In this document: positions 1-64,000 of the stretch, piece after piece | Position numbering within the stretch: position 1 is the first letter of the stretch | Layout of the letters: each line of letters opens with the position of its first letter | Source: Natrinema versiforme JCM 10478 | Lineage (GTDB): Archaea > Halobacteriota > Halobacteria > Halobacteriales > Natrialbaceae | Length of the DNA: 64,000 nt | Assembly (NCBI RefSeq): GCF_000337195.1 | Contig: NZ_AOID01000005.1 | Coordinates: 155,604-219,603 of the forward strand | Direction of reading: 5' to 3' | Translations under genes and position numbers: made by a program | The notes under the pieces: model-generated | What the model saw: only the letters and a program-made list of their open reading frames with translations | Told to the model about the DNA's origin: nothing | Database searches by the model: none

Positions 1-992
1 CGACCTACCTCGCGATCTACGCGCCGTGGGCGGGCGTCTACACCGACCTCGAGGAGGGCAACGAGTTCGTCGGTGCCCTCGGTAGCGACGTTTCGGCCAC
101 CGATCCGGTCTCGATGAACGACACCGCCTCGAGTCGGGCGACGCAACTCGTCTACGAGGGCCTCACGGGCGTCGACTTCGACGGGACTGTCCGGCCGGTG
201 TTGGCCGAGGACTGGACACAGCTCGATCCGACGACCTACCGGGTTTCCCTTCGGGAGGGGGTTCGCTTCCACAACGGCGAGGAACTGACCGCCGCACACG
301 TCGCGGGCTCGTTCGAACGCTACGAGGGCGAGGCCAGGGAGTCGGACGTCACCGACTGGTACGACGGCAGCGAGATCGTCGACGACTACACGATCGACGT
401 CCGCTGCTGGCGGGAGTACGGCCCCTTCGAACAGCGACTGTTCGACCTCCCGATCGTCCCGATGGCGGCGATCGACGGCGACCTCGACCTCGCGTCGCGG
501 CCGGTCGGCACCGGTCCCTACCGGTTCGACGACTACCAGTCGGGCGACCACTGGCGGCTGACGCGGTTTGCGGACTACTGGTTCGACGGCGACGAGACGG
601 TCCCGGCCCCGGCACCGATCGAAACCGTGACCCTCGAGATCATCACGGAAGCGGCCGCTCGACAGGGCGCGCTCGAGGCCGGCGATATCGACTTCAGTGA
701 CGGCGTGCCGTCGGCGAGTCTCGCGGACCTCGAGCGCGACGCCGCGTACGGCGTCGATCGGCACGTCGGCGGCGGATTCGATCTGGTGATCTATCCGCTC
801 TATCGCGAGCCGTTTTCCAACGCGCAGGTCCGCCGGGGCTGTAACATGCTGATCCCCCGCGAAACGATCGTCGAAAACGTCTATCACGGCCTCGGGCAAC
901 CGGCCTACACGCCGATCTCGCCGCTGCTCGAGACCTACGCCGACGAGGAGTTTCGAGAGCGGATCGCCGACGAATACGTCCGTCCGGACTGA
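1..992 (+). CDS. ABC transporter substrate-binding protein, SBP_bac_5 (dipeptide/oligopeptide) family; 5' partial and C-terminally truncated
   Basis: The reading frame is open from base 3, so the true start lies upstream of the window; the first in-frame ATG (114) is internal. The family signature is present (TDPVSMNDTASSRATQLVYE, then VRFHNGEELTAAHV and RPVGTGPYRF), which identifies an extracellular periplasmic-type peptide/nickel binding protein feeding the permeases that follow. Family members normally continue about 180-200 residues beyond the PAYTPISPLL region with a second lobe. Here TGA comes about 30 residues later and the permease ATG is 8 bases on, with no lobe-like sequence left. 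Binding function is therefore doubtful unless another binding protein is encoded upstream. Family assignment is firm; truncation is directly visible. Confidence 0.85.
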   Translation, partial: TYLAIYAPWAGVYTDLEEGNEFVGALGSDVSATDPVSMNDTASSRATQLVYEGLTGVDFDGTVRPVLAEDWTQLDPTTYRVSLREGVRFHNGEELTAAHVAGSFERYEGEARESDVTDWYDGSEIVDDYTIDVRCWREYGPFEQRLFDLPIVPMAAIDGDLDLASRPVGTGPYRFDDYQSGDHWRLTRFADYWFDGDETVPAPAPIETVTLEIITEAAARQGALEAGDIDFSDGVPSASLADLERDAAYGVDRHVGGGFDLVIYPLYREPFSNAQVRRGCNMLIPRETIVENVYHGLGQPAYTPISPLLETYADEEFRERIADEYVRPD

Positions 993-999
993 CTCACAC

Positions 1000-1947
1000 A
1001 TGTCCCTCGGAAGATACGTCCTCACGCGACTGCTGGTCGCCGTTCCGGTCCTCCTGGGCGTGACCGTGCTGACGTTCTCGTTTCTGCACGCGCTGCCGGG
1101 CGATCCGGTCGACGCGATCATCGGCTACCAGAGCGTGAGCCCCGAGACCGAGGCCTCGATTCGAGCCGAATACCACCTCGATCGCCCGGTGTGGGAGCAG
1201 TACCTGCTGTGGCTGCGGGATGCGCTCACGCTCGAGTTCGGGCGGTCGCCGGTCACCGGGCGGAGCGTCGCGGCGACGATCGGGCGGCGGCTCCCCGCGA
1301 CGCTGGCGCTTGGCGGGGCCGCGTGGCTGCTCGCGCTCGCGATCGGGATCCCAGCGGGCATCGTCGCCGCGGTCAAGCGGGGCGAACCGGCCGACGAACT
1401 CAGCAGGGTCGCCGCACTCGCCGGGATCGCGACGCCGAACTTCTGGCTCGGCCTCGTGCTGCTGTTGGTCTTCAGCGTCCGGCTGGGCTGGTTCCGGGTG
1501 ATCCCGCCGGACGCGCCGCTCGCGAGCCTCGCGATGGCGAAGTTCATGCTCCTGCCGACGGTCACGCTCGGAACGGCCTCGGCCGCGCTCGTCACGCGCT
1601 TGCTCCGCTCGTCGATGCTGCGGGAACTCGAGGCGGGCTATGTCAGGACCGCACGCGCGAAGGGGCTCCGCGAGCGAACGGTAATTCTGAAACACGTCCT
1701 CCGGAACTCCTTGCTCCCGGTCGTGACCGTTGCCGGCCTCCAGCTGGCGTTTCTGGTCGATGGTGCCGTCGTCGTCGAACAGATCTTCTCGTGGCCGGGC
1801 ATGGGGCGACTGATGGTCCAGTCGATCCTGCAGCGAAACTATCCGGTCATTCAGGCTGCCGTACTGGTCATCGGCGTCTCGATCGTCCTCGTGAACCTGC
1901 TCGTCGACATCGTCTACGCCGTCCTCGATCCCCGCATTCGATACTAA
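1000..1947 (+). CDS. ABC transporter permease, DppB/OppB type
   Basis: 315-residue integral membrane protein forming half of the translocation pore of a dipeptide/oligopeptide importer. The N-terminus has the typical first membrane segment (residues about 8-30) followed by HALPGDPVDAII. The binding-protein-dependent transport domain carries the EAA loop at about 212-240 (ARAKGLRERTVILKHVLRNS), which docks on the ATPases. The C-terminus FSWPGMGRLMVQ...DPRIRY is characteristic of DppB. It starts 8 bases after the binding protein and ends 3 bases before the partner permease, so it is transcribed as part of one operon. The transported substrate cannot be read from the permease. Confidence 0.93.
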   Translation: MSLGRYVLTRLLVAVPVLLGVTVLTFSFLHALPGDPVDAIIGYQSVSPETEASIRAEYHLDRPVWEQYLLWLRDALTLEFGRSPVTGRSVAATIGRRLPATLALGGAAWLLALAIGIPAGIVAAVKRGEPADELSRVAALAGIATPNFWLGLVLLLVFSVRLGWFRVIPPDAPLASLAMAKFMLLPTVTLGTASAALVTRLLRSSMLRELEAGYVRTARAKGLRERTVILKHVLRNSLLPVVTVAGLQLAFLVDGAVVVEQIFSWPGMGRLMVQSILQRNYPVIQAAVLVIGVSIVLVNLLVDIVYAVLDPRIRY

Positions 1948-1950
1948 CCC

Positions 1951-3072
1951 ATGAGTGACCGACGACCCACCACCGAACGCGGCCGGATTCGCATCGTCGG
2001 CTTCGACGACGCGGACTCGTCGCAGCGCGACAGTGACGGCTCTCCTGAGCGGACCGATGCCGGACCCCAATCACCGACGGGAGCGACTGGGGCAACGGGA
2101 GCGGCGGAGCCGGTGGAAACCGAACTCGAGGGGACGGAGCGCCACCGCCTCGCGGACGCGTGGCACCGCTTCCGCCGGAATCGCGCGGCGATGGTCGGAC
2201 TGGCGGTCATCGTCGTCATGGCGGTGCTCGCGGTCTTCGCCCGGCCGATCGAGGTCTCGACAGCGGAGTACACGATCGCGATCCAGCCCGTTTCGCTGGT
2301 TCCGCACGATCCCCACCAGCCGGCCGTCGGGCCAGCGAACGCGCCGCCCTCGTTGGAGCATCCATTCGGGACCGACTGGGCCGGGAGAGACCAGTTCGCC
2401 CGGGTCCTCGTCGGCGGGCGCTACACGCTGGGAATCGGCCTCGTCGCCGTCCTACTGGCGCTGTGTGTCGGAATTCCTCTCGGCGCGATCGCGGGGTATT
2501 TCGGCGGCTGGGTCGACGAGGTCGTTATGCGGATCGTCGACGTGCTCTATGCCTTCCCGTTTCTGGTCCTCGCGATCGCGATCGTTCCGATCCTCGAGCC
2601 GATTCCGGTCCTCGGCGAGGGGTTCTGGACGGTGGTGGTTGCACTCGTCGTTACCGGCTGGATCGGCTACGCCAGACTGTTACGCGGCGAAATCCTCTCG
2701 GTCCGCGAACGCGAGTACGTGACGGCCGCCAGCGCGCTCGGCGTCCCCGACCGGACAATCATCCGGCGACACGTCGTCCCGAACGCCGTCGCGCCGGTCG
2801 TCGTGCAGGCGACGTTGAACGTCGGCACGGTCGTCCTCGCCGCGGCGGCGCTCGGCTTTCTCGGACTCGGACTCGAGCCCGGGAGCGCCGAGTGGGGCGC
2901 GATGCTCTCGCGGGGCCGTGACTCGCTCGCACAGGGCCACTGGCACATCACCGCCTTCCCCGGGCTCGCGATCTTCCTGTTCGTGCTGGCGATCAATCTC
3001 GTGGGCGACGGGATCAACGACGCGCTCGATCCCCATCGAGACGTGAGCGACGACCGGAGGCGGATGCGCTGA
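1951..3072 (+). CDS. ABC transporter permease, DppC/OppC type
   Basis: 373-residue second permease. It has an unusually long hydrophilic, acidic N-terminus (about 65 residues) before the first membrane segment, then an extracytoplasmic segment containing HPFGTDWAGRDQFARVL, the OppC hallmark. Several membrane helices follow, with the EAA-type loop EYVTAASALGVPDRTIIRRH, and a C-terminal GDGINDALDP typical of DppC. The stop TGA overlaps the ATG of the next gene (TGATG), consistent with translational coupling to the ATPase subunits. Confidence 0.93.
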   Translation: MSDRRPTTERGRIRIVGFDDADSSQRDSDGSPERTDAGPQSPTGATGATGAAEPVETELEGTERHRLADAWHRFRRNRAAMVGLAVIVVMAVLAVFARPIEVSTAEYTIAIQPVSLVPHDPHQPAVGPANAPPSLEHPFGTDWAGRDQFARVLVGGRYTLGIGLVAVLLALCVGIPLGAIAGYFGGWVDEVVMRIVDVLYAFPFLVLAIAIVPILEPIPVLGEGFWTVVVALVVTGWIGYARLLRGEILSVREREYVTAASALGVPDRTIIRRHVVPNAVAPVVVQATLNVGTVVLAAAALGFLGLGLEPGSAEWGAMLSRGRDSLAQGHWHITAFPGLAIFLFVLAINLVGDGINDALDPHRDVSDDRRRMR

Positions 3073-4154
3073 TGGCGCTGCTTGAGGTCGAGGATCTCAC
3101 CGTTCAGTTCTACACGGACGACGGCGTGGTCCGGGCGGTCGACGGCATCAACTACGAGATCCGCCGGGGCGAGGCGCTCGGGCTGGTCGGCGAGAGCGGG
3201 GCCGGCAAGAGCGTCGCCAGCCTCGCGCTGTTGGACCTGATTCGAGCGCCCGGCGAGATCGTCGGCGGCGAGATCCGCCTCGACGGGCGAAACCTCCTCG
3301 AGTGTTCGACCGACGAACTCAGGGGGATTCGGGGCGACGAGATTGCGATGGTGTTTCAGGACGCCGACGCGGCGCTCAACCCGGTCTACACCGTCGGCGA
3401 ACAGATCGCCGAAGCGATCCGCGTCCACGAGGACGTGTCCGACCGTGCGGCTCGCGACCGAGCAATCGACCTCCTCGAGCGGGTCGGCATTCCGGAGCCG
3501 GCCGCGCGGTACACGGACTACCCGCACGAGTTCTCCGGCGGGATGCAACAGCGGGCCGTCATCGCGATGGCGTTGTCCTGCGATCCCGACCTGCTCGTCT
3601 GTGACGAACCGACGACCGGGCTCGATGTCACCGTGCAGGCGGGCATCCTCGAGTTGCTCGAGGACCTCGCGCGGGAATCGGACACGGCGATCCAACTCGT
3701 CACCCACGACCTCGGGATCGTCGCGGAGCTGTGCGATCGGGTGTTGGTGCAGTACGCCGGGGAGATCGTCGAACGCGCGCCCGTTGAAGACCTCTACTAC
3801 GACCCGAAACACCCCTACACCGTCGGATTACTGGCCTCGATCCCCCGGCTCGGCGACGACCGCGAGCGGCTTCCGACAGTCCCTGGCACGGTCCCGTCGC
3901 TCGTCGATCCGCCCACCGGCTGCCGGTTCCACCCGCGCTGTCCCTACGCTGAGGACGCGTGTGCCAGACGCAGTCCGCCGCTTGTCGAGGCGGACACGGA
4001 GACGCCGGCGGCCGAGACAGCGCCCGACGCGCACCTCGCGGCCTGTCTCGAGTACACCGGCGACCTCGAGGACGGACTCGACTACGAGGTGCAGGTCCGA
4101 GACGAGCCGCCGGCCGACCGATCCGACCGAGACCGCGGCGGTGAGACGCGATGA
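3072..4154 (+). CDS. ABC transporter ATP-binding protein, DppD/OppD type
   Basis: 360-residue cytoplasmic ATPase that energises the peptide-type importer. Walker A GESGAGKS lies at residues 40-47, the Q-loop [11 protein letters not shown] at about 94, the signature FSGGM at 154-158, Walker [13 protein letters not shown] at about 174-185 and the H-loop THDLG near 211. The C-terminal oligopeptide-transporter domain is present with its Cys pattern ([10 protein letters not shown] ... DACARR ... AACLEY), typical of DppD/DppF and often discussed as a metal or Fe-S site. The gene overlaps its partner by 4 bases. Role is certain at family level; substrate is unknown. Confidence 0.94.
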
Positions 4155-5491
4155 CCGCGAGCGACGACGAGCCGCTCCTCCGGGCGACCGACCTCGAGAA
4201 ACACTACACGACCGCCGACGGCTTTCTCGATCGGTTGCTCGGCCGCGGGCAGACGGTCCGGGCGGTCGACGGCGTCGACCTCGAGATCCGCGAGGGCGAG
4301 ACGCTCGGGTTGGTCGGCGAGAGCGGCTGCGGGAAGACGACGCTCGGCCGGACGCTGCTTGGACTGCTCGACCCGACCGGCGGCACGGTCACGTACCGCG
4401 ATACCGAACTGACGAACTGCGCTCGAGCGGAACTGCGGGAGTTGCGGACCGAGATCCAGTACGTCTTCCAGAACCCGATGGCCAGCCTGAACCCGCAACT
4501 AACCGTCGGCGAAATCGTCGGCGAAGCCCTCTCGGTCCACGATATCGTTCCGCCGGAGCGCCGCGACGAGCGCGTTCGGGACCTGCTCGAGACGGTTGGA
4601 CTCCGGGCCGGGCACGCGAGCCGGTACCCCCACGAGTTCTCGGGCGGCCAGCGCCAGCGGATCGGCATCGCCCGCGCGCTCGCGGTCGAACCGTCACTGA
4701 TCGTCTGTGACGAGCCCGTGTCCGCGCTTGACGTCTCCGTCCAGGCGGGCATCCTCAATCTGCTGTCGGACCTGCAGGAGCAGCTCGGGCTCTCCTATCT
4801 CTTCATCGCCCACGACCTCTCGGTAGTCGAACACGTCTCCGATCGGGTCGCAGTGATGTATCTCGGCAAACTCGTCGAAACCGGGACGACTGCCGAGGTC
4901 TTCGACTCGCCCTCCCACCCCTACACCGAGGCGCTGCTGTCGGCCATCCCCGAACCCGACCCGTGCTGGGCGGGCGACCGGATCGTCCTCGAGGGAACCG
5001 TCCCGTCACCGACCGACCCGCCCTCGGGCTGTCGGTTCCACACTCGCTGTCCGCGAGTCATCCCGCCCGCGGAATACGATCTCGAGGAAGACGCGTTCCG
5101 CGCGATCATGACGCTTCGAACCCGACTCGCCGACGCGGACCCGGATGCGGGGCTCGAGGCGCTGTGCTCTCGGCCCGACCGGAGCGAGGATCTCACGGCG
5201 ACACTCAGGGAGGCCTACGACATCCCCCGACGACTGCAGGATCCCGACGCGGAGGCCGCGCTTTCGGACGCGCTCGAGAGCGCCGCGGCCGGCGACCTCG
5301 ACGCCGCACGCGAGCGCCTCGCCTCGGCGTTCGAAACGCCCTGTGAGACGAGCGAGCCGGCGCTATCGGCGGGTCCGGACCACCACCCGATCGCTTGCCA
5401 CCGGTTCGACGACCGGTACGAGTTGGACGACGCCGAAACCGACGCCTCGATCGAGCACGACGACCGATTCGCGCGAGGGAGCCAGCCATGA
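4151..5491 (+). CDS. ABC transporter ATP-binding protein, DppF/OppF type with enlarged C-terminal domain
   Basis: 446-residue partner ATPase. Walker A GESGCGKT is at 56-63, Q-loop [16 protein letters not shown] near 105-120, signature FSGGQRQR at 163-170, Walker B LIVCDEP at 183-189 and H-loop IAHDLS at 219-224. The C-terminal oligopeptide domain begins normally (GCRFHTRCP at 293-301), but its closing part (CETSEPAL ... HHPIACHRF, about 398-419) is separated by about 90 mostly helical, acidic residues. A usual DppF has these two pieces almost adjacent and is about 320-350 residues long. The gene overlaps the following gene by 4 bases (ATGA). Confidence 0.93.
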
Positions 5492-6018
5492 GACGGATCT
5501 ACGAGTCACGCGCGCTCGAGCGCGCAGACGATGATCCGTTCACTCCGGAGGGTGACAATGGCGAGGAGCCGGGACCGCGAACGATCGACTGGGCCGCGTT
5601 CAGCCACGCATTCACTCCGTTGGCGATTCGTCACCGCGGGATCAGCGTCGATGTCTCCACGGATAAACGGCGGTACGAGCGCGGTGAGTCGGTCGAAATC
5701 ACCGTCGAATTTCGCAATCGGTTCCCGTTCCCGATCCGTATCCGAACCGAGTCGCCGAACCGCTGGTACTGGACCGTCGACGGCCTGCGGAACGCCTCGC
5801 GGGTTCCGCAAGCGGTTCCCGACCGCCCGGCGGCGTTTTCCTTCGCTCGCGGCGAGCGCAAGCGGTTTCGCCGGGAATGGCCACAGCGAATTCAGGTCAC
5901 CGACGAGGAGTGGGAATCCGTCGATCCCGGCACCTACACGATCGGCGCGGGGATCTCCCGTTCGGACGCCGACGACCGGGGACTCGTCGATCGGGTCGAG
6001 ATCGAAATCGTGAGGTAA
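5488..6018 (+). CDS. hypothetical protein, predicted beta-sandwich (BsuPI-like)
   Basis: 176 residues from the ATG that overlaps the dppF-type stop as ATGA; an earlier in-frame ATG would lie inside dppF and was not used. There is no signal peptide or membrane segment. The middle (about residues 50-170) alternates short beta-like stretches: [36 protein letters not shown], a WYWTVDG segment and a closing [11 protein letters not shown]. That order (rigid beta strand, W-containing strand, Gly/Glu turn, PGTY strand) resembles the intracellular proteinase inhibitor BsuPI fold; this is inference from pattern only. As the last gene of the transporter operon it may be co-expressed with it. Function unknown. 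Confidence 0.7.
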
Positions 6019-6143
6019 AGGGTTGTGTTCGTCCGGTCGCTCATCTCACGGGCCGTTCTGGCTCCATCCCGTCTCGAGACTAGACGGAGAATATACGGTA
6101 CTCATCGCTCCGTTCTCCACTGTTACTGGCGTCGAGAAGTCTG

Positions 6144-6202
6144 GGAGAGTTGAACCACGCTGTCACCCTCACGTCGGTCGGGTGCCATCCGGTTCAAACT
6201 CC
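6144..6202. repeat. imperfect inverted repeat with tRNA T-arm-like arms
   Basis: The arms GGAGAGTTGAACC (6144-6156) and GGTTCAAACTCC (6191-6202) pair imperfectly, and a nested pair CACCC/GGGTG sits at 6164-6184. The GTTCAAA motif resembles a tRNA T-loop, but no acceptor or anticodon stem can be drawn, so it is not a tRNA. It precedes a second, similar element. Confidence 0.6.
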
Positions 6203-6247
6203 AATCATGCTATGGATGGCGCTCACGGATTTGATTGCGCCAAAACA

Positions 6248-6268
6248 TAGCGGGAGGTAGATTTGAAC
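6248..6268. repeat. 21-bp direct copy of the initiator tRNA 3' end (att-like)
   Basis: Bases 6248-6268 are identical to 6378-6398, the 3' terminal 21 nt of the tRNA-Met gene including the T-arm side. The copies are 130 bp apart and in the same orientation. Duplication of a tRNA 3' end is the usual footprint of tyrosine-recombinase integration. No integrase gene remains between the copies. Confidence 0.75.
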
Positions 6269-6306
6269 CACGGTCGCAGCGAAACTGCTCCCTGATTCAA
6301 ATCTAC
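6257..6306. repeat. inverted repeat built on the duplicated tRNA 3' end
   Basis: GTAGATTTGAACCA (6257-6270) pairs with TGATTCAAATCTAC (6293-6306), 13 of 14 positions, around a GCAG/CTGC inner stem. The left arm is part of the 21-bp tRNA copy, so an inverted copy of the T-arm has been appended to it. Confidence 0.7.
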
Positions 6307-6314
6307 TCGTCGTA

Positions 6315-6376
6315 TTTTCAGGGATTCAGGACTCACTCCTCGCCGTGCTCGTCGTTCGTCGTTGAATCCCTGAAAA
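6315..6376. repeat. 14-bp perfect inverted repeat immediately 3' of the tRNA gene
   Basis: TTTTCAGGGATTCA (6315-6328) is the exact reverse complement of TGAATCCCTGAAAA (6363-6376), separated by 34 bases. It abuts the tRNA 3' end at 6378. It could act in 3' processing or termination of the tRNA transcript, or be an arm-binding site left by a recombinase; sequence alone does not decide. Confidence 0.7.
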
Positions 6377-6377
6377 G

Positions 6378-6452
6378 TAGCGGGAGGTAGATTTGAACTA
6401 CCGGTCTGCGGGTTATGAGCCCGCCGGAATCTCCTGGCTATCCCATCCCGCT
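6378..6452 (-). tRNA. initiator tRNA-Met (CAT)
   Basis: Read on the minus strand, the acceptor stem AGCGGGA (6446-6452) pairs with TCCCGCT (6379-6385), with discriminator A at 6378. The anticodon loop is CTCATAA (anticodon CAT). Three consecutive G-C pairs (GGG/CCC) close the anticodon stem and the first pair is A-U, both diagnostic of archaeal initiator rather than elongator tRNA-Met. The T-loop GTTCAAATC is intact. CCA is not encoded. A TTAACTA element about 25 bases upstream is a plausible TATA box. The gene is complete despite the recombination-like scar beyond its 3' end. Confidence 0.95.
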
Positions 6453-6518
6453 ATCACATCATACCCGAGTGTGCTAGTTAAGGGTTGTGATTCGGTCGCC
6501 GTATGCGGGTTTCTACCG

Positions 6519-6965
6519 CTACTCCTGATGGACTTGCCACGTGTAGAGACTCTCACAGGTGTAGTTGACGAAGAAGCCGACGCCGATCCCGATCACGTTC
6601 GCTGCCATGAACCAGACATCGAATCGCTCGGTCAGCAGCGTCAGTACCGCGAGGGTGACCAGTAGCCCGCCGAACCGAACCGCGTTCGAGCGGCCAAATC
6701 GCCGCGCGAGTGGTCCGATCCCACTCTCGCCGTGGCTCGAGAACGTCCACTGCTCGTTGACCGCGAAGATGACTGCGATGCCGAGTTCCCACGCGATGAG
6801 CTTCGCGCCCCAGAGACCGAGCCCCGTGCCTCGGATCAGCAGGAAGAGGACGGCGTTGTCGACGGTCGCCCCGAGCGTCCCGACGCCGACGAACTGGCTA
6901 AACCGTGCCGTCGAGCGGAGCGCACGAATCCGCGTTCGAACGGCCTCTGACAGGGAGTTGCTCAT
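6519..6965 (-). CDS. GtrA family membrane protein
   Basis: 148 residues with four predicted membrane helices, the GtrA/DPMS topology. The first helix contains FSQFVGVGTLGATVDNAVLF, the family's N-terminal signature, and the end carries GVGFFVNYTCESLYTW, matching the conserved FxxNxxWTF-like close. Family members are thought to flip or position polyprenyl-phosphate-linked sugars for cell-surface glycan synthesis. No glycosyltransferase is adjacent here, so its pathway is not shown by context. It stands alone between the tRNA and the next minus-strand gene. Confidence 0.88.
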   Translation of the reverse strand: MSNSLSEAVRTRIRALRSTARFSQFVGVGTLGATVDNAVLFLLIRGTGLGLWGAKLIAWELGIAVIFAVNEQWTFSSHGESGIGPLARRFGRSNAVRFGGLLVTLAVLTLLTERFDVWFMAANVIGIGVGFFVNYTCESLYTWQVHQE

Positions 6966-7177
6966 CGTCGTATTCGATCTCGAGCGTATCGACCACTGTC
7001 CTCGGCTTCGGTTTCGCTCTTACGGTCGCTGTATTTAAATGTAATATATCCGTCCTGTTCACAACGGGTGGTTCGACGGGGGACGGTCGCCCTATGGGGC
7101 TCAGAAGGTGCACTTCGCTCGAGGGTGGGTCGGAGAATCGGTGCGTGGGAGCCGCGTATTCGCTCGAAAATCAGCCG

Positions 7178-7444
7178 TTAGATCGCCAGATCGCTCTTCG
7201 CTCGCACGACGTCGACGTCCTCGGCGTCGGCACGGTCGACGTCGAGGAAATGCGGCGTGAAGTTTCGTTTCTCGTAATCCTCGTACTCGTCCTCGGCACC
7301 GACGGTACACCAGAGTTGCACCCGCTCGGGACCGTGATACTCGCCGTTTCTGTTGATCCCGAAACAGACCACCTCCTCCCCTTCGTACCGGATGATCGCC
7401 CCGTTTCGAATCCCGGGATCGCCGTGGATGATGAGCTGCTTCAT
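7178..7444 (-). CDS. small conserved haloarchaeal protein (HAH_0734-like)
   Basis: 88 residues, soluble, acidic, no signal peptide. It begins MKQLIIHGDPGIRNGAIIRY and ends with a charged DVDRADAEDVDVVRAK tail. The compact beta-rich start and the repeated pattern VCFGINRNGEYHGPERVQLW look like a well-conserved small domain; I recall a haloarchaeal family named HAH_0734 with this profile, but cannot confirm it here. It lies just upstream of, and divergent from, the ribosomal protein cluster. Function unknown. Confidence 0.75.
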   Translation of the reverse strand: MKQLIIHGDPGIRNGAIIRYEGEEVVCFGINRNGEYHGPERVQLWCTVGAEDEYEDYEKRNFTPHFLDVDRADAEDVDVVRAKSDLAI

Positions 7445-7558
7445 GGCCTACGCTTCACAGGAGAGCGGATTAAACGCTTCGGAGCGAGCGACAGCGACGA
7501 CCGCTGGAGAGCTACCCAACACGACAGCCGGCGTGAACGACGACGACGAACCAAACGG

Positions 7559-7565
7559 GTTTTAA
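7559..7565 (+). promoter_or_regulatory. TATA-box-like element upstream of rpl44e cluster
   Basis: TTTTAAA about 40 bases before the L44e ATG at 7602 would place transcription start near 7588-7592, giving a short leader for the translation-gene operon. Inference from spacing only. Confidence 0.45.
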
Positions 7566-7601
7566 ACAGCGCTATCTTAGCCCACGGCAAGTGAGATAAC
7601 T

Positions 7602-7883
7602 ATGCAGATGCCACGCCGATTCAATACGTACTGCCCGCACTGCAACGAACACCACGAACACGAAGTCGAAAAGTCCCGAACGGGCCGCTCGAGTGGTCTC
7701 AAATGGGACGCTCGCCGCACCCGGCGGAGCACCTCGAGCATCGGTAACTCCGGTCGCTTCTCGAAGGTGCCGGTCGGCGAGAAGCCGACGAAGAAGACCG
7801 ACCTCAAATACCGCTGCAGCGAGTGTGGCAAGGCCCATCTCCGCGAGGGATGGCGTACCGGCCGCCTCGAGTTCCAGGAGTGA
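7602..7883 (+). CDS. rpl44e: 50S ribosomal protein L44e
   Basis: 93 residues, starting [20 protein letters not shown] as in other haloarchaeal L44e proteins. Two CxxC pairs (C11/C14 and C72/C75, the latter in [14 protein letters not shown]) form the zinc ribbon that sits on 23S rRNA near the E site. The end GRLEFQE is also typical. First gene of the archaeal translation cluster; S27e begins 5 bases after its stop. Length and motifs are standard. Confidence 0.98.
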
Positions 7884-7888
7884 TTCCA

Positions 7889-8062
7889 ATGGCAGGAAAT
7901 TTCTACAACGTTCGATGCAGTGACTGCGAGAACGAACAGACCGTCTTCGGCAAGGCCTCCTCGGAGGTCGCCTGCGCCGTCTGCGGGACGACGCTCGTGC
8001 GACCGACCGGCGGGAAAGCCGAGATCGAACACGAGATCCTCGAGACAGTCGAGTCACGATGA
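7889..8062 (+). CDS. rps27e: 30S ribosomal protein S27e
   Basis: 57 residues from ATG 7889 ([20 protein letters not shown]); a longer in-frame opening would run back into rpl44e. The four zinc ligands are C10, C13, C29 and C32 in CSDC and CAVC. S27e is a small zinc-ribbon protein of the archaeal small subunit. Its TGA overlaps the aIF2-alpha ATG by 4 bases (ATGA), so the pair is probably translationally coupled. Confidence 0.97.
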
Positions 8063-8859
8063 AGTACAGCGGCTGGCCCGACCCCGGCGAACTCGTCGTC
8101 GGCAAGATCGACGAAATCGAAGACTTCGGCGTCTTCGTCGATCTCGAGGAGTACGAGGACAAGCGCGGCCTCATCCACATCTCGGAAGTCGCGAGCGGCT
8201 GGATCAAGAACGTTCGCGATCACGTCCGCGAGGGCCAGATCGCCGTCTGTAAGGTCTTAGACGTCGACGAGGAGTCCCAGCAGATCGACCTCTCGCTGAA
8301 AGACGTCAACGACCACCAGCGCTCCGACAAGATTCAGGAGTGGAAAAACGAGCAGAAGGCCGACAACTGGATGGAACTCGCCTTCGGCGAGGAGATCGTC
8401 GACGAGGACTACACGGCGATCGCCAACGAACTCATCGCCATCCACGGCGGCCTCTACGAGGGCTTCAAGCAGGCCGCGATCCACGGCGAGGAAGCGCTCG
8501 AGGACACCGACCTCGAAGAGGACGAGATCGATGCCATCGTCGAGACGGCCCGCGAGAACGTCTCGGTGCCCTATGTCAACGTCACCGGCTACGTCGACCT
8601 CGAGAACCCGACCGACACCGGCGTCGACGGCATCCGCGAGGCGCTGGAAGCCGCCGAGGGCAACGGTGAGGTACCCGAGGAAGTCGACCTCGAAGTGAGC
8701 TACGTCGGCGCACCCGAGTACCGCATCACGGTCCAGGCACCCAACTACAAGACCGCCGAATCCCAGCTCGAGGAGAGCGCACAGCGAGCGGTCGCTGCGA
8801 TCACGGACCAGGGTGGCTCTGGACAGTACCACCGTGAGCGCCGGACCGACGACGAATAA
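8059..8859 (+). CDS. eif2a: translation initiation factor aIF2, alpha subunit
   Basis: 266 residues. The N-terminal S1/OB domain (about 8-85: [40 protein letters not shown]) is followed by the helical middle domain and the alpha-beta C-terminal domain ([32 protein letters not shown]) that contacts the gamma subunit. With beta and gamma it delivers initiator Met-tRNA to the 30S subunit. Position between rps27e and nop10 is the conserved archaeal order. Confidence 0.97.
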
Positions 8860-9038
8860 TGAAATCCGACATCCGGGTCTGCTCGGCGTGGCGCGAGGCC
8901 CACGACAGCCCGGTGTATACCCTTTCTGGGACGTGTCCCGACTGCGGTGCCGAGACGGCAAACAGCGCCCCCGCTCCGTTCGATCCGAACGATCCGTACG
9001 GCGAGTACCGACGCGCTCTTAAACGTCGCCGCCGCTGA
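8859..9038 (+). CDS. nop10: H/ACA ribonucleoprotein protein Nop10
   Basis: 59-residue gene, easily missed because of its length. ATG at 8859 shares its A with the last base of the aIF2-alpha TAA. The protein begins [20 protein letters not shown] and contains TLSGTCPDCG, the zinc-ribbon half, then a proline-rich linker (SAPAPFDPNDPYGEYRRALK) and a basic KRRRR end. Nop10 binds Cbf5 and helps guide pseudouridylation of rRNA. Gene order aIF2a-nop10-PAC2 is the standard archaeal arrangement, which supports the call strongly. Confidence 0.95.
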   Translation: MKSDIRVCSAWREAHDSPVYTLSGTCPDCGAETANSAPAPFDPNDPYGEYRRALKRRRR

Positions 9039-9044
9039 TACGGT

Positions 9045-9812
9045 ATGGACGAACTCGAGATCGACGCAGTCGCCGAGGTCGAACTGGACGACCCCGTCCT
9101 CGTCGAGGGGTTGCCGGGAGTCGGACACGTCGGCAACCTCGCCGTCGAGCACCTGCTCGAGGAACTCGAGGGAGAGAGCACGCTCGTACGCCGCATCTAC
9201 TCACGGGAGTTCCCGCCGCAGGTGAGCGTCGAAGACGGCGTCTCGACGCTGACTTGTGCGGAGGTGTACGCCGTCGAGGTTCCGGACGGCCGTGACCTCC
9301 TCTTGCTGACCGGCGATCATCAGGCCCAGAGCAACGAGGGCCACTACACGCTGACTGACGCCTTCCTCGACGTCGCCGAGGAGTTCGGCGCGACCGAGGT
9401 GTACGCGCTCGGCGGCGTTCCGACGGGCGAACTCATCGACGAGTACGCCGTCGTCGGGGCCGTCAGCGACGAGTCGCTGCTCGAGGCACTCGAGGACGCG
9501 GGCGTCGAGTTCCGCGACGACGAGCCGGCGGGGGGCATCGTCGGCGTCTCCGGGCTCTTGCTCGGACTGGGCGAGCGCCGCGGCTTCGAAGCCACCTGCC
9601 TGATGGGCGAGACCAGCGGCTACCTCGTCGATCCCAAAAGCGCCCGCGCGGTCCTCGAGGTGCTCGAGGCGGTCCTCGGATTTGATCTCGACTACGAGTC
9701 GTTAGACGAGCGGGCCGACGAGATGGAGGAAGTCATCGGCAAGATCCAAGAGATGGAACAGCAACAGCAGATGGACGTGCCGACCGACGACGATCTGCGG
9801 TACATCGGCTAA
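9045..9812 (+). CDS. proteasome assembly chaperone family protein (PAC2)
   Basis: 255 residues, starting MDELEIDAVAEVELDDPVLV, with the PAC2 signature VEGLPGVGHVGNLAVEHLLE near residues 17-40, GDHQAQSNEGHYTLT in the middle and a Glu/Gln-rich helical end (KIQEMEQQQQMDVPTDDD). Archaeal PAC2-like proteins are related to the PAC1/PAC2 chaperones of 20S proteasome assembly, though direct roles in archaea are less defined. Last gene of the translation cluster, 6 bases after nop10; a T5 run follows its stop. Confidence 0.92.
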   Translation: MDELEIDAVAEVELDDPVLVEGLPGVGHVGNLAVEHLLEELEGESTLVRRIYSREFPPQVSVEDGVSTLTCAEVYAVEVPDGRDLLLLTGDHQAQSNEGHYTLTDAFLDVAEEFGATEVYALGGVPTGELIDEYAVVGAVSDESLLEALEDAGVEFRDDEPAGGIVGVSGLLLGLGERRGFEATCLMGETSGYLVDPKSARAVLEVLEAVLGFDLDYESLDERADEMEEVIGKIQEMEQQQQMDVPTDDDLRYIG

Positions 9813-9821
9813 CGGTCTCGT

Positions 9822-9826
9822 TTTTC
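9822..9826 (+). terminator. oligo-T termination signal after the PAC2 gene
   Basis: A TTTTT run 10 bases after the PAC2 stop, on the coding strand, with the next gene convergent. Archaeal RNA polymerase terminates at such U-tracts. Confidence 0.5.
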
Positions 9827-9996
9827 ACGTTTCGTCGCGGCCCGTTCGGGTTCGGTCACCGTGCTCGGCCAGCGATGGGTCGACACTCCGTCGGACGCCG
9901 AACTGTGGGGGGTTTCGGTTCGGGAGCACGCTATCGAACAGTGACTGCCGTTGTACGCCCTCGAGGGCGGGGCGTCTCGGCAGCGATCGGCGGCAG

Positions 9997-10776
9997 CTAC
10001 CCCTCGAGCACTTCGTAGGAGACATCGGCATCCCGAAGCGCGTCGGTGACCCGGCCGACGGCGTCGGTCGTGGCGACGGCGGTCACCTCGAGGCCGTGGT
10101 TCGCGGCGTCGGCCGCGACGTCGCCGACGGCGAAGGTGACGTCGGGATCGGTGCCGGCCTGCCGACAGGCGACGACGGCTTCGACGCCGGCGGCGACGAC
10201 AATGTCGGCCTCGTCGCAGGCCTCGGTGACGGTGTCGTCGTCGATCGCGCGGCTCCCGCCGGTTCGGATCGAGGGGACTTGGAGGACGGTGACGGAGCCG
10301 GGGTCGAGTTCCATGACGCCCTCGAAGCTGGTGACGCCCACGTCGGTGCCGGCCGCGGCGTCGGTGGTCGCGATCCCGGTCGCGGGCCCCTCGCTGCCCG
10401 GCACGGCGTGGAGCAGACCGTCCTCGACCGACAGCGAGACGGTTTCGCCTTCCTCGATGTCCGCGGACGCGATGTATGCGTCCTCGCTCATCGCACCCAG
10501 GACGTCCCCGGTGACGTGATCTGCGAACCGCCGGACGTCGTCTGCGGCCCGAAAGAGCCAGTCGACGCCCTCGCGGGTGACGCGATAGCGCGAGCGGCCT
10601 TCCTTCTCGACGAGTCCGTCGTCGACGAGTTCGCGGATATATTCGCTGACTGCCTGACTCGTCACGCCGACTTCCCCGGCGATCTCCCCCTGGCTGACCG
10701 CGGGCTGGCGCTCGGCGATCTGGACGAGGATCCGAAATCGCGTTGCGGCCCGCTTGTTGTCGAGGACGTCGACCAT
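9997..10776 (-). CDS. winged-helix transcriptional regulator (COG1497-like)
   Basis: 259 residues. The N-terminal winged helix (about 10-75: VSQGEIAGEVGVTSQAVSEY followed by LVDDGLVEKEGRSRYRVTRE) is MarR/HTH_24-like. The remainder (about 110-259) is a Gly/Ala/Asp-rich domain of repeated beta-alpha units without recognisable ligand motif (for example DADIVVAAGVEAVVACRQAG-like segments), a layout seen in an archaeal family of predicted regulators. It is divergent from artA, separated by about 170 bases, so autoregulation or control of artA is possible but not shown. Confidence 0.82.
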   Translation of the reverse strand: MVDVLDNKRAATRFRILVQIAERQPAVSQGEIAGEVGVTSQAVSEYIRELVDDGLVEKEGRSRYRVTREGVDWLFRAADDVRRFADHVTGDVLGAMSEDAYIASADIEEGETVSLSVEDGLLHAVPGSEGPATGIATTDAAAGTDVGVTSFEGVMELDPGSVTVLQVPSIRTGGSRAIDDDTVTEACDEADIVVAAGVEAVVACRQAGTDPDVTFAVGDVAADAANHGLEVTAVATTDAVGRVTDALRDADVSYEVLEG

Positions 10777-10947
10777 ATGGCTAGCCTTTTCGAGAGCGTT
10801 GCAAAAAGGTACGCGGTCGCGCGCTTCCGTCGTGGCTCCCGAATGCGCGACTGCCGGCTGCCGACTCGGCGGTACTTCCGTTCACAGCGAGCGATAGTCT
10901 CGAGGCGTCAAGTTGATAGCGAGAGAGTTCGTCGGATTCACGTGAGT

Positions 10948-12054
10948 ATGTCGGCCCTATCAGCGGCGACCGCGATCCCCGACACAGTCGCCGATGTCGC
11001 GGTGGCGGACCCCGCGACGCTTCTCTTCGCGAGTATCGGTTCAATCGCCCTGTCGGACGCGCTCGCGTGGCTCGCGATCGGCGCGTTCGTGACCGCAATG
11101 GTCCTCGAGTGGCTCGATGCCGTCGATCCGGCGCGGTATCTCGCCGCGGGTGCATGGGTCGTCTTCGGCGTCTTCTGGGTCACGCTTACCCCCCACTACT
11201 ACCTCGAGGTCAAGAGCCCGATCGAGACGCTGTTGACGGTGGCTGCGCTGCCGCTGTGTGTCTACACCGGATATCTGCTTGTTCGGGGCCGCGAGTCGCT
11301 TCTGTTGCTTTCGAAAGCGGTCGCGATCATGGGAGTGATCTATCTGCCCGCCGAGACGATTCCGGTCGTCCGCACGTGGCTGATCGAGACGACCGCCGCC
11401 CAGACCCACTTCGGGATGGAACTGCTCGGCCACAGCCCCGGCATCGAGACGGGATTGAACGGGTATCAGAGCCGCTTTGCGTTCGATTCCGACGAGACGG
11501 TGACCGGTCGAACGACCTACATCATCATGTCCTGTACCGGAATCGGAAGCATGGCCATCTTCGGCGGGCTCATCGGCGCGGTCAAGGCACCGATCAAGCG
11601 AAAGGTCGCCCCCTTTGTGCTCTCGATCGGCGTCATCTGGTTTCTCAACCTCATCCGGAACGTCTTCATCGGGCTGGCCTCGCCGTGGGGTTGGTTCCAG
11701 CAGGACGCCTTCGTCTACGTCGTCACGGAGTTCATGGGGGCCCCCGTCGACCGGACCTCCTATATCGTCGCCCACAACTTCATCGCCCAGTCGCTGTCGA
11801 TCGTCGCTCTGCTGGGGATCACCTACCTCGTCGTCCGCATGCTCCCCGAAGTCCTCGAGCCCCTCGAGGACGTGCTCTACATCCTGACGGGGACGGAGTA
11901 CGACCTCTCGGACGCTCTCGGGCAGGAAATGCGCGCCGACGGGGGCGCGGGCGCGACGACGACAGCATCCGGGACGGAGCCGGCGGCCGAGCCAGCGGCG
12001 ACGGACGCCGAGTCCGACGCCGCGTCCGAAGCCGACACCGACTCGGAGCGATGA
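10948..12054 (+). CDS. artA: archaeosortase A
   Basis: 368 residues from ATG 10948. The frame is open far upstream, but that part overlaps the divergent regulator and lacks homology. About eight hydrophobic segments carry the exosortase/archaeosortase catalytic set: Cys196 in YIIMSCTGIGSMAIF, Arg237 in LNLIRNVFIG and His276 in SYIVAHNFIAQS. Archaeosortase A removes the PGF-CTERM helix of surface proteins, including S-layer glycoprotein, and couples their new C-terminus to archaeal lipid. The tail (about 325-368) is low-complexity Ala/Asp/Glu. TGA overlaps the following ATG (ATGA). No PGF-CTERM substrate gene is seen in this window. Confidence 0.95.
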   Translation: MSALSAATAIPDTVADVAVADPATLLFASIGSIALSDALAWLAIGAFVTAMVLEWLDAVDPARYLAAGAWVVFGVFWVTLTPHYYLEVKSPIETLLTVAALPLCVYTGYLLVRGRESLLLLSKAVAIMGVIYLPAETIPVVRTWLIETTAAQTHFGMELLGHSPGIETGLNGYQSRFAFDSDETVTGRTTYIIMSCTGIGSMAIFGGLIGAVKAPIKRKVAPFVLSIGVIWFLNLIRNVFIGLASPWGWFQQDAFVYVVTEFMGAPVDRTSYIVAHNFIAQSLSIVALLGITYLVVRMLPEVLEPLEDVLYILTGTEYDLSDALGQEMRADGGAGATTTASGTEPAAEPAATDAESDAASEADTDSER

Positions 12055-12770
12055 CCGACCCCGACGTCGAGATCGACGTTCCGTTTTCCGTCCGCGATCG
12101 GGCGATTTTCCTTCCCGCCGCCGAGACGCTCGTCCTCGCCGACGTCCACCTCGGCAAGGCGGCCGCCTCGAGCGTCGACGCGCCGATCGACGACGGGAGC
12201 GATAGCCTCGAGCGGCTTCGGGGCCACCTCGTGGAGACCACCCCGGAAACCGTCGTCGTCGCCGGCGACCTGCTGCACTCGTTTTCGCGGATTCCACACG
12301 GCGTGGAGCGCGATCTGGATCGGCTCACCGATATCGTCGAGGGAGCCGGTGCGGAACTGATCGTCACGCCCGGCAACCACGACGCGCTGCTCGAAGACGT
12401 ATTCGACGGCGAGACGACCGCCGAGTACGCGGTCGGCGACGGCGAGACGGTGGTCTGTCACGGTCACGAGCGCCCGGACGCGGCCGCCGACCGCTATATC
12501 GTCGGTCACGACCACCCGGCGCTGTCGATCGAGGGGCGCAAACGCCCCTGTTTCCTCTACGGACCCGACCAGTACGAGGGCGCGGACGTACTCGTCCTCC
12601 CGGCGTTTACCCGCCTCGCCGCCGGGTCGACGGTCAACGGGATGTCCGGTCGGGACTTCCAGACGCCGCTCGTCCCCACCCCCGACGCCTTCTATCCCGC
12701 GGTCAGGGACGCCGCGAGCGGCGAGACGCTCTGGTTCCCGCCGCTGGGGCGGTGCCGACGGCTGCTGTGA
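12051..12770 (+). CDS. metallophosphoesterase (COG1407-type)
   Basis: 239 residues starting at the ATG that overlaps the artA stop. All calcineurin-like metal motifs are present: ADVHLGK (DVH at 31-33), GDLLH (72-76), TPGNHD (108-111) and GHDHP (152-156), with an additional CHGHE. The COG1407 group of archaeal phosphoesterases has no agreed substrate and is often found near helicase or DNA-processing genes; here the neighbour is artA, which it overlaps by 4 bases. Coupling to artA suggests co-expression, not a shared reaction. Confidence 0.9.
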   Translation: MTDPDVEIDVPFSVRDRAIFLPAAETLVLADVHLGKAAASSVDAPIDDGSDSLERLRGHLVETTPETVVVAGDLLHSFSRIPHGVERDLDRLTDIVEGAGAELIVTPGNHDALLEDVFDGETTAEYAVGDGETVVCHGHERPDAAADRYIVGHDHPALSIEGRKRPCFLYGPDQYEGADVLVLPAFTRLAAGSTVNGMSGRDFQTPLVPTPDAFYPAVRDAASGETLWFPPLGRCRRLL

Positions 12771-12813
12771 GGCGGTGTTCTGCAGCGATCGGCGACCGCC
12801 GCGAAAATCGAAC

Positions 12814-13035
12814 TCAAGAATCGAGGTATCCGACGGTCGACCGCCCAGCCACGAGCGCCAGCACGCCGACGCGAACCCCGGCCGCGTCGCGGAGCATGAA
12901 CAGGTCCCTGAAGAAGTCGCTGAACGTGATCAGGATCAGCCCGGCGACGATAATCAGGCAGAGAAAGCTAAAGAAGATGATCGCCGCCTGCCGCCCGGTC
13001 AACGCTGTCCCCTCGAGGAGTTCGTCCAGAGCCAT
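12814..13035 (-). CDS. small membrane protein, unknown function
   Basis: 73 residues. MALDELLEGTALTGRQAAII leads into one strong membrane helix (about 16-40, FFSFLCLIIVAGLILITF), then FRDLFMLRDAAGVRVGVLAL, possibly a second, weaker helix. Start, helix and end fit a real small protein, and the gap between flanking convergent genes leaves room. No homologue is recognised. Stands alone on the minus strand. Confidence 0.6.
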   Translation of the reverse strand: MALDELLEGTALTGRQAAIIFFSFLCLIIVAGLILITFSDFFRDLFMLRDAAGVRVGVLALVAGRSTVGYLDS

Positions 13036-13188
13036 GGCTGTACTATCTCCGTATCTCGAGTAACGGCGCTCCGGCGCTTAATAGTTCTCCGCTACTCGCG
13101 GGACTGTCACGGTCTCGAGAGCGTCTGCTCCCCTCCGCAGCCGGTCGATCCGATCGAACGGGGCGACTCGAGTCGGCCGCCGCGGGGA

Positions 13189-14499
13189 TCACCGTGACAG
13201 GTCGTCGATCACGGCTTTCGCCGCCTCCCGGCCGCTCTCCATCGCACCCTGGATCGACGACCACTGCGTGTAGTCGCCGGCCAGATAGACGGGGCCCGCG
13301 GGATCGCGAGCGTCTGGCAGTCGATCGCGAAAGCCCGGCGGCTGGTCGAACTGCGCGAACGGCACGCGCTCGGTGTGGAGCGTCTCGAGCGCGTCGAACT
13401 CCCGATCGGGATACCACGACTCGAGGGCCGCTCGCGTCCGGTCGGCCAAGGCGTCGTCGCTCTCGTCTGGGACGCCGAGGTAGGTCGCGCTGACCAGCGT
13501 TTCCCCATCGGGGGCGTACTCGGGTGCGACCGCGCTGTGGGGCACGACGTGATTCGGGCCCCGATCGGTCGCGTTCAACAGGAGCCGCCGCCCGGTCTCG
13601 AGGTCGATATCGTCCGGTAGCTCGTAGTACTGGGTGGTACAGCCCCGCGCGTCGGTGGGGATCGACTCGACGCCGGTGAGGTCGCGTGCGGTCGGCGGAT
13701 CGGTCGCGATGACGACGGCGTCGGCCGCGACGGTCCCCTCGTCGGTCTCGATCGTGACGGAGCCGTCGGTGTCGAGGCCTACCTCGCTCGAGTCGCTGCC
13801 GTTCGCCGCGACCGACTCGACATCGACGCCGATCTCGATCGTGCCGCCGGCCTCGCGAACGCGGGCGGCGAGCTGAGCCGGAACCGCGCCCATCCCGGCG
13901 GCCGGAACCACCGTCTCGCCCGCCGCGAGGGTCTTGAACGTGTACTCGAAGACGTGTCTCGAGGTCGAGAGCGAGCGATCGAGCGTGATCCCGCCGTAGA
14001 ACGGCGCGACGAAGCCCTCGATGAACGGCTCCGAAAACCCGCGGTCGCGGAGGAAGTCGTCGATCCGGCCGTCCTCGCCGGCGAACAGGTCGTCCGGATC
14101 GGTTCGTCGAAGGTCCCACCAGAGCCGGGCGACCCGAAACGCGTCGCCGGCAGAGAGGAACGGAGTGGACAGCGTTTTTGCGATCGTTCCGGGCTCCCGA
14201 AGCGGGTCTGCGAGCACCGATCGCCCGTCGGGTCCGGCGATGGTAGCTCCCGGCGCGAACCGGCGCAACTCGAGTGCCGCGAGATCGAGTTCCCGCCGCA
14301 CCGCGGGATAGGCGGTAAAGAGGACCTGAAAGCCGCGATCGAATCGGTAGCCGCCGCGCTCGAGGGTCCGGACGCGGCCGCCGACCCGGTCTCGGCGTTC
14401 GAACACCGTCACGTCTGCGCCGCCGCCGGCGAGGTGGCGTGCGGCGACCAGTCCGGCCAGTCCGCCGCCGGCGACGAGTACCCGCGGAGTCGACTGCAT
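13189..14499 (-). CDS. FAD-dependent oxidoreductase (amine oxidase / phytoene desaturase-like)
   Basis: 436 residues from the ATG at 14499. The Rossmann FAD site VLVAGGGLAGLVAARHL runs into VFERRDRVGGRVRTLE, the amine-oxidase/CrtI GG-doublet plus R-G-G-R. The C-terminal FAD-contact motif is GPVYLAGDYTQWSSIQGAME. Between them, APFYGGITLDRSLSTSRHVF is typical of the protoporphyrinogen-oxidase/desaturase-like group of haloarchaeal carotenoid enzymes. No crt genes lie next to it. Reaction is therefore uncertain (desaturation, isomerisation or another flavin oxidation of a lipid). Confidence 0.85.
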   Translation of the reverse strand: MQSTPRVLVAGGGLAGLVAARHLAGGGADVTVFERRDRVGGRVRTLERGGYRFDRGFQVLFTAYPAVRRELDLAALELRRFAPGATIAGPDGRSVLADPLREPGTIAKTLSTPFLSAGDAFRVARLWWDLRRTDPDDLFAGEDGRIDDFLRDRGFSEPFIEGFVAPFYGGITLDRSLSTSRHVFEYTFKTLAAGETVVPAAGMGAVPAQLAARVREAGGTIEIGVDVESVAANGSDSSEVGLDTDGSVTIETDEGTVAADAVVIATDPPTARDLTGVESIPTDARGCTTQYYELPDDIDLETGRRLLLNATDRGPNHVVPHSAVAPEYAPDGETLVSATYLGVPDESDDALADRTRAALESWYPDREFDALETLHTERVPFAQFDQPPGFRDRLPDARDPAGPVYLAGDYTQWSSIQGAMESGREAAKAVIDDLSR

Positions 14500-14660
14500 G
14501 GGTGGACATCGACCAGCGGCGGATAAAATCGTCGGGCCACTAATGCAGGTGTTTTCGATCGCTGACAGGTCAGGGGGTCGCCGATTCGCGTTCGAACGGC
14601 ATGCGAGACAAGCACTCGCAGGTGAATGCACTATTCGATATCTCGGCGTCCGTCGCCTAT

Positions 14661-15716
14661 ATGGCAGACGATGACGAGCCAGCGTTCGATTTCACGCGCG
14701 ATCTCTCGCGGCGAAAAGTGATGCAGGCCGGTGGCACTCTGGCCGTGTTCGGCATCGCCGGAACGGCGGAGGGGTTCGATCCCGAGCAGTTCGACGTGAC
14801 GCCGCTCGAGCAACTCGAGGAAGTCGAGGTCGAGGAACAGGGCCTCGAGTACTTCACGATCCAGCAGGCGCGAGTCGTCCACGACCTGACGGCGCGGATC
14901 TATCCCTCCGACGACAACGGGCCGGGTGCGCCGGAAGCCGGCGTGGTCTACTTCATCGACAACCAGATGAACTCGGCGTGGGGTCGCGGCGAGCGATGGT
15001 ATATGCAGGGGCCGTTTGCGGGGAAGGACCCGGGCGGGCCGTTCGAGGACGATCCGGAGCAGCCGGCCGATGTCGAACAGGAGCAGGAAGTCCCGTGGGC
15101 GGAAACGACGCCGGCCCAGACGCAGGGCTGGCAGTACGCGCTCACGCCAAACGAGGCCTACGATCAGGGCATTGCGGCCGTCGAGGAGTACGTCCAGTCC
15201 GAGTACGACGCCGAGACGTTCACCGGTCTCGACGACGACCAGCAGGACGCGGTCATCGAGGCGCTCGAGGCGGGCGAGGTGGGGACGTTCGAGGACACCG
15301 ACATCGACCCGGAGGGGTTCTTCCTCATGGTTCGCCAGAACACCCTGGAGGGGATGTTCAGCGATCCGATGTACGGCGGCAACCGCGAGATGATCGGCTG
15401 GCGGCTGAAGGGCTTTCCCGGCACGCCGGGCGCGCTCGGCAGCTACCGGGGACTACTGCAGGAGGGCGAGTACGTCGAACTCGAAGAGGGCGACTACCGG
15501 AAACTGGCCGACGACGTCGAGTCGCTCGGGGTCGACGCCGAGAACGAGCAGCCGGCCAACGAACAGAGCGAGGAGGGCCACGCACACGTCCACGATGCGG
15601 CGGAAGCGGACTACCCGAACATCGTCGACGAGCAGGCCGCTCGCGGAAACGCCGACGACGAGTCGGTTCAGGCCGATCTCGACGACGAGGCCGCCGATCA
15701 CGGGGGTGAGCGCTGA
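14661..15716 (+). CDS. gluconate 2-dehydrogenase subunit 3-like protein, Tat-exported
   Basis: 351 residues from ATG 14661 (an upstream ATG at 14601 gives a poorer, signal-less extension). Residues 16-37 are a twin-arginine signal (SRRKVMQAGGTLAVFGIAGT). The core matches the gluconate 2-dehydrogenase gamma family: IQQARVVHDLTARIYPSDDN, then IDNQMNSAWGRGERWYMQGP and a Glu/Asp-rich acidic tail. In bacterial enzymes this subunit escorts the flavoprotein subunit. Its TGA overlaps the ATG of that subunit (TGATG). Confidence 0.88.
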   Translation: MADDDEPAFDFTRDLSRRKVMQAGGTLAVFGIAGTAEGFDPEQFDVTPLEQLEEVEVEEQGLEYFTIQQARVVHDLTARIYPSDDNGPGAPEAGVVYFIDNQMNSAWGRGERWYMQGPFAGKDPGGPFEDDPEQPADVEQEQEVPWAETTPAQTQGWQYALTPNEAYDQGIAAVEEYVQSEYDAETFTGLDDDQQDAVIEALEAGEVGTFEDTDIDPEGFFLMVRQNTLEGMFSDPMYGGNREMIGWRLKGFPGTPGALGSYRGLLQEGEYVELEEGDYRKLADDVESLGVDAENEQPANEQSEEGHAHVHDAAEADYPNIVDEQAARGNADDESVQADLDDEAADHGGER

Positions 15717-17485
15717 TGGCCCAACAACTCGACCCCGTCGACGTGGTGACCGTCGGCGCGGGCTGGACCGGCGGCATCATCGCCAAGGAACTCACTCAGG
15801 AGGACTACCAGGTGGTGAGCTTAGAGCGCGGCGGCGAGCGGGAGACGGAGAACTTCTTTACGGTCCACGACGAGCTGGGCTACGCGCTCCGGTACAAGCT
15901 GATGCAGGACCTCTCGAAGGAGACCATCACGTTCCGGAACGCGGTCGACGACACCGCCCTGCCGATGCGCCGCTACGGCGCGTTCCTGCCGGGCTCGGGC
16001 GAGGGCGGCGCGGGCGTCCACTGGAACGGCCAGACCTGGCGATTCCTCCCCTACGACTTCGAGATCCGATCGCGGACGATCGACGAGTACGGGGAGGGGA
16101 AAATCCCCGAGAACATGCAGCTGCAGGACTGGGGGATCAGCTACGACGAACTCGAGCCCTACTACGATCAGTTCGAGTACACCGCCGGTATCGCGGGTCA
16201 GGCGGGGAACATCGAGGGCGAGATTCAGGAGCTGGGCAACCCCTACGAGGGCCCCCGGTCGCGGGAGTACCCGCTCCCGCCGATGATGGAGACGCCGGTC
16301 CTCGAGCGGTTCAAGGAGACGGCCGCGGAACTGGGCTACGAACCGTTTCAGGCACCCTCGGCGAACCTCACGGAGCAGTACACGAATCCGGACGGCGTCC
16401 AGCAGGGCCAGTGTCAGTACTGTGGCTACTGCGAACGCTTTGGCTGCGAGTGGGGGGCGAAGGCCTCGCCGATCACCACCGTGTTACCCGCCGCACGGGA
16501 GACGGGCAACTTCGAACTGCGGACCCACTCGGACGTGGTCGAACTGCTGTACAACGAAGACGAACAGGAAGTCGAGGGCGTCCGGTACGTCGACCGGAAG
16601 ACCGACGAGGTCTACGAGCAGCCGGCCGACGTCGTCGCGCTGACCGCCTACGTGCTGAACAACGTCCGGCTCCTGTTGCTGTCGGACATCGGCGAGCCCT
16701 ACGACCCGGAGACCGGCGAGGGGACCGTCGGGAAGAACTACTGCTATCAGAACTTCCAGGCCAGCGCGACCGGTTTCTTCGAGGACGAGGAGTGGAACCT
16801 CTACATGGGTGCCGGCGCGCTCGGCGCGTCGATCGACGACTTCAACGGCGACAACTTCGACCACTCGGATCTGGACTTCCTCCACGGCGGGAACGTCGCC
16901 CTCAACCAGACCGGCGACCGGCCCATCGCGAACAACCCGGTTCCCGAAGGGACCCAGTCGTGGGGGTCGGAGTTCAAGGCCCAGAGCATCGACAACTACC
17001 ACAGTTCGATCTCGGTCGCTGCACAGGGAGCCGTGCTCCCGTTCCGGGACAACTATCTCGATCTCGACCCCAACTACACCGATCAGTACGGCCAGCCGCT
17101 CTTGCGGATGACCTTCGACTGGCACGAGCAAGACCGGAACATGGTCGAACACATCGGCCCGCAACTCGAGGAGTTCGTGACGGAGATGGGTGCCGACACG
17201 GTCGACGCGAGCACGAGCCTCGAGGGAAGCTTCGATATCACGCCCTACCAGTCGACGCACAACACCGGCGGTGCGGTTATGGGCTCGGACCCGTCGGAGT
17301 CGGTGGTGAACAACTACCTCCAGAACTGGGACGCACACAACCTCTTCGTTCCCGGTGCGTCGGCGTTTGCCCACAACAGCGGCTACAACCCGACGGGGAC
17401 CGTCGGCGCGCTCGCCTTCCGCGCGGCGGAGGGGATTCAGGAATACCTGGACAGCCCCGACCTGCTCGCATCGCCGGAGAACTGA
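15716..17485 (+). CDS. GMC oxidoreductase, gluconate/sugar dehydrogenase large subunit
   Basis: 589 residues. FAD Rossmann site TVGAGWTGGIIAKELTQ (13-29), GMC motif GSGEGGAGVHWNG, and the C-terminal STHNTGG plus FAHNSGYNPTGT that carry the catalytic His-Asn region. Four cysteines C233, C236, C239 and C244 (CQYCGYCERFGC) are positioned as in FAD sugar dehydrogenases that hold an Fe-S cluster next to the flavin. There is no Tat signal of its own, so export probably depends on the partner subunit (hitchhiking). No cytochrome c subunit is encoded alongside, so the electron acceptor is unknown. Confidence 0.92.
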   Translation: MAQQLDPVDVVTVGAGWTGGIIAKELTQEDYQVVSLERGGERETENFFTVHDELGYALRYKLMQDLSKETITFRNAVDDTALPMRRYGAFLPGSGEGGAGVHWNGQTWRFLPYDFEIRSRTIDEYGEGKIPENMQLQDWGISYDELEPYYDQFEYTAGIAGQAGNIEGEIQELGNPYEGPRSREYPLPPMMETPVLERFKETAAELGYEPFQAPSANLTEQYTNPDGVQQGQCQYCGYCERFGCEWGAKASPITTVLPAARETGNFELRTHSDVVELLYNEDEQEVEGVRYVDRKTDEVYEQPADVVALTAYVLNNVRLLLLSDIGEPYDPETGEGTVGKNYCYQNFQASATGFFEDEEWNLYMGAGALGASIDDFNGDNFDHSDLDFLHGGNVALNQTGDRPIANNPVPEGTQSWGSEFKAQSIDNYHSSISVAAQGAVLPFRDNYLDLDPNYTDQYGQPLLRMTFDWHEQDRNMVEHIGPQLEEFVTEMGADTVDASTSLEGSFDITPYQSTHNTGGAVMGSDPSESVVNNYLQNWDAHNLFVPGASAFAHNSGYNPTGTVGALAFRAAEGIQEYLDSPDLLASPEN

Positions 17486-17543
17486 CCGCTCGAGCCGGCT
17501 TCGCGGACGGGTCCGTCGGCAAACGCCGAGCGCCCCGACGCTC

Positions 17544-17681
17544 TCACTTCCCCGCCACCAACCGAAGCACGATGCCGGCGAGGATCACGGCGACCCCGCC
17601 GAGCGCGCTCGCGACCGGTGGAATTGGGAAGAACAGCATCACGATACCGGCGACGATAACGATCGTCGAGAGTTTGACCAT
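17544..17681 (-). CDS. small hydrophobic membrane protein
   Basis: 45 residues from ATG 17681: MVKLSTIVIVAGIVMLFFPI followed by PPVASALGGVAVILAGIVL, i.e. two membrane helices with a short loop and a Lys/Arg/Lys end. A longer in-frame start is possible but adds unrelated sequence. It lies between convergent neighbours. No function can be assigned, but the clean hydrophobic profile makes it plausible. Confidence 0.6.
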   Translation of the reverse strand: MVKLSTIVIVAGIVMLFFPIPPVASALGGVAVILAGIVLRLVAGK

Positions 17682-17865
17682 ACGATAGCATTGACGGGGC
17701 GACACGTATGTGGCCGGCAAGCATTCACAGTACTGGCCGCTCGCCGTTGCCGGCACGATTGGAAAAGCGCCCGCAGCAATCGGGTTCCCATCCGGACTGC
17801 CGGAAGTCATTTCCGGAGACCCGCGGGCGTTCGCGGCCTCCGGTCAATCGGTACGACAGCCCGTC

Positions 17866-18582
17866 TCAGTGGACGCCGACGTACGCCTCGCGGACGTACT
17901 CGTTGTCGTGGAACTCCGCGGACGTGCCCGCCAGTTCGATCTCGCCGGTTTCGATCAGCGAGAGCCGTTCGGCGTGGCGCAGCGCGAACGTCGAGTTCTG
18001 CTCGGCGAGCAGGATCGTCAGCCCCTGCTCCGAGAGCCGCTCGAGCGCGTCACTGATATCCTGGATGATGACCGGCGCGAGCCCGAGCGTGGGCTCGTCG
18101 AGCATCAACACGTCGGGGTCGCTCATGAGCGCTCGGCCGACGGCGAGCATCTGCTGTTCGCCCCCGCTCATGGTCTCGGCTTCCTGTTCGCGGCGTTCGT
18201 CCAGCCGCGGGAACAGCTCGTAGACCATCGCGAGGTCGTCCTGGACTGCATCGCGGTCGTCGCGGAACTGCGCGCCCATCAACAGGTTCTCGTGGACCGA
18301 GAAGTACGGGAACAGGTCCCGGTCCTCGGTACAGTAGATCAGGCCGTCCCTGACGATCTGTTGCGGGCTCACGCGGGCGAGGTCCGCCCCGTCGTAGCGG
18401 ATGGATCCCTCGTACTCGACGAAGCCGGCGATGGCGTTGAGCATCGTCGTCTTGCCGGCCCCGTTGGGCCCGATCACGCCGTAGATTTCGCCCTCGTCGA
18501 TCGATAGCGAGACGCCCTTCAGCGCGTGTGACTTGCCGTAGTAGACGTTGAGGTCGTCGACCTCGAGTATCGGATCTGTCAT
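17866..18582 (-). CDS. livF: branched-chain amino acid-type ABC transporter ATP-binding protein, LivF type (operon 1)
   Basis: 238 residues. Walker A GPNGAGKT (38-45), signature SGGEQQMLAVGRAL, Walker B VLMLDEPTLGLAP and the LivF-type LLAEQNSTFAL H-loop region. Together with LivG it powers uptake through LivH/LivM. The start overlaps the LivG stop by one base, and the whole set is a tight operon on the minus strand. Substrates may be branched-chain amino acids or other small carboxylates; sequence does not distinguish. Confidence 0.9.
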   Translation of the reverse strand: MTDPILEVDDLNVYYGKSHALKGVSLSIDEGEIYGVIGPNGAGKTTMLNAIAGFVEYEGSIRYDGADLARVSPQQIVRDGLIYCTEDRDLFPYFSVHENLLMGAQFRDDRDAVQDDLAMVYELFPRLDERREQEAETMSGGEQQMLAVGRALMSDPDVLMLDEPTLGLAPVIIQDISDALERLSEQGLTILLAEQNSTFALRHAERLSLIETGEIELAGTSAEFHDNEYVREAYVGVH

Positions 18583-19310
18583 TAGAGTCCCTCCCCGGCG
18601 AGGTATGCCTCTTGTACGTGCTCGTTCTCGGCGATCTCCTCAGGGCTGCCCGACGCGAGGAAGTCGCCGTTGTTGAGCACGACGACGCGATCGACGAGTT
18701 CCATCAGGCCGCCCATGTTGTGGTCGACGACGACCATCGTCATGCCGTTCTCGCGGAACCGTTCGATCTGGGCGGACAGTTCCGAGATCTCGGCCTGATT
18801 CATCCCGGCGAAGGGCTCGTCCAACAGCAGCATGTCCGGCTCGGTCGCCAGCGCCTTGGCGATCTCGAGCCGGCGGACGTCCGCGTGGGGCAGTTCGTCC
18901 GGCATCTCCTCGAGTTTGTCCTCGATGTCGATGCGGGCGGCGTACTCGTAGATCTCCTCGTCGCTCGCGCCGCCGTGGAGCGAACGAATGCTGTTGGGCA
19001 GGGTAAACAGTTTGATGTTGCCCCCGACGGAGTAGAGATCGATCGGATTCGATTCCTGTGAGACTCGCGAGAGCCCCTTGGTGACGATTTCGTGGGTCGA
19101 ATCGGCCGTGATGTCGTCGCCGTTGAACCGAATCGATCCCTCAGTCACGTCGTAGCTGCCCATGATGCAGTTGAACACCGTCGACTTGCCCGATCCGTTC
19201 GGGCCGATCAGACCGACGATTTCGCCCTCCTCGATATCCAGCGAGAAGTCGTCGACGGCGACGAGCCCGCCGAACCGTTTGGTGAGTCCGTCGACCTCGA
19301 GGACGCTCAT
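18582..19310 (-). CDS. livG: branched-chain amino acid-type ABC transporter ATP-binding protein, LivG type (operon 1)
   Basis: 242 residues. Walker A GPNGSGKS (36-43), Walker B MLLLDEPFAGM and the H-loop VVVDHNMG. The signature region reads ELPHADVRRLEIAKAL (139-154), so the usual LSGGQ/LPHG glycine is replaced by Ala; the second operon's LivG keeps LPHGD. It overlaps the LivM gene by 4 bases. The family assignment is firm. Confidence 0.9.
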   Translation of the reverse strand: MSVLEVDGLTKRFGGLVAVDDFSLDIEEGEIVGLIGPNGSGKSTVFNCIMGSYDVTEGSIRFNGDDITADSTHEIVTKGLSRVSQESNPIDLYSVGGNIKLFTLPNSIRSLHGGASDEEIYEYAARIDIEDKLEEMPDELPHADVRRLEIAKALATEPDMLLLDEPFAGMNQAEISELSAQIERFRENGMTMVVVDHNMGGLMELVDRVVVLNNGDFLASGSPEEIAENEHVQEAYLAGEGL

Positions 19311-20464
19311 TCCGACTCACCTCCGACGGCACCGAGCCGGTGCCAGATCATCCTGAACAGCCCGTCCCGCGCGAACACGAGCACGAGCAAGACCAGCCCC
19401 CACAGGAACAGATACCGGACCGGCGTCGAGTAGCCGTGGAAGAGCTGGTGATTGAGGAACTCGAAGAGGAACGCGCCGCCGAGCGGCCCCAGGATCGAGC
19501 TCATGCCGCCGATGACGGCCATCGCGATCATCTCGATACTGTTGTCGACGATGACGAAGGTATCCGGGTCGACGTTCCCCGTAAAGCCGACCAACAGCAC
19601 CCCGCCGATCCCCATCGGGATCGAACTGAGCGCGAACGACCAGATCTTGAACTTCGTCGGGTTGATCCCGGCGGCCGACACCGCCGATTCGTTCTCGCGG
19701 ATCGCGACTAGGATCATGCCGAGGTTCGACCGGGCCATGAACGTCAGCCCGAGCGCGATGAGCAACATCGGGATGGCCATGTAGTAGTACCGCATGACCG
19801 GGTCCCACGTGAAGACGTCCGGCTGTCCGAATCCGGGGATACCGCCCAGCGAACTGAACGCGGTCGTCAGCCGGTAGAACAGGAGCACGGCGACGAACGT
19901 GATCAGCGAGAAGTACGGCCCCTCGAGTCGGAGCGTCGGCAGCGCGACCAGTAGCCCGACCACGAGCGCCGCCAGCACTGACACCGACGCCGTGACCCAG
20001 ATCGAGAGCCCCGGATCGACGTGGACGATCAGCAGTGCCGTCGTGTAGCCAGCCGCCCCCGACAGCACGGAGTGTCCGAAGCTGATGTACCCGGTGTAGC
20101 CGCTCTGGATGTCCCAACTCATCGCGAAGATGGCCCAGATACTGGCGAGTGCGAGCGTCCGCAAGAGGCCGCCGCCGACCAGCGGGCCGACCATCGGTGC
20201 CCACACGCCCGCGGTCAGCAGGGCCACGACGCTGCCGACGATCAGCGCGAACTGCAGCCCGGACATCGTGCCGAAATACCGCCCGAGCGACCGATTGTAG
20301 GCGTTCGCGGCGGGCTCGAGTCCCCGGTCGATCGGCGCGAGGAGTCGGTCGAGGGCCTGCCCGATCGGTAGCAGGAGTTGCTGTCGTACCGTGCCGGCGG
20401 CGTCGCCGAGTCGGCCCGTTACTGTCGCGAGTACCGTTCCGAGGAGTAGGATCGTACTAATCAT
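19307..20464 (-). CDS. livM: branched-chain amino acid-type ABC transporter permease, LivM type (operon 1)
   Basis: 385 residues, about nine to ten membrane segments. A long N-terminal region (about 1-60) precedes the LivM core, which includes SGYTGYISFGHSVLSGAAGY, LPTLRLEGPYFSLITFVAVL and NESAVSAAGINPTKFKIWSF, the cytoplasmic ATPase-contact loop. The end KGLxxxWxLVLLVLVFARDG-like closing helix is standard. It overlaps both LivG and LivH by a few bases. Confidence 0.9.
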   Translation of the reverse strand: MISTILLLGTVLATVTGRLGDAAGTVRQQLLLPIGQALDRLLAPIDRGLEPAANAYNRSLGRYFGTMSGLQFALIVGSVVALLTAGVWAPMVGPLVGGGLLRTLALASIWAIFAMSWDIQSGYTGYISFGHSVLSGAAGYTTALLIVHVDPGLSIWVTASVSVLAALVVGLLVALPTLRLEGPYFSLITFVAVLLFYRLTTAFSSLGGIPGFGQPDVFTWDPVMRYYYMAIPMLLIALGLTFMARSNLGMILVAIRENESAVSAAGINPTKFKIWSFALSSIPMGIGGVLLVGFTGNVDPDTFVIVDNSIEMIAMAVIGGMSSILGPLGGAFLFEFLNHQLFHGYSTPVRYLFLWGLVLLVLVFARDGLFRMIWHRLGAVGGESE

Positions 20465-21329
20465 GGGCGAACTCCCTCCCGTAGAGTCCCTGCGGCATGT
20501 ACAGCAGGAATACCACGAGCACGACCAGCGAGAGGATACCTCTGAAGCCGTGCCCGACGAACGTGACCGTAAACTGTTCGAGGAATCCGATCACGTACGC
20601 CGCGATGACGGACCCCTTGATCGATCCGATGCCGCCGATGACGACGATGATGAACGCAAGCGCCAGCGGATTGAGCCACATGAGCGGCGTCGCACCGCCG
20701 GTCGAGCCGAGGATGACGCCCGCGGTCCCGGCGAGTGCCCCGGCGATGAGCCACGTCTTCGACCGCACCGCGTGGAGATCGACGCCGGTCAACTGGGCCC
20801 CGCGTTCGCTCATCGAGGCCGCGAGGACCGATCGGCCGTCGTCGGTGTGGGTAATGTAGTACCACAGCAGTCCGATCGCGAGCCACGAGACGACGAAGCC
20901 GACGAACTGGACGTAGCGAGTCCGCGCGTTGATCCCGTAGGGCTCGAGGTTCACGGCACCGCTTATCAGCGTCATGCCGATCGGCGAGCCGCCGAACTGA
21001 TAGAGGACGAACTCCGTCGACGCGATCGCGACGACGACGGTCGCCAGAAACGTGATGACGACGTTTTCCTCGACCCAGCGAACGAGCACCTGATACAGCC
21101 CCCACGAGAGGAGGGCGATCACGGCGATCGTCACGGGGAACGCGACGGCGGCGTGGACCGATCGAGAGAGGAGCGCGAAGACGTAGGCACCCCCCATGAT
21201 CAACGCGCCGTGAGCGAGGTTCAGCGTCCCGCCGACGCCGAAGATCATGGTAAAGCCGATGGCGATCAGCGCGTAGACGGCGCTGATCATCGTTCCCTGC
21301 AAGACCAGTGTCCCGATATCTCCGAGCAT
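20457..21329 (-). CDS. livH: branched-chain amino acid-type ABC transporter permease, LivH type (operon 1)
   Basis: 290 residues, eight membrane segments. N-terminal SAVYALIAIGFTMIFGVGGT and LNLAHGALIMGGAYVFA are the LivH signature. The ATPase-contact loop is about residues 170-200 (SMSERGAQLTGVDLHAVRSK) and it ends VVFLLYMPQGLYGREF. It begins 3 bases after the binding-protein stop and overlaps LivM by 8 bases, so the five genes are one transcription unit. Confidence 0.91.
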   Translation of the reverse strand: MLGDIGTLVLQGTMISAVYALIAIGFTMIFGVGGTLNLAHGALIMGGAYVFALLSRSVHAAVAFPVTIAVIALLSWGLYQVLVRWVEENVVITFLATVVVAIASTEFVLYQFGGSPIGMTLISGAVNLEPYGINARTRYVQFVGFVVSWLAIGLLWYYITHTDDGRSVLAASMSERGAQLTGVDLHAVRSKTWLIAGALAGTAGVILGSTGGATPLMWLNPLALAFIIVVIGGIGSIKGSVIAAYVIGFLEQFTVTFVGHGFRGILSLVVLVVFLLYMPQGLYGREFAHD

Positions 21330-21332
21330 TGC

Positions 21333-22670
21333 TCACTGCATCCAGGTCGGCATCTGGTGGTCGGCAGTGCGGTGCTGTTCGGGGTAGACACACTCGAGTT
21401 CCGTCTCCGACACCCACTGCGTCACCGGGTAGTTGGTGATCGTGTCGTCGCCGCCGCGTTCCTCCTGGACGTCGTGTGGGTACTCCGAGCCCTCGCCGTA
21501 GAAACTGACCTGTCCGGCGACGCCGGTGAAGTCGACGTCGAGCATCTCGCCGACGAAGTCGTCGAGGTTGTCCCGCGTGCTCGTCGTCCCCATCGCGTCG
21601 ACGACTTCCTTGAAGACCGAGATGCCGTCGTACGTGTTGAACCCCATGTACATCGGTGCCTGAATCGGTGCGTCCTCCGCGTCCTGATAGCGCTCCGCGT
21701 ACGATTCCACGAAGGGCTGTGTCCGCTCCGTAATGGGTGTGACGCCGGCAGCACCGGACTGCGAAGTCGTCTCGTAGGTCGCAGCGCCGCTGTAGAGTTG
21801 GTTGTACGACGGGTGCATCCCGGGCACGTGGACGCCCTCGATGCCGAACTCGTACTGGCCTTCCTGCCAGCGCGTGAGCATGTCGCCGCCGTCGATGTGT
21901 GCGAAAAACCGCAACACGAAGTCCGCGTCCGAGTCGTTGATGTCGCTCATGACCGGCCCGAAATCAGTCCCCTCGATCGACAGGGCGTCCTCGTAGACGA
22001 GCTCGAGTCCGCGCTCCGAGAGGAGATCCGGAATCTGATCGCCGAACGGTGTCGTCCACTCGGCCTGATCGCGAAGGAACGCGACCCGGCTCCAGTCGTG
22101 TCGCTCGTTGAGATAGGCACAGTAATCGGCGATCGACTCCGCCTGGAAATCGGAGTTGATCGGGCCGATACGGAAGACGTTCTTGTACTGTTCGTAGTCC
22201 GAGCCGACGGAATCCGTGATCAGGCTCGGTGCGGCCGACCCGGTGATCATGAACGGGACGTCGAACTCCGAGGTGAGGTCTAAAATCGACTGCGTCGTCT
22301 CGGAGTTGAACGTCCCGACGAGCAGATCCACGTTCTCCTGCTGGATGAGTTCCTCCGTCACGCTCTGTGCTTCGGAGGGGTCCGTCCGCGTGTCTTTCGT
22401 GATGAGTTCCGCTTCCTCGCCGTTGAACCCGCCGTCTTCGTTGAGTTCCTCGACGGCCATCTCCGCGGTTCGCTTGGAGCCGACACCGAGGACGTTCCCC
22501 ATCGGTGCGAGGTGGCCGATCGTGAGTCCGTCGCTGCCGCCGCCGCCGAGACAGCCGGCCACTGTCGTCGTTAGGGCACCGGCACCAGCCGCCCCCAGAA
22601 ATTTCCGTCGTCCGACGCGCCCCTTTCCAGATCTACCCGTTCCGAGAATATTGTTATCTTTGTTAGGCAT
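21333..22670 (-). CDS. branched-chain amino acid-type ABC transporter substrate-binding lipoprotein (operon 1)
   Basis: 445 residues. Twin-arginine lipoprotein signal: RRKFLGAAGAGALTTTVAGC with Arg21-Arg22 and lipid-attachment Cys40. The periplasmic-binding-type I (LivK) fold follows: IGHLAPMGNVLGVGSKRTAE, DLLVGTFNSETTQSILDLTS and HDWSRVAFLRDQ. The protein is anchored outside the cell and hands substrate to LivH/M. It is the first gene of the operon; upstream TTTATTAA near 22728 is a plausible TATA box with a short leader. Confidence 0.9.
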   Translation of the reverse strand: MPNKDNNILGTGRSGKGRVGRRKFLGAAGAGALTTTVAGCLGGGGSDGLTIGHLAPMGNVLGVGSKRTAEMAVEELNEDGGFNGEEAELITKDTRTDPSEAQSVTEELIQQENVDLLVGTFNSETTQSILDLTSEFDVPFMITGSAAPSLITDSVGSDYEQYKNVFRIGPINSDFQAESIADYCAYLNERHDWSRVAFLRDQAEWTTPFGDQIPDLLSERGLELVYEDALSIEGTDFGPVMSDINDSDADFVLRFFAHIDGGDMLTRWQEGQYEFGIEGVHVPGMHPSYNQLYSGAATYETTSQSGAAGVTPITERTQPFVESYAERYQDAEDAPIQAPMYMGFNTYDGISVFKEVVDAMGTTSTRDNLDDFVGEMLDVDFTGVAGQVSFYGEGSEYPHDVQEERGGDDTITNYPVTQWVSETELECVYPEQHRTADHQMPTWMQ

Positions 22671-22829
22671 TATGAGTCACTGAGTTACCGATTCTCACAC
22701 CCTACTTCCGATCCCCTGTTAATAAAGATGAGGGTAGTTACCACGTATCTTGTGAACGAAGTACGTGTTTAGAGTTGCCACTAGCAGGGCTACAGGGGGA
22801 CTACGCTACCCCGCGAAACCGCCGACCGA

Positions 22830-23795
22830 TCAGAACAGGTCGTCGAGCGACACCGCGTCTTCGAGCAGCCGGTACTCGCCGTTTTCGAACGCGACGACTC
22901 CCTCGTGACGGAGATGATCGAGATGGGCAAAGGCCTCACCCGGCCCGTGAACGATGTGAATCCCCTCAAGGTCGCCGAAGAGGTGGGCACTAATCGTCCA
23001 CGCGTCGGCCGGGCCGTGGTCGACCAGCAACTCGAGGATCGTTTCGGTCCGTTCGCGGTGGTGCTCGAGGATCGTCAGCGCCCGATCGGTCGGGTCCGCG
23101 ATGGGATCGCGGTGGCCGGGCCAGACCCGCTCGTAGTCGCGGTCGGCGAGCCGACGCAGCGTCGCGACGTACTTCTCGAGCGGGCGCTCGATCCGAACGT
23201 CCGCGCCGCCGACGTTCGGCGTATACACCGGGAGGACGGCGTCACCGACGAACGCCTCGTCGCCGTCGGCCGTCTCGAAACAGCAGAGCCCGGCTGCGTG
23301 CCCCGGCGCGTGGATCGTCTCGAGGGTTCGACCGCCGACCTCGAGTATCTCCCCGTCCTCGATCGGCGTTGGCTCGGCCGGTGGGCCGTCGATCTCGGCC
23401 GACTCGAGGAACTCGAGCAGTTCCGACTGCGCGTCCTCGGGGACGCCCCACTCCTCGAGGCGGTCTCGACGCCGCTCCTCGACGGCCGCGATCGCGTCCG
23501 GGTCCTGTGCGACCATCGGGGCGTCGGCCTCGTGGACGTAGACCGTCGCGTCGCTTTCGGCCTGAATCTCGCCAGCCAATCCGGCGTGATCGACGTGGAA
23601 GTGCGTGAGGACGATGTCGTCGACGTCGGCGAACTCGTAGCCGCGGTCGGCGAGGCCGTCGCGGAGATCCCGCCGAACCGGATCGGTGGCGATGCCGGTG
23701 TCGACGAGCGCGAGTTCGTCCGTCTCCTCGTCAGCGAGTACGTACGCGTTGTTTCGACCCTCGAACTCCTCGTTGCCGAGCGTAATGCGGTCCAT
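22830..23795 (-). CDS. MBL-fold metallohydrolase
   Basis: 321 residues from ATG 23795; a longer start at 23810 exists, but a TATA-like GAATTATGAAC near 23820-23830 fits a leaderless start at 23795. Metal motifs: LTHFHVDHAG (HxHxDH), APGHAAGLCC, VGDAV and WPGHRDP. The C-terminal about 60 residues (AWTISAHLFGDLEG, LDHLRHEGVVAFENGEYRLL) look like a small winged-helix-type domain, common in this MBL group. Substrate is unknown; glyoxalase II, lactonase and nuclease relatives share the fold. It is not tightly linked to neighbours. Confidence 0.85.
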   Translation of the reverse strand: MDRITLGNEEFEGRNNAYVLADEETDELALVDTGIATDPVRRDLRDGLADRGYEFADVDDIVLTHFHVDHAGLAGEIQAESDATVYVHEADAPMVAQDPDAIAAVEERRRDRLEEWGVPEDAQSELLEFLESAEIDGPPAEPTPIEDGEILEVGGRTLETIHAPGHAAGLCCFETADGDEAFVGDAVLPVYTPNVGGADVRIERPLEKYVATLRRLADRDYERVWPGHRDPIADPTDRALTILEHHRERTETILELLVDHGPADAWTISAHLFGDLEGIHIVHGPGEAFAHLDHLRHEGVVAFENGEYRLLEDAVSLDDLF

Positions 23796-23972
23796 GCCGG
23801 CTAGGAACATGTCGACAGTTCATAATTCACGCGGTCGCGGAAGGAGACGGATATCGGACCGGTGTGGAAACGATTCCACGATAGTCGCAATTCGCAACAG
23901 TCGCTCCCTCGAGAATGGGAGAGCGAGAGCCGCGATTCTGATACAGAACAAAGAAAACGTCGAACGCGCCGG

Positions 23973-25469
23973 TTAGTCCTCGAGTTCCGCCCGAAGCAAC
24001 TGATTCACGTCGCCCGGGTCCGCACTGCCGCCGGTCTTCTGCATCACCTGCCCGACCAGGAAGTTGATTGCGCCGTCGTCGCCGCTCTCGTAGTCGTCGA
24101 CGGCGTCGGGGTTCTCGTCGACCGCTTCGACGACGGCCTGCTGGACCTCGTCTTCGCCGGTCTTGCCCAGCCCCTCCTCGCTGACGACCTCGTCGGGGGT
24201 TCGGCCGTCGTCGAGCATCGATCGCAGGACCGTCTCGCGGGCGTTTTTCGCCGTGATCTCATCTTCGGCGAGGAGTTCGACGAGTCGTTTGATCTCCTCG
24301 AGTCGGCCCTCGATTTCGGTGATCTCGATGTCGCGGTAGTTGAGTTCGCCCAGCAGGTTGTCCGCGACCCACGTGGCGGCCAGATCGGGGTCGAACTCGC
24401 CGGCGACGTCCTCGTAGAAGTCCGCGACCTGCTTGGTCGAGGTGAGCTTCGAAGCCGCCTCCTCGCTCAGGTCGTATTCGTCTTGGAACCGCTCGCGGCG
24501 GGCCGAGGGGAGTTCCGGGATCGCGATTTCGTCTTTCCAGCCCGAGACCCGCAACGGCGGCAGGTCTGCTTCCTCGAAGTAGCGGTAGTCTTTTTCCTCC
24601 TCTTTCGAGCGCATCGAGACCGTGATGCCGCGGCTCTCGTCCCAGTGGCGGGTCTCCTGCTCGACCGCGCGTCCGCGCTGGATCGCGTTCTTCTGGCGGG
24701 TCTCCTCGTAGGCCAGCGCCTTCTCCGCGCCCTTGTGACTCGAGATGTTCTTGACCTCGGTGCGGTTCGCGGCCTCGAGGGCGTCCATCCCGATCTCGTC
24801 GGTGTCGTCGCCGTCGATCTCCTCCTCGGGGATGATCGAGAGGTTGGCGTCGATCCGCAGGCTGCCGTCCCGCTCGGCGTCGAAGACGCTCAGGTACTCG
24901 AGGACTTCCTCGAGTTCGGCGAGGAACGCCCGGACCTCGCTCGGACTGCGGAAGTCGGGGGCCGTGACGATCTCCATCAGGGGCGTCCCCGCGCGGTTGT
25001 AGTCGACGAGCGTGTATTCGGCCGAATCGATCCCGCCACCGCCGCCGACGTGTTGCAGGCTCCCCGGGTCCTCTTCCAAGTGGGCGCGCTCGATCGCGAC
25101 CGTGCGCCGGGTGCCCTCGACGGAGACCTCGAGTTCGCCGTCGGCACAGATCGGCTCGTCGTACTGGGTGATCTGGAAGTTTTTGGGCAGGTCGGGGTAG
25201 TAGTAGTTCTTCCGGTGGAACCGGGTTTCCTCGGGAATGTCGGCGTCGATCGCCTTCCCGATCTTGACGGCGGCCTCGACGGCGGCCTCGTTCAGCACCG
25301 GCAGCGCTCCCGGGAGCCCGAGACAGACCGGGCAGACGTTGTCGTTTGGCTCGTCGCTCGGCTCGGTCGAACAGCCACAGAAGATCTTCGTGTCGGTCTC
25401 CAGCTGGACGTGGACCTCGAGCCCGATGACGGTCACGAGGTCGCCCTGCTGGGCGGTCTGGGCAGTCAT
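23973..25469 (-). CDS. gatB: aspartyl/glutamyl-tRNA(Asn/Gln) amidotransferase subunit B
   Basis: 498 residues from ATG 25469. Starts QQGDLVTVIGLEVHVQLETD. The zinc-binding cysteines are in KIFCGCSTEP and NVCPVCLGLP, and the kinase-like cradle VDYNRAGTPLMEIVTAPD is intact. The C-terminal YqeY/GatB helical domain ends LLRAELED. GatB binds the mischarged Glu-tRNA(Gln) or Asp-tRNA(Asn) and activates it for amidation. gatA and gatC are not in the window, so the subunits are encoded separately. Confidence 0.96.
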   Translation of the reverse strand: MTAQTAQQGDLVTVIGLEVHVQLETDTKIFCGCSTEPSDEPNDNVCPVCLGLPGALPVLNEAAVEAAVKIGKAIDADIPEETRFHRKNYYYPDLPKNFQITQYDEPICADGELEVSVEGTRRTVAIERAHLEEDPGSLQHVGGGGGIDSAEYTLVDYNRAGTPLMEIVTAPDFRSPSEVRAFLAELEEVLEYLSVFDAERDGSLRIDANLSIIPEEEIDGDDTDEIGMDALEAANRTEVKNISSHKGAEKALAYEETRQKNAIQRGRAVEQETRHWDESRGITVSMRSKEEEKDYRYFEEADLPPLRVSGWKDEIAIPELPSARRERFQDEYDLSEEAASKLTSTKQVADFYEDVAGEFDPDLAATWVADNLLGELNYRDIEITEIEGRLEEIKRLVELLAEDEITAKNARETVLRSMLDDGRTPDEVVSEEGLGKTGEDEVQQAVVEAVDENPDAVDDYESGDDGAINFLVGQVMQKTGGSADPGDVNQLLRAELED

Positions 25470-25579
25470 TGAGCCCCGATTCGGGCCCGTGGGGGTAAAG
25501 CGTAACGACTGGCGGTCGGCGGCAACCAGCGGTCGCGGACGGCAGTCCCGCCACAGTCCGAACGGCGACGACTCCCGAC

Positions 25580-26041
25580 TCAGGGCCACCCCGAACTGCC
25601 GCTACAGCGGTCCTGGCGGAACTGGACATACCGCTCGTCGCTCTCGCGCTCGGTTCGGACTTCGATGTAGAGGGAGTCGGCCTCGTCGTCGTCCGGACAG
25701 CCGGGATAGTACCGATAGGTCTCGCGCGTCGCGGGAGCGTCCGCGAGGTGCACGCTGACGTGATACGTGTCGTTCTCGAGGGCGTCCGGCTCCCGGTGCT
25801 CGGCCGCGACGGCGTCGTCCGGCGGCGTCTCGAGGTCGTACTGCTCCTGTAAGACGATCGCCTCGGAGTAGCGGTCGGCGTTCGGACGTGCCAGTTCGAC
25901 GTCGAAGGTGTGCGGCTCGGAATCGAAGTTCAGCAGGATCACGGTCAGCGTATCGGTATCGGAACCAAGCGCCGCACAGCCTGACAATCCCACCGTACTC
26001 AGTCCGCCACCGAGCGCGAGGACCTGTCTCCGGGAGACCAT
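25580..26041 (-). CDS. Tat lipoprotein, unknown function
   Basis: 153 residues from ATG 26041. The signal SRRQVLALGGGLSTVGLSGC has a twin arginine and a lipobox Cys at residue 22, so the mature protein is lipid-anchored outside the cell. The mature part has beta-strand-like segments (LTVILLNFDSEPHTFDVELA, DTYHVSVHLADAPATRETYR) and two further cysteines (CPDDD, RCSGSS), in the manner of small immunoglobulin-like or cupredoxin-like domains. No family is recognised. A longer opening upstream overlaps the acyl-CoA synthetase and was not used. Confidence 0.8.
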   Translation of the reverse strand: MVSRRQVLALGGGLSTVGLSGCAALGSDTDTLTVILLNFDSEPHTFDVELARPNADRYSEAIVLQEQYDLETPPDDAVAAEHREPDALENDTYHVSVHLADAPATRETYRYYPGCPDDDEADSLYIEVRTERESDERYVQFRQDRCSGSSGWP

Positions 26042-26172
26042 ACGTCCCGTGAGCGATTCGCGGTACAAATAACTGGGAGAGACGGCCACCAGCGGCAGTC
26101 GATTCGGGTCGATCCGACTCGGGGCCTCGAGGTCGGCAGTGACACTGCAGCGGGCGGCGACTGACCCGCCGT

Positions 26173-28257
26173 TTATCTCGCGTCCTCGAGGTCCTCCAAC
26201 GCCGCTGGGTTCTCGATGCTGCTCATGTCGCCTAAGTCCTCGCCGGTGTAGGTCGCCTGAATGGCCCGCCGAATGATCTTGCCGGACTGGGTCTTGGGGA
26301 ACGCGTCGACGAACAGCACCTCGCGCGGCCGGAACGGTTTGCCGAGTTCCGCGCCGACCTGCGCCCGCAGTTCCTCGCGGAGGTCGTCTGACTCCGCGAC
26401 GCCGTCCTCGAGGACGACGTAGGCGACGACGGCAGTGCCGGTGGTATCGTCCGGCGCGCCGATGGCGGCCGCCTGATTGACGGCCTCGTGGTCGATAAGC
26501 GCCCCTTCGACCTCCGCCGGGCCGACCTTGCGGCCGGCCACGTTCAGGGTGTCGTCGGCCCGGCCGTGGAGGAACCAGAAGCCGTCCGCGTCCTTCTGGG
26601 CCCAGTCGCCGTGGTCCCACAGCGGCGGGTCCTCGAAGGTCGACCAGTACTCGTTCAGGTAGCGCTCGTCGCCCGACCAGAGCGATTTCGTCATCGAGGG
26701 ACAGGAGTCACGCGCGACGAGGTAGCCGCGTTCGTTGTCCTCTTTGACCGAATTCCCCTCGCGGTCGACGATATCGATGTCCATCCCGAGGCCGGGGCCG
26801 CCGAGCGTACAGGGCTTGAGCGGTTCGGTCGGCATCGGCATCAGGAAGCAGCCACAGATCTCGGTCCCGCCGGAGATGTTGATGATCGGGCACTCGCCGT
26901 CGCCGACGCGCTCGTGGAACCAGTGCCAGGACTCGGGGTCCCACGGCTCGCCCGTCGAACCCAGAACCCGGAGCGAGGAGAGGTCGTGGCCCTCAAGCCA
27001 GTCGTCCCCGTGCTTGCGAAGCGCGCGGATCGCGGTCGGCGAGATGCCGAACTGAGTGAGGTCGTGGCGGTCGATCATCTCCCAGAAGCGGTCCGGATCG
27101 GGGTAGTCCGGAGCGCCCTCGTACATGAAGACGGTGTCGCCGAAGGTATGCGTTCCAATGAGGCTCCACGGCCCCATCATCCAGCCGATGTCCGAGACCC
27201 AGAAGAACCGATCCGCGGGCTTGAGATCCATCCCGAAGTAGACCTCCTTGGGACACTGGACCTGCACGCCAGCGTGAGTGTGAACGATTCCCTTGGGCTT
27301 GCCCGTCGTCCCCGAGGAATACAGCAGCATCGATTCCTGACTCGAGGGCAGCGATTTCGTCTCGTAGTCGTCGTCCCGCATTTCGACAGCGTTGGCCCAC
27401 CACTCGTCGCGATCGTCGTCCCACGGGATTTCGTGCTCGCTCCGTTCGTCGCTCGACCCCAGTCGATCGAAGACGATCGTGTGTTCGACGTGACCCGCTT
27501 CTTCGATGGCCTCGTCGGCCGCGGATTTGAGGAAGACCGGGTCGCCGCGGCGGTAGAAGCCGTCGCCGGTAAAGAGTACCGAGCACTCCGCGTCCGCGAT
27601 TCGGGTCGCGGCCGCGTCGACGCCGAATCCCGAGAAGATCGGTACCGCGATCGCGCCGACCTTGAAACAGCCATAGAGGATCGAGACGACCTCGGGTACC
27701 ATCGGCATGTAGAGGCCGACGGTGTCGCCCGTCCCGATACCCCGGGCCTCGAGCGCGTTCGCGACCTGATTCGACTGCCGGTGGAGTTCGTGGTAGGTGA
27801 CCTCGCGGACCTCGCCGTCCTCGCCCTCCCAGATGGTGGCGACTTTGTTCCGGCGTTCCTCGTCGACCGCGGCGTGGCGGTCCACGACGTTGTGAGCGAT
27901 GTTGAGTTCCCCGCCGGGGTACCAGTCGGTGAACTGCGGGCCACCGCGGGTCGCACTGCTCCCCGCTCTCTGTTCCGAGGCGCTTCGCGCCTCGCTCTCG
28001 CTGTCGTCCCGGACCTCGTCGTACGCTTCGTAGAACTCGATCCCGAGGTAGTCGACCAGTTCGTCCCAGAACCAGTCGACGCCGCTTTCCGGTTCGTCCG
28101 CCAGTTTGGTCGTCGTCCGTTCGATCAGTTCCTCGTAGTCGTCGATTCCGTACGCCTGCATGAACTCGAAGACGTTCGTCGACTCGACGAACTCTCGACT
28201 CGGCTCGTGGGCGATCTCGTCGATGTCCTCGAGGCTGGGGCTGGTGTTCCCGGACAT
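26173..28257 (-). CDS. acyl-CoA synthetase, acetate-CoA ligase type (AMP-forming)
   Basis: 694 residues. ANL superfamily motifs: LLYSSGTTGKPKGIVHTH (A3, about 311-328), GSTGEPWDPESWHWFH, GGTEICGCF, DDTLNVAGRKVGPAEVE (A8 hinge) and PKTQSGKIIRRAI carrying the catalytic A10 lysine. This fits acetyl-/propionyl-CoA synthetases: a carboxylate is adenylated, then thioesterified. Between ACS N-domain residues 83 and 106 there is an extra Ser/Arg-rich linker with a 17-bp DNA palindrome under it. It sits 2 bases after the SDR gene on the same strand, so the two are probably co-transcribed. Exact substrate is open (acetate, propionate or acetoacetate). Confidence 0.92.
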   Translation of the reverse strand: MSGNTSPSLEDIDEIAHEPSREFVESTNVFEFMQAYGIDDYEELIERTTTKLADEPESGVDWFWDELVDYLGIEFYEAYDEVRDDSESEARSASEQRAGSSATRGGPQFTDWYPGGELNIAHNVVDRHAAVDEERRNKVATIWEGEDGEVREVTYHELHRQSNQVANALEARGIGTGDTVGLYMPMVPEVVSILYGCFKVGAIAVPIFSGFGVDAAATRIADAECSVLFTGDGFYRRGDPVFLKSAADEAIEEAGHVEHTIVFDRLGSSDERSEHEIPWDDDRDEWWANAVEMRDDDYETKSLPSSQESMLLYSSGTTGKPKGIVHTHAGVQVQCPKEVYFGMDLKPADRFFWVSDIGWMMGPWSLIGTHTFGDTVFMYEGAPDYPDPDRFWEMIDRHDLTQFGISPTAIRALRKHGDDWLEGHDLSSLRVLGSTGEPWDPESWHWFHERVGDGECPIINISGGTEICGCFLMPMPTEPLKPCTLGGPGLGMDIDIVDREGNSVKEDNERGYLVARDSCPSMTKSLWSGDERYLNEYWSTFEDPPLWDHGDWAQKDADGFWFLHGRADDTLNVAGRKVGPAEVEGALIDHEAVNQAAAIGAPDDTTGTAVVAYVVLEDGVAESDDLREELRAQVGAELGKPFRPREVLFVDAFPKTQSGKIIRRAIQATYTGEDLGDMSSIENPAALEDLEDAR
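27977..27993. repeat. 17-bp palindrome inside the acyl-CoA synthetase gene
   Basis: GAGGCGCTTCGCGCCTC: 7-bp arms around TTC. It encodes part of an insertion (residues about 83-106) that interrupts an otherwise standard ACS N-terminus. Similar GC-rich palindromes are scattered in haloarchaeal genomes, mostly between genes. Confidence 0.6.
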
Positions 28258-28259
28258 TG

Positions 28260-29147
28260 TTACTCGTAGGTTAGGGTCATGCCACCATCAAACAACAGGT
28301 CGCCGCCGTCGAGATGCCGGCCCAGCTCGGAGAAGCCGAGCAGGAAGAGGTTTGCGACGTCGATGGGCTCCATCATCTCTGTGACGCGGGACTGGCCGAG
28401 CATGACGTCCTCGATCACCTCGTCGACCGAGATGTCGCGCTGTTCGGCGGTGTCCTCTAGCTGGGCGGTCACGAGCGGCGTCTTCACGTAGCCGGTGCTG
28501 AGCGAGAACGCCCGAATCTTTCCCTCGCCCTCGGCGGCGATCGACTGGGTCAGCCCGCGGAGCCCGAACTTCGAGACGTTGTAGGCGACCTTGTCACTGG
28601 TGACGTAGTGGCCGTGGACCGACGCCATGTTGCCGACACAGCCCTGGCCGTCGTCGGTCTCCCGGAAGTGTGGAATACAGAGCTTCGAGAGATAGAGCGG
28701 TGCCCGGAGCATGATGCTATGCATCAGGTCGTAGGTTTCCATCGGGAATTCGTCGATCGGATCGATGTGTTGCATCCCCGCGACGTTCGCGAGGTACTTG
28801 AGATCGCCCAGCGCGGCGGCCTCGTCGACGATCCGCTCGAGATCGTCGTCGTTCGTGAGGTCGCCGGGAACCGACTCGATGGTCCCCTCGAGACCGAGTT
28901 CCTCGCCGCGGTCGATCGTTCCCGCGAGGCCGTCCTCGTCGACGTCGGTGGCCGCGACGGTGAGGCCGTTGCCGGCGGCGGCCAGCGCGGTCGCCCGGCC
29001 GATGCCCGAGGCCGCGCCGGTCACGAGACAGACGTTGCGCTCGGTAAAGGAGTCGTCGGGGAAGCGGTATATCTCTTCAGCAGAGACGGTGGGCGCTGTG
29101 ACCTGATCTTGAACCATTGTACACAGTTCATTGTTATCGAGGCTCAT
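28260..29147 (-). CDS. short-chain dehydrogenase, 3-hydroxybutyrate dehydrogenase-like
   Basis: 295 residues from ATG 29147; ATG 29117 is the alternative start. A TATA-like TATGTTAA at about 29164-29171 favours a leaderless start at 29147. NAD(P) site TGAASGIG (43-50), VAGMQHIDPIDEFPMETYD, and the catalytic triad from SVHGHYV through YNVSK. The segment around VAGMQHIDPI is typical of D-3-hydroxybutyrate dehydrogenases (acetoacetate to/from 3-hydroxybutyrate). The stop is followed after 2 bases by the acyl-CoA synthetase start, and the upstream side is divergent with an HTH regulator. Confidence 0.85.
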   Translation of the reverse strand: MSLDNNELCTMVQDQVTAPTVSAEEIYRFPDDSFTERNVCLVTGAASGIGRATALAAAGNGLTVAATDVDEDGLAGTIDRGEELGLEGTIESVPGDLTNDDDLERIVDEAAALGDLKYLANVAGMQHIDPIDEFPMETYDLMHSIMLRAPLYLSKLCIPHFRETDDGQGCVGNMASVHGHYVTSDKVAYNVSKFGLRGLTQSIAAEGEGKIRAFSLSTGYVKTPLVTAQLEDTAEQRDISVDEVIEDVMLGQSRVTEMMEPIDVANLFLLGFSELGRHLDGGDLLFDGGMTLTYE

Positions 29148-29343
29148 CCTAAAGCACCGCCATTAACATATCAACGACGACTGCGCGGACGACCAGACGG
29201 CGTGTAGTTTTCGGGGTAGCTGATCGAACGATTATCGCAGATCAAACCCCATAACTACGTGTCTATTCCGGCAGTAACCGACTAGTGAGTGTGAATAATA
29301 GCAACTATTAAGACCTTGTATGGGAGTCATTATCTTCCTAGCG

Positions 29344-30057
29344 ATGATCGACCTCGATATCGATATGCGGCAGTACGATTGTCCGTTCATCGACACGACG
29401 GACGACGTCGACATCGCCTTCTCGGCCGTCCAGTGGCAACTCGATACCAGCGCCGAACGACTCGAGACGCGACTCATTGCGGAGGGGGATTCGAGGGACG
29501 CGCTCGAGGACGGGCTTCGAGCGCTCCGAACCCACTCGAACATGACGGACTGTTATATCCTCTCCAAGCGCGACACCGTCGCCGAGATCGGCACGAAAAT
29601 CGAGGTGACCAACGCCATGCAGACGATCCAACGGAACGGGGGCTACATCACCGGCCCGTTTCAGATCGAGAACGGCCGGGAACGGTGGCACATCGGTTTC
29701 GACGCCGACGAAGACGAGGATCGGACCCTCGCGGAACTCGAGCGCCACAACGAGTTCAGCGTCGAGGACCGCGACCAGTTCGGCCCGTCGAGGCTGTTCG
29801 ACCTCTTGGAGAACGCCGAGAGCGCGATGGAACTGCTCGACGGCTGTCGATCGCTGACCGAGACCGAACGCGAAACGTTCGCAGTCGCGTTCCGGCACGG
29901 GTACTACGAGACGCCCCGCGGGACGACGCTCGACGACCTCGCGGATCACTTCGACGTCTCGAAGACGGCCGTCTCGATGAACCTGCGCCGGAGCGAGCGC
30001 AAAGTGCTCCAGTCGGCGCTGGGCGTGCTCGAGCGGATGAACGACGACCAGTTTTGA
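29344..30057 (+). CDS. helix-turn-helix regulator, bacterio-opsin-activator type
   Basis: 237 residues from ATG 29344 (MIDLDIDMRQ); an ATG at 29320 lies upstream of the transcription start expected from CTATTAA at 29305-29311. The N-terminal about 175 residues are a GAF/PAS-like alpha-beta domain. The last about 55 residues (LTETERETFAVAFRHGYYET, TLDDLADHFDVSKTAVSMNL) are the HTH_10 (bacterio-opsin activator) DNA-binding domain. It is divergent from the SDR-acyl-CoA synthetase pair and convergent with the second Liv operon, so it likely controls one or both. Confidence 0.86.
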   Translation: MIDLDIDMRQYDCPFIDTTDDVDIAFSAVQWQLDTSAERLETRLIAEGDSRDALEDGLRALRTHSNMTDCYILSKRDTVAEIGTKIEVTNAMQTIQRNGGYITGPFQIENGRERWHIGFDADEDEDRTLAELERHNEFSVEDRDQFGPSRLFDLLENAESAMELLDGCRSLTETERETFAVAFRHGYYETPRGTTLDDLADHFDVSKTAVSMNLRRSERKVLQSALGVLERMNDDQF

Positions 30058-30170
30058 GCGGGACGGCGAAAACGTCTGTTCCGCTGCTTCGGGGAGCCGT
30101 CCCCGGTCACTCACTGCTAAAACTCGGTAGCACTGCGAGCGGTCGAACGGAAACGCGGCGCAGCGACGCC

Positions 30171-30938
30171 TTACTCCCCGCCGCCCTGCATCAGCAGCTG
30201 GATCTCCTCGTCGGAAGAGAGGGCCTCGGGGTCGCCGCTATCGACGATCTCGCCGCGTTCGATCACGTACATTCGGTCGACGATCTCCGGGACGTGGCTC
30301 GCGTTCGATTCAGCGATCAACACCGAGATGTCCCGATCGATGATCTCGCGGATGTAGGACTTGACGTTCTCGACGACGACCGGAGCCAACCCCTCGAGCG
30401 GTTCGTCGAGGATGAGCAGGTCCGGACGGAGCGCGAGCGCTCGGCCGATCGCGGTCATCTTTCCCTGCCCGCCGCTCAAGTTCTGCACTTCGGCGTCACG
30501 CCGCCCCTCGAGTTCCTCGAAGAGATCGAAGACGTCCTCGACCACGGCGTCCTCATCCTCGATGCCGCGTGCCTCCCCGGCGGTCCAGATCGGGAGCCGG
30601 AAGTTCTCCTCGACGGTCATCCCGGTAAAGAGGTCGCGGCTCTCCGGCTGGTAGCCGATCCCCCGCTTGGGGATCAGTTCGGGCCGCATCTCGAGGAGTT
30701 CCTCGCCGCGCAGCCTGATCGACCCGTTCGCGACCGGCGTCAGACCCATGATCGACCGGAACGTCGACGTTTTTCCAGCACCGTTGCGGCCGACGAGCGC
30801 GACGGCTTCGCCCTCGTTGATTTCGAGGTCGATGCCGTGAGTGACCTCGAACCCCTCGACGGTCGCCGTGAGGTTCGAAACCTCGAGCAGTGGGTCGGAC
30901 CCGCGTCCGGTATCGGAGCCGGGACCGAGGGTGCTCAT
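30171..30938 (-). CDS. branched-chain amino acid-type ABC transporter ATP-binding protein, LivF type (operon 2)
   Basis: 255 residues. Walker A GRNGAGKT, signature NLSGGQGKMTAIGRALAL and Walker B DLLILDEPLEGLAP, all canonical. Compared with the first LivF it carries an additional N-terminal stretch with a Gly/Asp-rich opening and a classic LSGGQ. Its start overlaps the LivG stop by 4 bases. It is the last gene of the operon and faces the HTH regulator gene. Confidence 0.9.
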   Translation of the reverse strand: MSTLGPGSDTGRGSDPLLEVSNLTATVEGFEVTHGIDLEINEGEAVALVGRNGAGKTSTFRSIMGLTPVANGSIRLRGEELLEMRPELIPKRGIGYQPESRDLFTGMTVEENFRLPIWTAGEARGIEDEDAVVEDVFDLFEELEGRRDAEVQNLSGGQGKMTAIGRALALRPDLLILDEPLEGLAPVVVENVKSYIREIIDRDISVLIAESNASHVPEIVDRMYVIERGEIVDSGDPEALSSDEEIQLLMQGGGE

Positions 30939-31708
30939 TCGTTCACCCCCAGCAGGACGCGCCGGAGTTCCGAGTCGGTCTCGAGCAGCGAAGGATCGCC
31001 CTCACGGAAGACCGCCCCCTCGTGGAGGACCACGAGGCGGTCGGCGTACTCCTTGACGAGGTCCATATCGTGTTCGATCGTCACGGTCGTTACCCCGTCG
31101 GCCTCGCTGGCCTCGACGATGGTCTCGATGACGTACTCCTTTTCACGGGTCGCGACGCCGGCCGTCGGTTCGTCGAGCAGCAGGTAGGTCGGATCGAGCC
31201 CGAACGACATCGCTACGTCAAGCAGTTTGCGGTCCCCGTGTGGCAGCGTCTCGGCCACCTCGTCTTGGACATCGGTCAGGCGGAACCGCTCGAGCAGCCC
31301 GTCGATTTCGGTCTCGACTTCCTCGTGGCTGTCGTCGACCGATCGCATGCTCAGCGTCTTGTCGTAGCGCGAGAGGACCGCGACGCGGAGGTTCTCGCGG
31401 ACCGTCATCTCCTCGAAGACGTGGACGATCTGGAAGCTCCTGACGAGCCCCCGTCTGACCCGCTCTTCGGGGGCCATCCCGGTGATGTCGTCTTCGACGG
31501 GAGCGCCGTTCTCTTCGCCGTGGACGACGACCGACCCCTGATCCGGCTCGAGGAGCCCGGTCAACAGGTTGATCAGCGTCGTCTTGCCGGCCCCGTTGGG
31601 GCCGACGATGAACACCATCTCGCCGTCGGTCTTCCCGAACTCCAGCGAGACGTCGTCCGTGGCGCGCAGTTCGCCGAACTCCTTGCGTAGGTCTCGTGCT
31701 TCGAGCAT
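30935..31708 (-). CDS. branched-chain amino acid-type ABC transporter ATP-binding protein, LivG type (operon 2)
   Basis: 257 residues. Walker A GPNGAGKT, the LivG-type signature LPHGDRKLLDVAMSF, Walker B YLLLDEPTAGV and the H-loop TIEHDMDLV. An in-frame segment GEENGAPVEDDITGMAPEER lies in the usual LivG insertion. The gene is preceded by 1 base after the LivM stop and overlaps LivF. Same architecture as the first operon, but with the canonical Gly in LPHGD. Confidence 0.9.
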   Translation of the reverse strand: MLEARDLRKEFGELRATDDVSLEFGKTDGEMVFIVGPNGAGKTTLINLLTGLLEPDQGSVVVHGEENGAPVEDDITGMAPEERVRRGLVRSFQIVHVFEEMTVRENLRVAVLSRYDKTLSMRSVDDSHEEVETEIDGLLERFRLTDVQDEVAETLPHGDRKLLDVAMSFGLDPTYLLLDEPTAGVATREKEYVIETIVEASEADGVTTVTIEHDMDLVKEYADRLVVLHEGAVFREGDPSLLETDSELRRVLLGVNE

Positions 31709-31709
31709 C

Positions 31710-32852
31710 TCAGTTTACCCCGAAAACGATGATTCGAACGGTGGTTACGGCGCGACTCACGCCCCGACGGAGCGACGACCCGACCGTCGCAACGTCCTCG
31801 CGGAGCAGGCCGGGATCGCTCCGTCGTCGCGCCAGCCCGGTGCCGATCTTCGGGATCGACCCCAGGATTCCCTCCGGCAGGAAGAGGACGACCGCGATCA
31901 GTACCAGCCCGGTCAGGGCGTTGTAGTACTCCACGTAGAACGGCGCCTGAATCAGCAGGTAGACGAGGACGACGCCGCCGATCACCGGGCCGACGAGCGT
32001 CCCGAACCCGCCGAGGATCGCCATGAACAGGATCTCGCCGGATACGAACGCGTAGAGGGTCGGCTCCGGACTCACGTGTAACTGCAGGAGCGCGAACAGC
32101 CCGCCGGCGAGTCCGCCGTAGACGCCCGAGATCGCGAACGCGATCCACACGTACTTCTCGACGGGGATCCCGACGAATCTGGCCCGCGTTCGGTCCTGTC
32201 CGATCGCGTCCAGCGCCCGGCCGAACGGCGAATTGACGAGCTTCCACATCGCCAGCAGCGAGACGACGAGGACGACGACCGTGAAGTAGTACAGGATCAG
32301 GTCGTACCCCGACGACGTCCACTGCAGACCGAACAGCGTCGGCGGATTCAGCCCGTCGGGACGGACGCTGAGCCCGTCGCTGTAGTTGAAGTAGCCGCTC
32401 TGCAGGACGAACGCGTACAGGACCTGGTTGAACGCGAGCGTCAGCAGCGCGAAGTAGATGTCGAGGTAGCCGGCGACGAAGTAGCCGATCAGGACCGCGA
32501 TCGCCGTCGACGCCAGGACGCTCCCGACCAGCAACAGGAGGCCGCTCGAGACGTCGAAGTGCGACGCGAGGACGGCAGCGCCGTAGGCCCCGACGCCGAA
32601 GAACGCCGCGTGGCCGAACGAGACGAGTTCGGTGTGGCGCAACAACAGGTTCAGGCCGACCGCCGCGAGGCCGAACAGGATCCCGCGGTGGATCGCCTGA
32701 AACGAGAGGCTGGTCAGTCGCGTGATATCGGGGACCGCAAAGAGCACCACGAGTCCGAGGACCGCGAGGACCGACTGGCTCTTCGTCAGCTCCATCCCCT
32801 CCGAGAGCCGCACGCGGGTCTGGCCATCCCGTTCGACGAGGAAGCGACTCAT
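31710..32852 (-). CDS. branched-chain amino acid-type ABC transporter permease, LivM type (operon 2)
   Basis: 380 residues. Long membrane part with LIGYFVAGYLDIYFALLTLA, ELVSFGHAAFFGVGAYGAAV, and the ATPase-contact loop ALDAIGQDRTRARFVGIPVE. The C-terminus has a soluble tail (RRSDPGLLREDVATVGSSLR, about 345-380) that the first operon's LivM lacks. It overlaps LivH by 4 bases. Confidence 0.9.
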   Translation of the reverse strand: MSRFLVERDGQTRVRLSEGMELTKSQSVLAVLGLVVLFAVPDITRLTSLSFQAIHRGILFGLAAVGLNLLLRHTELVSFGHAAFFGVGAYGAAVLASHFDVSSGLLLLVGSVLASTAIAVLIGYFVAGYLDIYFALLTLAFNQVLYAFVLQSGYFNYSDGLSVRPDGLNPPTLFGLQWTSSGYDLILYYFTVVVLVVSLLAMWKLVNSPFGRALDAIGQDRTRARFVGIPVEKYVWIAFAISGVYGGLAGGLFALLQLHVSPEPTLYAFVSGEILFMAILGGFGTLVGPVIGGVVLVYLLIQAPFYVEYYNALTGLVLIAVVLFLPEGILGSIPKIGTGLARRRSDPGLLREDVATVGSSLRRGVSRAVTTVRIIVFGVN

Positions 32853-33769
32853 TGGATCTCACCCCACGTTCCGTAGAGGCCCTCGGGCCTGACGAGCAAG
32901 ACGAGCACCATCAGGAGGAAGGGCACGGCCAGCTCGAGTTGCGGGTAGTACGGCGTCACGACGCGACTCGAGACGCCGACCAAGAGCGCGCCGACGAAGG
33001 CTCCCTTCAGGCTCCCGAGCCCGCCGATGACGATCACGACGAAGGAGAGCACCAGCCAGCTGAGTCCCATGCCGAGAGACGCGCTGCTCGGGCCGATGCT
33101 GACCATCGCGCCGCCGAAACCGGCGAAGAACGCGCCGATGGCGAACACGAGCGTGAACATGCGGTCCGTGCTGACGCCGATCGCCGTCGACATCTCCCGG
33201 TTGATCGCGGTCGCTCGCACGATACGGCCGGTCTTCGTCCGATCGAAGAACCAGGCGAGCCAGGCGAACACCGCGACGCCGATCAGGATGACGAGCACGT
33301 TGTACGACGGATAGCTGAACCCGACCAGCTCGGTCGTCGGAATCTCGTTGATGGCGCTGAAGACGCCCACGTCGACCGGGGACGGCCCCCAGACGAACTT
33401 CATCACGTCCGTGAGGACCAGCAAGAGCCCGTAGGTCAACAGGAGCTGGTAGACCTCGTCCCGGTCGTAGATCGGTCTGATGAACGCCGCCTCGAGCGCG
33501 CCGCCGACCGGCAGTAACACGGCGGCGGCCGCGAGCGACCCGGCGAGGACGACGAGTCCGAAGACGATCGTCGTCGCGGGGCCGGTCGGGGCGGCGACCT
33601 GCCCGGCGACGAAGCCGACGATACTGAACGCACAGAACGCCCCCAGCGCGTACAGTTCCCCGTGCGCGAGGTTGAGGATCCCGAGGACGCCGAAGATGAT
33701 CGTCATCCCCGACGCGATCATGAACAGGATCGAGCCGTAGTAGAGTCCGTTGAGTACGTGTTCGAGCAT
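32849..33769 (-). CDS. branched-chain amino acid-type ABC transporter permease, LivH type (operon 2)
   Basis: 306 residues. SILFMIASGMTIIFGVLGIL and LNLAHGELYALGAFCAFSIV are the LivH opening signature, and ATAINREMSTAIGVSTDRMF is the ATPase-contact region. It is 26 bases downstream of the binding-protein gene. The remaining membrane segments and the ending DPEGLYGTWGEI-like close match the family. Confidence 0.9.
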   Translation of the reverse strand: MLEHVLNGLYYGSILFMIASGMTIIFGVLGILNLAHGELYALGAFCAFSIVGFVAGQVAAPTGPATTIVFGLVVLAGSLAAAAVLLPVGGALEAAFIRPIYDRDEVYQLLLTYGLLLVLTDVMKFVWGPSPVDVGVFSAINEIPTTELVGFSYPSYNVLVILIGVAVFAWLAWFFDRTKTGRIVRATAINREMSTAIGVSTDRMFTLVFAIGAFFAGFGGAMVSIGPSSASLGMGLSWLVLSFVVIVIGGLGSLKGAFVGALLVGVSSRVVTPYYPQLELAVPFLLMVLVLLVRPEGLYGTWGEIQ

Positions 33770-33795
33770 GATTACTGAATCCCATCACACACGCG

Positions 33796-35124
33796 TCACC
33801 AGCTCCCGATCCAGTCGGCGGAGGTCTCGCCGGGCGGCGGCGACACGTTCTTCGCGGCGAAGACGTTCACATCCGAAAGCGCCGCGGCGTCGTGGTCGTC
33901 CGACCACGTCAGTTCGCCGAAGTGTGCGTTGGAGTAGCCCTGATGGTCCGCGCCGATGGTGTGGTAGCCCGCCGGTGTGAAGAAGCCGTGATTCTCGAGG
34001 ACCGTCGCGAGTTCCTCCTGTTCTGGCCAGCGGCCGAGGAGACTGACGGCCTTCTCGGCGGCCGTGGCCCACGCCGTCACCGCGCCGTAGCCGCTCATGA
34101 AGTGGGCCGTCGGAACGACGCCGTACTCGTCTTCCACCTCGGAGACGAGGTCGGCGGCCGGGCTCCACTGGTCGGTCGACGGCTCCCCCCAGTAGAAGTT
34201 GCGCGATCCGGAGTAGATCGGTCCGTCGACGAGGTCTTCGCTCAGGTCGTTGGCCGAGCCGTAGAGGACCGGCCCGACCAGCAGGTCGACGGCGTCGAAC
34301 ATGCCGTTGGCGTGGCCCTGCTCGAGCAACAGCGTCGCGTCGCCGCCCCAGCAACTCGAGAAGACGACGTCGGGGGCCTCCCCGTTGACCTCGGTGATGT
34401 GGGTGGACATGTCGCCGGTCCCCAGATCCGGGAAGCCGCTGTAGACTTCTTCCGCGCCGGTGAGCGCCTCGATCCCCCGCGAGAACAGGTCCATCTCGTC
34501 CTGTCCGAACGCGTAGTTGGGGTTGATCCCGGCGTACGTGTCGATCGAGTCCGCACCGAGGACTTCGACCGCTTGCATGACGGCCGCAAGCGCCTCCATG
34601 ACGTCGTGGTTCTGGAACCGGAACGAGTAGGTCACGTCCGGGAAGTCCTCCTCGTAGAGGGTCGTCACCGTCCCGTCCGTGGAGACGTTAATGACCTCCT
34701 GTGCCTCGATCTCGGGGACCATTTCCGCGTGCCCGCTGCTCGAGATCGGGCCGAAGGTGACGTCTTTCCCCTCGTCGACGAACTGCTGGTAGTTCGTGAG
34801 GTACGCGCCGCCTTCCTCGACGACGTCGAGGTTCATCTCGCGACCGGCGATCCCGCCGTTTTCATTGATGCGCCGGACAGCGGTCTCCGCACCGTACTGG
34901 GCCTGGACGCCGAGTACCGACGGCGCACCCTCGGTGAACGTCTGGAGCCCCGACTCGATCGGTTCGTCCGGTACGTCCGCGTCCGCGAGCGAGTCCTCCC
35001 CGTCCTCGAGCAGTTCCGTACACCCCGCCAGTGCGACCGCGAGCGCCGAGCCGCCGACGGTCTTCAGGAGCGTTCGTCGATCGATGCCGCCAGAGTCAGC
35101 CGCTGTGGTTGGTCCAGTCGTCAT
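33796..35124 (-). CDS. branched-chain amino acid-type ABC transporter substrate-binding lipoprotein (operon 2)
   Basis: 442 residues. Twin-arginine lipobox signal: DRRTLLKTVGGSALAVALAGC (Arg16-Arg17, Cys35), so it is exported folded and lipid-anchored. The type I periplasmic-binding fold follows (INENGGIAGREMNLDVVEEG, VTFGPISSSGHAEMVPEIEA, DVVFSSCWGGDATLLLEQGH). Typical LivK-like family, often extended in haloarchaea to several small carboxylates, amides or amino acids. It leads the second Liv operon; a strong TATA-like element is about 34 bases upstream. Confidence 0.9.
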   Translation of the reverse strand: MTTGPTTAADSGGIDRRTLLKTVGGSALAVALAGCTELLEDGEDSLADADVPDEPIESGLQTFTEGAPSVLGVQAQYGAETAVRRINENGGIAGREMNLDVVEEGGAYLTNYQQFVDEGKDVTFGPISSSGHAEMVPEIEAQEVINVSTDGTVTTLYEEDFPDVTYSFRFQNHDVMEALAAVMQAVEVLGADSIDTYAGINPNYAFGQDEMDLFSRGIEALTGAEEVYSGFPDLGTGDMSTHITEVNGEAPDVVFSSCWGGDATLLLEQGHANGMFDAVDLLVGPVLYGSANDLSEDLVDGPIYSGSRNFYWGEPSTDQWSPAADLVSEVEDEYGVVPTAHFMSGYGAVTAWATAAEKAVSLLGRWPEQEELATVLENHGFFTPAGYHTIGADHQGYSNAHFGELTWSDDHDAAALSDVNVFAAKNVSPPPGETSADWIGSW

Positions 35125-35152
35125 AGCTGATATGCACCGCGTGCCTGTCGCG

Positions 35153-35163
35153 CCATATATATG
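35153..35163 (-). promoter_or_regulatory. TATA box of the second Liv operon
   Basis: CATATATATGG on the minus strand, about 34 bases before the binding-protein ATG at 35124, predicts a start of transcription near 35131 and a very short leader. Spacing-based inference. Confidence 0.55.
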
Positions 35164-35314
35164 AGACTCGCTACCAATCCAAATAGGAGAACGTAAACAT
35201 GTTAACAGCGACCCCGATTCCGGGTCCGTCGCCGATCGAAGCGCCGTCGCGTCGTCGTCGCGCTCGGCTCGAGACGGCGAGCGTTTTTTCCCCGTCTACG
35301 GCGTTCGGAATACC

Positions 35315-38300
35315 ATGAGTACTCGAGCGGGCGCGAACGACGGGGCATTCTGGGGCGATGCCGCCGACGATGTCGCGCTCCACCGCTATCGGACCCTGAT
35401 CAACACGATCGACGACGGGATCTACCAGCTCGATGCCGACGGCTGCTTCGTCGCGGTCAACGACGTGATCCTCGAGGAGACCGGCTACGAGCGCGAGGAA
35501 CTGCTCGACGAGCACGTCTCGGTCCTCCTCGACGACGCCGACACCGCCCGCATCGAACGCGAAGTCGCGAGCCAGATCGCCGCTCGAGACGGCGAGATCG
35601 CCACCTTCGAGTTGGCCATTCGGACCGCCGACGGCGACGCGCTCCCCTGCGAACTGCGCGTCAACTTGCTGATCGAGGACGACGAGTTTCGGGGCACTAT
35701 CGGCGTCGCTCGCGACCGCTCCGAGGAGCAACGGCGGCAAGAGACGCTCGCATCGGCGGTGGCGTCGTACGAATCGGTCACGAGCATCATCGACACGGCC
35801 GATATCGGCGTCTGCGTCCTCGACGAGGACGAAACGATCTCGTGGGTCGACGAGACCATCGAACAGTACTTCGGCCTCGATCGAGCATCGCTCATCGGCC
35901 GGAACAACCGCACCGTCATCGAAGACACGCTCGGAGACCAGATCGCCGCCCCCGATTCGTTCGCGGAGACGCTCATCTCGTCGTACGACGAGCACCGGTA
36001 TATCGACCGCCTCGAGTGTCGCGTCACTGCGGGCGAGGACCGCGAGGAGCGGTGGCTCACCTATCAGAGCAAGCCGATCGAATCCGGCGAGTTCGCCGGC
36101 GGACGGGTCGAGTTCTACTACGAGATCACCGACCAGAAGCGGTCCGAAGCGGACTTACAGGAGAACGAAGCGGAGTTCCAGTCGCTGGTCGACGCCGTCG
36201 AGGAGTACGCGATCTTCCGGCTTGACACGGACGGTCGCGTCATCAGTTGGAACAAGGGCGCACGGAAGCTCAAGGGCTACGACCGCGAGGAGATCGTCGG
36301 CGAACACTTCTCGACGTTCTACACCGAGAGCGATCGAGCGGCGAACGTCCCCGAGCGAAACCTCGAGGCCGCGACCGAGACCGGGTCCGTCGAGGACGAA
36401 GGCTGGCGGGTCCGCGAGGACGGCACGCGATTCTGGGCGAACGTGACGATCACGGCGATCCGGGACGACGACGGCACGCTGCAGGGCTACCTGAAGGTGA
36501 CCCGTGATATGACCGACCGCCGGAAGCGCGAGCAGGAACTCGAGAGCGAACTCCAGCGCATTCTCGGCCGGATCTCGGATGCCTTCTACGCGGTCGACGA
36601 CGAGTTTCGATTCACCCACGTCAACGACCGTGCCGCGGAACTCCTCCAGCGCTCCGAGGAGGAACTCCTCGGCGAGCGGCTCTGGGACGTGTTCCCCGAT
36701 CTCCACGAGATCGACGAGGTCTGGGACGCCTTCCATACGGCCCTCGAAACGCAGGAGCCGACCAGCTACGAACTCTACTACGACACGCTCGATTTCCGGG
36801 TCGAGGCGAACCTCTATCCCTCCGAGACCGGCATCTCGGTGTACTTCCGCGACATCACTGAGCGCCGGGAGCGCCAGCGGGAACTCGAGCGGACCGAGCG
36901 CCGCTTCGAAGCCATCTTCGAGGACCCGAACATCCTCGTCGGCTTACTCGAGCCCGACGGGACGGTCTTAGACATCAACGGAACCGCGATGGAGTACGTC
37001 GATGCCGACCTCGCGGACGTGACCGGCGAGCCGTTCTGGGAGACGCCGTGGTGGGGCGAGGGCGAGGACGTTCGGGCCGCGGTCAAGGAGTGGACCGAAC
37101 GGGCGGCGGCCGGCGAGTACGTCGAGTTCGAGACCGATCTCACCCGGCCGGACGGCGACCAGTACACGCTCAACGGCGTCTTCAGGCCGGTCACGAACGA
37201 GGAGGGCGACGTCGTCTCGATCTTCGTCTCTGACCGCGACATCACGGCGCGGAAGCGACGGGAACGCGAACTCGAGGAGTCCGAACAGCGCTACCGGACC
37301 CTCGCCGAGCACTTCCCGAACGGGATCGTCACCCTGTTCGATCACGACCTCGAGTACACGCTCGTCGCGGGCCAAGGCTTCGAGAAGATCCCGGTCGAGC
37401 CGACCGATCTCGAGGGCGAACACTTCAGCGACGCTTGGCCCGCCGAGATCAGCGAGGCGCTCGAGCCGGCGCTCCGAGGCGCACTCGAGGGCGAGCAAGG
37501 GGAGGTCGAGGTCGAGTACGCCGGCCGGGAGTGGGCCATCTACGCGGTCCCGATCACCGATACCCGCGGCGATGTCTTCGCCGGGGTGACGATGGCCCAC
37601 GACATCACCGAGCGCAAGGAGTACCAGCGCAAACTCGAGGAGACGATCGCCCGGCTCGAGGAGTCGAACAAGCGCTTAGAGCAGTTCGCCTACGCTGCCT
37701 CCCACGACCTCCAAGAGCCCCTGCGGATGGTCTCGAGTTACCTCCAACTGATCGAGAGCCGCTACGCCGACGCGCTCGACGCGGACGGCGAGGAGTTCCT
37801 CGAGTTCGCCGTCGAGGGCGCAGAGCGAATGCGGAACATGATCGATGGCCTGCTCGAATACTCCCGGATCGAGACACAGGGGGACCCGCTCGAGCCAACC
37901 GATCTCGATTCGGTCCTCGAGAGCGTGCTGACGGATCTGCAACTTCGGATCGAGGAGAGCGGTGCCGAGATCGAGACGGCGGCCCTACCCCGCGTCGAGG
38001 GTGACGCGAATCAGTTGCGGCAGGTGTTCCAAAACCTGCTGTCGAACGCGATCGAGTACAGCGGCGAGGAACCGCCGCGGATTTCGGTCGATGCCCGTCG
38101 GCGGGGCGGAGAGTGGGTAATCTCGGTCCGCGACGAGGGCATCGGGATCGATTCCGACGATCGGGACCGCGTCTTCGAGGTCTTCCAGCGCCTGCACAGC
38201 CGCGGGAAGTACGCCGGCACCGGGATCGGGCTGGCGCTGTGCCAGCGGATCGTCGAACGCCACGGCGGGGAGATCTGGGTCGAGTCCGAACCCGGCGAGG

Positions 38301-38347
38301 GCGCGACGTTCTCGTTTACGCTCCCCGCGGCGGAGTCCGCGAAGTAA
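35315..38347 (+). CDS. multi-PAS sensor histidine kinase (soluble)
   Basis: 1010 residues without membrane segments, so a cytoplasmic sensor. About six PAS units follow one another (near 24-140, 150-275, 285-400, 405-510, 520-645 and 655-765), for example EAEFQSLVDAVEEYAIFRLD and EQRYRTLAEHFPNGIVTLFD. The HisKA box has the phospho-accepting His797 in YAASHDLQEPLRMV. The HATPase has NQLRQVFQNLLSNAIEYS, DEGIGIDSDD and GTGIGLALCQRIVERHGG. No response regulator is beside it, so its partner is elsewhere. PAS ligands (light, redox, small molecules) cannot be told apart here. Confidence 0.93.
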   Translation: MSTRAGANDGAFWGDAADDVALHRYRTLINTIDDGIYQLDADGCFVAVNDVILEETGYEREELLDEHVSVLLDDADTARIEREVASQIAARDGEIATFELAIRTADGDALPCELRVNLLIEDDEFRGTIGVARDRSEEQRRQETLASAVASYESVTSIIDTADIGVCVLDEDETISWVDETIEQYFGLDRASLIGRNNRTVIEDTLGDQIAAPDSFAETLISSYDEHRYIDRLECRVTAGEDREERWLTYQSKPIESGEFAGGRVEFYYEITDQKRSEADLQENEAEFQSLVDAVEEYAIFRLDTDGRVISWNKGARKLKGYDREEIVGEHFSTFYTESDRAANVPERNLEAATETGSVEDEGWRVREDGTRFWANVTITAIRDDDGTLQGYLKVTRDMTDRRKREQELESELQRILGRISDAFYAVDDEFRFTHVNDRAAELLQRSEEELLGERLWDVFPDLHEIDEVWDAFHTALETQEPTSYELYYDTLDFRVEANLYPSETGISVYFRDITERRERQRELERTERRFEAIFEDPNILVGLLEPDGTVLDINGTAMEYVDADLADVTGEPFWETPWWGEGEDVRAAVKEWTERAAAGEYVEFETDLTRPDGDQYTLNGVFRPVTNEEGDVVSIFVSDRDITARKRRERELEESEQRYRTLAEHFPNGIVTLFDHDLEYTLVAGQGFEKIPVEPTDLEGEHFSDAWPAEISEALEPALRGALEGEQGEVEVEYAGREWAIYAVPITDTRGDVFAGVTMAHDITERKEYQRKLEETIARLEESNKRLEQFAYAASHDLQEPLRMVSSYLQLIESRYADALDADGEEFLEFAVEGAERMRNMIDGLLEYSRIETQGDPLEPTDLDSVLESVLTDLQLRIEESGAEIETAALPRVEGDANQLRQVFQNLLSNAIEYSGEEPPRISVDARRRGGEWVISVRDEGIGIDSDDRDRVFEVFQRLHSRGKYAGTGIGLALCQRIVERHGGEIWVESEPGEGATFSFTLPAAESAK

Positions 38348-38451
38348 AGGGCTCCCGTCACGGCTCGCTGGCCGCGTACCGCACGCCAATTGTAATATAA
38401 ATTATAGTCGTCTGACGTACGTTTATGTGGCCAGGCGGATCCCTAGCTGAT

Positions 38452-38766
38452 ATGTCGAACAACCGCGTCGAGACGCTCGAATCGACGGTTGCGGAACTCG
38501 AGTCGACGGTAGAAGGGCTGACGGACGAACTCATCGAGGCCAAAGAGCGAATCCGCGTCCTCGAGGCCGAACTCGATGCCGACACGCCGACGCGCGTGCC
38601 CGAACGACGGAACGAGGAAACCGGAACGACGGCGGACACCGGCGACGAAACGCCTGAGGCCGAACCCGACGATGTCGCGGAAGCGGCGGCCGACGCCGAG
38701 ACGGAGACGGAATCGACCGACGACGAAGCGGAAGACTCAGGTAGCGACGACATCATTGTCGCATAA
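38452..38766 (+). CDS. coiled-coil acidic protein upstream of smc (DUF7518-like)
   Basis: 104 residues from ATG 38452 (MSNNRVETLESTVAELESTV). Residues 1-45 form a heptad-type coiled coil (LESTVEGLTDELIEAKERIR); the rest is low-complexity Thr/Glu/Asp. I recall a haloarchaeal family named DUF7518 with this profile, not confirmed. Only about 87 bases separate it from smc, so co-transcription with smc-scpA is likely. It may act as an adaptor to the condensin or just be genomically linked. Confidence 0.7.
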   Translation: MSNNRVETLESTVAELESTVEGLTDELIEAKERIRVLEAELDADTPTRVPERRNEETGTTADTGDETPEAEPDDVAEAAADAETETESTDDEAEDSGSDDIIVA

Positions 38767-38853
38767 CTGCGGCCGTCGCTGTGGGTGGGTAGCGCAGACG
38801 CGGTCCTCGCCCGCTCCGACGGCCGGTTGCGGTACGGAGGTCTCGCAAGAAGA

Positions 38854-41800
38854 ATGTATATCAAGGCGATCGTCCTCGACAATTTCAAGAGCTTCGGCCG
38901 AAAGACGAAGATCCCGTTCTACGAGGATTTCACCGTCGTCACGGGCCCGAACGGCTCCGGGAAATCGAACATCATCGACGCCGTCCTCTTCGCGCTCGGA
39001 CTGGCCCGCACCCGCGGGATCCGCGCCGAAAAACTGACCGACCTGATCTACAACCCCGGTCACGAGGACGGCGGCGACTCGAGCGGGCCCCGCGAAGCGA
39101 CCGTCGAGGTCATTCTGGATAACTCCGAGGGCACCCTCGAGCGCTCGCAAGTCGTCAACGCCGCGGGCAGCGACGACGTCGGCGACGTCGACGAGATTCG
39201 CATCCGTCGCCGGGTCAAGGAGACCGAGGACAACTACTACTCCTACTACTATCTCAACGACCGCTCGGTCAACCTCTCGGACATCCAGGACCTGCTCGCA
39301 CAGGCCGGAATTACGCCCGAAGGGTACAACGTCGTCATGCAGGGCGACGTGACCGAGATCATCAACATGACTCCCCACGCCCGCCGGGAGATCATCGACG
39401 AGATCGCGGGCGTCGCGGAGTTCGACGCGAAGAAAGAAGACGCGTTCGGCGAACTCGAGACGGTCCAGGAACGGATCGACGAGGCCGAACTCCGTATCGA
39501 GGAGAAACGCGACCGCCTCGACCAACTCGCGGACGAACGGCGGGAGGCCATGCGCTACCGCCGGCTCCGCCGCGAGAAGGAGGAGTACGAGGGCTACCGG
39601 AAGGCCAGCGAACTCGAGGAGAAACGCGACGAACTCGCATCCGTCGAGAGCGAGGTCGACGACCTCGAAGCCGAACTCCAGGATCTGCAGCGCGAACTCG
39701 ACGAGCGCGAAGGCGCGGTCGTCCGACTCCAAGAGGACCTCGAGGACTTAAACGCCGAAATCGAGCGCAAGGGCGAGGACGAACAGCTCCGGATCAAAAG
39801 CGAGATCGAGGAGATCAAAGGCGACATCTCGCGGCTCGAGGACAAGATCGAGGCCAGCGAGGAACAGATCGAGGACGCCGAGTCCGAACGCCGGGAGGCG
39901 TTCGTCCAGATCGACCGCAAGCAGGAGACGATCGACGACCTCGCCGACGAGATGCGCGAGCACAAACTTGAGAAGGCCTCGATCAAGAGCGAGATCCAAG
40001 AACGCGAGGCCGAACGCGACGACCTCGAGGCCGAGATCGAGGCCGTCGACACCGAGTTCGACGAACTCAAGGCAGATCTCGCCGAGCGCAAAGACGAGTT
40101 AGAGGCGGCTAAAACCGAGAGGAACGACCTCCAGCGCGAGCAGGACCGCCTGCTCGACGAGGCCCGGCGGCGGTCGAACAACATCAGCGAGAAAGAGCAG
40201 ACGATCGAGGACAAACGCGAGGCGATCCCCGAAATCGAGAGCCAACGGGGCGACTTAGAGCGCGAACTCGAGAAGGCCGAGCGAAACCGTGCGAACATCG
40301 CTGAGGTCGTCGACGACCTGAAAGGCGAGAAGCGACGGCTCCAATCCGATGTCGACGAGTTGGACGACGAGATTCAGGCCAAACAGCAGGAGTACGCCGA
40401 ACTCGAGGCAAACGCCGGCGAGAGCGGCGACTCCTCGTTCGGCCGTGCGGTGACGACGATCCTCAATTCGGGAATCGACGGCGTCCACGGCGCGGTCGCC
40501 CAACTGGGGACCGTCCCCGGCGAGTACGCCGTGGCCTGCGAGACCGCCGCGGGCGGCCGGCTCGCGAACGTCGTCGTCGACGACGACGTCATCGGCCAGC
40601 AGTGTATCGAGCATCTGAAGTCCCGAAACGCGGGCCGAGCGACGTTCCTGCCGCTGACGGATATGAGCCAGCGCCGGCTGCCGTCGGCTCCGAGTGATCC
40701 GGGAATCGTCGACTTCGCGTACAACCTCGTCGACTTCGACAGCGAGTACGCGGGGGTCTTCTCCTACGTCCTCGGGGACACGCTGGTCGTCGAGGACATC
40801 GAGACCGCCCGCTCGTACATGGGCGACTACCGGATGGTCACCCTCGACGGCGACTTAGTCGAGAAAAGCGGCGCGATGACCGGCGGCTCTGGCGGCGGCT
40901 CCCGGTACTCCTTTACCGGCGGCGGCGAGGGCCAACTCGAGCGCGTCGCGACACAGATCACGGAGCTCCAGGAGGAGCGCGAGTCCCTCCGCGAGGACCT
41001 GCGCGGCGTCGAGGAGCGCCTCGACGACGCCCGCGACCGCAAGAGCGACGCGGCCGACGAGGTCCGTTCGATCGAATCCGAACTCGAGGGGCTCGACGAG
41101 AAGCGCGACGATGTCGAGAGTGAGATCGAAACGCTCGAGGCCGACCTCGAGGAGCTCCGCGAGGAACGCGAGTCCGTCGACGAGCGGATGAACGAGATCT
41201 CCGCGGAGATCGAGGCGAAGACCGCGGCGGTCGAGGAACTCGAGGCCGATATCGCGGACCTCGAGAGCGAACTCGCAGACTCGAAGATCCCCGAGCTAAC
41301 GGACCAGATCGAAGAACTCGAGGCCGAGATCGACGAGCGCGAGGACCGCATTCAGGAACTCGACAACGAACTCAACGAACTGAGCCTCGAGAAGGAGTAC
41401 GCCGAGGACGCCATCGAGGACCTCCACGATGACATCGAGGCTGCCCAGAACCGCACGGCAGAACACGAGGAGCGGATCGAGGACTACGAGGAGGAAATCG
41501 CCGGCAAGCGCGAGGAACTCGACGAGAAGCGGGCCGCCGTCGAGGAGCTAGAGGAAGAGCTCACGGAGCTGAAAGCCGAGCGCAGCGACCTCAAAGAGGA
41601 GCTCTCCGAGGCCCGGACGAAACGCGATCAGCAGCAAGACCGGGTCAACGCCGTCGAGAGCAAACTCGAGGACGCAAGCGAGCGGGCGAGCAGCTTGGAG
41701 TGGGAAATCGAGTCCCTCGAATCGGAAGTCGGGGACTACGACCCCGAGGACGTGCCGGACCACGACACCGTCCTCGAGCTGATCGAACACCTGCAGGCGG

Positions 41801-42426
41801 ACATGGAGGCCATGGAGCCGGTGAACATGCTCGCGATCGACGAGTACGACGAGGTCCGCAGCGATCTCGACGACCTCGAGGAGGGGCGGGCGACGCTGGT
41901 CGAGGAAGCGGAGGGGATCCGCGACCGCATCGAGCAGTACGAGACCCAGAAGAAGCAGACGTTCATGGACGCCTACGACGCGATCGCCGCCCACTTCACC
42001 GAGATCTTCGAGAAGCTCTCGGAGGGGACCGGGACCCTCCACCTCGAGAACGAGGCGGATCCGTTCGACGGCGGGCTGACGATGAAGGCCCAGCCGGGCG
42101 ACAAGCCGATCCAGCGGCTGGACGCGATGTCCGGCGGCGAGAAGTCGCTGACCGCGCTGGCGTTTATTTTCGCGATCCAGCGGCACAACCCGGCTCCCTT
42201 CTACGCGCTCGACGAGGTCGACGCCTTCCTCGACGCGGTCAACGCCGAGCGGATCGGCGAGATGGTCGAGGAGCTCTCCGACAAGGCCCAGTTCGTCGTC
42301 GTCTCCCACCGCTCGGCGATGCTCGACCGCTCCGAGCGGGCGATCGGCGTGACGATGCAACAGGACAACGTGAGCGCGGTGACCGGGATCGATCTGAGTA
42401 GTGGGGAGGTTCCTGCTGATGACTAG
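38854..42426 (+). CDS. smc: chromosome segregation/condensation ATPase SMC
   Basis: 1190 residues from ATG 38854 (MYIKAIVLDNFKSFG). Head N: Walker A GPNGSGKS (31-38) and Q-loop-like MQGDVTEIINMTPHAR. Long antiparallel coiled coils rich in Glu/Arg/Leu surround a hinge at about 525-660 (ILNSGIDGVHGAVAQLGTVP to FLPLTDMSQ). Head C: ABC signature LDAMSGGEKSLTALAF (about 1089-1104) and Walker B PFYALDEVDAFLD. Full-length bacterial/archaeal-type SMC, which compacts and separates chromosomes. Overlaps scpA by 8 bases, typical of translational coupling with its kleisin. Confidence 0.97.
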   Translation: MYIKAIVLDNFKSFGRKTKIPFYEDFTVVTGPNGSGKSNIIDAVLFALGLARTRGIRAEKLTDLIYNPGHEDGGDSSGPREATVEVILDNSEGTLERSQVVNAAGSDDVGDVDEIRIRRRVKETEDNYYSYYYLNDRSVNLSDIQDLLAQAGITPEGYNVVMQGDVTEIINMTPHARREIIDEIAGVAEFDAKKEDAFGELETVQERIDEAELRIEEKRDRLDQLADERREAMRYRRLRREKEEYEGYRKASELEEKRDELASVESEVDDLEAELQDLQRELDEREGAVVRLQEDLEDLNAEIERKGEDEQLRIKSEIEEIKGDISRLEDKIEASEEQIEDAESERREAFVQIDRKQETIDDLADEMREHKLEKASIKSEIQEREAERDDLEAEIEAVDTEFDELKADLAERKDELEAAKTERNDLQREQDRLLDEARRRSNNISEKEQTIEDKREAIPEIESQRGDLERELEKAERNRANIAEVVDDLKGEKRRLQSDVDELDDEIQAKQQEYAELEANAGESGDSSFGRAVTTILNSGIDGVHGAVAQLGTVPGEYAVACETAAGGRLANVVVDDDVIGQQCIEHLKSRNAGRATFLPLTDMSQRRLPSAPSDPGIVDFAYNLVDFDSEYAGVFSYVLGDTLVVEDIETARSYMGDYRMVTLDGDLVEKSGAMTGGSGGGSRYSFTGGGEGQLERVATQITELQEERESLREDLRGVEERLDDARDRKSDAADEVRSIESELEGLDEKRDDVESEIETLEADLEELREERESVDERMNEISAEIEAKTAAVEELEADIADLESELADSKIPELTDQIEELEAEIDEREDRIQELDNELNELSLEKEYAEDAIEDLHDDIEAAQNRTAEHEERIEDYEEEIAGKREELDEKRAAVEELEEELTELKAERSDLKEELSEARTKRDQQQDRVNAVESKLEDASERASSLEWEIESLESEVGDYDPEDVPDHDTVLELIEHLQADMEAMEPVNMLAIDEYDEVRSDLDDLEEGRATLVEEAEGIRDRIEQYETQKKQTFMDAYDAIAAHFTEIFEKLSEGTGTLHLENEADPFDGGLTMKAQPGDKPIQRLDAMSGGEKSLTALAFIFAIQRHNPAPFYALDEVDAFLDAVNAERIGEMVEELSDKAQFVVVSHRSAMLDRSERAIGVTMQQDNVSAVTGIDLSSGEVPADD

Positions 42427-43588
42427 CGAGGGTTCCAAGGAGCCGAAGGCGACGCAGGAACCCTCGAGAATGCGAACGGGGAGCGAAGCGACCCGTGAGC
42501 GGAGCGACCCGCGAGACAACAGTGGGGGCAGGCCAGCGGCCCGCAAGCAGACGGGTGACCCGCTTGGCGACGGCGAACAGAGCGAACTACGAGCCGACGG
42601 CGGCGAGGAAATCCCGCTGAACATCACCGGACACGAGGACCGCGAGCCGCCGGGCGAATCTCCCTCGAGCCCCGAGACGGCCTCGAGCACCGACGACCCC
42701 GCCGGCGAGGACGAGGGTGACTCGGTCCTCGAGTTCACGGATGTCGAGACGGCCTCGGACGGGGACGGGGACGAGGAAGAGAAAGTCGAACCCGTCGAAC
42801 TGCTCGTCCAACTGGCGAAAGACGGCGAGATCGAGCCGTGGGACATCGACATCGTCGCGGTCACCGACAAGTTCCTCGAGGCGATCGAGGACGTCGACCT
42901 GCGGACGTCGGGCCGGGCGCTGTTCTACGCAAGCGTCCTCCTGCGGATGAAAAGCGACGAACTGTTCGCGACCGACGACCCCGACGAGGAGGAACTACCG
43001 CCGTGGGAAGCGCCCTTCGCCGACGACGGGCCGATGGACCCCGAGGACGAGGAGCGGGACTACCCACCCGGCTTCGATCCCGTCGAGAACCTCGAGGAGG
43101 AGATGGAACGTCGCCTCGAGCGCAAACACGCCCGCGGGAAGCCGGAGACGCTGGACGAACTGGTCCGGGAGCTGCGGACCGCCGAGCGCGACACGTGGTG
43201 GAAGGAGTCCCGAAGTTACGATACGAGCGACTCGCCGAAGGGGTACGACCGCGGTGTGCAGGAGCTGAACTACCACTCCGGCGACGACTTCCGGGTCGAC
43301 GACGAGCCGACCAGCGACGACGTTACCCACACGACCCACGAGGAGGACATCGAGTCCGTCATCGACGATGTCGAAGCGGAACTCGAAACCAACTACGAGG
43401 CGGGCCGCGACGAGGTGCTGTACGCCGAAATCGACGATGTCGGCGGCACGCGGGTGATGACTTATCTCGCCTTGCTCTTCTTGGCCCACCGCGGTCGAGT
43501 CACCCTCGAGCAGGACGAACTGTTCGGCGATCTCTGGATCGAAGACGCTACGGTGGCGTCGGACGCGAGCGAAGCGGTCGCTGAGTGA
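42419..43588 (+). CDS. scpA: segregation and condensation protein A (kleisin)
   Basis: 389 residues from ATG 42419 (MTSEGSKEPK), inside the end of smc. ScpA homology starts at about residue 125: EKVEPVELLVQLAKDGEIEP followed by WDIDIVAVTDKFLEAIEDVD and ALFYASVLLRMKSDELF, the head-binding helical core. A central variable loop is rich in Asp/Glu, and the C-terminal winged-helix region (GGTRVMTYLALLFLAHRGRV, EQDELFGDLWIE) closes the SMC ring. The N-terminal about 120 residues are a disordered, acidic extension, including a repeat-encoded patch near 20-32. Together with smc it forms the archaeal condensin. Confidence 0.93.
   Translation: MTSEGSKEPKATQEPSRMRTGSEATRERSDPRDNSGGRPAARKQTGDPLGDGEQSELRADGGEEIPLNITGHEDREPPGESPSSPETASSTDDPAGEDEGDSVLEFTDVETASDGDGDEEEKVEPVELLVQLAKDGEIEPWDIDIVAVTDKFLEAIEDVDLRTSGRALFYASVLLRMKSDELFATDDPDEEELPPWEAPFADDGPMDPEDEERDYPPGFDPVENLEEEMERRLERKHARGKPETLDELVRELRTAERDTWWKESRSYDTSDSPKGYDRGVQELNYHSGDDFRVDDEPTSDDVTHTTHEEDIESVIDDVEAELETNYEAGRDEVLYAEIDDVGGTRVMTYLALLFLAHRGRVTLEQDELFGDLWIEDATVASDASEAVAE
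42481..42512. repeat. 16-bp tandem repeat in the 5' part of scpA
   Basis: GAGCGAAGCGACCCGT (42481-42496) and GAGCGGAGCGACCCGC (42497-42512) differ at two positions and are followed by a further GAG. Encodes SEATRERSDPRD in the non-conserved ScpA N-terminus. Confidence 0.65.
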
Positions 43589-43721
43589 GTACCTCCTATC
43601 GTCAGGACCACTCCACAGACTCGAGCGGGCCGTTTATTCTGCGACAAAATAGGGCGGTTCCGGACCCGCTCGACTCGAGCGCCCACAAGCGTTTAGCCCG
43701 CACCGGCGAAACGTCGGGTCG

Positions 43722-44387
43722 ATGACGAGGCCGGACGATGTCCTCTTTCGCACCCGGATCGAGACGTTCGCGCTGATCCGGCGGTGCCTGCCGATCGCAC
43801 TCTTCGCGGGAGCGCTGGTCGGGCCGATCACCGTCACTGACCCGACGACCGGCGTGTGGCTCTCGGTGCTGGGCGTCTCGCTCGTGCTGATCGGCCTCCA
43901 CGTCGTGAGTCGCCTGCCGCTGTATCCGGCCCATACGTTCGGGATCGAATACCGGTTCGAGGAGGAGCCGTTCGAGACCGACCGCCGACGGTGCGTTCGC
44001 TGCGAGACGCTTGTGACATCGGGCACCCACCGCCGCTACGCCAAGCAGCTCGTCGTCCTCGGCGTGCCGCTGCACACCCTCGAGTGGGGGCACAACGACT
44101 TCTGTGCGGACTGTATCGGGCTCGCCGAGGGCGTCGGCTCGAGCCCCGAGGCCGACCGAGCCGCGGGGCCGGACCCGACGCCGACCCAGTCGACGGTCCC
44201 GAACCGGGAGCGGAGTCGAGGTCGGGACAGGGATCGGAATCAGACCCAAAACCGAAACCGCGGACCGACAGCGCCGTCGGCCGCCACGAGGCACGTCGAC
44301 CCCAGCGCCGGTCGCCTCGAGTCCGCCCGCCGCGTCGACCGGAGCGACGAGACGACCGCGCTGGAACTCAGACGCGCGTTCGAGTAA
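43722..44387 (+). CDS. membrane protein with zinc ribbon, unknown function
   Basis: 221 residues. Two membrane helices at about 23-40 and 44-65 (LPIALFAGALVGPITVTD; VWLSVLGVSLVLIGLHVV), then a zinc-ribbon-like set of two CxxC pairs: C91/C94 (RRCVRCETL) and C128/C131 (DFCADCIGL). The rest (about 145-221) is Arg/Asp/Ser-rich and disordered, ending ETTALELRRAFE. Probably cytoplasmic side Zn domain on a membrane anchor. No family is recognised. It follows scpA by about 130 bases and is convergent with the MTA phosphorylase gene; stops are adjacent. Confidence 0.7.
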   Translation: MTRPDDVLFRTRIETFALIRRCLPIALFAGALVGPITVTDPTTGVWLSVLGVSLVLIGLHVVSRLPLYPAHTFGIEYRFEEEPFETDRRRCVRCETLVTSGTHRRYAKQLVVLGVPLHTLEWGHNDFCADCIGLAEGVGSSPEADRAAGPDPTPTQSTVPNRERSRGRDRDRNQTQNRNRGPTAPSAATRHVDPSAGRLESARRVDRSDETTALELRRAFE

Positions 44388-45245
44388 CTAGTCGAGGTAG
44401 TCGCCGGCGAGGAGATCGACGCGTTCGAGGGTGTCCTCGGGAATCGCCTCCTGTGGCGTGTTGATCGTGCCCTCGAGGGCGTTCCAGGCCTCGCTGTGGA
44501 AGTCCTCGGGCATCGTTCGCACGGCGTGTTCGACGATCGCGTTGATCGCCTCACGGTTGGCCGCGGCGTTCTCGAGGACTTCGTCCAAGGTGACCTCGTT
44601 GTCGTCCTTCCAGACGTCGTAGTCGGTGACCCCGGCGACGGTGGCGTAGCTCAGTTCGGCCTCGCGGGCGAGTTTGGCCTCCGGGATGGCGGTCATGCCG
44701 ACGATGTCCCAGCCCTGATCGCGGTAGAACTCGCTCTCAGCGCGGGTGGAGTACTGTGGGCCCTCGATACAGACGTAGGTGCCGCCCTCCTCTGTTTTCG
44801 TGTCGTCGGTCGCCTCCTCGGCCGCGGTCGCGAGGTGGGAGGCTAAGGCGGGGCAGTAGGGATCGGCGAAGCCCATGTGGACGACCATGCCGTCGCCGAA
44901 GAAGGACGGCGAGCGGTGTTTCGTACGGTCGAAGATCTGGTCGGGGACGACCAGCGTTCGCGGTGGCAGATCCTCACGCAGGCTCCCGACCGCGTTGGTT
45001 GCGATGACTCGATCGACGCCGACCGATTTGAGCGCGTAGATGTTCGCGCGGTAGGCCGCGTCGGTCGGCGGATGCTGGTGGTCCGCACCGTGGCGCGGGA
45101 GGAACGCGACCTCCTTTCCGTGGAGTTCGCCGAGCGTAACCGCCTCGCTGGGTTCGCCGTAGGGCGTCGATACCGCTTTTTTACGGGTGTTCTCGAGTGG
45201 CAGTGCGTCGTAGATACCGCTGCCGCCGATAACGCCGATCGTCAT
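44388..45245 (-). CDS. mtnP: S-methyl-5'-thioadenosine phosphorylase
   Basis: 285 residues from ATG 45245. Starts MTIGVIGGSGIYDALPLE. Phosphorylase motifs: phosphate/substrate strand RHGADHQHPPTDAAYRAN, VDRVIATNAVGS, ICIEGPQYSTRAE-like TYVCIEGPQYSTRAES, GMTAIPEAKLAREAELSYAT and TDYDVW. The enzyme cleaves methylthioadenosine to adenine and methylthioribose-1-phosphate (methionine salvage), and archaeal versions can also act on inosine or guanosine. It is the only salvage gene in view. Confidence 0.93.
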   Translation of the reverse strand: MTIGVIGGSGIYDALPLENTRKKAVSTPYGEPSEAVTLGELHGKEVAFLPRHGADHQHPPTDAAYRANIYALKSVGVDRVIATNAVGSLREDLPPRTLVVPDQIFDRTKHRSPSFFGDGMVVHMGFADPYCPALASHLATAAEEATDDTKTEEGGTYVCIEGPQYSTRAESEFYRDQGWDIVGMTAIPEAKLAREAELSYATVAGVTDYDVWKDDNEVTLDEVLENAAANREAINAIVEHAVRTMPEDFHSEAWNALEGTINTPQEAIPEDTLERVDLLAGDYLD

Positions 45246-45401
45246 GCACGGACGTCTGTCGAGCAGCACCCTAAACGCGCGGATATCGGTCGGCTCTGCA
45301 GTGCGGATGGCTACCGCCGACCCCCGTTGTGCGGTTCGAACCGGTGGCCGTCGCTATCATGGGTCACGAGCACCCAAGTACCGTCGCGCCCACTGTCGGG
45401 T

Positions 45402-46847
45402 ATGACGGACGACGAGGCGTCGGAGGGCAGCCTCACCGACGGTCCCCTCGTCCGGCCGATGATTCGGCTGGCGTGGCCGCTGATCGTCATTCAGCTGTTA
45501 CAGGTCGCCTACAACGTCGGCGACACCTTCTGGCTCGGCGCGCTCTCGCCCGACGCGGTCGGCGCGGTGAGCCTCGCCTTTCCGCTGTTGTTCCTGCTGA
45601 TCGCGATCGGCGGCGGCTTCACGACTGCCGGTGCGATCCTGATCGCCCAACACACCGGCGCGAAGAGCGGCGACGCGGGGCTGATCGCCGGCCAAACGCT
45701 TTCGTTCGTCTCGCTGGTCGCGATCGGACTGAGCGCCCTCGGCTTCGTCGCGACCGAACCGATGCTCGCCGTCTTGCCCGCCGATGCCGAAACCCAGGCC
45801 GCGATTATCCCCCTCGCCGCCGCGTATCTGCGGGTGTTCTTCCTCGGACTCCCCTTCCTCTTCGGCTTCTTCGTCTTCGTCGCGCTCATGCGCGGCTACG
45901 GCAGCACGCGAACACCGATGCGCGTGATGCTCGTCAGTGTCGTCATCAACGTCGCGATCGATCCGCTGCTCATCTTCGGTGTCGGCCCCCTCCCCCGGCT
46001 CGAGGTGCAGGGAGCCGCCGTCGCGACGCTCATCTCTCGGGGGATCGCGACGGCGATCGGTTTTTATCTGCTGTACTACACTGACGTCGGTCCCGACATC
46101 CAGCCTTCGCACCTCCGGCCGCGACGCGAGTACGTCGCGAAGATCACGCGATTGGGCGTGCCGACGGCGCTCGAGCAGTCGATGACCGCGCTGGCGCTGG
46201 TCGCGATGACGGCGATGGTCGTGACCTTCCCGCCGGCGGTGGTCGCGGCCTACGGGCTGGGGAATCGGCTGATCTCGCTCGCGTTCCTGCCCGCGCTGGG
46301 GATGGGGCAGGCGACGGACACGATCGTCGGCCAAAATCTGGGAGCGGGCGAACCCGCCCGGGCGGCGAGGGCGGTCCAGCTCGCGGCGGGTGTGATCGGC
46401 GCGGTCATGATCGCGGCGGGGGGACTCGTCGCCCTCTTTCCGGAGCCGTTCGTCTCGGTGTTCGTCACCGCCGACGCCGCGGGGAAGCAGGCGACGATCG
46501 ACTACGGCGTGACCTACCTCCGATTCGCCGCGATCGGCTTCGCTTTCATGGGTGTGTTACAGGTGGTACAGGGGGCGTTCCGCGGTGCTGGGAACACGAA
46601 GACGGCGCTTGCCTTCGCCGTACTCGGGCTGTGGATCGTCCGCGTCCCCGTCACCTACTACCTGATCTTCGTCGCCGACTGGGGTCCCACCGGTATCTGG
46701 ACGGGCGTCGTAATCGGAGACATCGTCGGCGCGGTCGCCGCCGTCGCGTGGTTCAGCCGCGGTACGTGGACGGGCGCGCTCGTCGACGAGGGCGAGGCGG
46801 GTTCAGAGACGACCGACTCGAGCGACACCGACTCCGTCGCGGAGTAA
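45402..46847 (+). CDS. MATE family efflux transporter
   Basis: 481 residues from ATG 45402; the frame is open much further upstream, but that part is antisense to the phosphorylase gene. Twelve membrane segments in two homologous halves: RLAWPLIVIQLLQVAYNVGD opens the first half and LGVPTALEQSMTALALVAMT the second. GAFRGAGNTKTALAFAVLGL near 400 is another MATE hallmark. Drug/Na+ antiport is the general family function; the substrate is open. The tail after about 458 is acidic and disordered. No regulator is attached. Confidence 0.93.
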   Translation: MTDDEASEGSLTDGPLVRPMIRLAWPLIVIQLLQVAYNVGDTFWLGALSPDAVGAVSLAFPLLFLLIAIGGGFTTAGAILIAQHTGAKSGDAGLIAGQTLSFVSLVAIGLSALGFVATEPMLAVLPADAETQAAIIPLAAAYLRVFFLGLPFLFGFFVFVALMRGYGSTRTPMRVMLVSVVINVAIDPLLIFGVGPLPRLEVQGAAVATLISRGIATAIGFYLLYYTDVGPDIQPSHLRPRREYVAKITRLGVPTALEQSMTALALVAMTAMVVTFPPAVVAAYGLGNRLISLAFLPALGMGQATDTIVGQNLGAGEPARAARAVQLAAGVIGAVMIAAGGLVALFPEPFVSVFVTADAAGKQATIDYGVTYLRFAAIGFAFMGVLQVVQGAFRGAGNTKTALAFAVLGLWIVRVPVTYYLIFVADWGPTGIWTGVVIGDIVGAVAAVAWFSRGTWTGALVDEGEAGSETTDSSDTDSVAE

Positions 46848-46993
46848 CGTCATCGACTCGAGCCGATACACGGGATGTTTACCCGCTCGATCGGATCGGT
46901 AAAGCGAGTGCCGTGTAGTGAACTGTCTGTAACCGGTGATAGTTTCCTGAAAAACGAATTGAGCAGCTGTGAGTTGAGAACGGGACGACAGCG

Positions 46994-47203
46994 CTATTCG
47001 TCCGCCAGCGCATCGTACACGTCCCGGCGTTCGTCGCGTCCCTTTTTAGCTAACGACCGCAGTAGATCCCGGCGAGCGTCGCGCATCACTTTCTCCGGCG
47101 GCTCTTCGCCGTGTTCTTCGACGTACTGTTCTCGTACGTCTTCAAGCAGCCGCTCGAGCAGGTTACTCCGCGAACCCTCGGAGGCGCTTTCGTCAGCTGC
47201 CAT
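46994..47203 (-). CDS. small helical protein, candidate antitoxin-like partner of a broken Doc toxin
   Basis: 69 residues from ATG 47203 (MAADESASEGSRSNLLERLL). It is all-helical and charged: EDVREQYVEEHGEEPP, then KVMRDARRDLLRSLAKKGRD, then RRDVYDALADE. Longer alternative starts run through the upstream gene. The ATG lies inside the last codons of the Doc-like fragment, a coupling typical of two-gene toxin-antitoxin loci. I do not recognise a named family. Its role as antitoxin is inference from the neighbour. Confidence 0.5.
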   Translation of the reverse strand: MAADESASEGSRSNLLERLLEDVREQYVEEHGEEPPEKVMRDARRDLLRSLAKKGRDERRDVYDALADE

Positions 47204-47366
47204 TTTCCGATATTGCTTCGTCGCCATCAACGTAATCGATAGCAAACCCGATCCTGTCCGGATCGGTAACGCCAGTACTGGCCTCGTCGTCTTCCGAGAC
47301 AATATCGCCATGAAGCAACAAGATGTCGTCTACGGACGGATACCATAACTCATCCTCGGCGGGCAT
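47193..47366 (-). pseudogene. Doc/Fic-family toxin, N-terminal fragment
   Basis: 57 residues from ATG 47366: MPAEDELWYPSVDDILLLHG, then DIVSEDDEASTGVTDPDRIG and FAIDYVDGD, which match the start of haloarchaeal death-on-curing (Doc) toxins. A full Doc continues for about 70 more residues with the Fic motif HxFxxxNKRTA; here the frame ends after EAISENGS and no such motif is found downstream in any frame. It is therefore an inactive remnant, or a very short derivative. It overlaps the following gene by 11 bases. The match is by eye; not confirmed by search. Confidence 0.5.
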
Positions 47367-47491
47367 CGTGTGGGCGTTCCTACAATAACCGTGTGCGTAA
47401 GTACTCCGGATTCCCGTAAGTAACGCTACCCCGAAGTCGGAAGCGAGACCGGGCTCGCGTTCGAAGAAAGAAACGACCCAATGAGACGCCG

Positions 47492-48187
47492 TTACTCAGC
47501 CAGCGCCCACTCGTCGGTTCCGGTCGACTCGAGCACCTCGCGCCGTTCCATCTCGTGGAGGACCTCCGGCAGGCGGTCGGGTTGGGCGATCTCCATCTCG
47601 ATGCGCTCGATGCCGTGGTGTTCGGTGAGGTAGTGGCGGATCTCCTCTTCGGTAAAGGACTGCTGGTCGGCTTTCTCCATCGCGCTGGAGATCAGATCGA
47701 CCATGTCCTCGATGAAGTTCCACGGGTAGACGACCCACGTCCACTCCGCTAAGCGTTCGCCGACGTAGTCGGGTCGGAACTCGCTGGTGCCGAGCAGTTG
47801 CAGGGTCGCGGTGCGGACCTCGCCGGCGTCGCGGTCATCGACGTACTCGTAGGCGCGCTCGATCGAGCCGCCGGTGTCGGCGATGTCGTCGATGATGAGG
47901 ACGTCCTTGTCCTCGACGCTGCCCTCGGGCATGGGATAGCGGACGGTCGGCTCGCCGGAGGTCTGGGCGGCCCCGACGTAGTGTTCCATCTTCAGGCTCG
48001 TCAGGTCGTCCAGGCCGAGGAAGTCACAGAGACATCGGCCCGCGAACCAGCCGCCCCGGGCCAGCGCGACGACGACGTCCGGTTCGAACTCGTCGTCGCG
48101 GATCTCGTCGCTCACGTCCCGACACAGGCCGTAGATATACTCCCAGTTGGTTATCGTACAGTCGAAATCGTCCGGTAAGTCGGACAT
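47492..48187 (-). CDS. phosphoribosyltransferase (COG2236-type)
   Basis: 231 residues. PRPP-binding motif DVLIIDDIADTGGSIERAYE (about 95-114) and upstream VVVALARGGWFAGRCLCDFL. The C-terminal about 85 residues are a separate helical domain (SFTEEEIRHYLTEHHGIERI, LHEMERREVLESTGTDEWAL) resembling a winged helix. Similar archaeal proteins are annotated as hypoxanthine- or xanthine-type transferases; the base is not predictable from sequence. Divergent from thiC across about 135 bases. Confidence 0.87.
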   Translation of the reverse strand: MSDLPDDFDCTITNWEYIYGLCRDVSDEIRDDEFEPDVVVALARGGWFAGRCLCDFLGLDDLTSLKMEHYVGAAQTSGEPTVRYPMPEGSVEDKDVLIIDDIADTGGSIERAYEYVDDRDAGEVRTATLQLLGTSEFRPDYVGERLAEWTWVVYPWNFIEDMVDLISSAMEKADQQSFTEEEIRHYLTEHHGIERIEMEIAQPDRLPEVLHEMERREVLESTGTDEWALAE

Positions 48188-48291
48188 CTGATGGCCACCT
48201 ACCCGGTGTCTCGAGCGCGGTCCCCTTAAGTCGGCTGAAACGGATCGCGTCCGCCAGCGGCCCGACGGTCGGCGACCGGAACCGCCGGAGG

Positions 48292-48299
48292 TTTATAAT
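48292..48299 (+). promoter_or_regulatory. TATA box of thiC, leaderless transcript expected
   Basis: TTTATAAT is centred about 27 bases before the thiC ATG at 48323, which is the spacing from archaeal TATA to transcription start. The mRNA would begin at or next to the ATG, leaving no room for a 5' riboswitch. Confidence 0.6.
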
Positions 48300-48322
48300 C
48301 TAGTAATACAACATAGTTATCG

Positions 48323-49768
48323 ATGGCACAGACACAGATTCAGGCCGCCCGCGAGGGCAGGCTCACGGCGGAGATGGAACGCGTCGCCGAGCGAGAGAAC
48401 CGCGATCCCGAGTTCGTCCGCGAGCAGGTCGCCGACGGACAGGCGGTGATTCCGGCGAACGTCAATCACGACGCACTCGACGCGATGGTCATCGGCCGCG
48501 AGTTCGCGACGAAGGTCAACGCGAACATCGGTAACAGCGAGACGACCAGCGACCTCGAGACGGAACTCGAGAAACTCCACACCGCGGTTCACTACGGCGC
48601 GGACACGGTGATGGACCTCGGAACGGGCAGCGACCTCGACGAGATCCGGGAAGCCCACGTCGAGCACTCGCCGGTGCCGCTGGGGACGGTGCCGCTGTAC
48701 GAGGCGGTCAAGCAGGCGGGCAGCCCCGAGGACATTACGAAAGACCTGCTGCTCGAGATCGTCGAGAAGCAGGCCGAACAGGGCGTCGACTACATGACGA
48801 TCCACGCGGGCATCCTCGCCGAGCACCTGCCGTTGACCGACGGGCGGAAGACGGGGATCGTCTCGCGGGGCGGTTCGATCATGGCCAAGTGGATGGAAGA
48901 AAACGGCGAGCAGAACCCGTTCTATCAGGTCTTTCCGGAGATCTGTGAAATTTTCGCCGCACACGACGTGACGTTCAGTCTGGGCGATAGCCTGCGACCG
49001 GGCTGTCTGGCCGACGCCTGCGACGAGGCCCAGTATGCCGAACTCGACACGCTGGGCGAACTGACCCGCGTCGGCTGGGACCACGGTGTGCAAGTAATGG
49101 TCGAAGGGCCGGGCCACGTTCCGATGCACAAGGTCGCCGAGAACGTCGAGCGCCAGCAGGAGGTCTGTGACGGCGCCCCCTTCTACGTCCTCGGCCCGCT
49201 GGTGACCGACATCGCGCCGGGCTACGATCACATCACGAGCGCCATCGGTGCGGCGATGGCGGCCCGAGCCGGTGCCGCGATGCTGTGTTATGTCACCCCG
49301 AAGGAACACCTCGGGCTCCCCGAGGAGGAGGACGTTCGCGACGGCCTCGCGGCCTACCGGATCGCCGCCCACGCCGGCGACGTCGGGAACGAACGCCCCG
49401 GTGCACGCGACTGGGACGACGCGCTCTCGGAGGCCCGCTACGAGTTCGACTGGCGCGAACAGTTCGACCTCGCGCTCGATCCCGACCGCGCCCGGTCGTT
49501 CCACGACCAGACGCTGCCCGGAGACAACTACAAGGAGGCGCGCTTCTGCTCGATGTGCGGGGCCGAGTTCTGCTCGATGCGGATCGATCAGGACGCACGC
49601 GAAGACGGCGAGATGAAGGCCATCGAGGGGAAGGAACGCACCGACCTCGAGTCCTCGCCCGCCGCCGAGGTCAACCGACCGCCCGTGGGAACCCACGAGT
49701 CGGGTGAGCTGCCGCCGATGGCGGACCACGATCACACCGATCCGCTCGAGGAGACGGGCGACGACTGA
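48323..49768 (+). CDS. thiC: phosphomethylpyrimidine synthase ThiC
   Basis: 481 residues. Radical-SAM enzyme that turns aminoimidazole ribotide into the pyrimidine of thiamine. The non-canonical C-terminal cluster motif is C409-x2-C412-x4-C417 ([12 protein letters not shown]). Upstream hallmarks include [59 protein letters not shown] and [17 protein letters not shown]-like [20 protein letters not shown]. Full length. It is alone here, without other thi genes. The short disordered tail ([11 protein letters not shown]) is haloarchaeal. Confidence 0.96.
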
Positions 49769-49902
49769 TCGGGGGTTCACGATCGCGCGAAGTCGCAGAC
49801 TCGAGGGCTCGAGAGCCGTGTGCCTTTGCATATCAAAATCGAGCACAGTCACAGAGAATCGACCGTGTCTTTATCCGATAGATCGTGGTCGCTTCGGTAT
49901 CG

Positions 49903-51237
49903 ATGGCACCTCGACGGCGGACCGTACTGGCGGCGGTATCGACGGCGACGGCGTCGGCAGCGGCCGGCTGTGCCGACCTGCTCGCCGACGAAGACGACGG
50001 AAGCGGCCCGGCGAGCGACGAACGCGTCGCGACGGCGTTCGTCGAGAACCTCGCGAATGGGGAGTTCGAACGGGCGAGCGAGCGATTTATCTCGAGAGAG
50101 CAGGACCGGTACGGCGACCCCGGCCGCCTCGAGCGGCTCTGGATGGGATACGGCGCGGTCGGCGGCTCGTTCGAGGAAATCGCCGATACGAACGTGAAGA
50201 CGGGCAACGGCGCGTCGGCGGTCGACCTGACGCTGTCGTTCGCCCGCAGCGATCACGACTGCCGCGTCGTCGTCGACACCGACTTGCGGATCGTCGACTG
50301 CGGGGTCACCGACGAGTACGAGCGCCCGTCGTACGTCGACTCGAGCGCGGTTGCCAGTGAGGACCTGACCCTCTCGGCCGACGGCTGCTCGCTCCCCGGA
50401 ACCGTCACGACACCCGTCGACGGCGACGGCGCGCCGGGAGTCGTGCTGGTCCACGATTCCGGACCGGTGACCGCCGACACCGCACGCGGCGGCACGCAGT
50501 TCTTTACGGACCTCGCGGAGGGACTCGCCACGCAGGGGATTGCGACCCTTCGGTACGACAAGCGCGTGCCTGCCTGCGAGGTCACGGGCACCGAGTACAC
50601 CCTCGACGGCGTCACCGTCGACGACGCGCTGGTCGCGGTCGAGCGCCTGCGGAGCGTCGAGGGCGTCGACTCGGATCGGATCGCCGTCGTCGGCCACGGC
50701 CTCGGCGGACGGGCCGCGCCCCGGATCGCCGCTCGAGACGGGACCCTCGCCGGCGTCGTCGGCCTCGCCGCGCCAGCGCGGCCGTTCCACGACCTGACAC
50801 TCGCCCAACTCGAGCACAAGGTGTCGGTCGGGTCACAGGAGTGGGCCGATCTGGCGAGCGTCTACGAGACGTGGACCGACGAGATCGAACGGGTTCGGTC
50901 CGGCGAGTACGAGGCGGACGAAACGCTGCTCAACAAACCCGGCGCGTTCTGGCAGAGCCTCGAGTCCTACGACCACCTGGGGACCGCGGCGGAGATCGAT
51001 ACGCCCCTGTTTTTCCTGCAGGGGACGCGCGACTTTCAGGTCAGCGCCGCCGACGACTTAGCACGGTGGCAGTCCGAACTCGAGGGAGACTCGTCGGCGG
51101 ACTTCGAGACCTACGACGGGCTCAATCACCTGTTCATGCCCGGCGTGGGGGAATCGGTCGAGTTCGCCTACGCCGTTCGCAACAACGTCGACGAGGCGGT
51201 CGTCACCGATCTCGCCGACTGGATCGACGGGTTGTAA
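49903..51237 (+). CDS. Tat lipoprotein with DUF3887-like and alpha/beta-hydrolase domains; nucleophile replaced by Gly
   Basis: 444 residues from ATG 49903. Twin-arginine lipobox signal PRRRTVLAAVSTATASAAAG with Cys23. Residues about 40-140 resemble a DUF3887 domain (VATAFVENLANGEFERASER). The hydrolase domain has oxyanion-side VVLVHDSGPVTADTARGG, acid Asp in FFLQGTRDFQVSAADD and His in YDGLNHLFMPG. At the nucleophile elbow, VVGHGLGGRAAPRIA places Gly266 where GxSxG enzymes have Ser (the codon GGC is one base from AGC). So it is probably non-hydrolytic or uses another residue. Substrate unknown. Likely extracytoplasmic. Confidence 0.85.
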   Translation: MAPRRRTVLAAVSTATASAAAGCADLLADEDDGSGPASDERVATAFVENLANGEFERASERFISREQDRYGDPGRLERLWMGYGAVGGSFEEIADTNVKTGNGASAVDLTLSFARSDHDCRVVVDTDLRIVDCGVTDEYERPSYVDSSAVASEDLTLSADGCSLPGTVTTPVDGDGAPGVVLVHDSGPVTADTARGGTQFFTDLAEGLATQGIATLRYDKRVPACEVTGTEYTLDGVTVDDALVAVERLRSVEGVDSDRIAVVGHGLGGRAAPRIAARDGTLAGVVGLAAPARPFHDLTLAQLEHKVSVGSQEWADLASVYETWTDEIERVRSGEYEADETLLNKPGAFWQSLESYDHLGTAAEIDTPLFFLQGTRDFQVSAADDLARWQSELEGDSSADFETYDGLNHLFMPGVGESVEFAYAVRNNVDEAVVTDLADWIDGL

Positions 51238-51321
51238 CGCGGCCGATCGACGGGGGCCGAGCCGCCGGTCGGTCGACCGATGGACCGAGGATTCATACGC
51301 CGGTCGCCCGACCCACGTCGT

Positions 51322-52221
51322 ATGGAGACGATTCGGGTCTTGCAGGTCGACGCCTTCACCGACGAACCGCTCACCGGGAACCCGGCGGGGGTCGTGCCGA
51401 ACGCGGACGACCTCTCGGACGACCAGATGCAGGCGATCGCCGACGAGATGGCCGTCAGCGAGACGGCCTTCCTCCGCTCGAGCGAGACCGCCGACCGTCA
51501 AATCCGCTATTTCACGCCGACACAGGAGGTCGATCTCTGCGGGCACGCGACGATCGGGACCTTCGCACACCTCCACGAGGAGAGCCTCGCGACTGGAACG
51601 ACGACCCTCGAGACGAACGTCGGGACCCTCGAGATCGAGATCGCGGACGACGGTACGGTCTGGATGACCCAGGATGAGCCGACGATCCGCGAGGTCGATA
51701 TCGGCTACGACCGCGTCGCCGAGGCGCTCGGCGTCGATCAGGCCGCCCTCGAGGGCGCGAGCGCCGATATCCCGCTGGCGGTGTCCTCGACGGGCCTCCC
51801 GTTCCTGATCGCGCCGATTACGTACCTCTCGGACGTCGGCGACGCCGAGCCCGATATGGCCGCGATCGAGGCGCTGACCGACGCGGTCGACGCCGCCGGC
51901 GTCTACCTCTTTACGTTCGACGCGCTCGAGCCCGAGTCGACGGTCCACGGCCGCATGTTCGCGCCGGGTGCCGGCGTCCCGGAGGATCCGGTCACCGGCA
52001 CCGCGAGCGGGGCCGTCGGCGCGTACCTCGACCGCTTCGGTGCGTTCGACGACGACCTCCCCGACGAGCTTCGACTCGAGCAGGGTCACTACGTCGACCG
52101 GCCGGGGATCGTCCGCGTTCGCCTCGACGACGCGGTGCGAGTCGGTGGCCGCGGCGTGACCGTCCTCGACGGCTCTCTCGTCGTCCCCGAGGCCGACGAG
52201 GACGAGATTCTCGAGGCCTGA
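51322..52221 (+). CDS. PhzF family protein (isomerase-like)
   Basis: 299 residues from ATG 51322. Signature motifs: LTGNPAGVVPNADDL near 17-31, catalytic Glu47 in MAVSETAFL, DLCGHATIGTFAH and the second-half GVPEDPVTGTASGAVGAYL. PhzF in phenazine synthesis isomerises trans-2,3-dihydro-3-hydroxyanthranilate, but most homologues, including archaeal ones without phz genes, have unknown substrates. No phenazine genes are in view. Ends in an acidic PEADEDEILEA tail. Confidence 0.9.
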   Translation: METIRVLQVDAFTDEPLTGNPAGVVPNADDLSDDQMQAIADEMAVSETAFLRSSETADRQIRYFTPTQEVDLCGHATIGTFAHLHEESLATGTTTLETNVGTLEIEIADDGTVWMTQDEPTIREVDIGYDRVAEALGVDQAALEGASADIPLAVSSTGLPFLIAPITYLSDVGDAEPDMAAIEALTDAVDAAGVYLFTFDALEPESTVHGRMFAPGAGVPEDPVTGTASGAVGAYLDRFGAFDDDLPDELRLEQGHYVDRPGIVRVRLDDAVRVGGRGVTVLDGSLVVPEADEDEILEA

Positions 52222-52241
52222 GTCCGCTGACACGGCCGCGC

Positions 52242-52994
52242 TCAGGCGAGCGGGTCGCTGCCGCCGTTGCCGTCGCTGTCACTGTCGTCACCGCTGCCAC
52301 GTCCCTCACCGCCGCCGCTGCTATCGCTCTCGAGGCTCTCCGTCGGGGAATCCGACGGACTCGAGGGCGGCGACGGCCCCTGTCCGGCCGAGCCGGTCGG
52401 CGGCTCGGATTTCGATTCCGTTTCCCGCTCCCGCTCTCGTTCCGACGCTGACTCCGGTTCCAGCTCTGCCTCTCGAGTCGCCGATGCGACGGCCCCGTCG
52501 CTCGACTCGGTTAACTCGGCGGCCGCTGCGGTGTCGCCGGCCGCCGCGTCGTCATCGAGGTGCTCGCGCTCGTCGAAGGTCGCGGTCCGACCGCCCTCCT
52601 CGAGCGCCTCGACAGCCCGGCGCGTCTCGGCGAGCTCGGCTTCCATGTCGGCGAGGCGGTCGTCGAGTCCGTCGTGGACCTCGCTCGCGAGTCGGTTCGC
52701 GTCGAGTTGGCGACCGGCGGCTCGGCCCGCCGCGCGCGGGAGCGTGACGAACAGCGCGTAACTCTTCCCGAGTTGCCAGACGACGATGCCGAGCGCGGCG
52801 AAGAGCAGGGTAATCATCGGATTCGCGCTCTCGATCGCCGGCCCCGGATTCAGCGGATCGGCGAGCAATCCGGTGATCGCGCCGCCGAAGCCGGCGAGGA
52901 ATCCCGCGGCGACGAGCGCCAGTCCGAGCCCGAGTGCCCCGACCGTGATCGCGCGATAGACGAGCGTCCACTTGAACGGATTTCGAAGTCCCAT
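52242..52994 (-). CDS. membrane protein with coiled coil and disordered acidic tail
   Basis: 250 residues. Two membrane helices near 14-42 and 58-88 (ITVGALGLGLALVAAGFLAG; MITLLFAALGIVVWQLG), a helical coiled coil at about 98-132 (LDDRLADMEAELAETRRAVE) and about 110 residues of Ser/Glu/Asp/Pro low complexity. No catalytic motif. Divergent from the PEP synthase gene across about 245 bases. Function unknown. Confidence 0.65.
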   Translation of the reverse strand: MGLRNPFKWTLVYRAITVGALGLGLALVAAGFLAGFGGAITGLLADPLNPGPAIESANPMITLLFAALGIVVWQLGKSYALFVTLPRAAGRAAGRQLDANRLASEVHDGLDDRLADMEAELAETRRAVEALEEGGRTATFDEREHLDDDAAAGDTAAAAELTESSDGAVASATREAELEPESASERERERETESKSEPPTGSAGQGPSPPSSPSDSPTESLESDSSGGGEGRGSGDDSDSDGNGGSDPLA

Positions 52995-53206
52995 ATCGGG
53001 AACAGTCTCCGAAATAGTATAATCGCTGTGGACGACACGACAATAGTGTCGAGATCCGGCACTGTAACGGGCTCATATCGATCATTATCTCGTGTCGTCG
53101 CTTGGTTCCATTCGGCGGCTACCGATTCGCGGCGTCCGTCTGCCGCCGCTGCGGTGGAAACTCATTCACTTGTGAGTTGCGATTGGGCGCTACTGTTCGC
53201 AACCTT

Positions 53207-53214
53207 CTTTATTC
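53207..53214 (+). promoter_or_regulatory. TATA box of the PEP synthase gene
   Basis: CTTTATTC is about 28 bases before the ATG at 53239, which supports a leaderless start there over the alternative GTG at 53221. Confidence 0.5.
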
Positions 53215-53238
53215 GGTCCAGTGACCACCTCAATAGAG

Positions 53239-55587
53239 ATGGCTGTACTCTGGCTGGACGAGATCAGTGCCGGCGACCTTGAGAAGGTCGGCGGGAAAGG
53301 TGCCTCTTTGGGCGAGCTCACGGGCGCGGGGCTGCCCGTTCCACCGGGATTCGTCGTGACTGCCGGGACCTATCGATCGTTTATCGAAGACGCCGAGATC
53401 GACGAGGAGCTGTTCGAGGCCGTCGACGTCGATGTCGACGACTCGAGTGCGTTGGCCGACGCCGCCGACCGCGCACAGGAACTCATCCTCGAGACCCCCT
53501 TCCCCGACGACCTGCGCGAGGAGATCGTCGCGAGCTACCGCGAGGTCGGCAATGGCGAGGCGTTCGTCGCGGTCCGCTCGTCGGCGACGGCCGAGGACCT
53601 GCCCGACGCCTCCTTTGCGGGCCAGCAGGAGACGTTCCTCAACGTCACTGAAGAGGACCTACTCGACCGGGTGCGGGAGTGTTGGGCCTCGCTCTTTACC
53701 CAGCGAGCGATCTACTACCGCCAAGAGCAGGGCTTCGATCATTCGGCGGTGAACATCGCGGTCGTCGTCCAGCAGATGGTCGACGCCGAGAAGTCCGGCG
53801 TGATGTTCACGAGCCACCCGTCGACGGGCGATCCGACAATGATCATCGAGGCTGCGTGGGGACTGGGCGAGGCCGTCGTCTCCGGTGCCGTCTCGCCGGA
53901 CAACTACGTCATCGACCGCGAAGACCGGTCGATGAACGTCACCATCGCCGAGAAGAAGGTCAAACACGAGAAAGACGAGGCGACCGGCCAGACCGTCGAG
54001 CGCGAGGTGCCCGAGGACAAGCGCACCCAACGAGTCGTTTCCGACGCCGAGATCGACGATCTCATGGACCTCGGCGAGCGCGTCGAGGACCACTACGGCG
54101 AGCCCCAAGACGTCGAGTGGGCCATCGTCGACGGTGAGGTCTACATGCTTCAGTCCCGCCCGATCACCACGATCGATGAGGGGAGCAGCGACGCCGCCGA
54201 TGCCGAAGGCGTCGATCCCACGAAGGGAGTCACCGACGGCAGCGGCAGCGTCCAAGCCGCTGACGCCGGCAGCGCCGATACCGCCAACGCGAGCGGGTCC
54301 GGCTCGAGTTCGGGCGAGGTCATCGTCGACGGCCTGGGCTCGAGCCCGGGCACGGTCAGCGGGCCGGCGAAGATCGTCACGAAACTTGACGATCTGGCCA
54401 AGGTCGGCGAGGGCGACATCATCGTCACCGAGATGACGATGCCGGATATGGTGCCCGCGATGAAGCGGGCCTCGGGGATCATCACCGACGAGGGCGGCAT
54501 GACCAGCCACGCCGCCATCGTCTCCCGCGAACTCGGCGTCCCCGCCATCGTCGGCACCACCAACGCCACGACCGTCCTCGAGGACGGCCAGGTCGTCACC
54601 CTCGACGGCGACAAGGGATCGGTCCTCGAGGGGGCGGCGGTCGAACCCGACGAGGAGACCGAACCGGTCGAGGAGGTCCGCCCGCAGTCGCCGGTCAAAC
54701 CGATGACCGCGACCGAGGTGAAGGTCAACGTCTCCATTCCGGAAGCGGCCGAACGCGCGGCCGCGACCGGGGCCGACGGCGTCGGCCTGCTCCGGACCGA
54801 GCACATGATCCTCTCGCTGAACCAGACCCCCGAGAAGTTCATCGACGAAAACGGCACGGACGCCTACACGAAGGAACTCGTCGACGGCATCCGCGGCGTC
54901 GCCGACGAGTTCTACCCTCGGCCCGTCCGCGTCCGTACCCTCGATGCCCCCACCGACGAGTTCCGCCAACTCGAGGGCGGGGAGGACGAACCGGCCGAAC
55001 ACAACCCGATGCTCGGCTACCGGGGCATCCGCCGGTCGCTCGATCGAACCGACGTCTTCGCCCACGAACTCGAGGCGTTCCGGCGGCTCTACGAGATGGG
55101 CTACGACAACGTCGAGATCATGCTGCCGCTGGTCAACGACGCCGAGGATGTCTACCGGGCCAAAGAATGCATGAAAGAGGCCGGCATCGACCCCGAAAAA
55201 CGCAAGTGGGGGGCGATGATCGAGACGCCGGCGGCCGCGCTGTCGGTCGAGGAACTCGCCGAGGCGGGCATCGACTTCGCTTCCTTCGGCACCAACGACC
55301 TCACCCAGTACACGCTCGCCGTGGATCGGAACAACGAGCACGTGGCCGACCGCTTCGACGAACTCCACCCCGCCGTGTTGCGCCTGATCGGCGACGTTAT
55401 CGAGACCTGCCGCGAACACGGCGTCGACACCAGTATCTGCGGGCAGGCGGGCTCCAAGCCCGAAATGGTCCAGTTCCTCGCCAACGAGGGCATCACGTCG
55501 ATCTCCGCGAACATCGACGCCGTCCGCGACGTTCAACACGAGGTCAAACGCGTCGAACAGAAGCTCCTGCTGGACTCGGTTCGCTAA
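53239..55587 (+). CDS. ppsA: phosphoenolpyruvate synthase
   Basis: 782 residues from ATG 53239. N-terminal ATP-grasp-type nucleotide domain (AGDLEKVGGKGASLGELTGA), phosphohistidine domain with His424 in GGMTSHAAIVSRELG, and the C-terminal pyruvate/PEP TIM barrel with Cys734 in TSICGQAGSKPEMVQFL. A Ser/Gly/Ala/Asp-rich linker of about 45 residues (SSDAADAEGVDPTKGVTDGS ... GSGSSSG) separates the first two domains. The enzyme converts pyruvate + ATP + water to PEP + AMP + phosphate for gluconeogenesis. An oligo-T run follows the stop. Confidence 0.96.
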   Translation: MAVLWLDEISAGDLEKVGGKGASLGELTGAGLPVPPGFVVTAGTYRSFIEDAEIDEELFEAVDVDVDDSSALADAADRAQELILETPFPDDLREEIVASYREVGNGEAFVAVRSSATAEDLPDASFAGQQETFLNVTEEDLLDRVRECWASLFTQRAIYYRQEQGFDHSAVNIAVVVQQMVDAEKSGVMFTSHPSTGDPTMIIEAAWGLGEAVVSGAVSPDNYVIDREDRSMNVTIAEKKVKHEKDEATGQTVEREVPEDKRTQRVVSDAEIDDLMDLGERVEDHYGEPQDVEWAIVDGEVYMLQSRPITTIDEGSSDAADAEGVDPTKGVTDGSGSVQAADAGSADTANASGSGSSSGEVIVDGLGSSPGTVSGPAKIVTKLDDLAKVGEGDIIVTEMTMPDMVPAMKRASGIITDEGGMTSHAAIVSRELGVPAIVGTTNATTVLEDGQVVTLDGDKGSVLEGAAVEPDEETEPVEEVRPQSPVKPMTATEVKVNVSIPEAAERAAATGADGVGLLRTEHMILSLNQTPEKFIDENGTDAYTKELVDGIRGVADEFYPRPVRVRTLDAPTDEFRQLEGGEDEPAEHNPMLGYRGIRRSLDRTDVFAHELEAFRRLYEMGYDNVEIMLPLVNDAEDVYRAKECMKEAGIDPEKRKWGAMIETPAAALSVEELAEAGIDFASFGTNDLTQYTLAVDRNNEHVADRFDELHPAVLRLIGDVIETCREHGVDTSICGQAGSKPEMVQFLANEGITSISANIDAVRDVQHEVKRVEQKLLLDSVR

Positions 55588-55603
55588 CTCGTCTCACACG
55601 GCC

Positions 55604-55608
55604 TTTTT
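55604..55608 (+). terminator. oligo-T termination signal after ppsA
   Basis: A T5 run 16 bases after the ppsA TAA on the sense strand. Consistent with archaeal U-tract termination; no hairpin is needed. Confidence 0.45.
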
Positions 55609-55706
55609 ATCGTGGAATCGCAGTGATTTTCGGCCGACTCCGTCTCGTTCTCAGTCACAGCCTCGAGCGACGCGCCTGAACCGATCGGCCGGACTCTCAG
55701 CCAACC

Positions 55707-55916
55707 TCACCACGCGTAGGCGCGCCCGGCGGCGACGAGAAAGACGAGCCCGATTCCGATCGCACAGACCGCGATCGCGAATCCGAGCAGCCGCAGCAGA
55801 TCGGTCATGAGTTCCGGATACTCGGGTTGGGGCTCGAGGTTCGCGACGAGAACGTAGACGAACGCACCGGTACCGACCGCGAACAGCCCGAAGACGGCCG
55901 GCCCAGCCCAGGTCAT
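55707..55916 (-). CDS. small membrane protein, unknown function
   Basis: 69 residues, two membrane helices: about 5-25 (AVFGLFAVGTGAFVYVLV) and about 42-66 (RLLGFAIAVCAIGIGLVFLV), with a short hydrophilic loop (NLEPQPEYPELMTD) between them. The end is AAGRAYAW. Convergent with ppsA, divergent from the following gene. It is small but has a clear hydrophobic profile. Function unknown. Confidence 0.65.
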   Translation of the reverse strand: MTWAGPAVFGLFAVGTGAFVYVLVANLEPQPEYPELMTDLLRLLGFAIAVCAIGIGLVFLVAAGRAYAW

Positions 55917-55999
55917 AGGTCCGCTGGGACGGCGACCCCCCTATAGCCTGCGGCCGTCGCAGGGAAAGGTCCATGAGACAGGCCGACCTCAGGTGACAT

Positions 56000-56641
56000 A
56001 TGAGCGACCGTTCTGACGAGGTGACCGAGCGTCGGGACCGAGACCCCCCCGCCACCGACGACCTCCTCGAGGAGACGGATCGACTGCTCTCCGGGTCGAG
56101 CGGCGGTACCGGCGACGCGACGCCCGAATCCGCGGATCCGTCGGACGCGTCCGGCAGTGACCCCCTGCAGGACCTGTCCACTGGAATCAATCGCGGCCCG
56201 GAACCCGAGTCCGAACCGGCCGGTGAAGCAGCCGGCGAGTCCGACTCCGGCTCGTCGCGCTCGTGGCTCGCTCCCCTCACGTCACGGCTCTCGCTCGGGC
56301 GGTATTTTTCGCCGAAGGAGTTTCTCGCGCTGGTGCTCGTCCTCAGTGCCGGCCTGCTGGCCGGCACGACCGTGCTGCCGATCGCCGGTCGCGTGATCGG
56401 TATGTTCGGCGTCGCGTTCACCGTCGGCCTCCTCGCGTCGAAGCGGCGCTACCTCGAGCTGAGCGTCGCCGGCGTCTCGGTCGGCGGCGTCGCCGCGATC
56501 CTCAACAATGCCGTCCTCGCGGCCGTCGGCTCCGGGCAAACGCTCGTCGCCGTCGGCGCGACCGTGGGGCTGCTCGCGTCCGTGGTCGGCTACTACTTCG
56601 GCCGCGATCTGCGCGACGGTCTCGCTCGGGATATCGACTGA
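56000..56641 (+). CDS. membrane protein with disordered N-terminus, unknown function
   Basis: 213 residues. About 105 N-terminal residues are acidic low-complexity (DRDPPATDDLLEETDRLLSG and similar), followed by FSPKEFLALVLVLSAGLLAG and three or four membrane helices up to GYYFGRDLRDGL. The gene is clear of overlaps on both sides. No homologue is recognised; the arrangement (disordered soluble part plus hydrophobic bundle) is common among haloarchaeal envelope proteins. Convergent with the ArsR-like gene. Confidence 0.6.
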   Translation: MSDRSDEVTERRDRDPPATDDLLEETDRLLSGSSGGTGDATPESADPSDASGSDPLQDLSTGINRGPEPESEPAGEAAGESDSGSSRSWLAPLTSRLSLGRYFSPKEFLALVLVLSAGLLAGTTVLPIAGRVIGMFGVAFTVGLLASKRRYLELSVAGVSVGGVAAILNNAVLAAVGSGQTLVAVGATVGLLASVVGYYFGRDLRDGLARDID

Positions 56642-56677
56642 GTCAGCCTCCGGTCGCCTCGCCGTTCTCCCCCTTCG

Positions 56678-57337
56678 TTATCCGTTCGTCGTCAGTTCCC
56701 AGCCGCGCTCGGTTCGCCGGACCACGCCGTTGTCGGCCATCACCTCGAGTAACTCGGCGACGACCTCGCGGGGCGCGTCGATGTCGTCGCTGAGTTCGCC
56801 AACTGATTTTGGCTCCGAACGCACGCTCGCGAGCAGGTCGGCGTAGATCCGGCTTTCCGGGCCAGTGCCGATGTCTTCGGAAATGGAATCGAGCACGTCA
56901 CAGAGTTGGCCTTGCACCCACCGCTGGGCTAAGGAGAGTTCGTTCTCGAGGCGCTCGAGTTCTTCGAGGGCACCGAGTTGCTCGTCGAGATCACCGTCGT
57001 CGTCCCACGAGACGTCGAGCGTGAGGTGGCGACAGGTCGTGATATCGAAACTGCTGTTTGCCGGATAGGCGCTCTTGCTCGCGAAGCCGTACGGCGAGAC
57101 GTTCACCTCGAGGCGGACGTTGCGGGCGATATGGAAGTACTTTCGCCGCTGGTCGTCGACGCGGCTCTCGATCAAGCCCGCCTCCTCGAGTTTCCGGAGG
57201 TGCTCGATAACCGCCTTGGGACTCACGCCGAGGTATTCCGAAATTTCGGTGACATAACAGGGTTTGCGGGCGAGCAACCGAAGGATCCGTCTCCGGTTTT
57301 CGTTCCCGAGTAAATCCAACAACGCGGCGGAGTCCAT
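56678..57337 (-). CDS. ArsR family transcriptional regulator
   Basis: 219 residues. N-terminal winged helix (about 8-75): LLDLLGNENRRRILRLLARK, YVTEISEYLGVSPKAVIEHL and KLEEAGLIESRVDDQRRKYF. The middle region NVSPYGFASKSAYPANSSFD plus a helical segment (ELERLENELSLAQRWVQGQL) is followed by a second winged-helix-like end (VGELSDDIDAPREVVAELLE). Haloarchaea have many such two-part ArsR proteins. No metal-binding Cys set is visible, so a sensor ligand cannot be named. No operon partner is seen. Confidence 0.85.
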   Translation of the reverse strand: MDSAALLDLLGNENRRRILRLLARKPCYVTEISEYLGVSPKAVIEHLRKLEEAGLIESRVDDQRRKYFHIARNVRLEVNVSPYGFASKSAYPANSSFDITTCRHLTLDVSWDDDGDLDEQLGALEELERLENELSLAQRWVQGQLCDVLDSISEDIGTGPESRIYADLLASVRSEPKSVGELSDDIDAPREVVAELLEVMADNGVVRRTERGWELTTNG

Positions 57338-57498
57338 CGAGAGAGGGTTAGTGATCGCCGCTGAAAAGGGTGTCTGCTCGCCGGACTCGCGGCGACGATC
57401 GCGACCCGGCGACGGCCTCGATCGTCGACCGTGCTGGGTGCTGACCGTAGTTGCGTCGATATTTGAGAGAATAACTCACCGGGCTCGGATTCCGTCAG

Positions 57499-58644
57499 TT
57501 AGTTGCCGTTTCCGTTCCCCGACGATTGGCCGTTTCCTGCGTTCTGCCCTGATCCAGCGTTGCCCCCGTTTCCGGAGCCGTTACTACTGCTTCCGTTGCC
57601 GTTGTTTCCGGAGGCATTACTGTTGCTTCCGTTGTCGCTGTTTCCGGAGGCATTACTGTTGCTTCCGTTGTCGCTGTTTCCGGATCCATTACCGTTGTTT
57701 CCGGACGTATCGCTCTTCCCTTCGTCTCCGCCGGTTCCGGCGTCGTCGCTGTTTCCGTCGTTTCCACTAGTTCCCGGTGCGTCGCCGTTCCCTGCGCTCT
57801 CGCTGTTCCCGGGGGAGTCACCGTTCTCCCCGCTTTCGCTATTTCCCGGCGCATCACCGCTGCCTGTGTTCTCGCTATTCCCGGGTGCGTTACCGTTCCC
57901 TGCATCGCCGCTATTACCGGGTGCATCACCGTTCCCTGCATCACCGCTATTTCCCGGCGCGTCACCGTTCCCCGCGTTCCCGCTGTTCCCGGGAGCGTCA
58001 TCGGGTCCTTGATTCCCCTTCTCGGCGGGCGGGCCGCGGTCGTCCGGCGGGCCGCCGGCACCGGGCGGTCCGTTACCGTTGCCGGTGGACAGTCCGCGGG
58101 CGACCGCCGTGGTCCCTGGACCGGCGTCTTTCGACGCGTTCTGCCGGATCCGCGAGGCGTTCTCCCGAAGGTCCGAGAGCTCGGTCTCGTCGACGCCGGC
58201 CTCGGCGGCGCGGCGCTCGGTTCGTTCGATCGACCGCTCGAGGCTGGCAATATCGACCGTCAGCGTCGCCATTCGGGAGCGGTACGCGCCCTGATCAAGC
58301 GAGTCGCGTTGCGCCCGGAGTTCGGCGCGTTCGGCTTCGAGGTCGGTCAACTGGGCCTCGAGTTCGCCCGTCCGGTCCCGAACGACATCGTCGCGGCTCT
58401 CGTTGTCCGCGGTGTCGTACTTCGCGTCGAACAGTTCGGAATCGACCGTGTTCTTCGTCTCGGCCGCGTTCGCCTGCATCAACGTCCCGACGGATGCGTT
58501 CGTGGATGCCGTCTCGGTTTGGTCGGATTGGCTCGTTTGGGCCGCGGTCAACGAACTCGCGACGGCACCGCTTGCAAGCGGCGCGACCGTGAGCCCGACG
58601 ACCAGTGCGGTCACGAGGAGCGTGACCGACCGAGTGGGTGTCAT
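57499..58644 (-). CDS. secreted repeat protein rich in N-glycosylation sequons
   Basis: 381 residues with a cleavable-type signal peptide (MTPTRSVTLLVTALVVGLTV). Residues about 85-170 form a helical coiled coil (RTGELEAQLTDLEAERAELR). From residue 217, seven tandem 12-residue units follow (APGNSGNAGNGD, ending APGTSGNDGNSD at 300). Then three 12-residue SGNSDNGSNSNA-type units (321-356) carry at least seven N-x-S sequons within 40 residues. The C-terminus is Gly/Asn/Ser and has no PGF-CTERM sorting signal, so attachment is unclear. It resembles a cell-surface or matrix protein. No homologue is recognised. Confidence 0.8.
   Translation of the reverse strand: MTPTRSVTLLVTALVVGLTVAPLASGAVASSLTAAQTSQSDQTETASTNASVGTLMQANAAETKNTVDSELFDAKYDTADNESRDDVVRDRTGELEAQLTDLEAERAELRAQRDSLDQGAYRSRMATLTVDIASLERSIERTERRAAEAGVDETELSDLRENASRIRQNASKDAGPGTTAVARGLSTGNGNGPPGAGGPPDDRGPPAEKGNQGPDDAPGNSGNAGNGDAPGNSGDAGNGDAPGNSGDAGNGNAPGNSENTGSGDAPGNSESGENGDSPGNSESAGNGDAPGTSGNDGNSDDAGTGGDEGKSDTSGNNGNGSGNSDNGSNSNASGNSDNGSNSNASGNNGNGSSSNGSGNGGNAGSGQNAGNGQSSGNGNGN
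57577..57684 (-). repeat. 3 x 36-bp repeats encoding SGNSDNGSNSNA-type units
   Basis: In-frame 36-bp period with few differences; encodes residues 321-356 of the secreted protein and most of its dense N-x-S sequons. Contiguous, without spacers, so not CRISPR. Confidence 0.75.
57745..57996 (-). repeat. 7 x 36-bp repeats encoding APGNSxxxGNGD units
   Basis: Seven tandem in-frame 36-bp units encode residues 217-300. Units vary at the third and a few coding positions (APGNSGDAGNGD, APGNSENTGSGD, SPGNSESAGNGD), i.e. protein-level conservation. Slippage between units could change copy number among strains. Confidence 0.8.
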
Positions 58645-59046
58645 CGCTTCTGTCGTTGTCCCGAATATACTAAAAAGACGGACCTTCGTTCGTACCGTTT
58701 ACTCAATTCGATCGACGCTCGAGATCAGTTCCGAGCGTTCAAGCGGGCCGCAGTGGTCGCGATCCGACCCAGTCACAGTTGGGCTCTGCCTCGAGTCGAC
58801 CCGCGCTCGTTTGCACCGTTCGAATCGTTTGTGTCGGCCGAGACCGCCGCAATCACACGCTACGAACCGTTCCGAACGCAACGGGTCGGCCGCGAACACG
58901 GACAGCCGACTCCGGTAAGCCGTGCCTGAAGCTGGCGATGACTCCCAACTGGCCCCGAAACCGCCGTCGGAGATCGGTCTGATAGCGCGACGACTTAAAC
59001 GTATCTGCAAACAGTTATGTCGCTCCGCACCCTGGTATTTGTTACC
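58645..59046. other. 402-bp gap: two outward promoters, no convincing gene
   Basis: GAATATACTAAAAA (58663-58676) is a TATA-like element for the minus-strand repeat protein, about 26 bases before its ATG, i.e. leaderless. TTAAA near 58996 and the ATG at 59047 fit a promoter for the plus-strand gene. A minus-strand opening near 58699-58890 has several Cys (ACDCGG, ERCKRA, DHCGPL) but no ATG, only a GTG, and low coding resemblance, so it is not called. Confidence 0.5.
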
Positions 59047-59436
59047 ATGTTCGAGGTGTTCTCGCGAAGCTATTATCTCGGACGTCTCTACGTGACCCCC
59101 ACCGACGGGGATCACGCACTCATGCACAGCGAGCAACACGAGCGGATCAACGAGGCGGTGTACGCCACCGGCGACGGGCTCGAGCGCCTCGATACCCCGC
59201 TCGTGATGAAACTCGAGTCCCAGCACTTCCCGGTTCACGGGGCGGCAGACATCCCGACGAATACGCTCGCCTTGCCGGAATCGATGGTCGAAGGAGCCGA
59301 GATCAGGAATCCGCCGTCGCTCAGGGAGGTGTTCCTCGCTCGGCGGGAGCGCGCCCGGCAGCTGCTCGCGTTCACCGGTGGGCGGCAAACTGCCGGCAAC
59401 CGGCCGGACGAGGACCTGCGAAACGCCGGAACCTAG
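59047..59436 (+). CDS. small conserved haloarchaeal protein (DUF5802-like)
   Basis: 129 residues from ATG 59047 (MFEVFSRSYYLGRLYVTPTD); the upstream ATG at 59017 lies before the expected transcription start. Two conserved-looking blocks: HSEQHERINEAVYATGDGLE and LVMKLESQHFPVHGAADIPT, then NPPSLREVFLARRERARQLL. I recall a haloarchaeal family called DUF5802 with this start and these blocks; not confirmed. It is followed after 29 bases by the Vms1-like gene, so the two are probably co-transcribed. Function unknown. Confidence 0.75.
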   Translation: MFEVFSRSYYLGRLYVTPTDGDHALMHSEQHERINEAVYATGDGLERLDTPLVMKLESQHFPVHGAADIPTNTLALPESMVEGAEIRNPPSLREVFLARRERARQLLAFTGGRQTAGNRPDEDLRNAGT

Positions 59437-59465
59437 AAGTACGCTCGCTTCCCGTTTTCGCCCGG

Positions 59466-60398
59466 ATGTTCGACGAGTTGCTCGGCCGCGCATCGCTCAA
59501 GGACCGAATCGCCGAACTCGAGGACGAAAACGAGCGGTTACGGAAGCGGTACGAGGCCGAATCCGAGCGCCGGGCCGATGCCGCGACCGCCAGACAGGAC
59601 GCCGAGGAGCGGCTCAACCGACTCGAGGACCGGATCGCCCAACTCGAGGGCGAACTCGAGCGCGTCGAGGAGGCCGAAACCGGAATGGCGGTCCGCCACC
59701 GCGAGCAACTGCGGGGTGCCCGTCTCGAGTCGGTACTCGACCGGTTGACGACCTTTCGGACGGGTCCCGAGGGGGCGCTGACCGTCGGCGTGGACCGCGA
59801 CGGACTCTCCGAGTCAACCCGCGGGGAACTCGAGTCCGTCCTCGGCGATCGCGTTGCACTCGTCGACGACGCCGCGCCGTGTCTGTGCTGTGTCGATGAC
59901 GCGGGACTCCTCGCCGTGACACTCGCGCCGCCGGTGGTTCCCGATCAGGACGCGACGTGGCGCGACCGGTTCGCCCTCGAGCGCGAGTGGTTCCTGCCGA
60001 CCGGTCGCCACGCGGTCGCGCTCGTCCGGACCGACCTGTTCGCCCTCGGGGTCTACGAGGGGGCGGACCGCGTCGACTACCGCGGGTTCGAGAGCGACGT
60101 CAAGGGAAGCCACTCGAAAGGCGGGTTCTCTCAGGCCCGGTTCGAACGGATCCGCGACGGCCAGATCGACGACCACCTCGAGCGCTGTCGAGACGCCCTC
60201 GCCGCGTACGAACCCGGCGGCGAGGCCGCCGACATGCCGCTCTCTCTCGTCGGCCAGCGCGGTATCGTCGACGCGCTCGTCGAGGAATCGTCCCTCGAGC
60301 CGGCCGCGACGGCCGCCGTCGACGCGACTGGCGACCCGAAGCCGGCGCTCGAGGACGCCGTTCGGTCGTTCTGGACAACGGAACTGCGGGTGCTGTGA
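59466..60398 (+). CDS. Vms1/Ankzf1-type peptidyl-tRNA hydrolase
   Basis: 310 residues. An N-terminal coiled coil (about 10-75) precedes an eRF1-like VLRF1 domain. Its active-site loop GSHSKGGFSQARFERIRDGQ has Gln223 in the position of the eRF1 GGQ glutamine, as in Vms1/Ankzf1 nucleases. Vms1 releases stalled nascent chains from peptidyl-tRNA during ribosome-associated quality control. The C-terminal part (VGQRGIVDALVEESSLEPAA) resembles the zinc-independent alpha/beta follow-on domain. Likely co-transcribed with the DUF5802-like gene, whose role could thus be related to quality control. Confidence 0.85.
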   Translation: MFDELLGRASLKDRIAELEDENERLRKRYEAESERRADAATARQDAEERLNRLEDRIAQLEGELERVEEAETGMAVRHREQLRGARLESVLDRLTTFRTGPEGALTVGVDRDGLSESTRGELESVLGDRVALVDDAAPCLCCVDDAGLLAVTLAPPVVPDQDATWRDRFALEREWFLPTGRHAVALVRTDLFALGVYEGADRVDYRGFESDVKGSHSKGGFSQARFERIRDGQIDDHLERCRDALAAYEPGGEAADMPLSLVGQRGIVDALVEESSLEPAATAAVDATGDPKPALEDAVRSFWTTELRVL

Positions 60399-60416
60399 GT
60401 CCGTCTCGACCGGTCG

Positions 60417-60611
60417 TCAGTAGCCGCCGCCGTCGGTGAAACAGCGACCACACCGGTTCGCCTCACCGTCGCTGACCGCTTGCTCGACGGGAACGACTCG
60501 AAGGTGTTCGTGAGCGATGTGAGCGGTCGCGCCGCAGGCCGTCTGGAAGTCGGACTGGCCCGATTCGTGCTTGTGGATCTTGTTCGTCGTCTCGTTCAGA
60601 ACACCATTCAT
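60417..60611 (-). CDS. small Cys-rich protein, candidate zinc finger
   Basis: 64 residues from ATG 60611 (MNGVLNETTNKIHKHESGQS). Cysteines and histidines at TACGATAHIAHEH and NRCGRCFTDGGGY give a CxnHxxxH / CxxC arrangement suited to one zinc. GCATATAATA (60634-60643) is centred about 27 bases before this ATG, i.e. a leaderless promoter; the longer ATG at 60626 would lie upstream of the transcription start. Many such small haloarchaeal zinc proteins exist; function unknown. Confidence 0.7.
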   Translation of the reverse strand: MNGVLNETTNKIHKHESGQSDFQTACGATAHIAHEHLRVVPVEQAVSDGEANRCGRCFTDGGGY

Positions 60612-60633
60612 GCTGTGCGTTATCATGCCGAAT

Positions 60634-60643
60634 GCATATAATA
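60634..60643 (-). promoter_or_regulatory. TATA box of the small Cys-rich gene
   Basis: GCATATAATA read on the plus strand, about 27 bases before the ATG at 60611. Decides the start in favour of 60611 rather than 60626. Confidence 0.5.
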
Positions 60644-60768
60644 GCATCGTCCGGTGAACGGGGGCTCCAAGCGGGCGTCGAACCGTTGCACAGATGGAAC
60701 GGGACAGCGGACCGAGTCGGAACGAAACAGGGTATTTCCGGTCCCGGAACGATGCAACGGGACGCGTC

Positions 60769-61506
60769 TCAGTTTTGTTCGACGCTCGGGTGCATCGTCG
60801 GCTCCTCGTCGAGGGGCTCCGCGAACGCCTCGAGCATCGACTCTCTCGCCTGCTCGTCGCGCTTTCGCCGTTCCTCGTCGTCGATCTCTTCACAGCCCGG
60901 GGGCACCTCGCGGCCGCGGCCGGTGAAGTAGCCCTCTGGGACGACCCAGTCGTGATAGAAGTTCGCGTCCGAGTCGTGGACGACCGCGAGGCCGACCTTC
61001 GCGCCGTGGCCGGCGGCGATGATCGTCTGGTGGGGCTCGTCCGCGAGCCGACCCGCGGCGTAGACGCCCTCGACGGCCGTCCGCCCGCCGGTATCGACGT
61101 TGACGAAGCGTTTGCTTCCCCGTTTGGTCCGCCCCACGTCCAGCGGGACGAGGTAGTCGCTGGAAGACCACGAGGCCGCGATGAGCCGCCGGGCCTCGAG
61201 GGGGTCCCCGCCCTCGGTCTCGAGGGCGAAGCCCTCCTCGAGATCGGTCGCTTCGATCGGTTCGGCCCGCGTTACGCGGCCGAGTTCGAACTCGACGCCC
61301 GCGTTTCGGGCCTGCTCGCGGGTCAGTTGCAGGTACCGACGGGCGTCGACCCCGTTCGGGAAGCCGGGGTAGTTCTCGAGGCTAGCGTTGCGCGCGAGGA
61401 TGGATTCGCCCCCGTCGATGACGAGGGTGTCCAGTCCCGCGCGAGCGGTGAAAATCGACGCGGCGAGGCCGGCGACGCCGCCGCCGACGATACAGACGTC
61501 TCGCAT
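60769..61506 (-). CDS. FAD/NAD(P)-dependent oxidoreductase, thioredoxin-reductase-like
   Basis: 245 residues. FAD Rossmann motif CIVGGGVAGLAASIFTARAG (5-24), LENYPGFPNGVDARRYLQLT, and C-terminal FAD contact VYAAGRLADEPHQTIIAAGHG. It is shorter than thioredoxin reductase (about 310-330), with the middle NAD(P) domain shortened, and no redox CxxC is visible. It probably passes electrons to another acceptor or is a sulfide/other flavin oxidoreductase-type protein. The tail (DDEERRKRDEQARESMLEAF) is helical. Convergent with the small Cys gene. Confidence 0.83.
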   Translation of the reverse strand: MRDVCIVGGGVAGLAASIFTARAGLDTLVIDGGESILARNASLENYPGFPNGVDARRYLQLTREQARNAGVEFELGRVTRAEPIEATDLEEGFALETEGGDPLEARRLIAASWSSSDYLVPLDVGRTKRGSKRFVNVDTGGRTAVEGVYAAGRLADEPHQTIIAAGHGAKVGLAVVHDSDANFYHDWVVPEGYFTGRGREVPPGCEEIDDEERRKRDEQARESMLEAFAEPLDEEPTMHPSVEQN

Positions 61507-61872
61507 ACCTCTCGGTTGCGCGTCGCCTGTATAGAAGGTTGTCGTCCGTCGCGGCCCCGAAACGGAGCCTGCCGGAGGCAGGACTCAGTCGTCGCTGGCG
61601 ACGTGCGGACCGCTACTGGCACCGACGTCCGGCGTCTGCAACACCGCTTGTCGGTCTCCGATCCGAGCGTCTCGAGGTGGCGGTTGAGTGCGGTCTCGTT
61701 GACGGAGAGAATCGCGTCTCCCGGGCCGACGTGCTCGGGGATCCCGGTGGGTCCCGTTCGGCCGACCGGAACGGAGTCGGGGTCCCGACGCTATTCGGGA
61801 TCTGGTCGGCGATCAGGGTGACGATGGAGGCGCGACCACACCGATTTAGTCTCTCCGGAACGGCGTTCGAGT
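61507..61872. other. 366-bp gap, possible minus-strand coding remnant
   Basis: No complete gene is seen. On the minus strand between about 61790 and 61655 the peptide RTGPTGIPEHVGPGDAILSV, then NETALNRHLETLGSE, looks like folded-protein sequence, but it starts just after a stop codon, has no start codon and loses coding character at about 61650. It may be what is left of a deleted gene. Family unknown. Confidence 0.3.
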
Positions 61873-62145
61873 ATGGCGAATCCGCAGTTCGAGGAAGTCA
61901 AGACGGAAGCCGCCGCGGCGATCACGGACGAGGACCTCCGTTCGGTGTACACCGGGCTCGTCCACGAGGATGGCCGCCACGAGTACTACTTCGGCAACGA
62001 CACCGAGGAAGCGGCCGAACTCCGCGAGGCCGCGGCGATTCAACTCGGGATGTTGACGCGCGTGCTCGCGGACCGCTCCGATATGTCCGTCGAGGAGATC
62101 GCGGACCTCGCTGCCGAACGCGCCGAGAACATGGAGTTACGGTGA
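61873..62145 (+). CDS. small conserved haloarchaeal protein, unknown function
   Basis: 90 residues, acidic and probably all-helical with a short beta part: MANPQFEEVKTEAAAAITDE, GLVHEDGRHEYYFGNDTEEA and LGMLTRVLADRSDMSVEEIA. No Cys, no membrane helix, no recognised family. Promoter and start position fit a compact monocistronic gene. Followed after about 160 bases by the YqeC-like gene. Confidence 0.7.
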   Translation: MANPQFEEVKTEAAAAITDEDLRSVYTGLVHEDGRHEYYFGNDTEEAAELREAAAIQLGMLTRVLADRSDMSVEEIADLAAERAENMELR

Positions 62146-62303
62146 GTCAGTAGCGCGATCAGAGTGCCCCGGTCCGAATCTCACGATCTCTTTTGTACGC
62201 CGTCTCACTTGGTCACTCGGAGACGAGCGCTCTGAACACGACCGCCGCCCCCGCCACGCTACGGAGTGAAACCGTTATCACGGATCGCACGGTGTGTTCG
62301 GGT

Positions 62304-63023
62304 ATGGACGTTGTCGAGGCCCTCGAGGCGCGGCGCGGAACGACCTGTGTCGTCGGGGCCGGCGGCAAGAAGACGGCGATGGCGACGCTCGCGGCGGCCC
62401 TCGAGCGCGCGGTCGTCACCGCCACGGTCCGCATCCCCATCTTCGACGACTGGGTCGAGCGGGTCGCGGTCACGGACGATCCGATTACGGCCGTCGCGGA
62501 AACAGCCGACTGGCCGCTCGGCGTCGTTCCGGAACGGGAACGCGAGGACCGCTATCTGGGCCACGACCGCGCGACGGTCGACGCCCTCGCTGGGCTCGAC
62601 GTTCCGGTCCTCGTCAAAGCCGACGGCGCGCGGATGCGTCGGTTCAAAGCCCCGAACGATCGGGAGCCACAGCTGCCCTCGAGTGCGGACACGGTCGTGC
62701 CGATCGGGAGCGCACACGTCGTCGGAGAGCCCCTGACCGAGGAGCGCGTCCACCGGGTCGAGCGGGTCGCGGAACTGACCGGGCTCGAGCCCGGCGACGA
62801 GATCCGGCCGGCCGACGTGGCGACCGTCCTCGCCAGCGACCGGGGCGGCCGCAAGGACGTTCCGGAGAGCGCGACGGTAATTCCGCTCCTCAACATGGTC
62901 GACGACGAGGCGCTCGCGGCGACCGCGCGGCGGGTCGCCGACGAAATCCACGAGCGGGCGGACGTTCCGCGGGTCGTCCTCGCGGAGCTGCGTGCCGACC
63001 GGCCGATCGTCGATATCGTGTAG
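62304..63023 (+). CDS. yqeC: YqeC-type selenium/molybdenum hydroxylase accessory protein
   Basis: 239 residues from ATG 62304. A Gly-rich nucleotide-binding start CVVGAGGKKTAMATLAAALE and DVPVLVKADGARMRRFKAP, then VIPLLNMVDDEAL in the second half, are family features of YqeC (selenium-dependent hydroxylase accessory protein). In bacteria yqeC accompanies xdh/yqeB/mob genes. None of these partners is in the window, and haloarchaea are not known for selenocysteine, so the function here is likely in molybdenum-cofactor biology or unknown. Confidence 0.85.
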   Translation: MDVVEALEARRGTTCVVGAGGKKTAMATLAAALERAVVTATVRIPIFDDWVERVAVTDDPITAVAETADWPLGVVPEREREDRYLGHDRATVDALAGLDVPVLVKADGARMRRFKAPNDREPQLPSSADTVVPIGSAHVVGEPLTEERVHRVERVAELTGLEPGDEIRPADVATVLASDRGGRKDVPESATVIPLLNMVDDEALAATARRVADEIHERADVPRVVLAELRADRPIVDIV

Positions 63024-63108
63024 CGCTCCGGCCCCGCCGTCTGCTCAAGCCGGGACTCGCCGTTGACAGTATGGCAATCCTTACTTTCGGACCCGTTGTA
63101 CGACCGGT

Positions 63109-63630
63109 GTGGACAGAATTCTCCTCAGCACGCTCGCCTATCGGTCGCCCGAGGAGGTCTTCCCGTACGTGCGCTCCTTTACCGACTACCCGCGGTACAC
63201 GGACCACCTGAAGTCCGTCCGCGTCACCGGCGACGGCGATGTCGGCTCCGTCTACGACCTCGAGTTGGCGTGGTGGAAGCTGAGCTACACCGCCAACTCG
63301 AAGGTGACCGCTATCTCGCCCCCCGAGTCGCTCACGTGGGAACTGGTCAACGACCTCGATGCCCGCGGCGAGTGGCGGGTCGAGTCGGAGCCGGAATCCG
63401 CCCCGGCGGACGCGGAGACGGCGAGCCGGATCTACTTCGAGGCGCGCTATGACCCCTACTCGGCCGACGAAAACGCCATCTCGCTGCCGCGATTCGTCTC
63501 GCTTGACTGGGTCGTCCGGAAAGTCGAGCCGAAACTGCTCGGCGAGGCCCAGACCGTCGTCGAACGGCTCGTCGCGGACATCGAGGGGCAACCGCGGGAC
63601 GTGGAGCTGACAGTGCATGAGATGCCGTAG
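63109..63630 (+). CDS. SRPBCC family protein (START-like)
   Basis: 173 residues from a GTG start at 63109 (MDRILLSTLAYRSPEEVFPY). Polyketide-cyclase/COQ10-like SRPBCC pattern: VFPYVRSFTDYPRYTDHLKS, VTAISPPESLTWELVNDLDA, FEARYDPYSADENAISLPRF. Binds a hydrophobic ligand in a deep cavity in this fold; ligand unknown. No operon partner is obvious upstream; TrkA-type gene follows after about 150 bases. Confidence 0.82.
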   Translation: MDRILLSTLAYRSPEEVFPYVRSFTDYPRYTDHLKSVRVTGDGDVGSVYDLELAWWKLSYTANSKVTAISPPESLTWELVNDLDARGEWRVESEPESAPADAETASRIYFEARYDPYSADENAISLPRFVSLDWVVRKVEPKLLGEAQTVVERLVADIEGQPRDVELTVHEMP

Positions 63631-63725
63631 CGCCCGCGCCGCTTCCACAGCCGAGCGGAGACCCACTGTGACCGGTTCGCTGGCAGGGCAAACCCACTTA
63701 CTGCTCGAAGACCGACACTGCTGAC

Positions 63726-63779
63726 ATGAGCGGACGCTGTCCCGACCCATCTCCTCGCTGCCCGCGGGTGAGTGTCTGA
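63726..63779 (+). other. 17-codon micro-ORF overlapping the trkA start
   Basis: An ATG at 63726 opens a 17-codon frame (MSGRCPDPSPRCPRVSV) whose TGA overlaps the following ATG as TGATG. It could be a chance opening, a leader peptide or an upstream start of regulatory meaning. Confidence 0.2.
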
Positions 63780-64000
63780 TGCGGGTCCTCGTCGTCGGTG
63801 CGGGCGAGGTGGGGTCGAACATCGCCGCGAGCCTCGACGACGATCATCACGTCGTCGTCATCGATACGGATCCCGATCGCATCGATTCGATCACCTACTC
63901 TCACGACGTGTTGGCGATCCAGGGCGACGGCACCGCGATCGGGACGCTGCGGGAGGCCGGTATCGAGAACGCGGATCTGGTGATCGCGAGTACCGATATC
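63779..64000 (+). CDS. trkA: TrkA-N domain protein (partial at window end)
   Basis: Only the first 74 residues are in the window. MRVLVVGAGEVGSNIAASLD carries the Rossmann GxGxxG (7-12), followed by HHVVVIDTDPDRIDSITYSH and AIQGDGTAIGTLREAGIENA, as in TrkA, the NAD-binding regulator of the Trk/Ktr K+ uptake system. TrkA-N repeats also appear in other K+ channels, so the exact system is undetermined until the rest of the gene is seen. Confidence 0.85.
   Translation, partial: MRVLVVGAGEVGSNIAASLDDDHHVVVIDTDPDRIDSITYSHDVLAIQGDGTAIGTLREAGIENADLVIASTDI

Follow-up and report, generated by a model that had tools for sequence, protein, structure and literature searches.

The repeats at the initiator tRNA gene of Natrinema versiforme JCM 10478 are part of a widespread family of gene-less units lying behind tRNA genes, and not a local scar. 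Examination of a stretch of 64,000 nucleotides (the window) revealed one intact and one decayed unit behind this gene. Our analysis favours, with moderate confidence, the interpretation of such units as gene-less, tRNA-specific mini integrative elements that would be moved by a recombinase acting in trans.

Anatomy of the repeats at the initiator tRNA gene

The tRNA-Met(CAT) gene, which we take to be an initiator (iMet) from its A1-U72 end and its GGG/CCC anticodon stem, is followed in its own direction by a unit of about 130 bp, whose segments succeed one another in the order D - a - I - b - D':

6377-6452, minus strand: tRNA-Met(CAT) (ARAGORN; Rfam RF00005, 58.5 bits)
6378-6398, minus strand: D, the 3'-terminal 21 nt of tRNA-Met(CAT), running from the T-loop (GTTCAAAT) to the acceptor end
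6308-6376, minus strand: segment a, 69 nt, with oligo-T straight after the tRNA and then a 14-bp hairpin (6315-6328/6363-6376)
6295-6307, minus strand: I, an inverted T-arm, complementary to D at 11 of 13 positions
6269-6294, minus strand: segment b, a 26-nt hairpin, CAGGGAG...CGACCGTG
6248-6268, minus strand: D', an exact copy of D (21/21)

Behind the intact unit, positions 6137-6247 form a decayed and older unit built on the same plan, the segments of which were read from the sequence:

6203-6247, minus strand: segment a, with a layout as in other tRNA flanks
6191-6202, minus strand: I, degenerate
6156-6190, minus strand: segment b, with 80% similarity to sequence flanking the second iMet gene of this genome
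6137-6155, minus strand: D', degenerate, belonging to the T-arm repeat family at 6143-6159

The preliminary description of this DNA had reported a 21-bp direct repeat of the tRNA 3' end, and 6248-6268 is indeed identical to 6378-6398 at all 21 positions, the pair being extendable to 29 nt at 90% in a repeat search. Two inverted repeats that it had placed at 6257-6306 and 6315-6376 were both recovered by that search, as 6257-6273/6290-6306 (17 nt, 88%) and 6315-6328/6363-6376 (14 nt, 100%). A third, at 6144-6202, is also real and corresponds to the inverted pair within the second, degenerate copy of the layout, for which the repeat search gave a direct T-arm copy at 6143-6159. The inverted copies had been called harder to explain by simple excision; they are a regular component of the unit. 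As had been claimed for these 130 bp, there is no integrase gene between the D and D' copies of the window, and a scan of 5400-7200 against Rfam with E up to 1 gave the tRNA as sole match.

Units behind other tRNA genes

Searching the host genome with 6130-6460 as query gave six places: the query locus itself, two overlapping places at the second iMet gene, and three hairpins resembling segment b, behind tRNA-Arg(cct), tRNA-Thr(cgt) and tRNA-Gly(gcc). Segment b of the intact unit thus has relatives in other tRNA flanks of its own genome. When a copy was defined as the last 24 nt of the tRNA recurring at a minimum of 18 of 24 positions within 300 nt downstream, 17 of the 44 tRNA genes of this genome had a copy of their own 3' end behind them. 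Among 5' flanks of 600 nt, 18/24 was reached by none but the two pairs of tandemly duplicated tRNA genes (Asp and Gly), the remaining flanks staying at or below 15/24 in direct orientation. A slightly different rule gave 18 of 44 for this genome, but one of these, at +351 of tRNA-Gly(gcc), is the neighbouring tRNA gene, and the figure of 17 is used here. Under that rule, three sister species (G022, G011 and G021) had 3' copies at 11 of 31, 10 of 31 and 9 of 29 tRNA genes, these being the genes examined out of 46, 46 and 45 matches, and their 5' flanks had 1, 1 and 0 copies. Copies of the 3' end behind tRNA genes are above chance.

The preliminary description had proposed a motif search of other haloarchaeal tRNA genes for the inverted T-arm pattern, and such a search found it widely. 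An exact pattern of the I-b-D core (GATTTGAA-N20-50-GTTCAAATC) matched 114 of 146 genomes of the order, and the reversed pattern none of 146 genomes of the same order. A further survey of 196 genomes gave matches in 35: 30 among the 33 genomes of the order, and 5 among 163 of the phylum outside it. The scar of a single provirus, as the repeat had been read at the outset, does not account for a layout that recurs at many tRNA species across the order.

With a strict pattern (GGGATTTGAA-N22-52-GTTCAAATCCC) searched in GTDB genome contigs, at least 120 stretches were found, 80 of which were examined. A tRNA gene on the same strand lies upstream within 1.5 kb in 70 of these 80, mostly 30-80 nt off. 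At 48 of the 70 tRNA-linked loci D' agrees with that tRNA at all of its 21 nt, the pattern itself fixing 11 of them. The other ten loci comprise four that are non-haloarchaeal, three at the edge of their stretch, two with a tRNA recognised by eye, and one (L183) without an adjacent tRNA. The four non-haloarchaeal loci (L125, L149, L197 and L200) look like chance matches or tRNA fragments and were rejected as units. Three of them, L149, L197 and L200 (Nitrosocosmicus), are T-arm palindromes with a common GTGC / GCAC flank, resembling tRNA 3' fragments and unlike the haloarchaeal units. In four genomes, 24 pattern rows correspond to 19 places, 18 of which are behind tRNA genes; the nineteenth comes after an island, about 13.2 kb long, in the tRNA-Gly(tcc) gene of G011.

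On other replicons, positions 6248-6400 of the window matched two records of the plasmid collection; in Haloferax gibbonsii pHG2 an iMet gene is followed by two units in tandem that are nearly identical. Initiator-like tRNA-Met(CAT) genes occur on large secondary replicons at L120 (Haloferax gibbonsii pHG2) and L121 (a Natronorubrum aibiense plasmid). The strict pattern had no match in viral_contigs, and in the phage collection all of the 20 matches listed, out of 22, fell on the tRNA part of the query.

Common plan and folding of the units

The plan was examined in 61 units from four genomes, a set that was not purged by hand and may include weak members such as that at tRNA-Tyr of G011. D' equals the end of its own tRNA at 20 of 20 positions in 35 of the 61 units and at 18 or more in 58. 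First units (n=47) have a median length of 128 nt, with a range of 89-372 nt. Segment a had seemed, by eye, to end in an inverted piece of the acceptor at iMet; this was rejected as a general feature, with 4.76 of 8 matches against 4.77 under permutation in 58 units. Oligo-T often lies between the tRNA and the hairpins.

A larger set of 171 units, likewise not hand-purged and possibly holding weak members, includes 31 tRNA labels, and the initiator tRNA, where a repeatedly used att site had been called notable, is thus not special. In the same analysis the five stem bases of I followed the neighbouring tRNA, matching it at 2.80 of 5 bases compared with 2.25 for permuted tRNAs (0 of 2000 permutations as high). 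Segment b in this set most commonly starts with CAGGG (39), CAGAC (12) or TAGAC (11) and ends with CCGTG (36) or GCGTG (27). When pairing of positions 5-11 with the 3' half was scored across 151 distinct b segments, an offset of +1 gave 671 paired cells out of 1054 (63.7%), compared with 29.6-41.2% at the other offsets from -3 to +5 and 43.7% (sd 1.4) when the 3' half was borrowed from another b. At one pair of the xAGA class (n=44) there is covariation, with G-C in 23, C-G in 10, A-T in 5 and T-A in 2; at the remaining b pairs it is no higher than with shuffled partners. Given this one-base-offset pairing and covariation, b acts as a hairpin in which the D' side is longer by one base. An earlier measure of hairpin asymmetry, equal in 135 of 150 cases, is uninformative because the outer stem continues into b. 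Folding exceeds that of shuffled sequences in segments a (median z -2.56, n=162) and to a lesser degree in segments b (median z -1.03, n=153), control stretches having a median z of 0.00 (n=174).

Variation between relatives

A constant size of this locus among related genomes had been named as the sign of a local duplication; we found instead that the number of units varies. At the iMet loci of 29 relatives, D copies counted automatically at 17 or more of 24 positions number 0 (11 loci), 1 (13) or 2 (5), and more remnants are visible by eye. By eye, segment a is of two types at these loci and either type may come first; units with similar a segments can contain dissimilar b segments. No integrase-bearing element was found between the 21-nt copies at the iMet loci examined. 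Extra iMet copies in G002, G012, G017 and G020 were considered as element ends and rejected, 8 of 11 loci being iMet genes without a unit behind them. This unit-less second class of iMet genes (L094 and L097-L103, in the same four genomes) includes three near tRNA-Ala(tgc), a vicinity that suggests rRNA operons for those genes.

The duplicated 3' end had been proposed as an attachment core and behaves like one: units are present or absent exactly at the tRNA 3' end in sister species. At four loci, in five comparisons, one species has directly behind its bare tRNA the flank that another has behind D' (empty/filled genome):

tRNA-Gly(tcc): G021/G000
tRNA-Ser(gga): G000/G021 and G000/G011
tRNA-Glu(ttc): G000/G021
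tRNA-Arg(tct): G000/G011

The identity of these flanks over 80 nt is 0.71-0.95, random pieces having a mean of 0.46-0.49 and a maximum of 0.56-0.72; the flank is a palindrome at Ser, an older unit at Glu and Arg, and plain only at Gly(tcc). In the 3' flank of tRNA-Ser(gga) a conserved palindromic stretch of about 80 nt (TATACCGTCA...TGACGGTATA) is found in G000, G011 and G021, directly behind the tRNA or behind its units.

Arrays vary as well. Four units stand behind tRNA-Val(tac) in G011, one each in G000 and G021, and none in G022. By eye, tRNA-Ser(cga) has the same two types of unit in G017 and G020, with their order swapped. The nearest relative of a segment is at the same isoacceptor in another genome for 22 of 60 a segments and 16 of 61 b segments (2.6 expected for each), with no excess of relatives at another tRNA of the same genome (13 for a and 11 for b, 15.0 expected), although some b segments are alike at different tRNAs. 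This excess at the same isoacceptor, without one inside the genome, fits tRNA-specific lineages. At single empty and filled sites, loss by crossing-over between D and D' could give the same picture; for arrays of unlike units, gains offer the easier explanation.

Islands and SNJ2-type integrases

Outside the window, the host genome carries an island of 15.4 kb in tRNA-Arg(tcg) (L107, C13:16294 to about 31810), bounded on one side by the complete tRNA gene and on the other by 22 nt copied from the 3' end of that gene. An integrase gene, whose product has 42.8% identity to the integrase of virus SNJ2, adjoins the far end, where the copied tRNA 3' end is immediately preceded by a b-like hairpin; no hairpin resembling a was found at the tRNA side. 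A survey of 30 loci with related integrases, among the matches listed, gave five at which hairpins abut a T-loop core 5' of the integrase: L347 (the same tRNA-Arg(tcg) island), L356, L358, L364 and, less surely, L363. The hairpin of L356 has CAGGG...CCGTG ends and, by reading, the same one-base offset as b, and the island end of L358 recurs almost identically in the adjoining sequence (by eye). A hairpin arm was not seen at the other 25 loci, two of the surveyed loci (L348 and L354) showing a short copy of the acceptor end and, behind it, an old unit.

Six SNJ2-like viruses had no T-arm hairpin by eye in the stretches examined, and the eight plasmid records inspected in the same way, out of 26 with SNJ2-type integrases, had no unit-like arm. 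A search of viral_contigs with the integrase of the host genome gave two stretches matching the peptide pattern, none of them confirmed, and no unit-like arm. In G011, the tRNA-Gly(tcc) island (L332, G011:C2:461600-477000; about 13 kb) has an old unit behind it, and its att of about 41 nt covers the tRNA 3' half and reaches the anticodon loop, so that it is of a different class from the att of the units. Since the arm was not seen at 25 of the 30 loci or in the viruses and plasmids examined, nor an a-like hairpin at the tRNA side of the host's own island, an SNJ2-group tyrosine integrase is the best lead to a putative mover of the units and not a result.

Discussion

We judge the units to be non-autonomous, tRNA-targeted integrative elements. 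Under the proposed mechanism, a unit D-a-I-b of about 130 bp would recombine with a tRNA gene at D; recombination would duplicate D and leave the tRNA whole, the unit ending up between the tRNA and its old flank. Repeated events would build arrays, in which preservation would tend to be best in the unit nearest the tRNA. The arm I-b-D', in its folded form, may serve as recognition element for a recombinase supplied in trans, a candidate for which is an SNJ2-group tyrosine integrase. That units move, and in which direction, is read from comparisons of sequence; they would be excised and inserted as a circle or as a single strand, and at single sites gain seems to us the more plausible direction than loss. 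As for the tyrosine-recombinase integration first proposed, the class of event and the core-like duplication are retained, and the scar of one provirus is given up.

One alternative, along the lines of the preliminary description, holds that full-size elements, SNJ2-type or other, integrated at the tRNA genes and later lost all but their two ends. Such elements exist, with true islands at tRNA-Arg(tcg) in the host genome and at tRNA-Gly(tcc) in G011, and unit-like cores with hairpin arms stand at the integrase end of five islands. Remnants of this origin would hardly be expected to share one size and layout at many tRNAs, the first units having the median of 128 nt given above, nor to form arrays of up to four units; the host's own island moreover lacks an a-like hairpin at its tRNA-side end and the G011 island has a longer core, of about 41 nt. 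Recurrence and uniform layout rule out a simple provirus scar as the sole account, and we regard the broader reading as unlikely. Host recombination would dispense with a recombinase altogether: units would arise and be lost by duplication in tandem and by switching of templates at the palindromic T-arm. The D repeats are able to recombine, and the near-identical tandem units of pHG2 are in keeping with this process, but sequence-specific b ends common to different tRNAs, covarying stems with one fixed offset, arrays of unlike units and a family mainly confined to one order speak against it, and we consider it quite unlikely.

The units might also have a function for the tRNA genes, as an RNA or DNA element such as a trailer, a terminator or a processing signal. 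Their location behind tRNA genes, the covariation in b and the stable hairpins of a would all agree with such a role. Against it, presence, number and type of units vary between sister species at one and the same tRNA, oligo-T often separates the tRNA from the hairpins, I would compete with the tRNA's own T-arm, and no Rfam family besides tRNA was matched around the locus; a role of this kind therefore appears very improbable to us. Compared with these three accounts, non-autonomous integration remains the reading we retain.

Integron attC sites are palindromic folded sites with a variable tip and a one-base asymmetry, and integron cassettes form arrays of unlike tandem units. Our units may be likened to them in form only, by array, palindrome, variable tip and one-base asymmetry; unlike integron cassettes, those seen carry no cassette genes, and their platform is the tRNA 3' end. 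A bolder version of the mini-element reading would make tRNA genes integron-like platforms, at which single-stranded I-b-D' hairpins are recombined by an archaeal tyrosine recombinase; the extra base in the hairpin would then mark the strand, the arrays would be gene-less cassette arrays, and the arms would track the target tRNA. We put this forward tentatively, thinking it unlikely.

Direct core repeats on both sides and the empty and filled sites are shared with site-specific integrative elements at tRNA genes, from which the units differ in having no integrase gene of their own. SNJ2-type elements (the betapleolipovirus SNJ2 and haloarchaeal islands) likewise integrate at tRNA 3' ends. In a review of archaeal tyrosine recombinases (PMC8371274), the SNJ2 att is a stem-loop-free sequence of 13-14 nt, and the words 'miniature' and 'non-autonomous' are absent from that review; compared with this att, the copy in a unit begins at the T-loop and has hairpins before it, and the unit carries no gene. 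Haloarchaeal MITEs and palindrome-ended PATEs are also short, non-coding, palindromic and present in many copies, but the units differ in their location at tRNA 3' ends and in carrying a duplicate of 21-22 nt of the tRNA; PMC3119063 mentions MITEs, PATEs and prophage tRNA duplications in Haloquadratum and ties PATEs to IS605-type transposons. The tRNA fragments described in PMC9897764 are likewise 3' fragments downstream of a whole gene; they bound elements of about 9-23 kb, whereas in the units only some 100 bp are enclosed, made up of non-coding hairpins. According to PMC12558985, circular tRNAs that are whole and have CCA at their junction, including tRNA-Met, are reported only in haloarchaea. 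In the titles and abstract beginnings of the open-licence literature, outside which most subscription journals lie, we found no description of this family of units.

If this interpretation is right, a large share of the tRNA genes in an archaeal order carry fast-changing mini-elements, and many tRNA 3' fragments would find their explanation in them. It would also suggest that a group of archaeal tyrosine integrases works with attachment arms that fold and has dependants without genes, and raises the testable question of whether an archaeal tyrosine recombinase acts on folded single-stranded sites. The units would then constitute a readable record of recombination beside essential genes.
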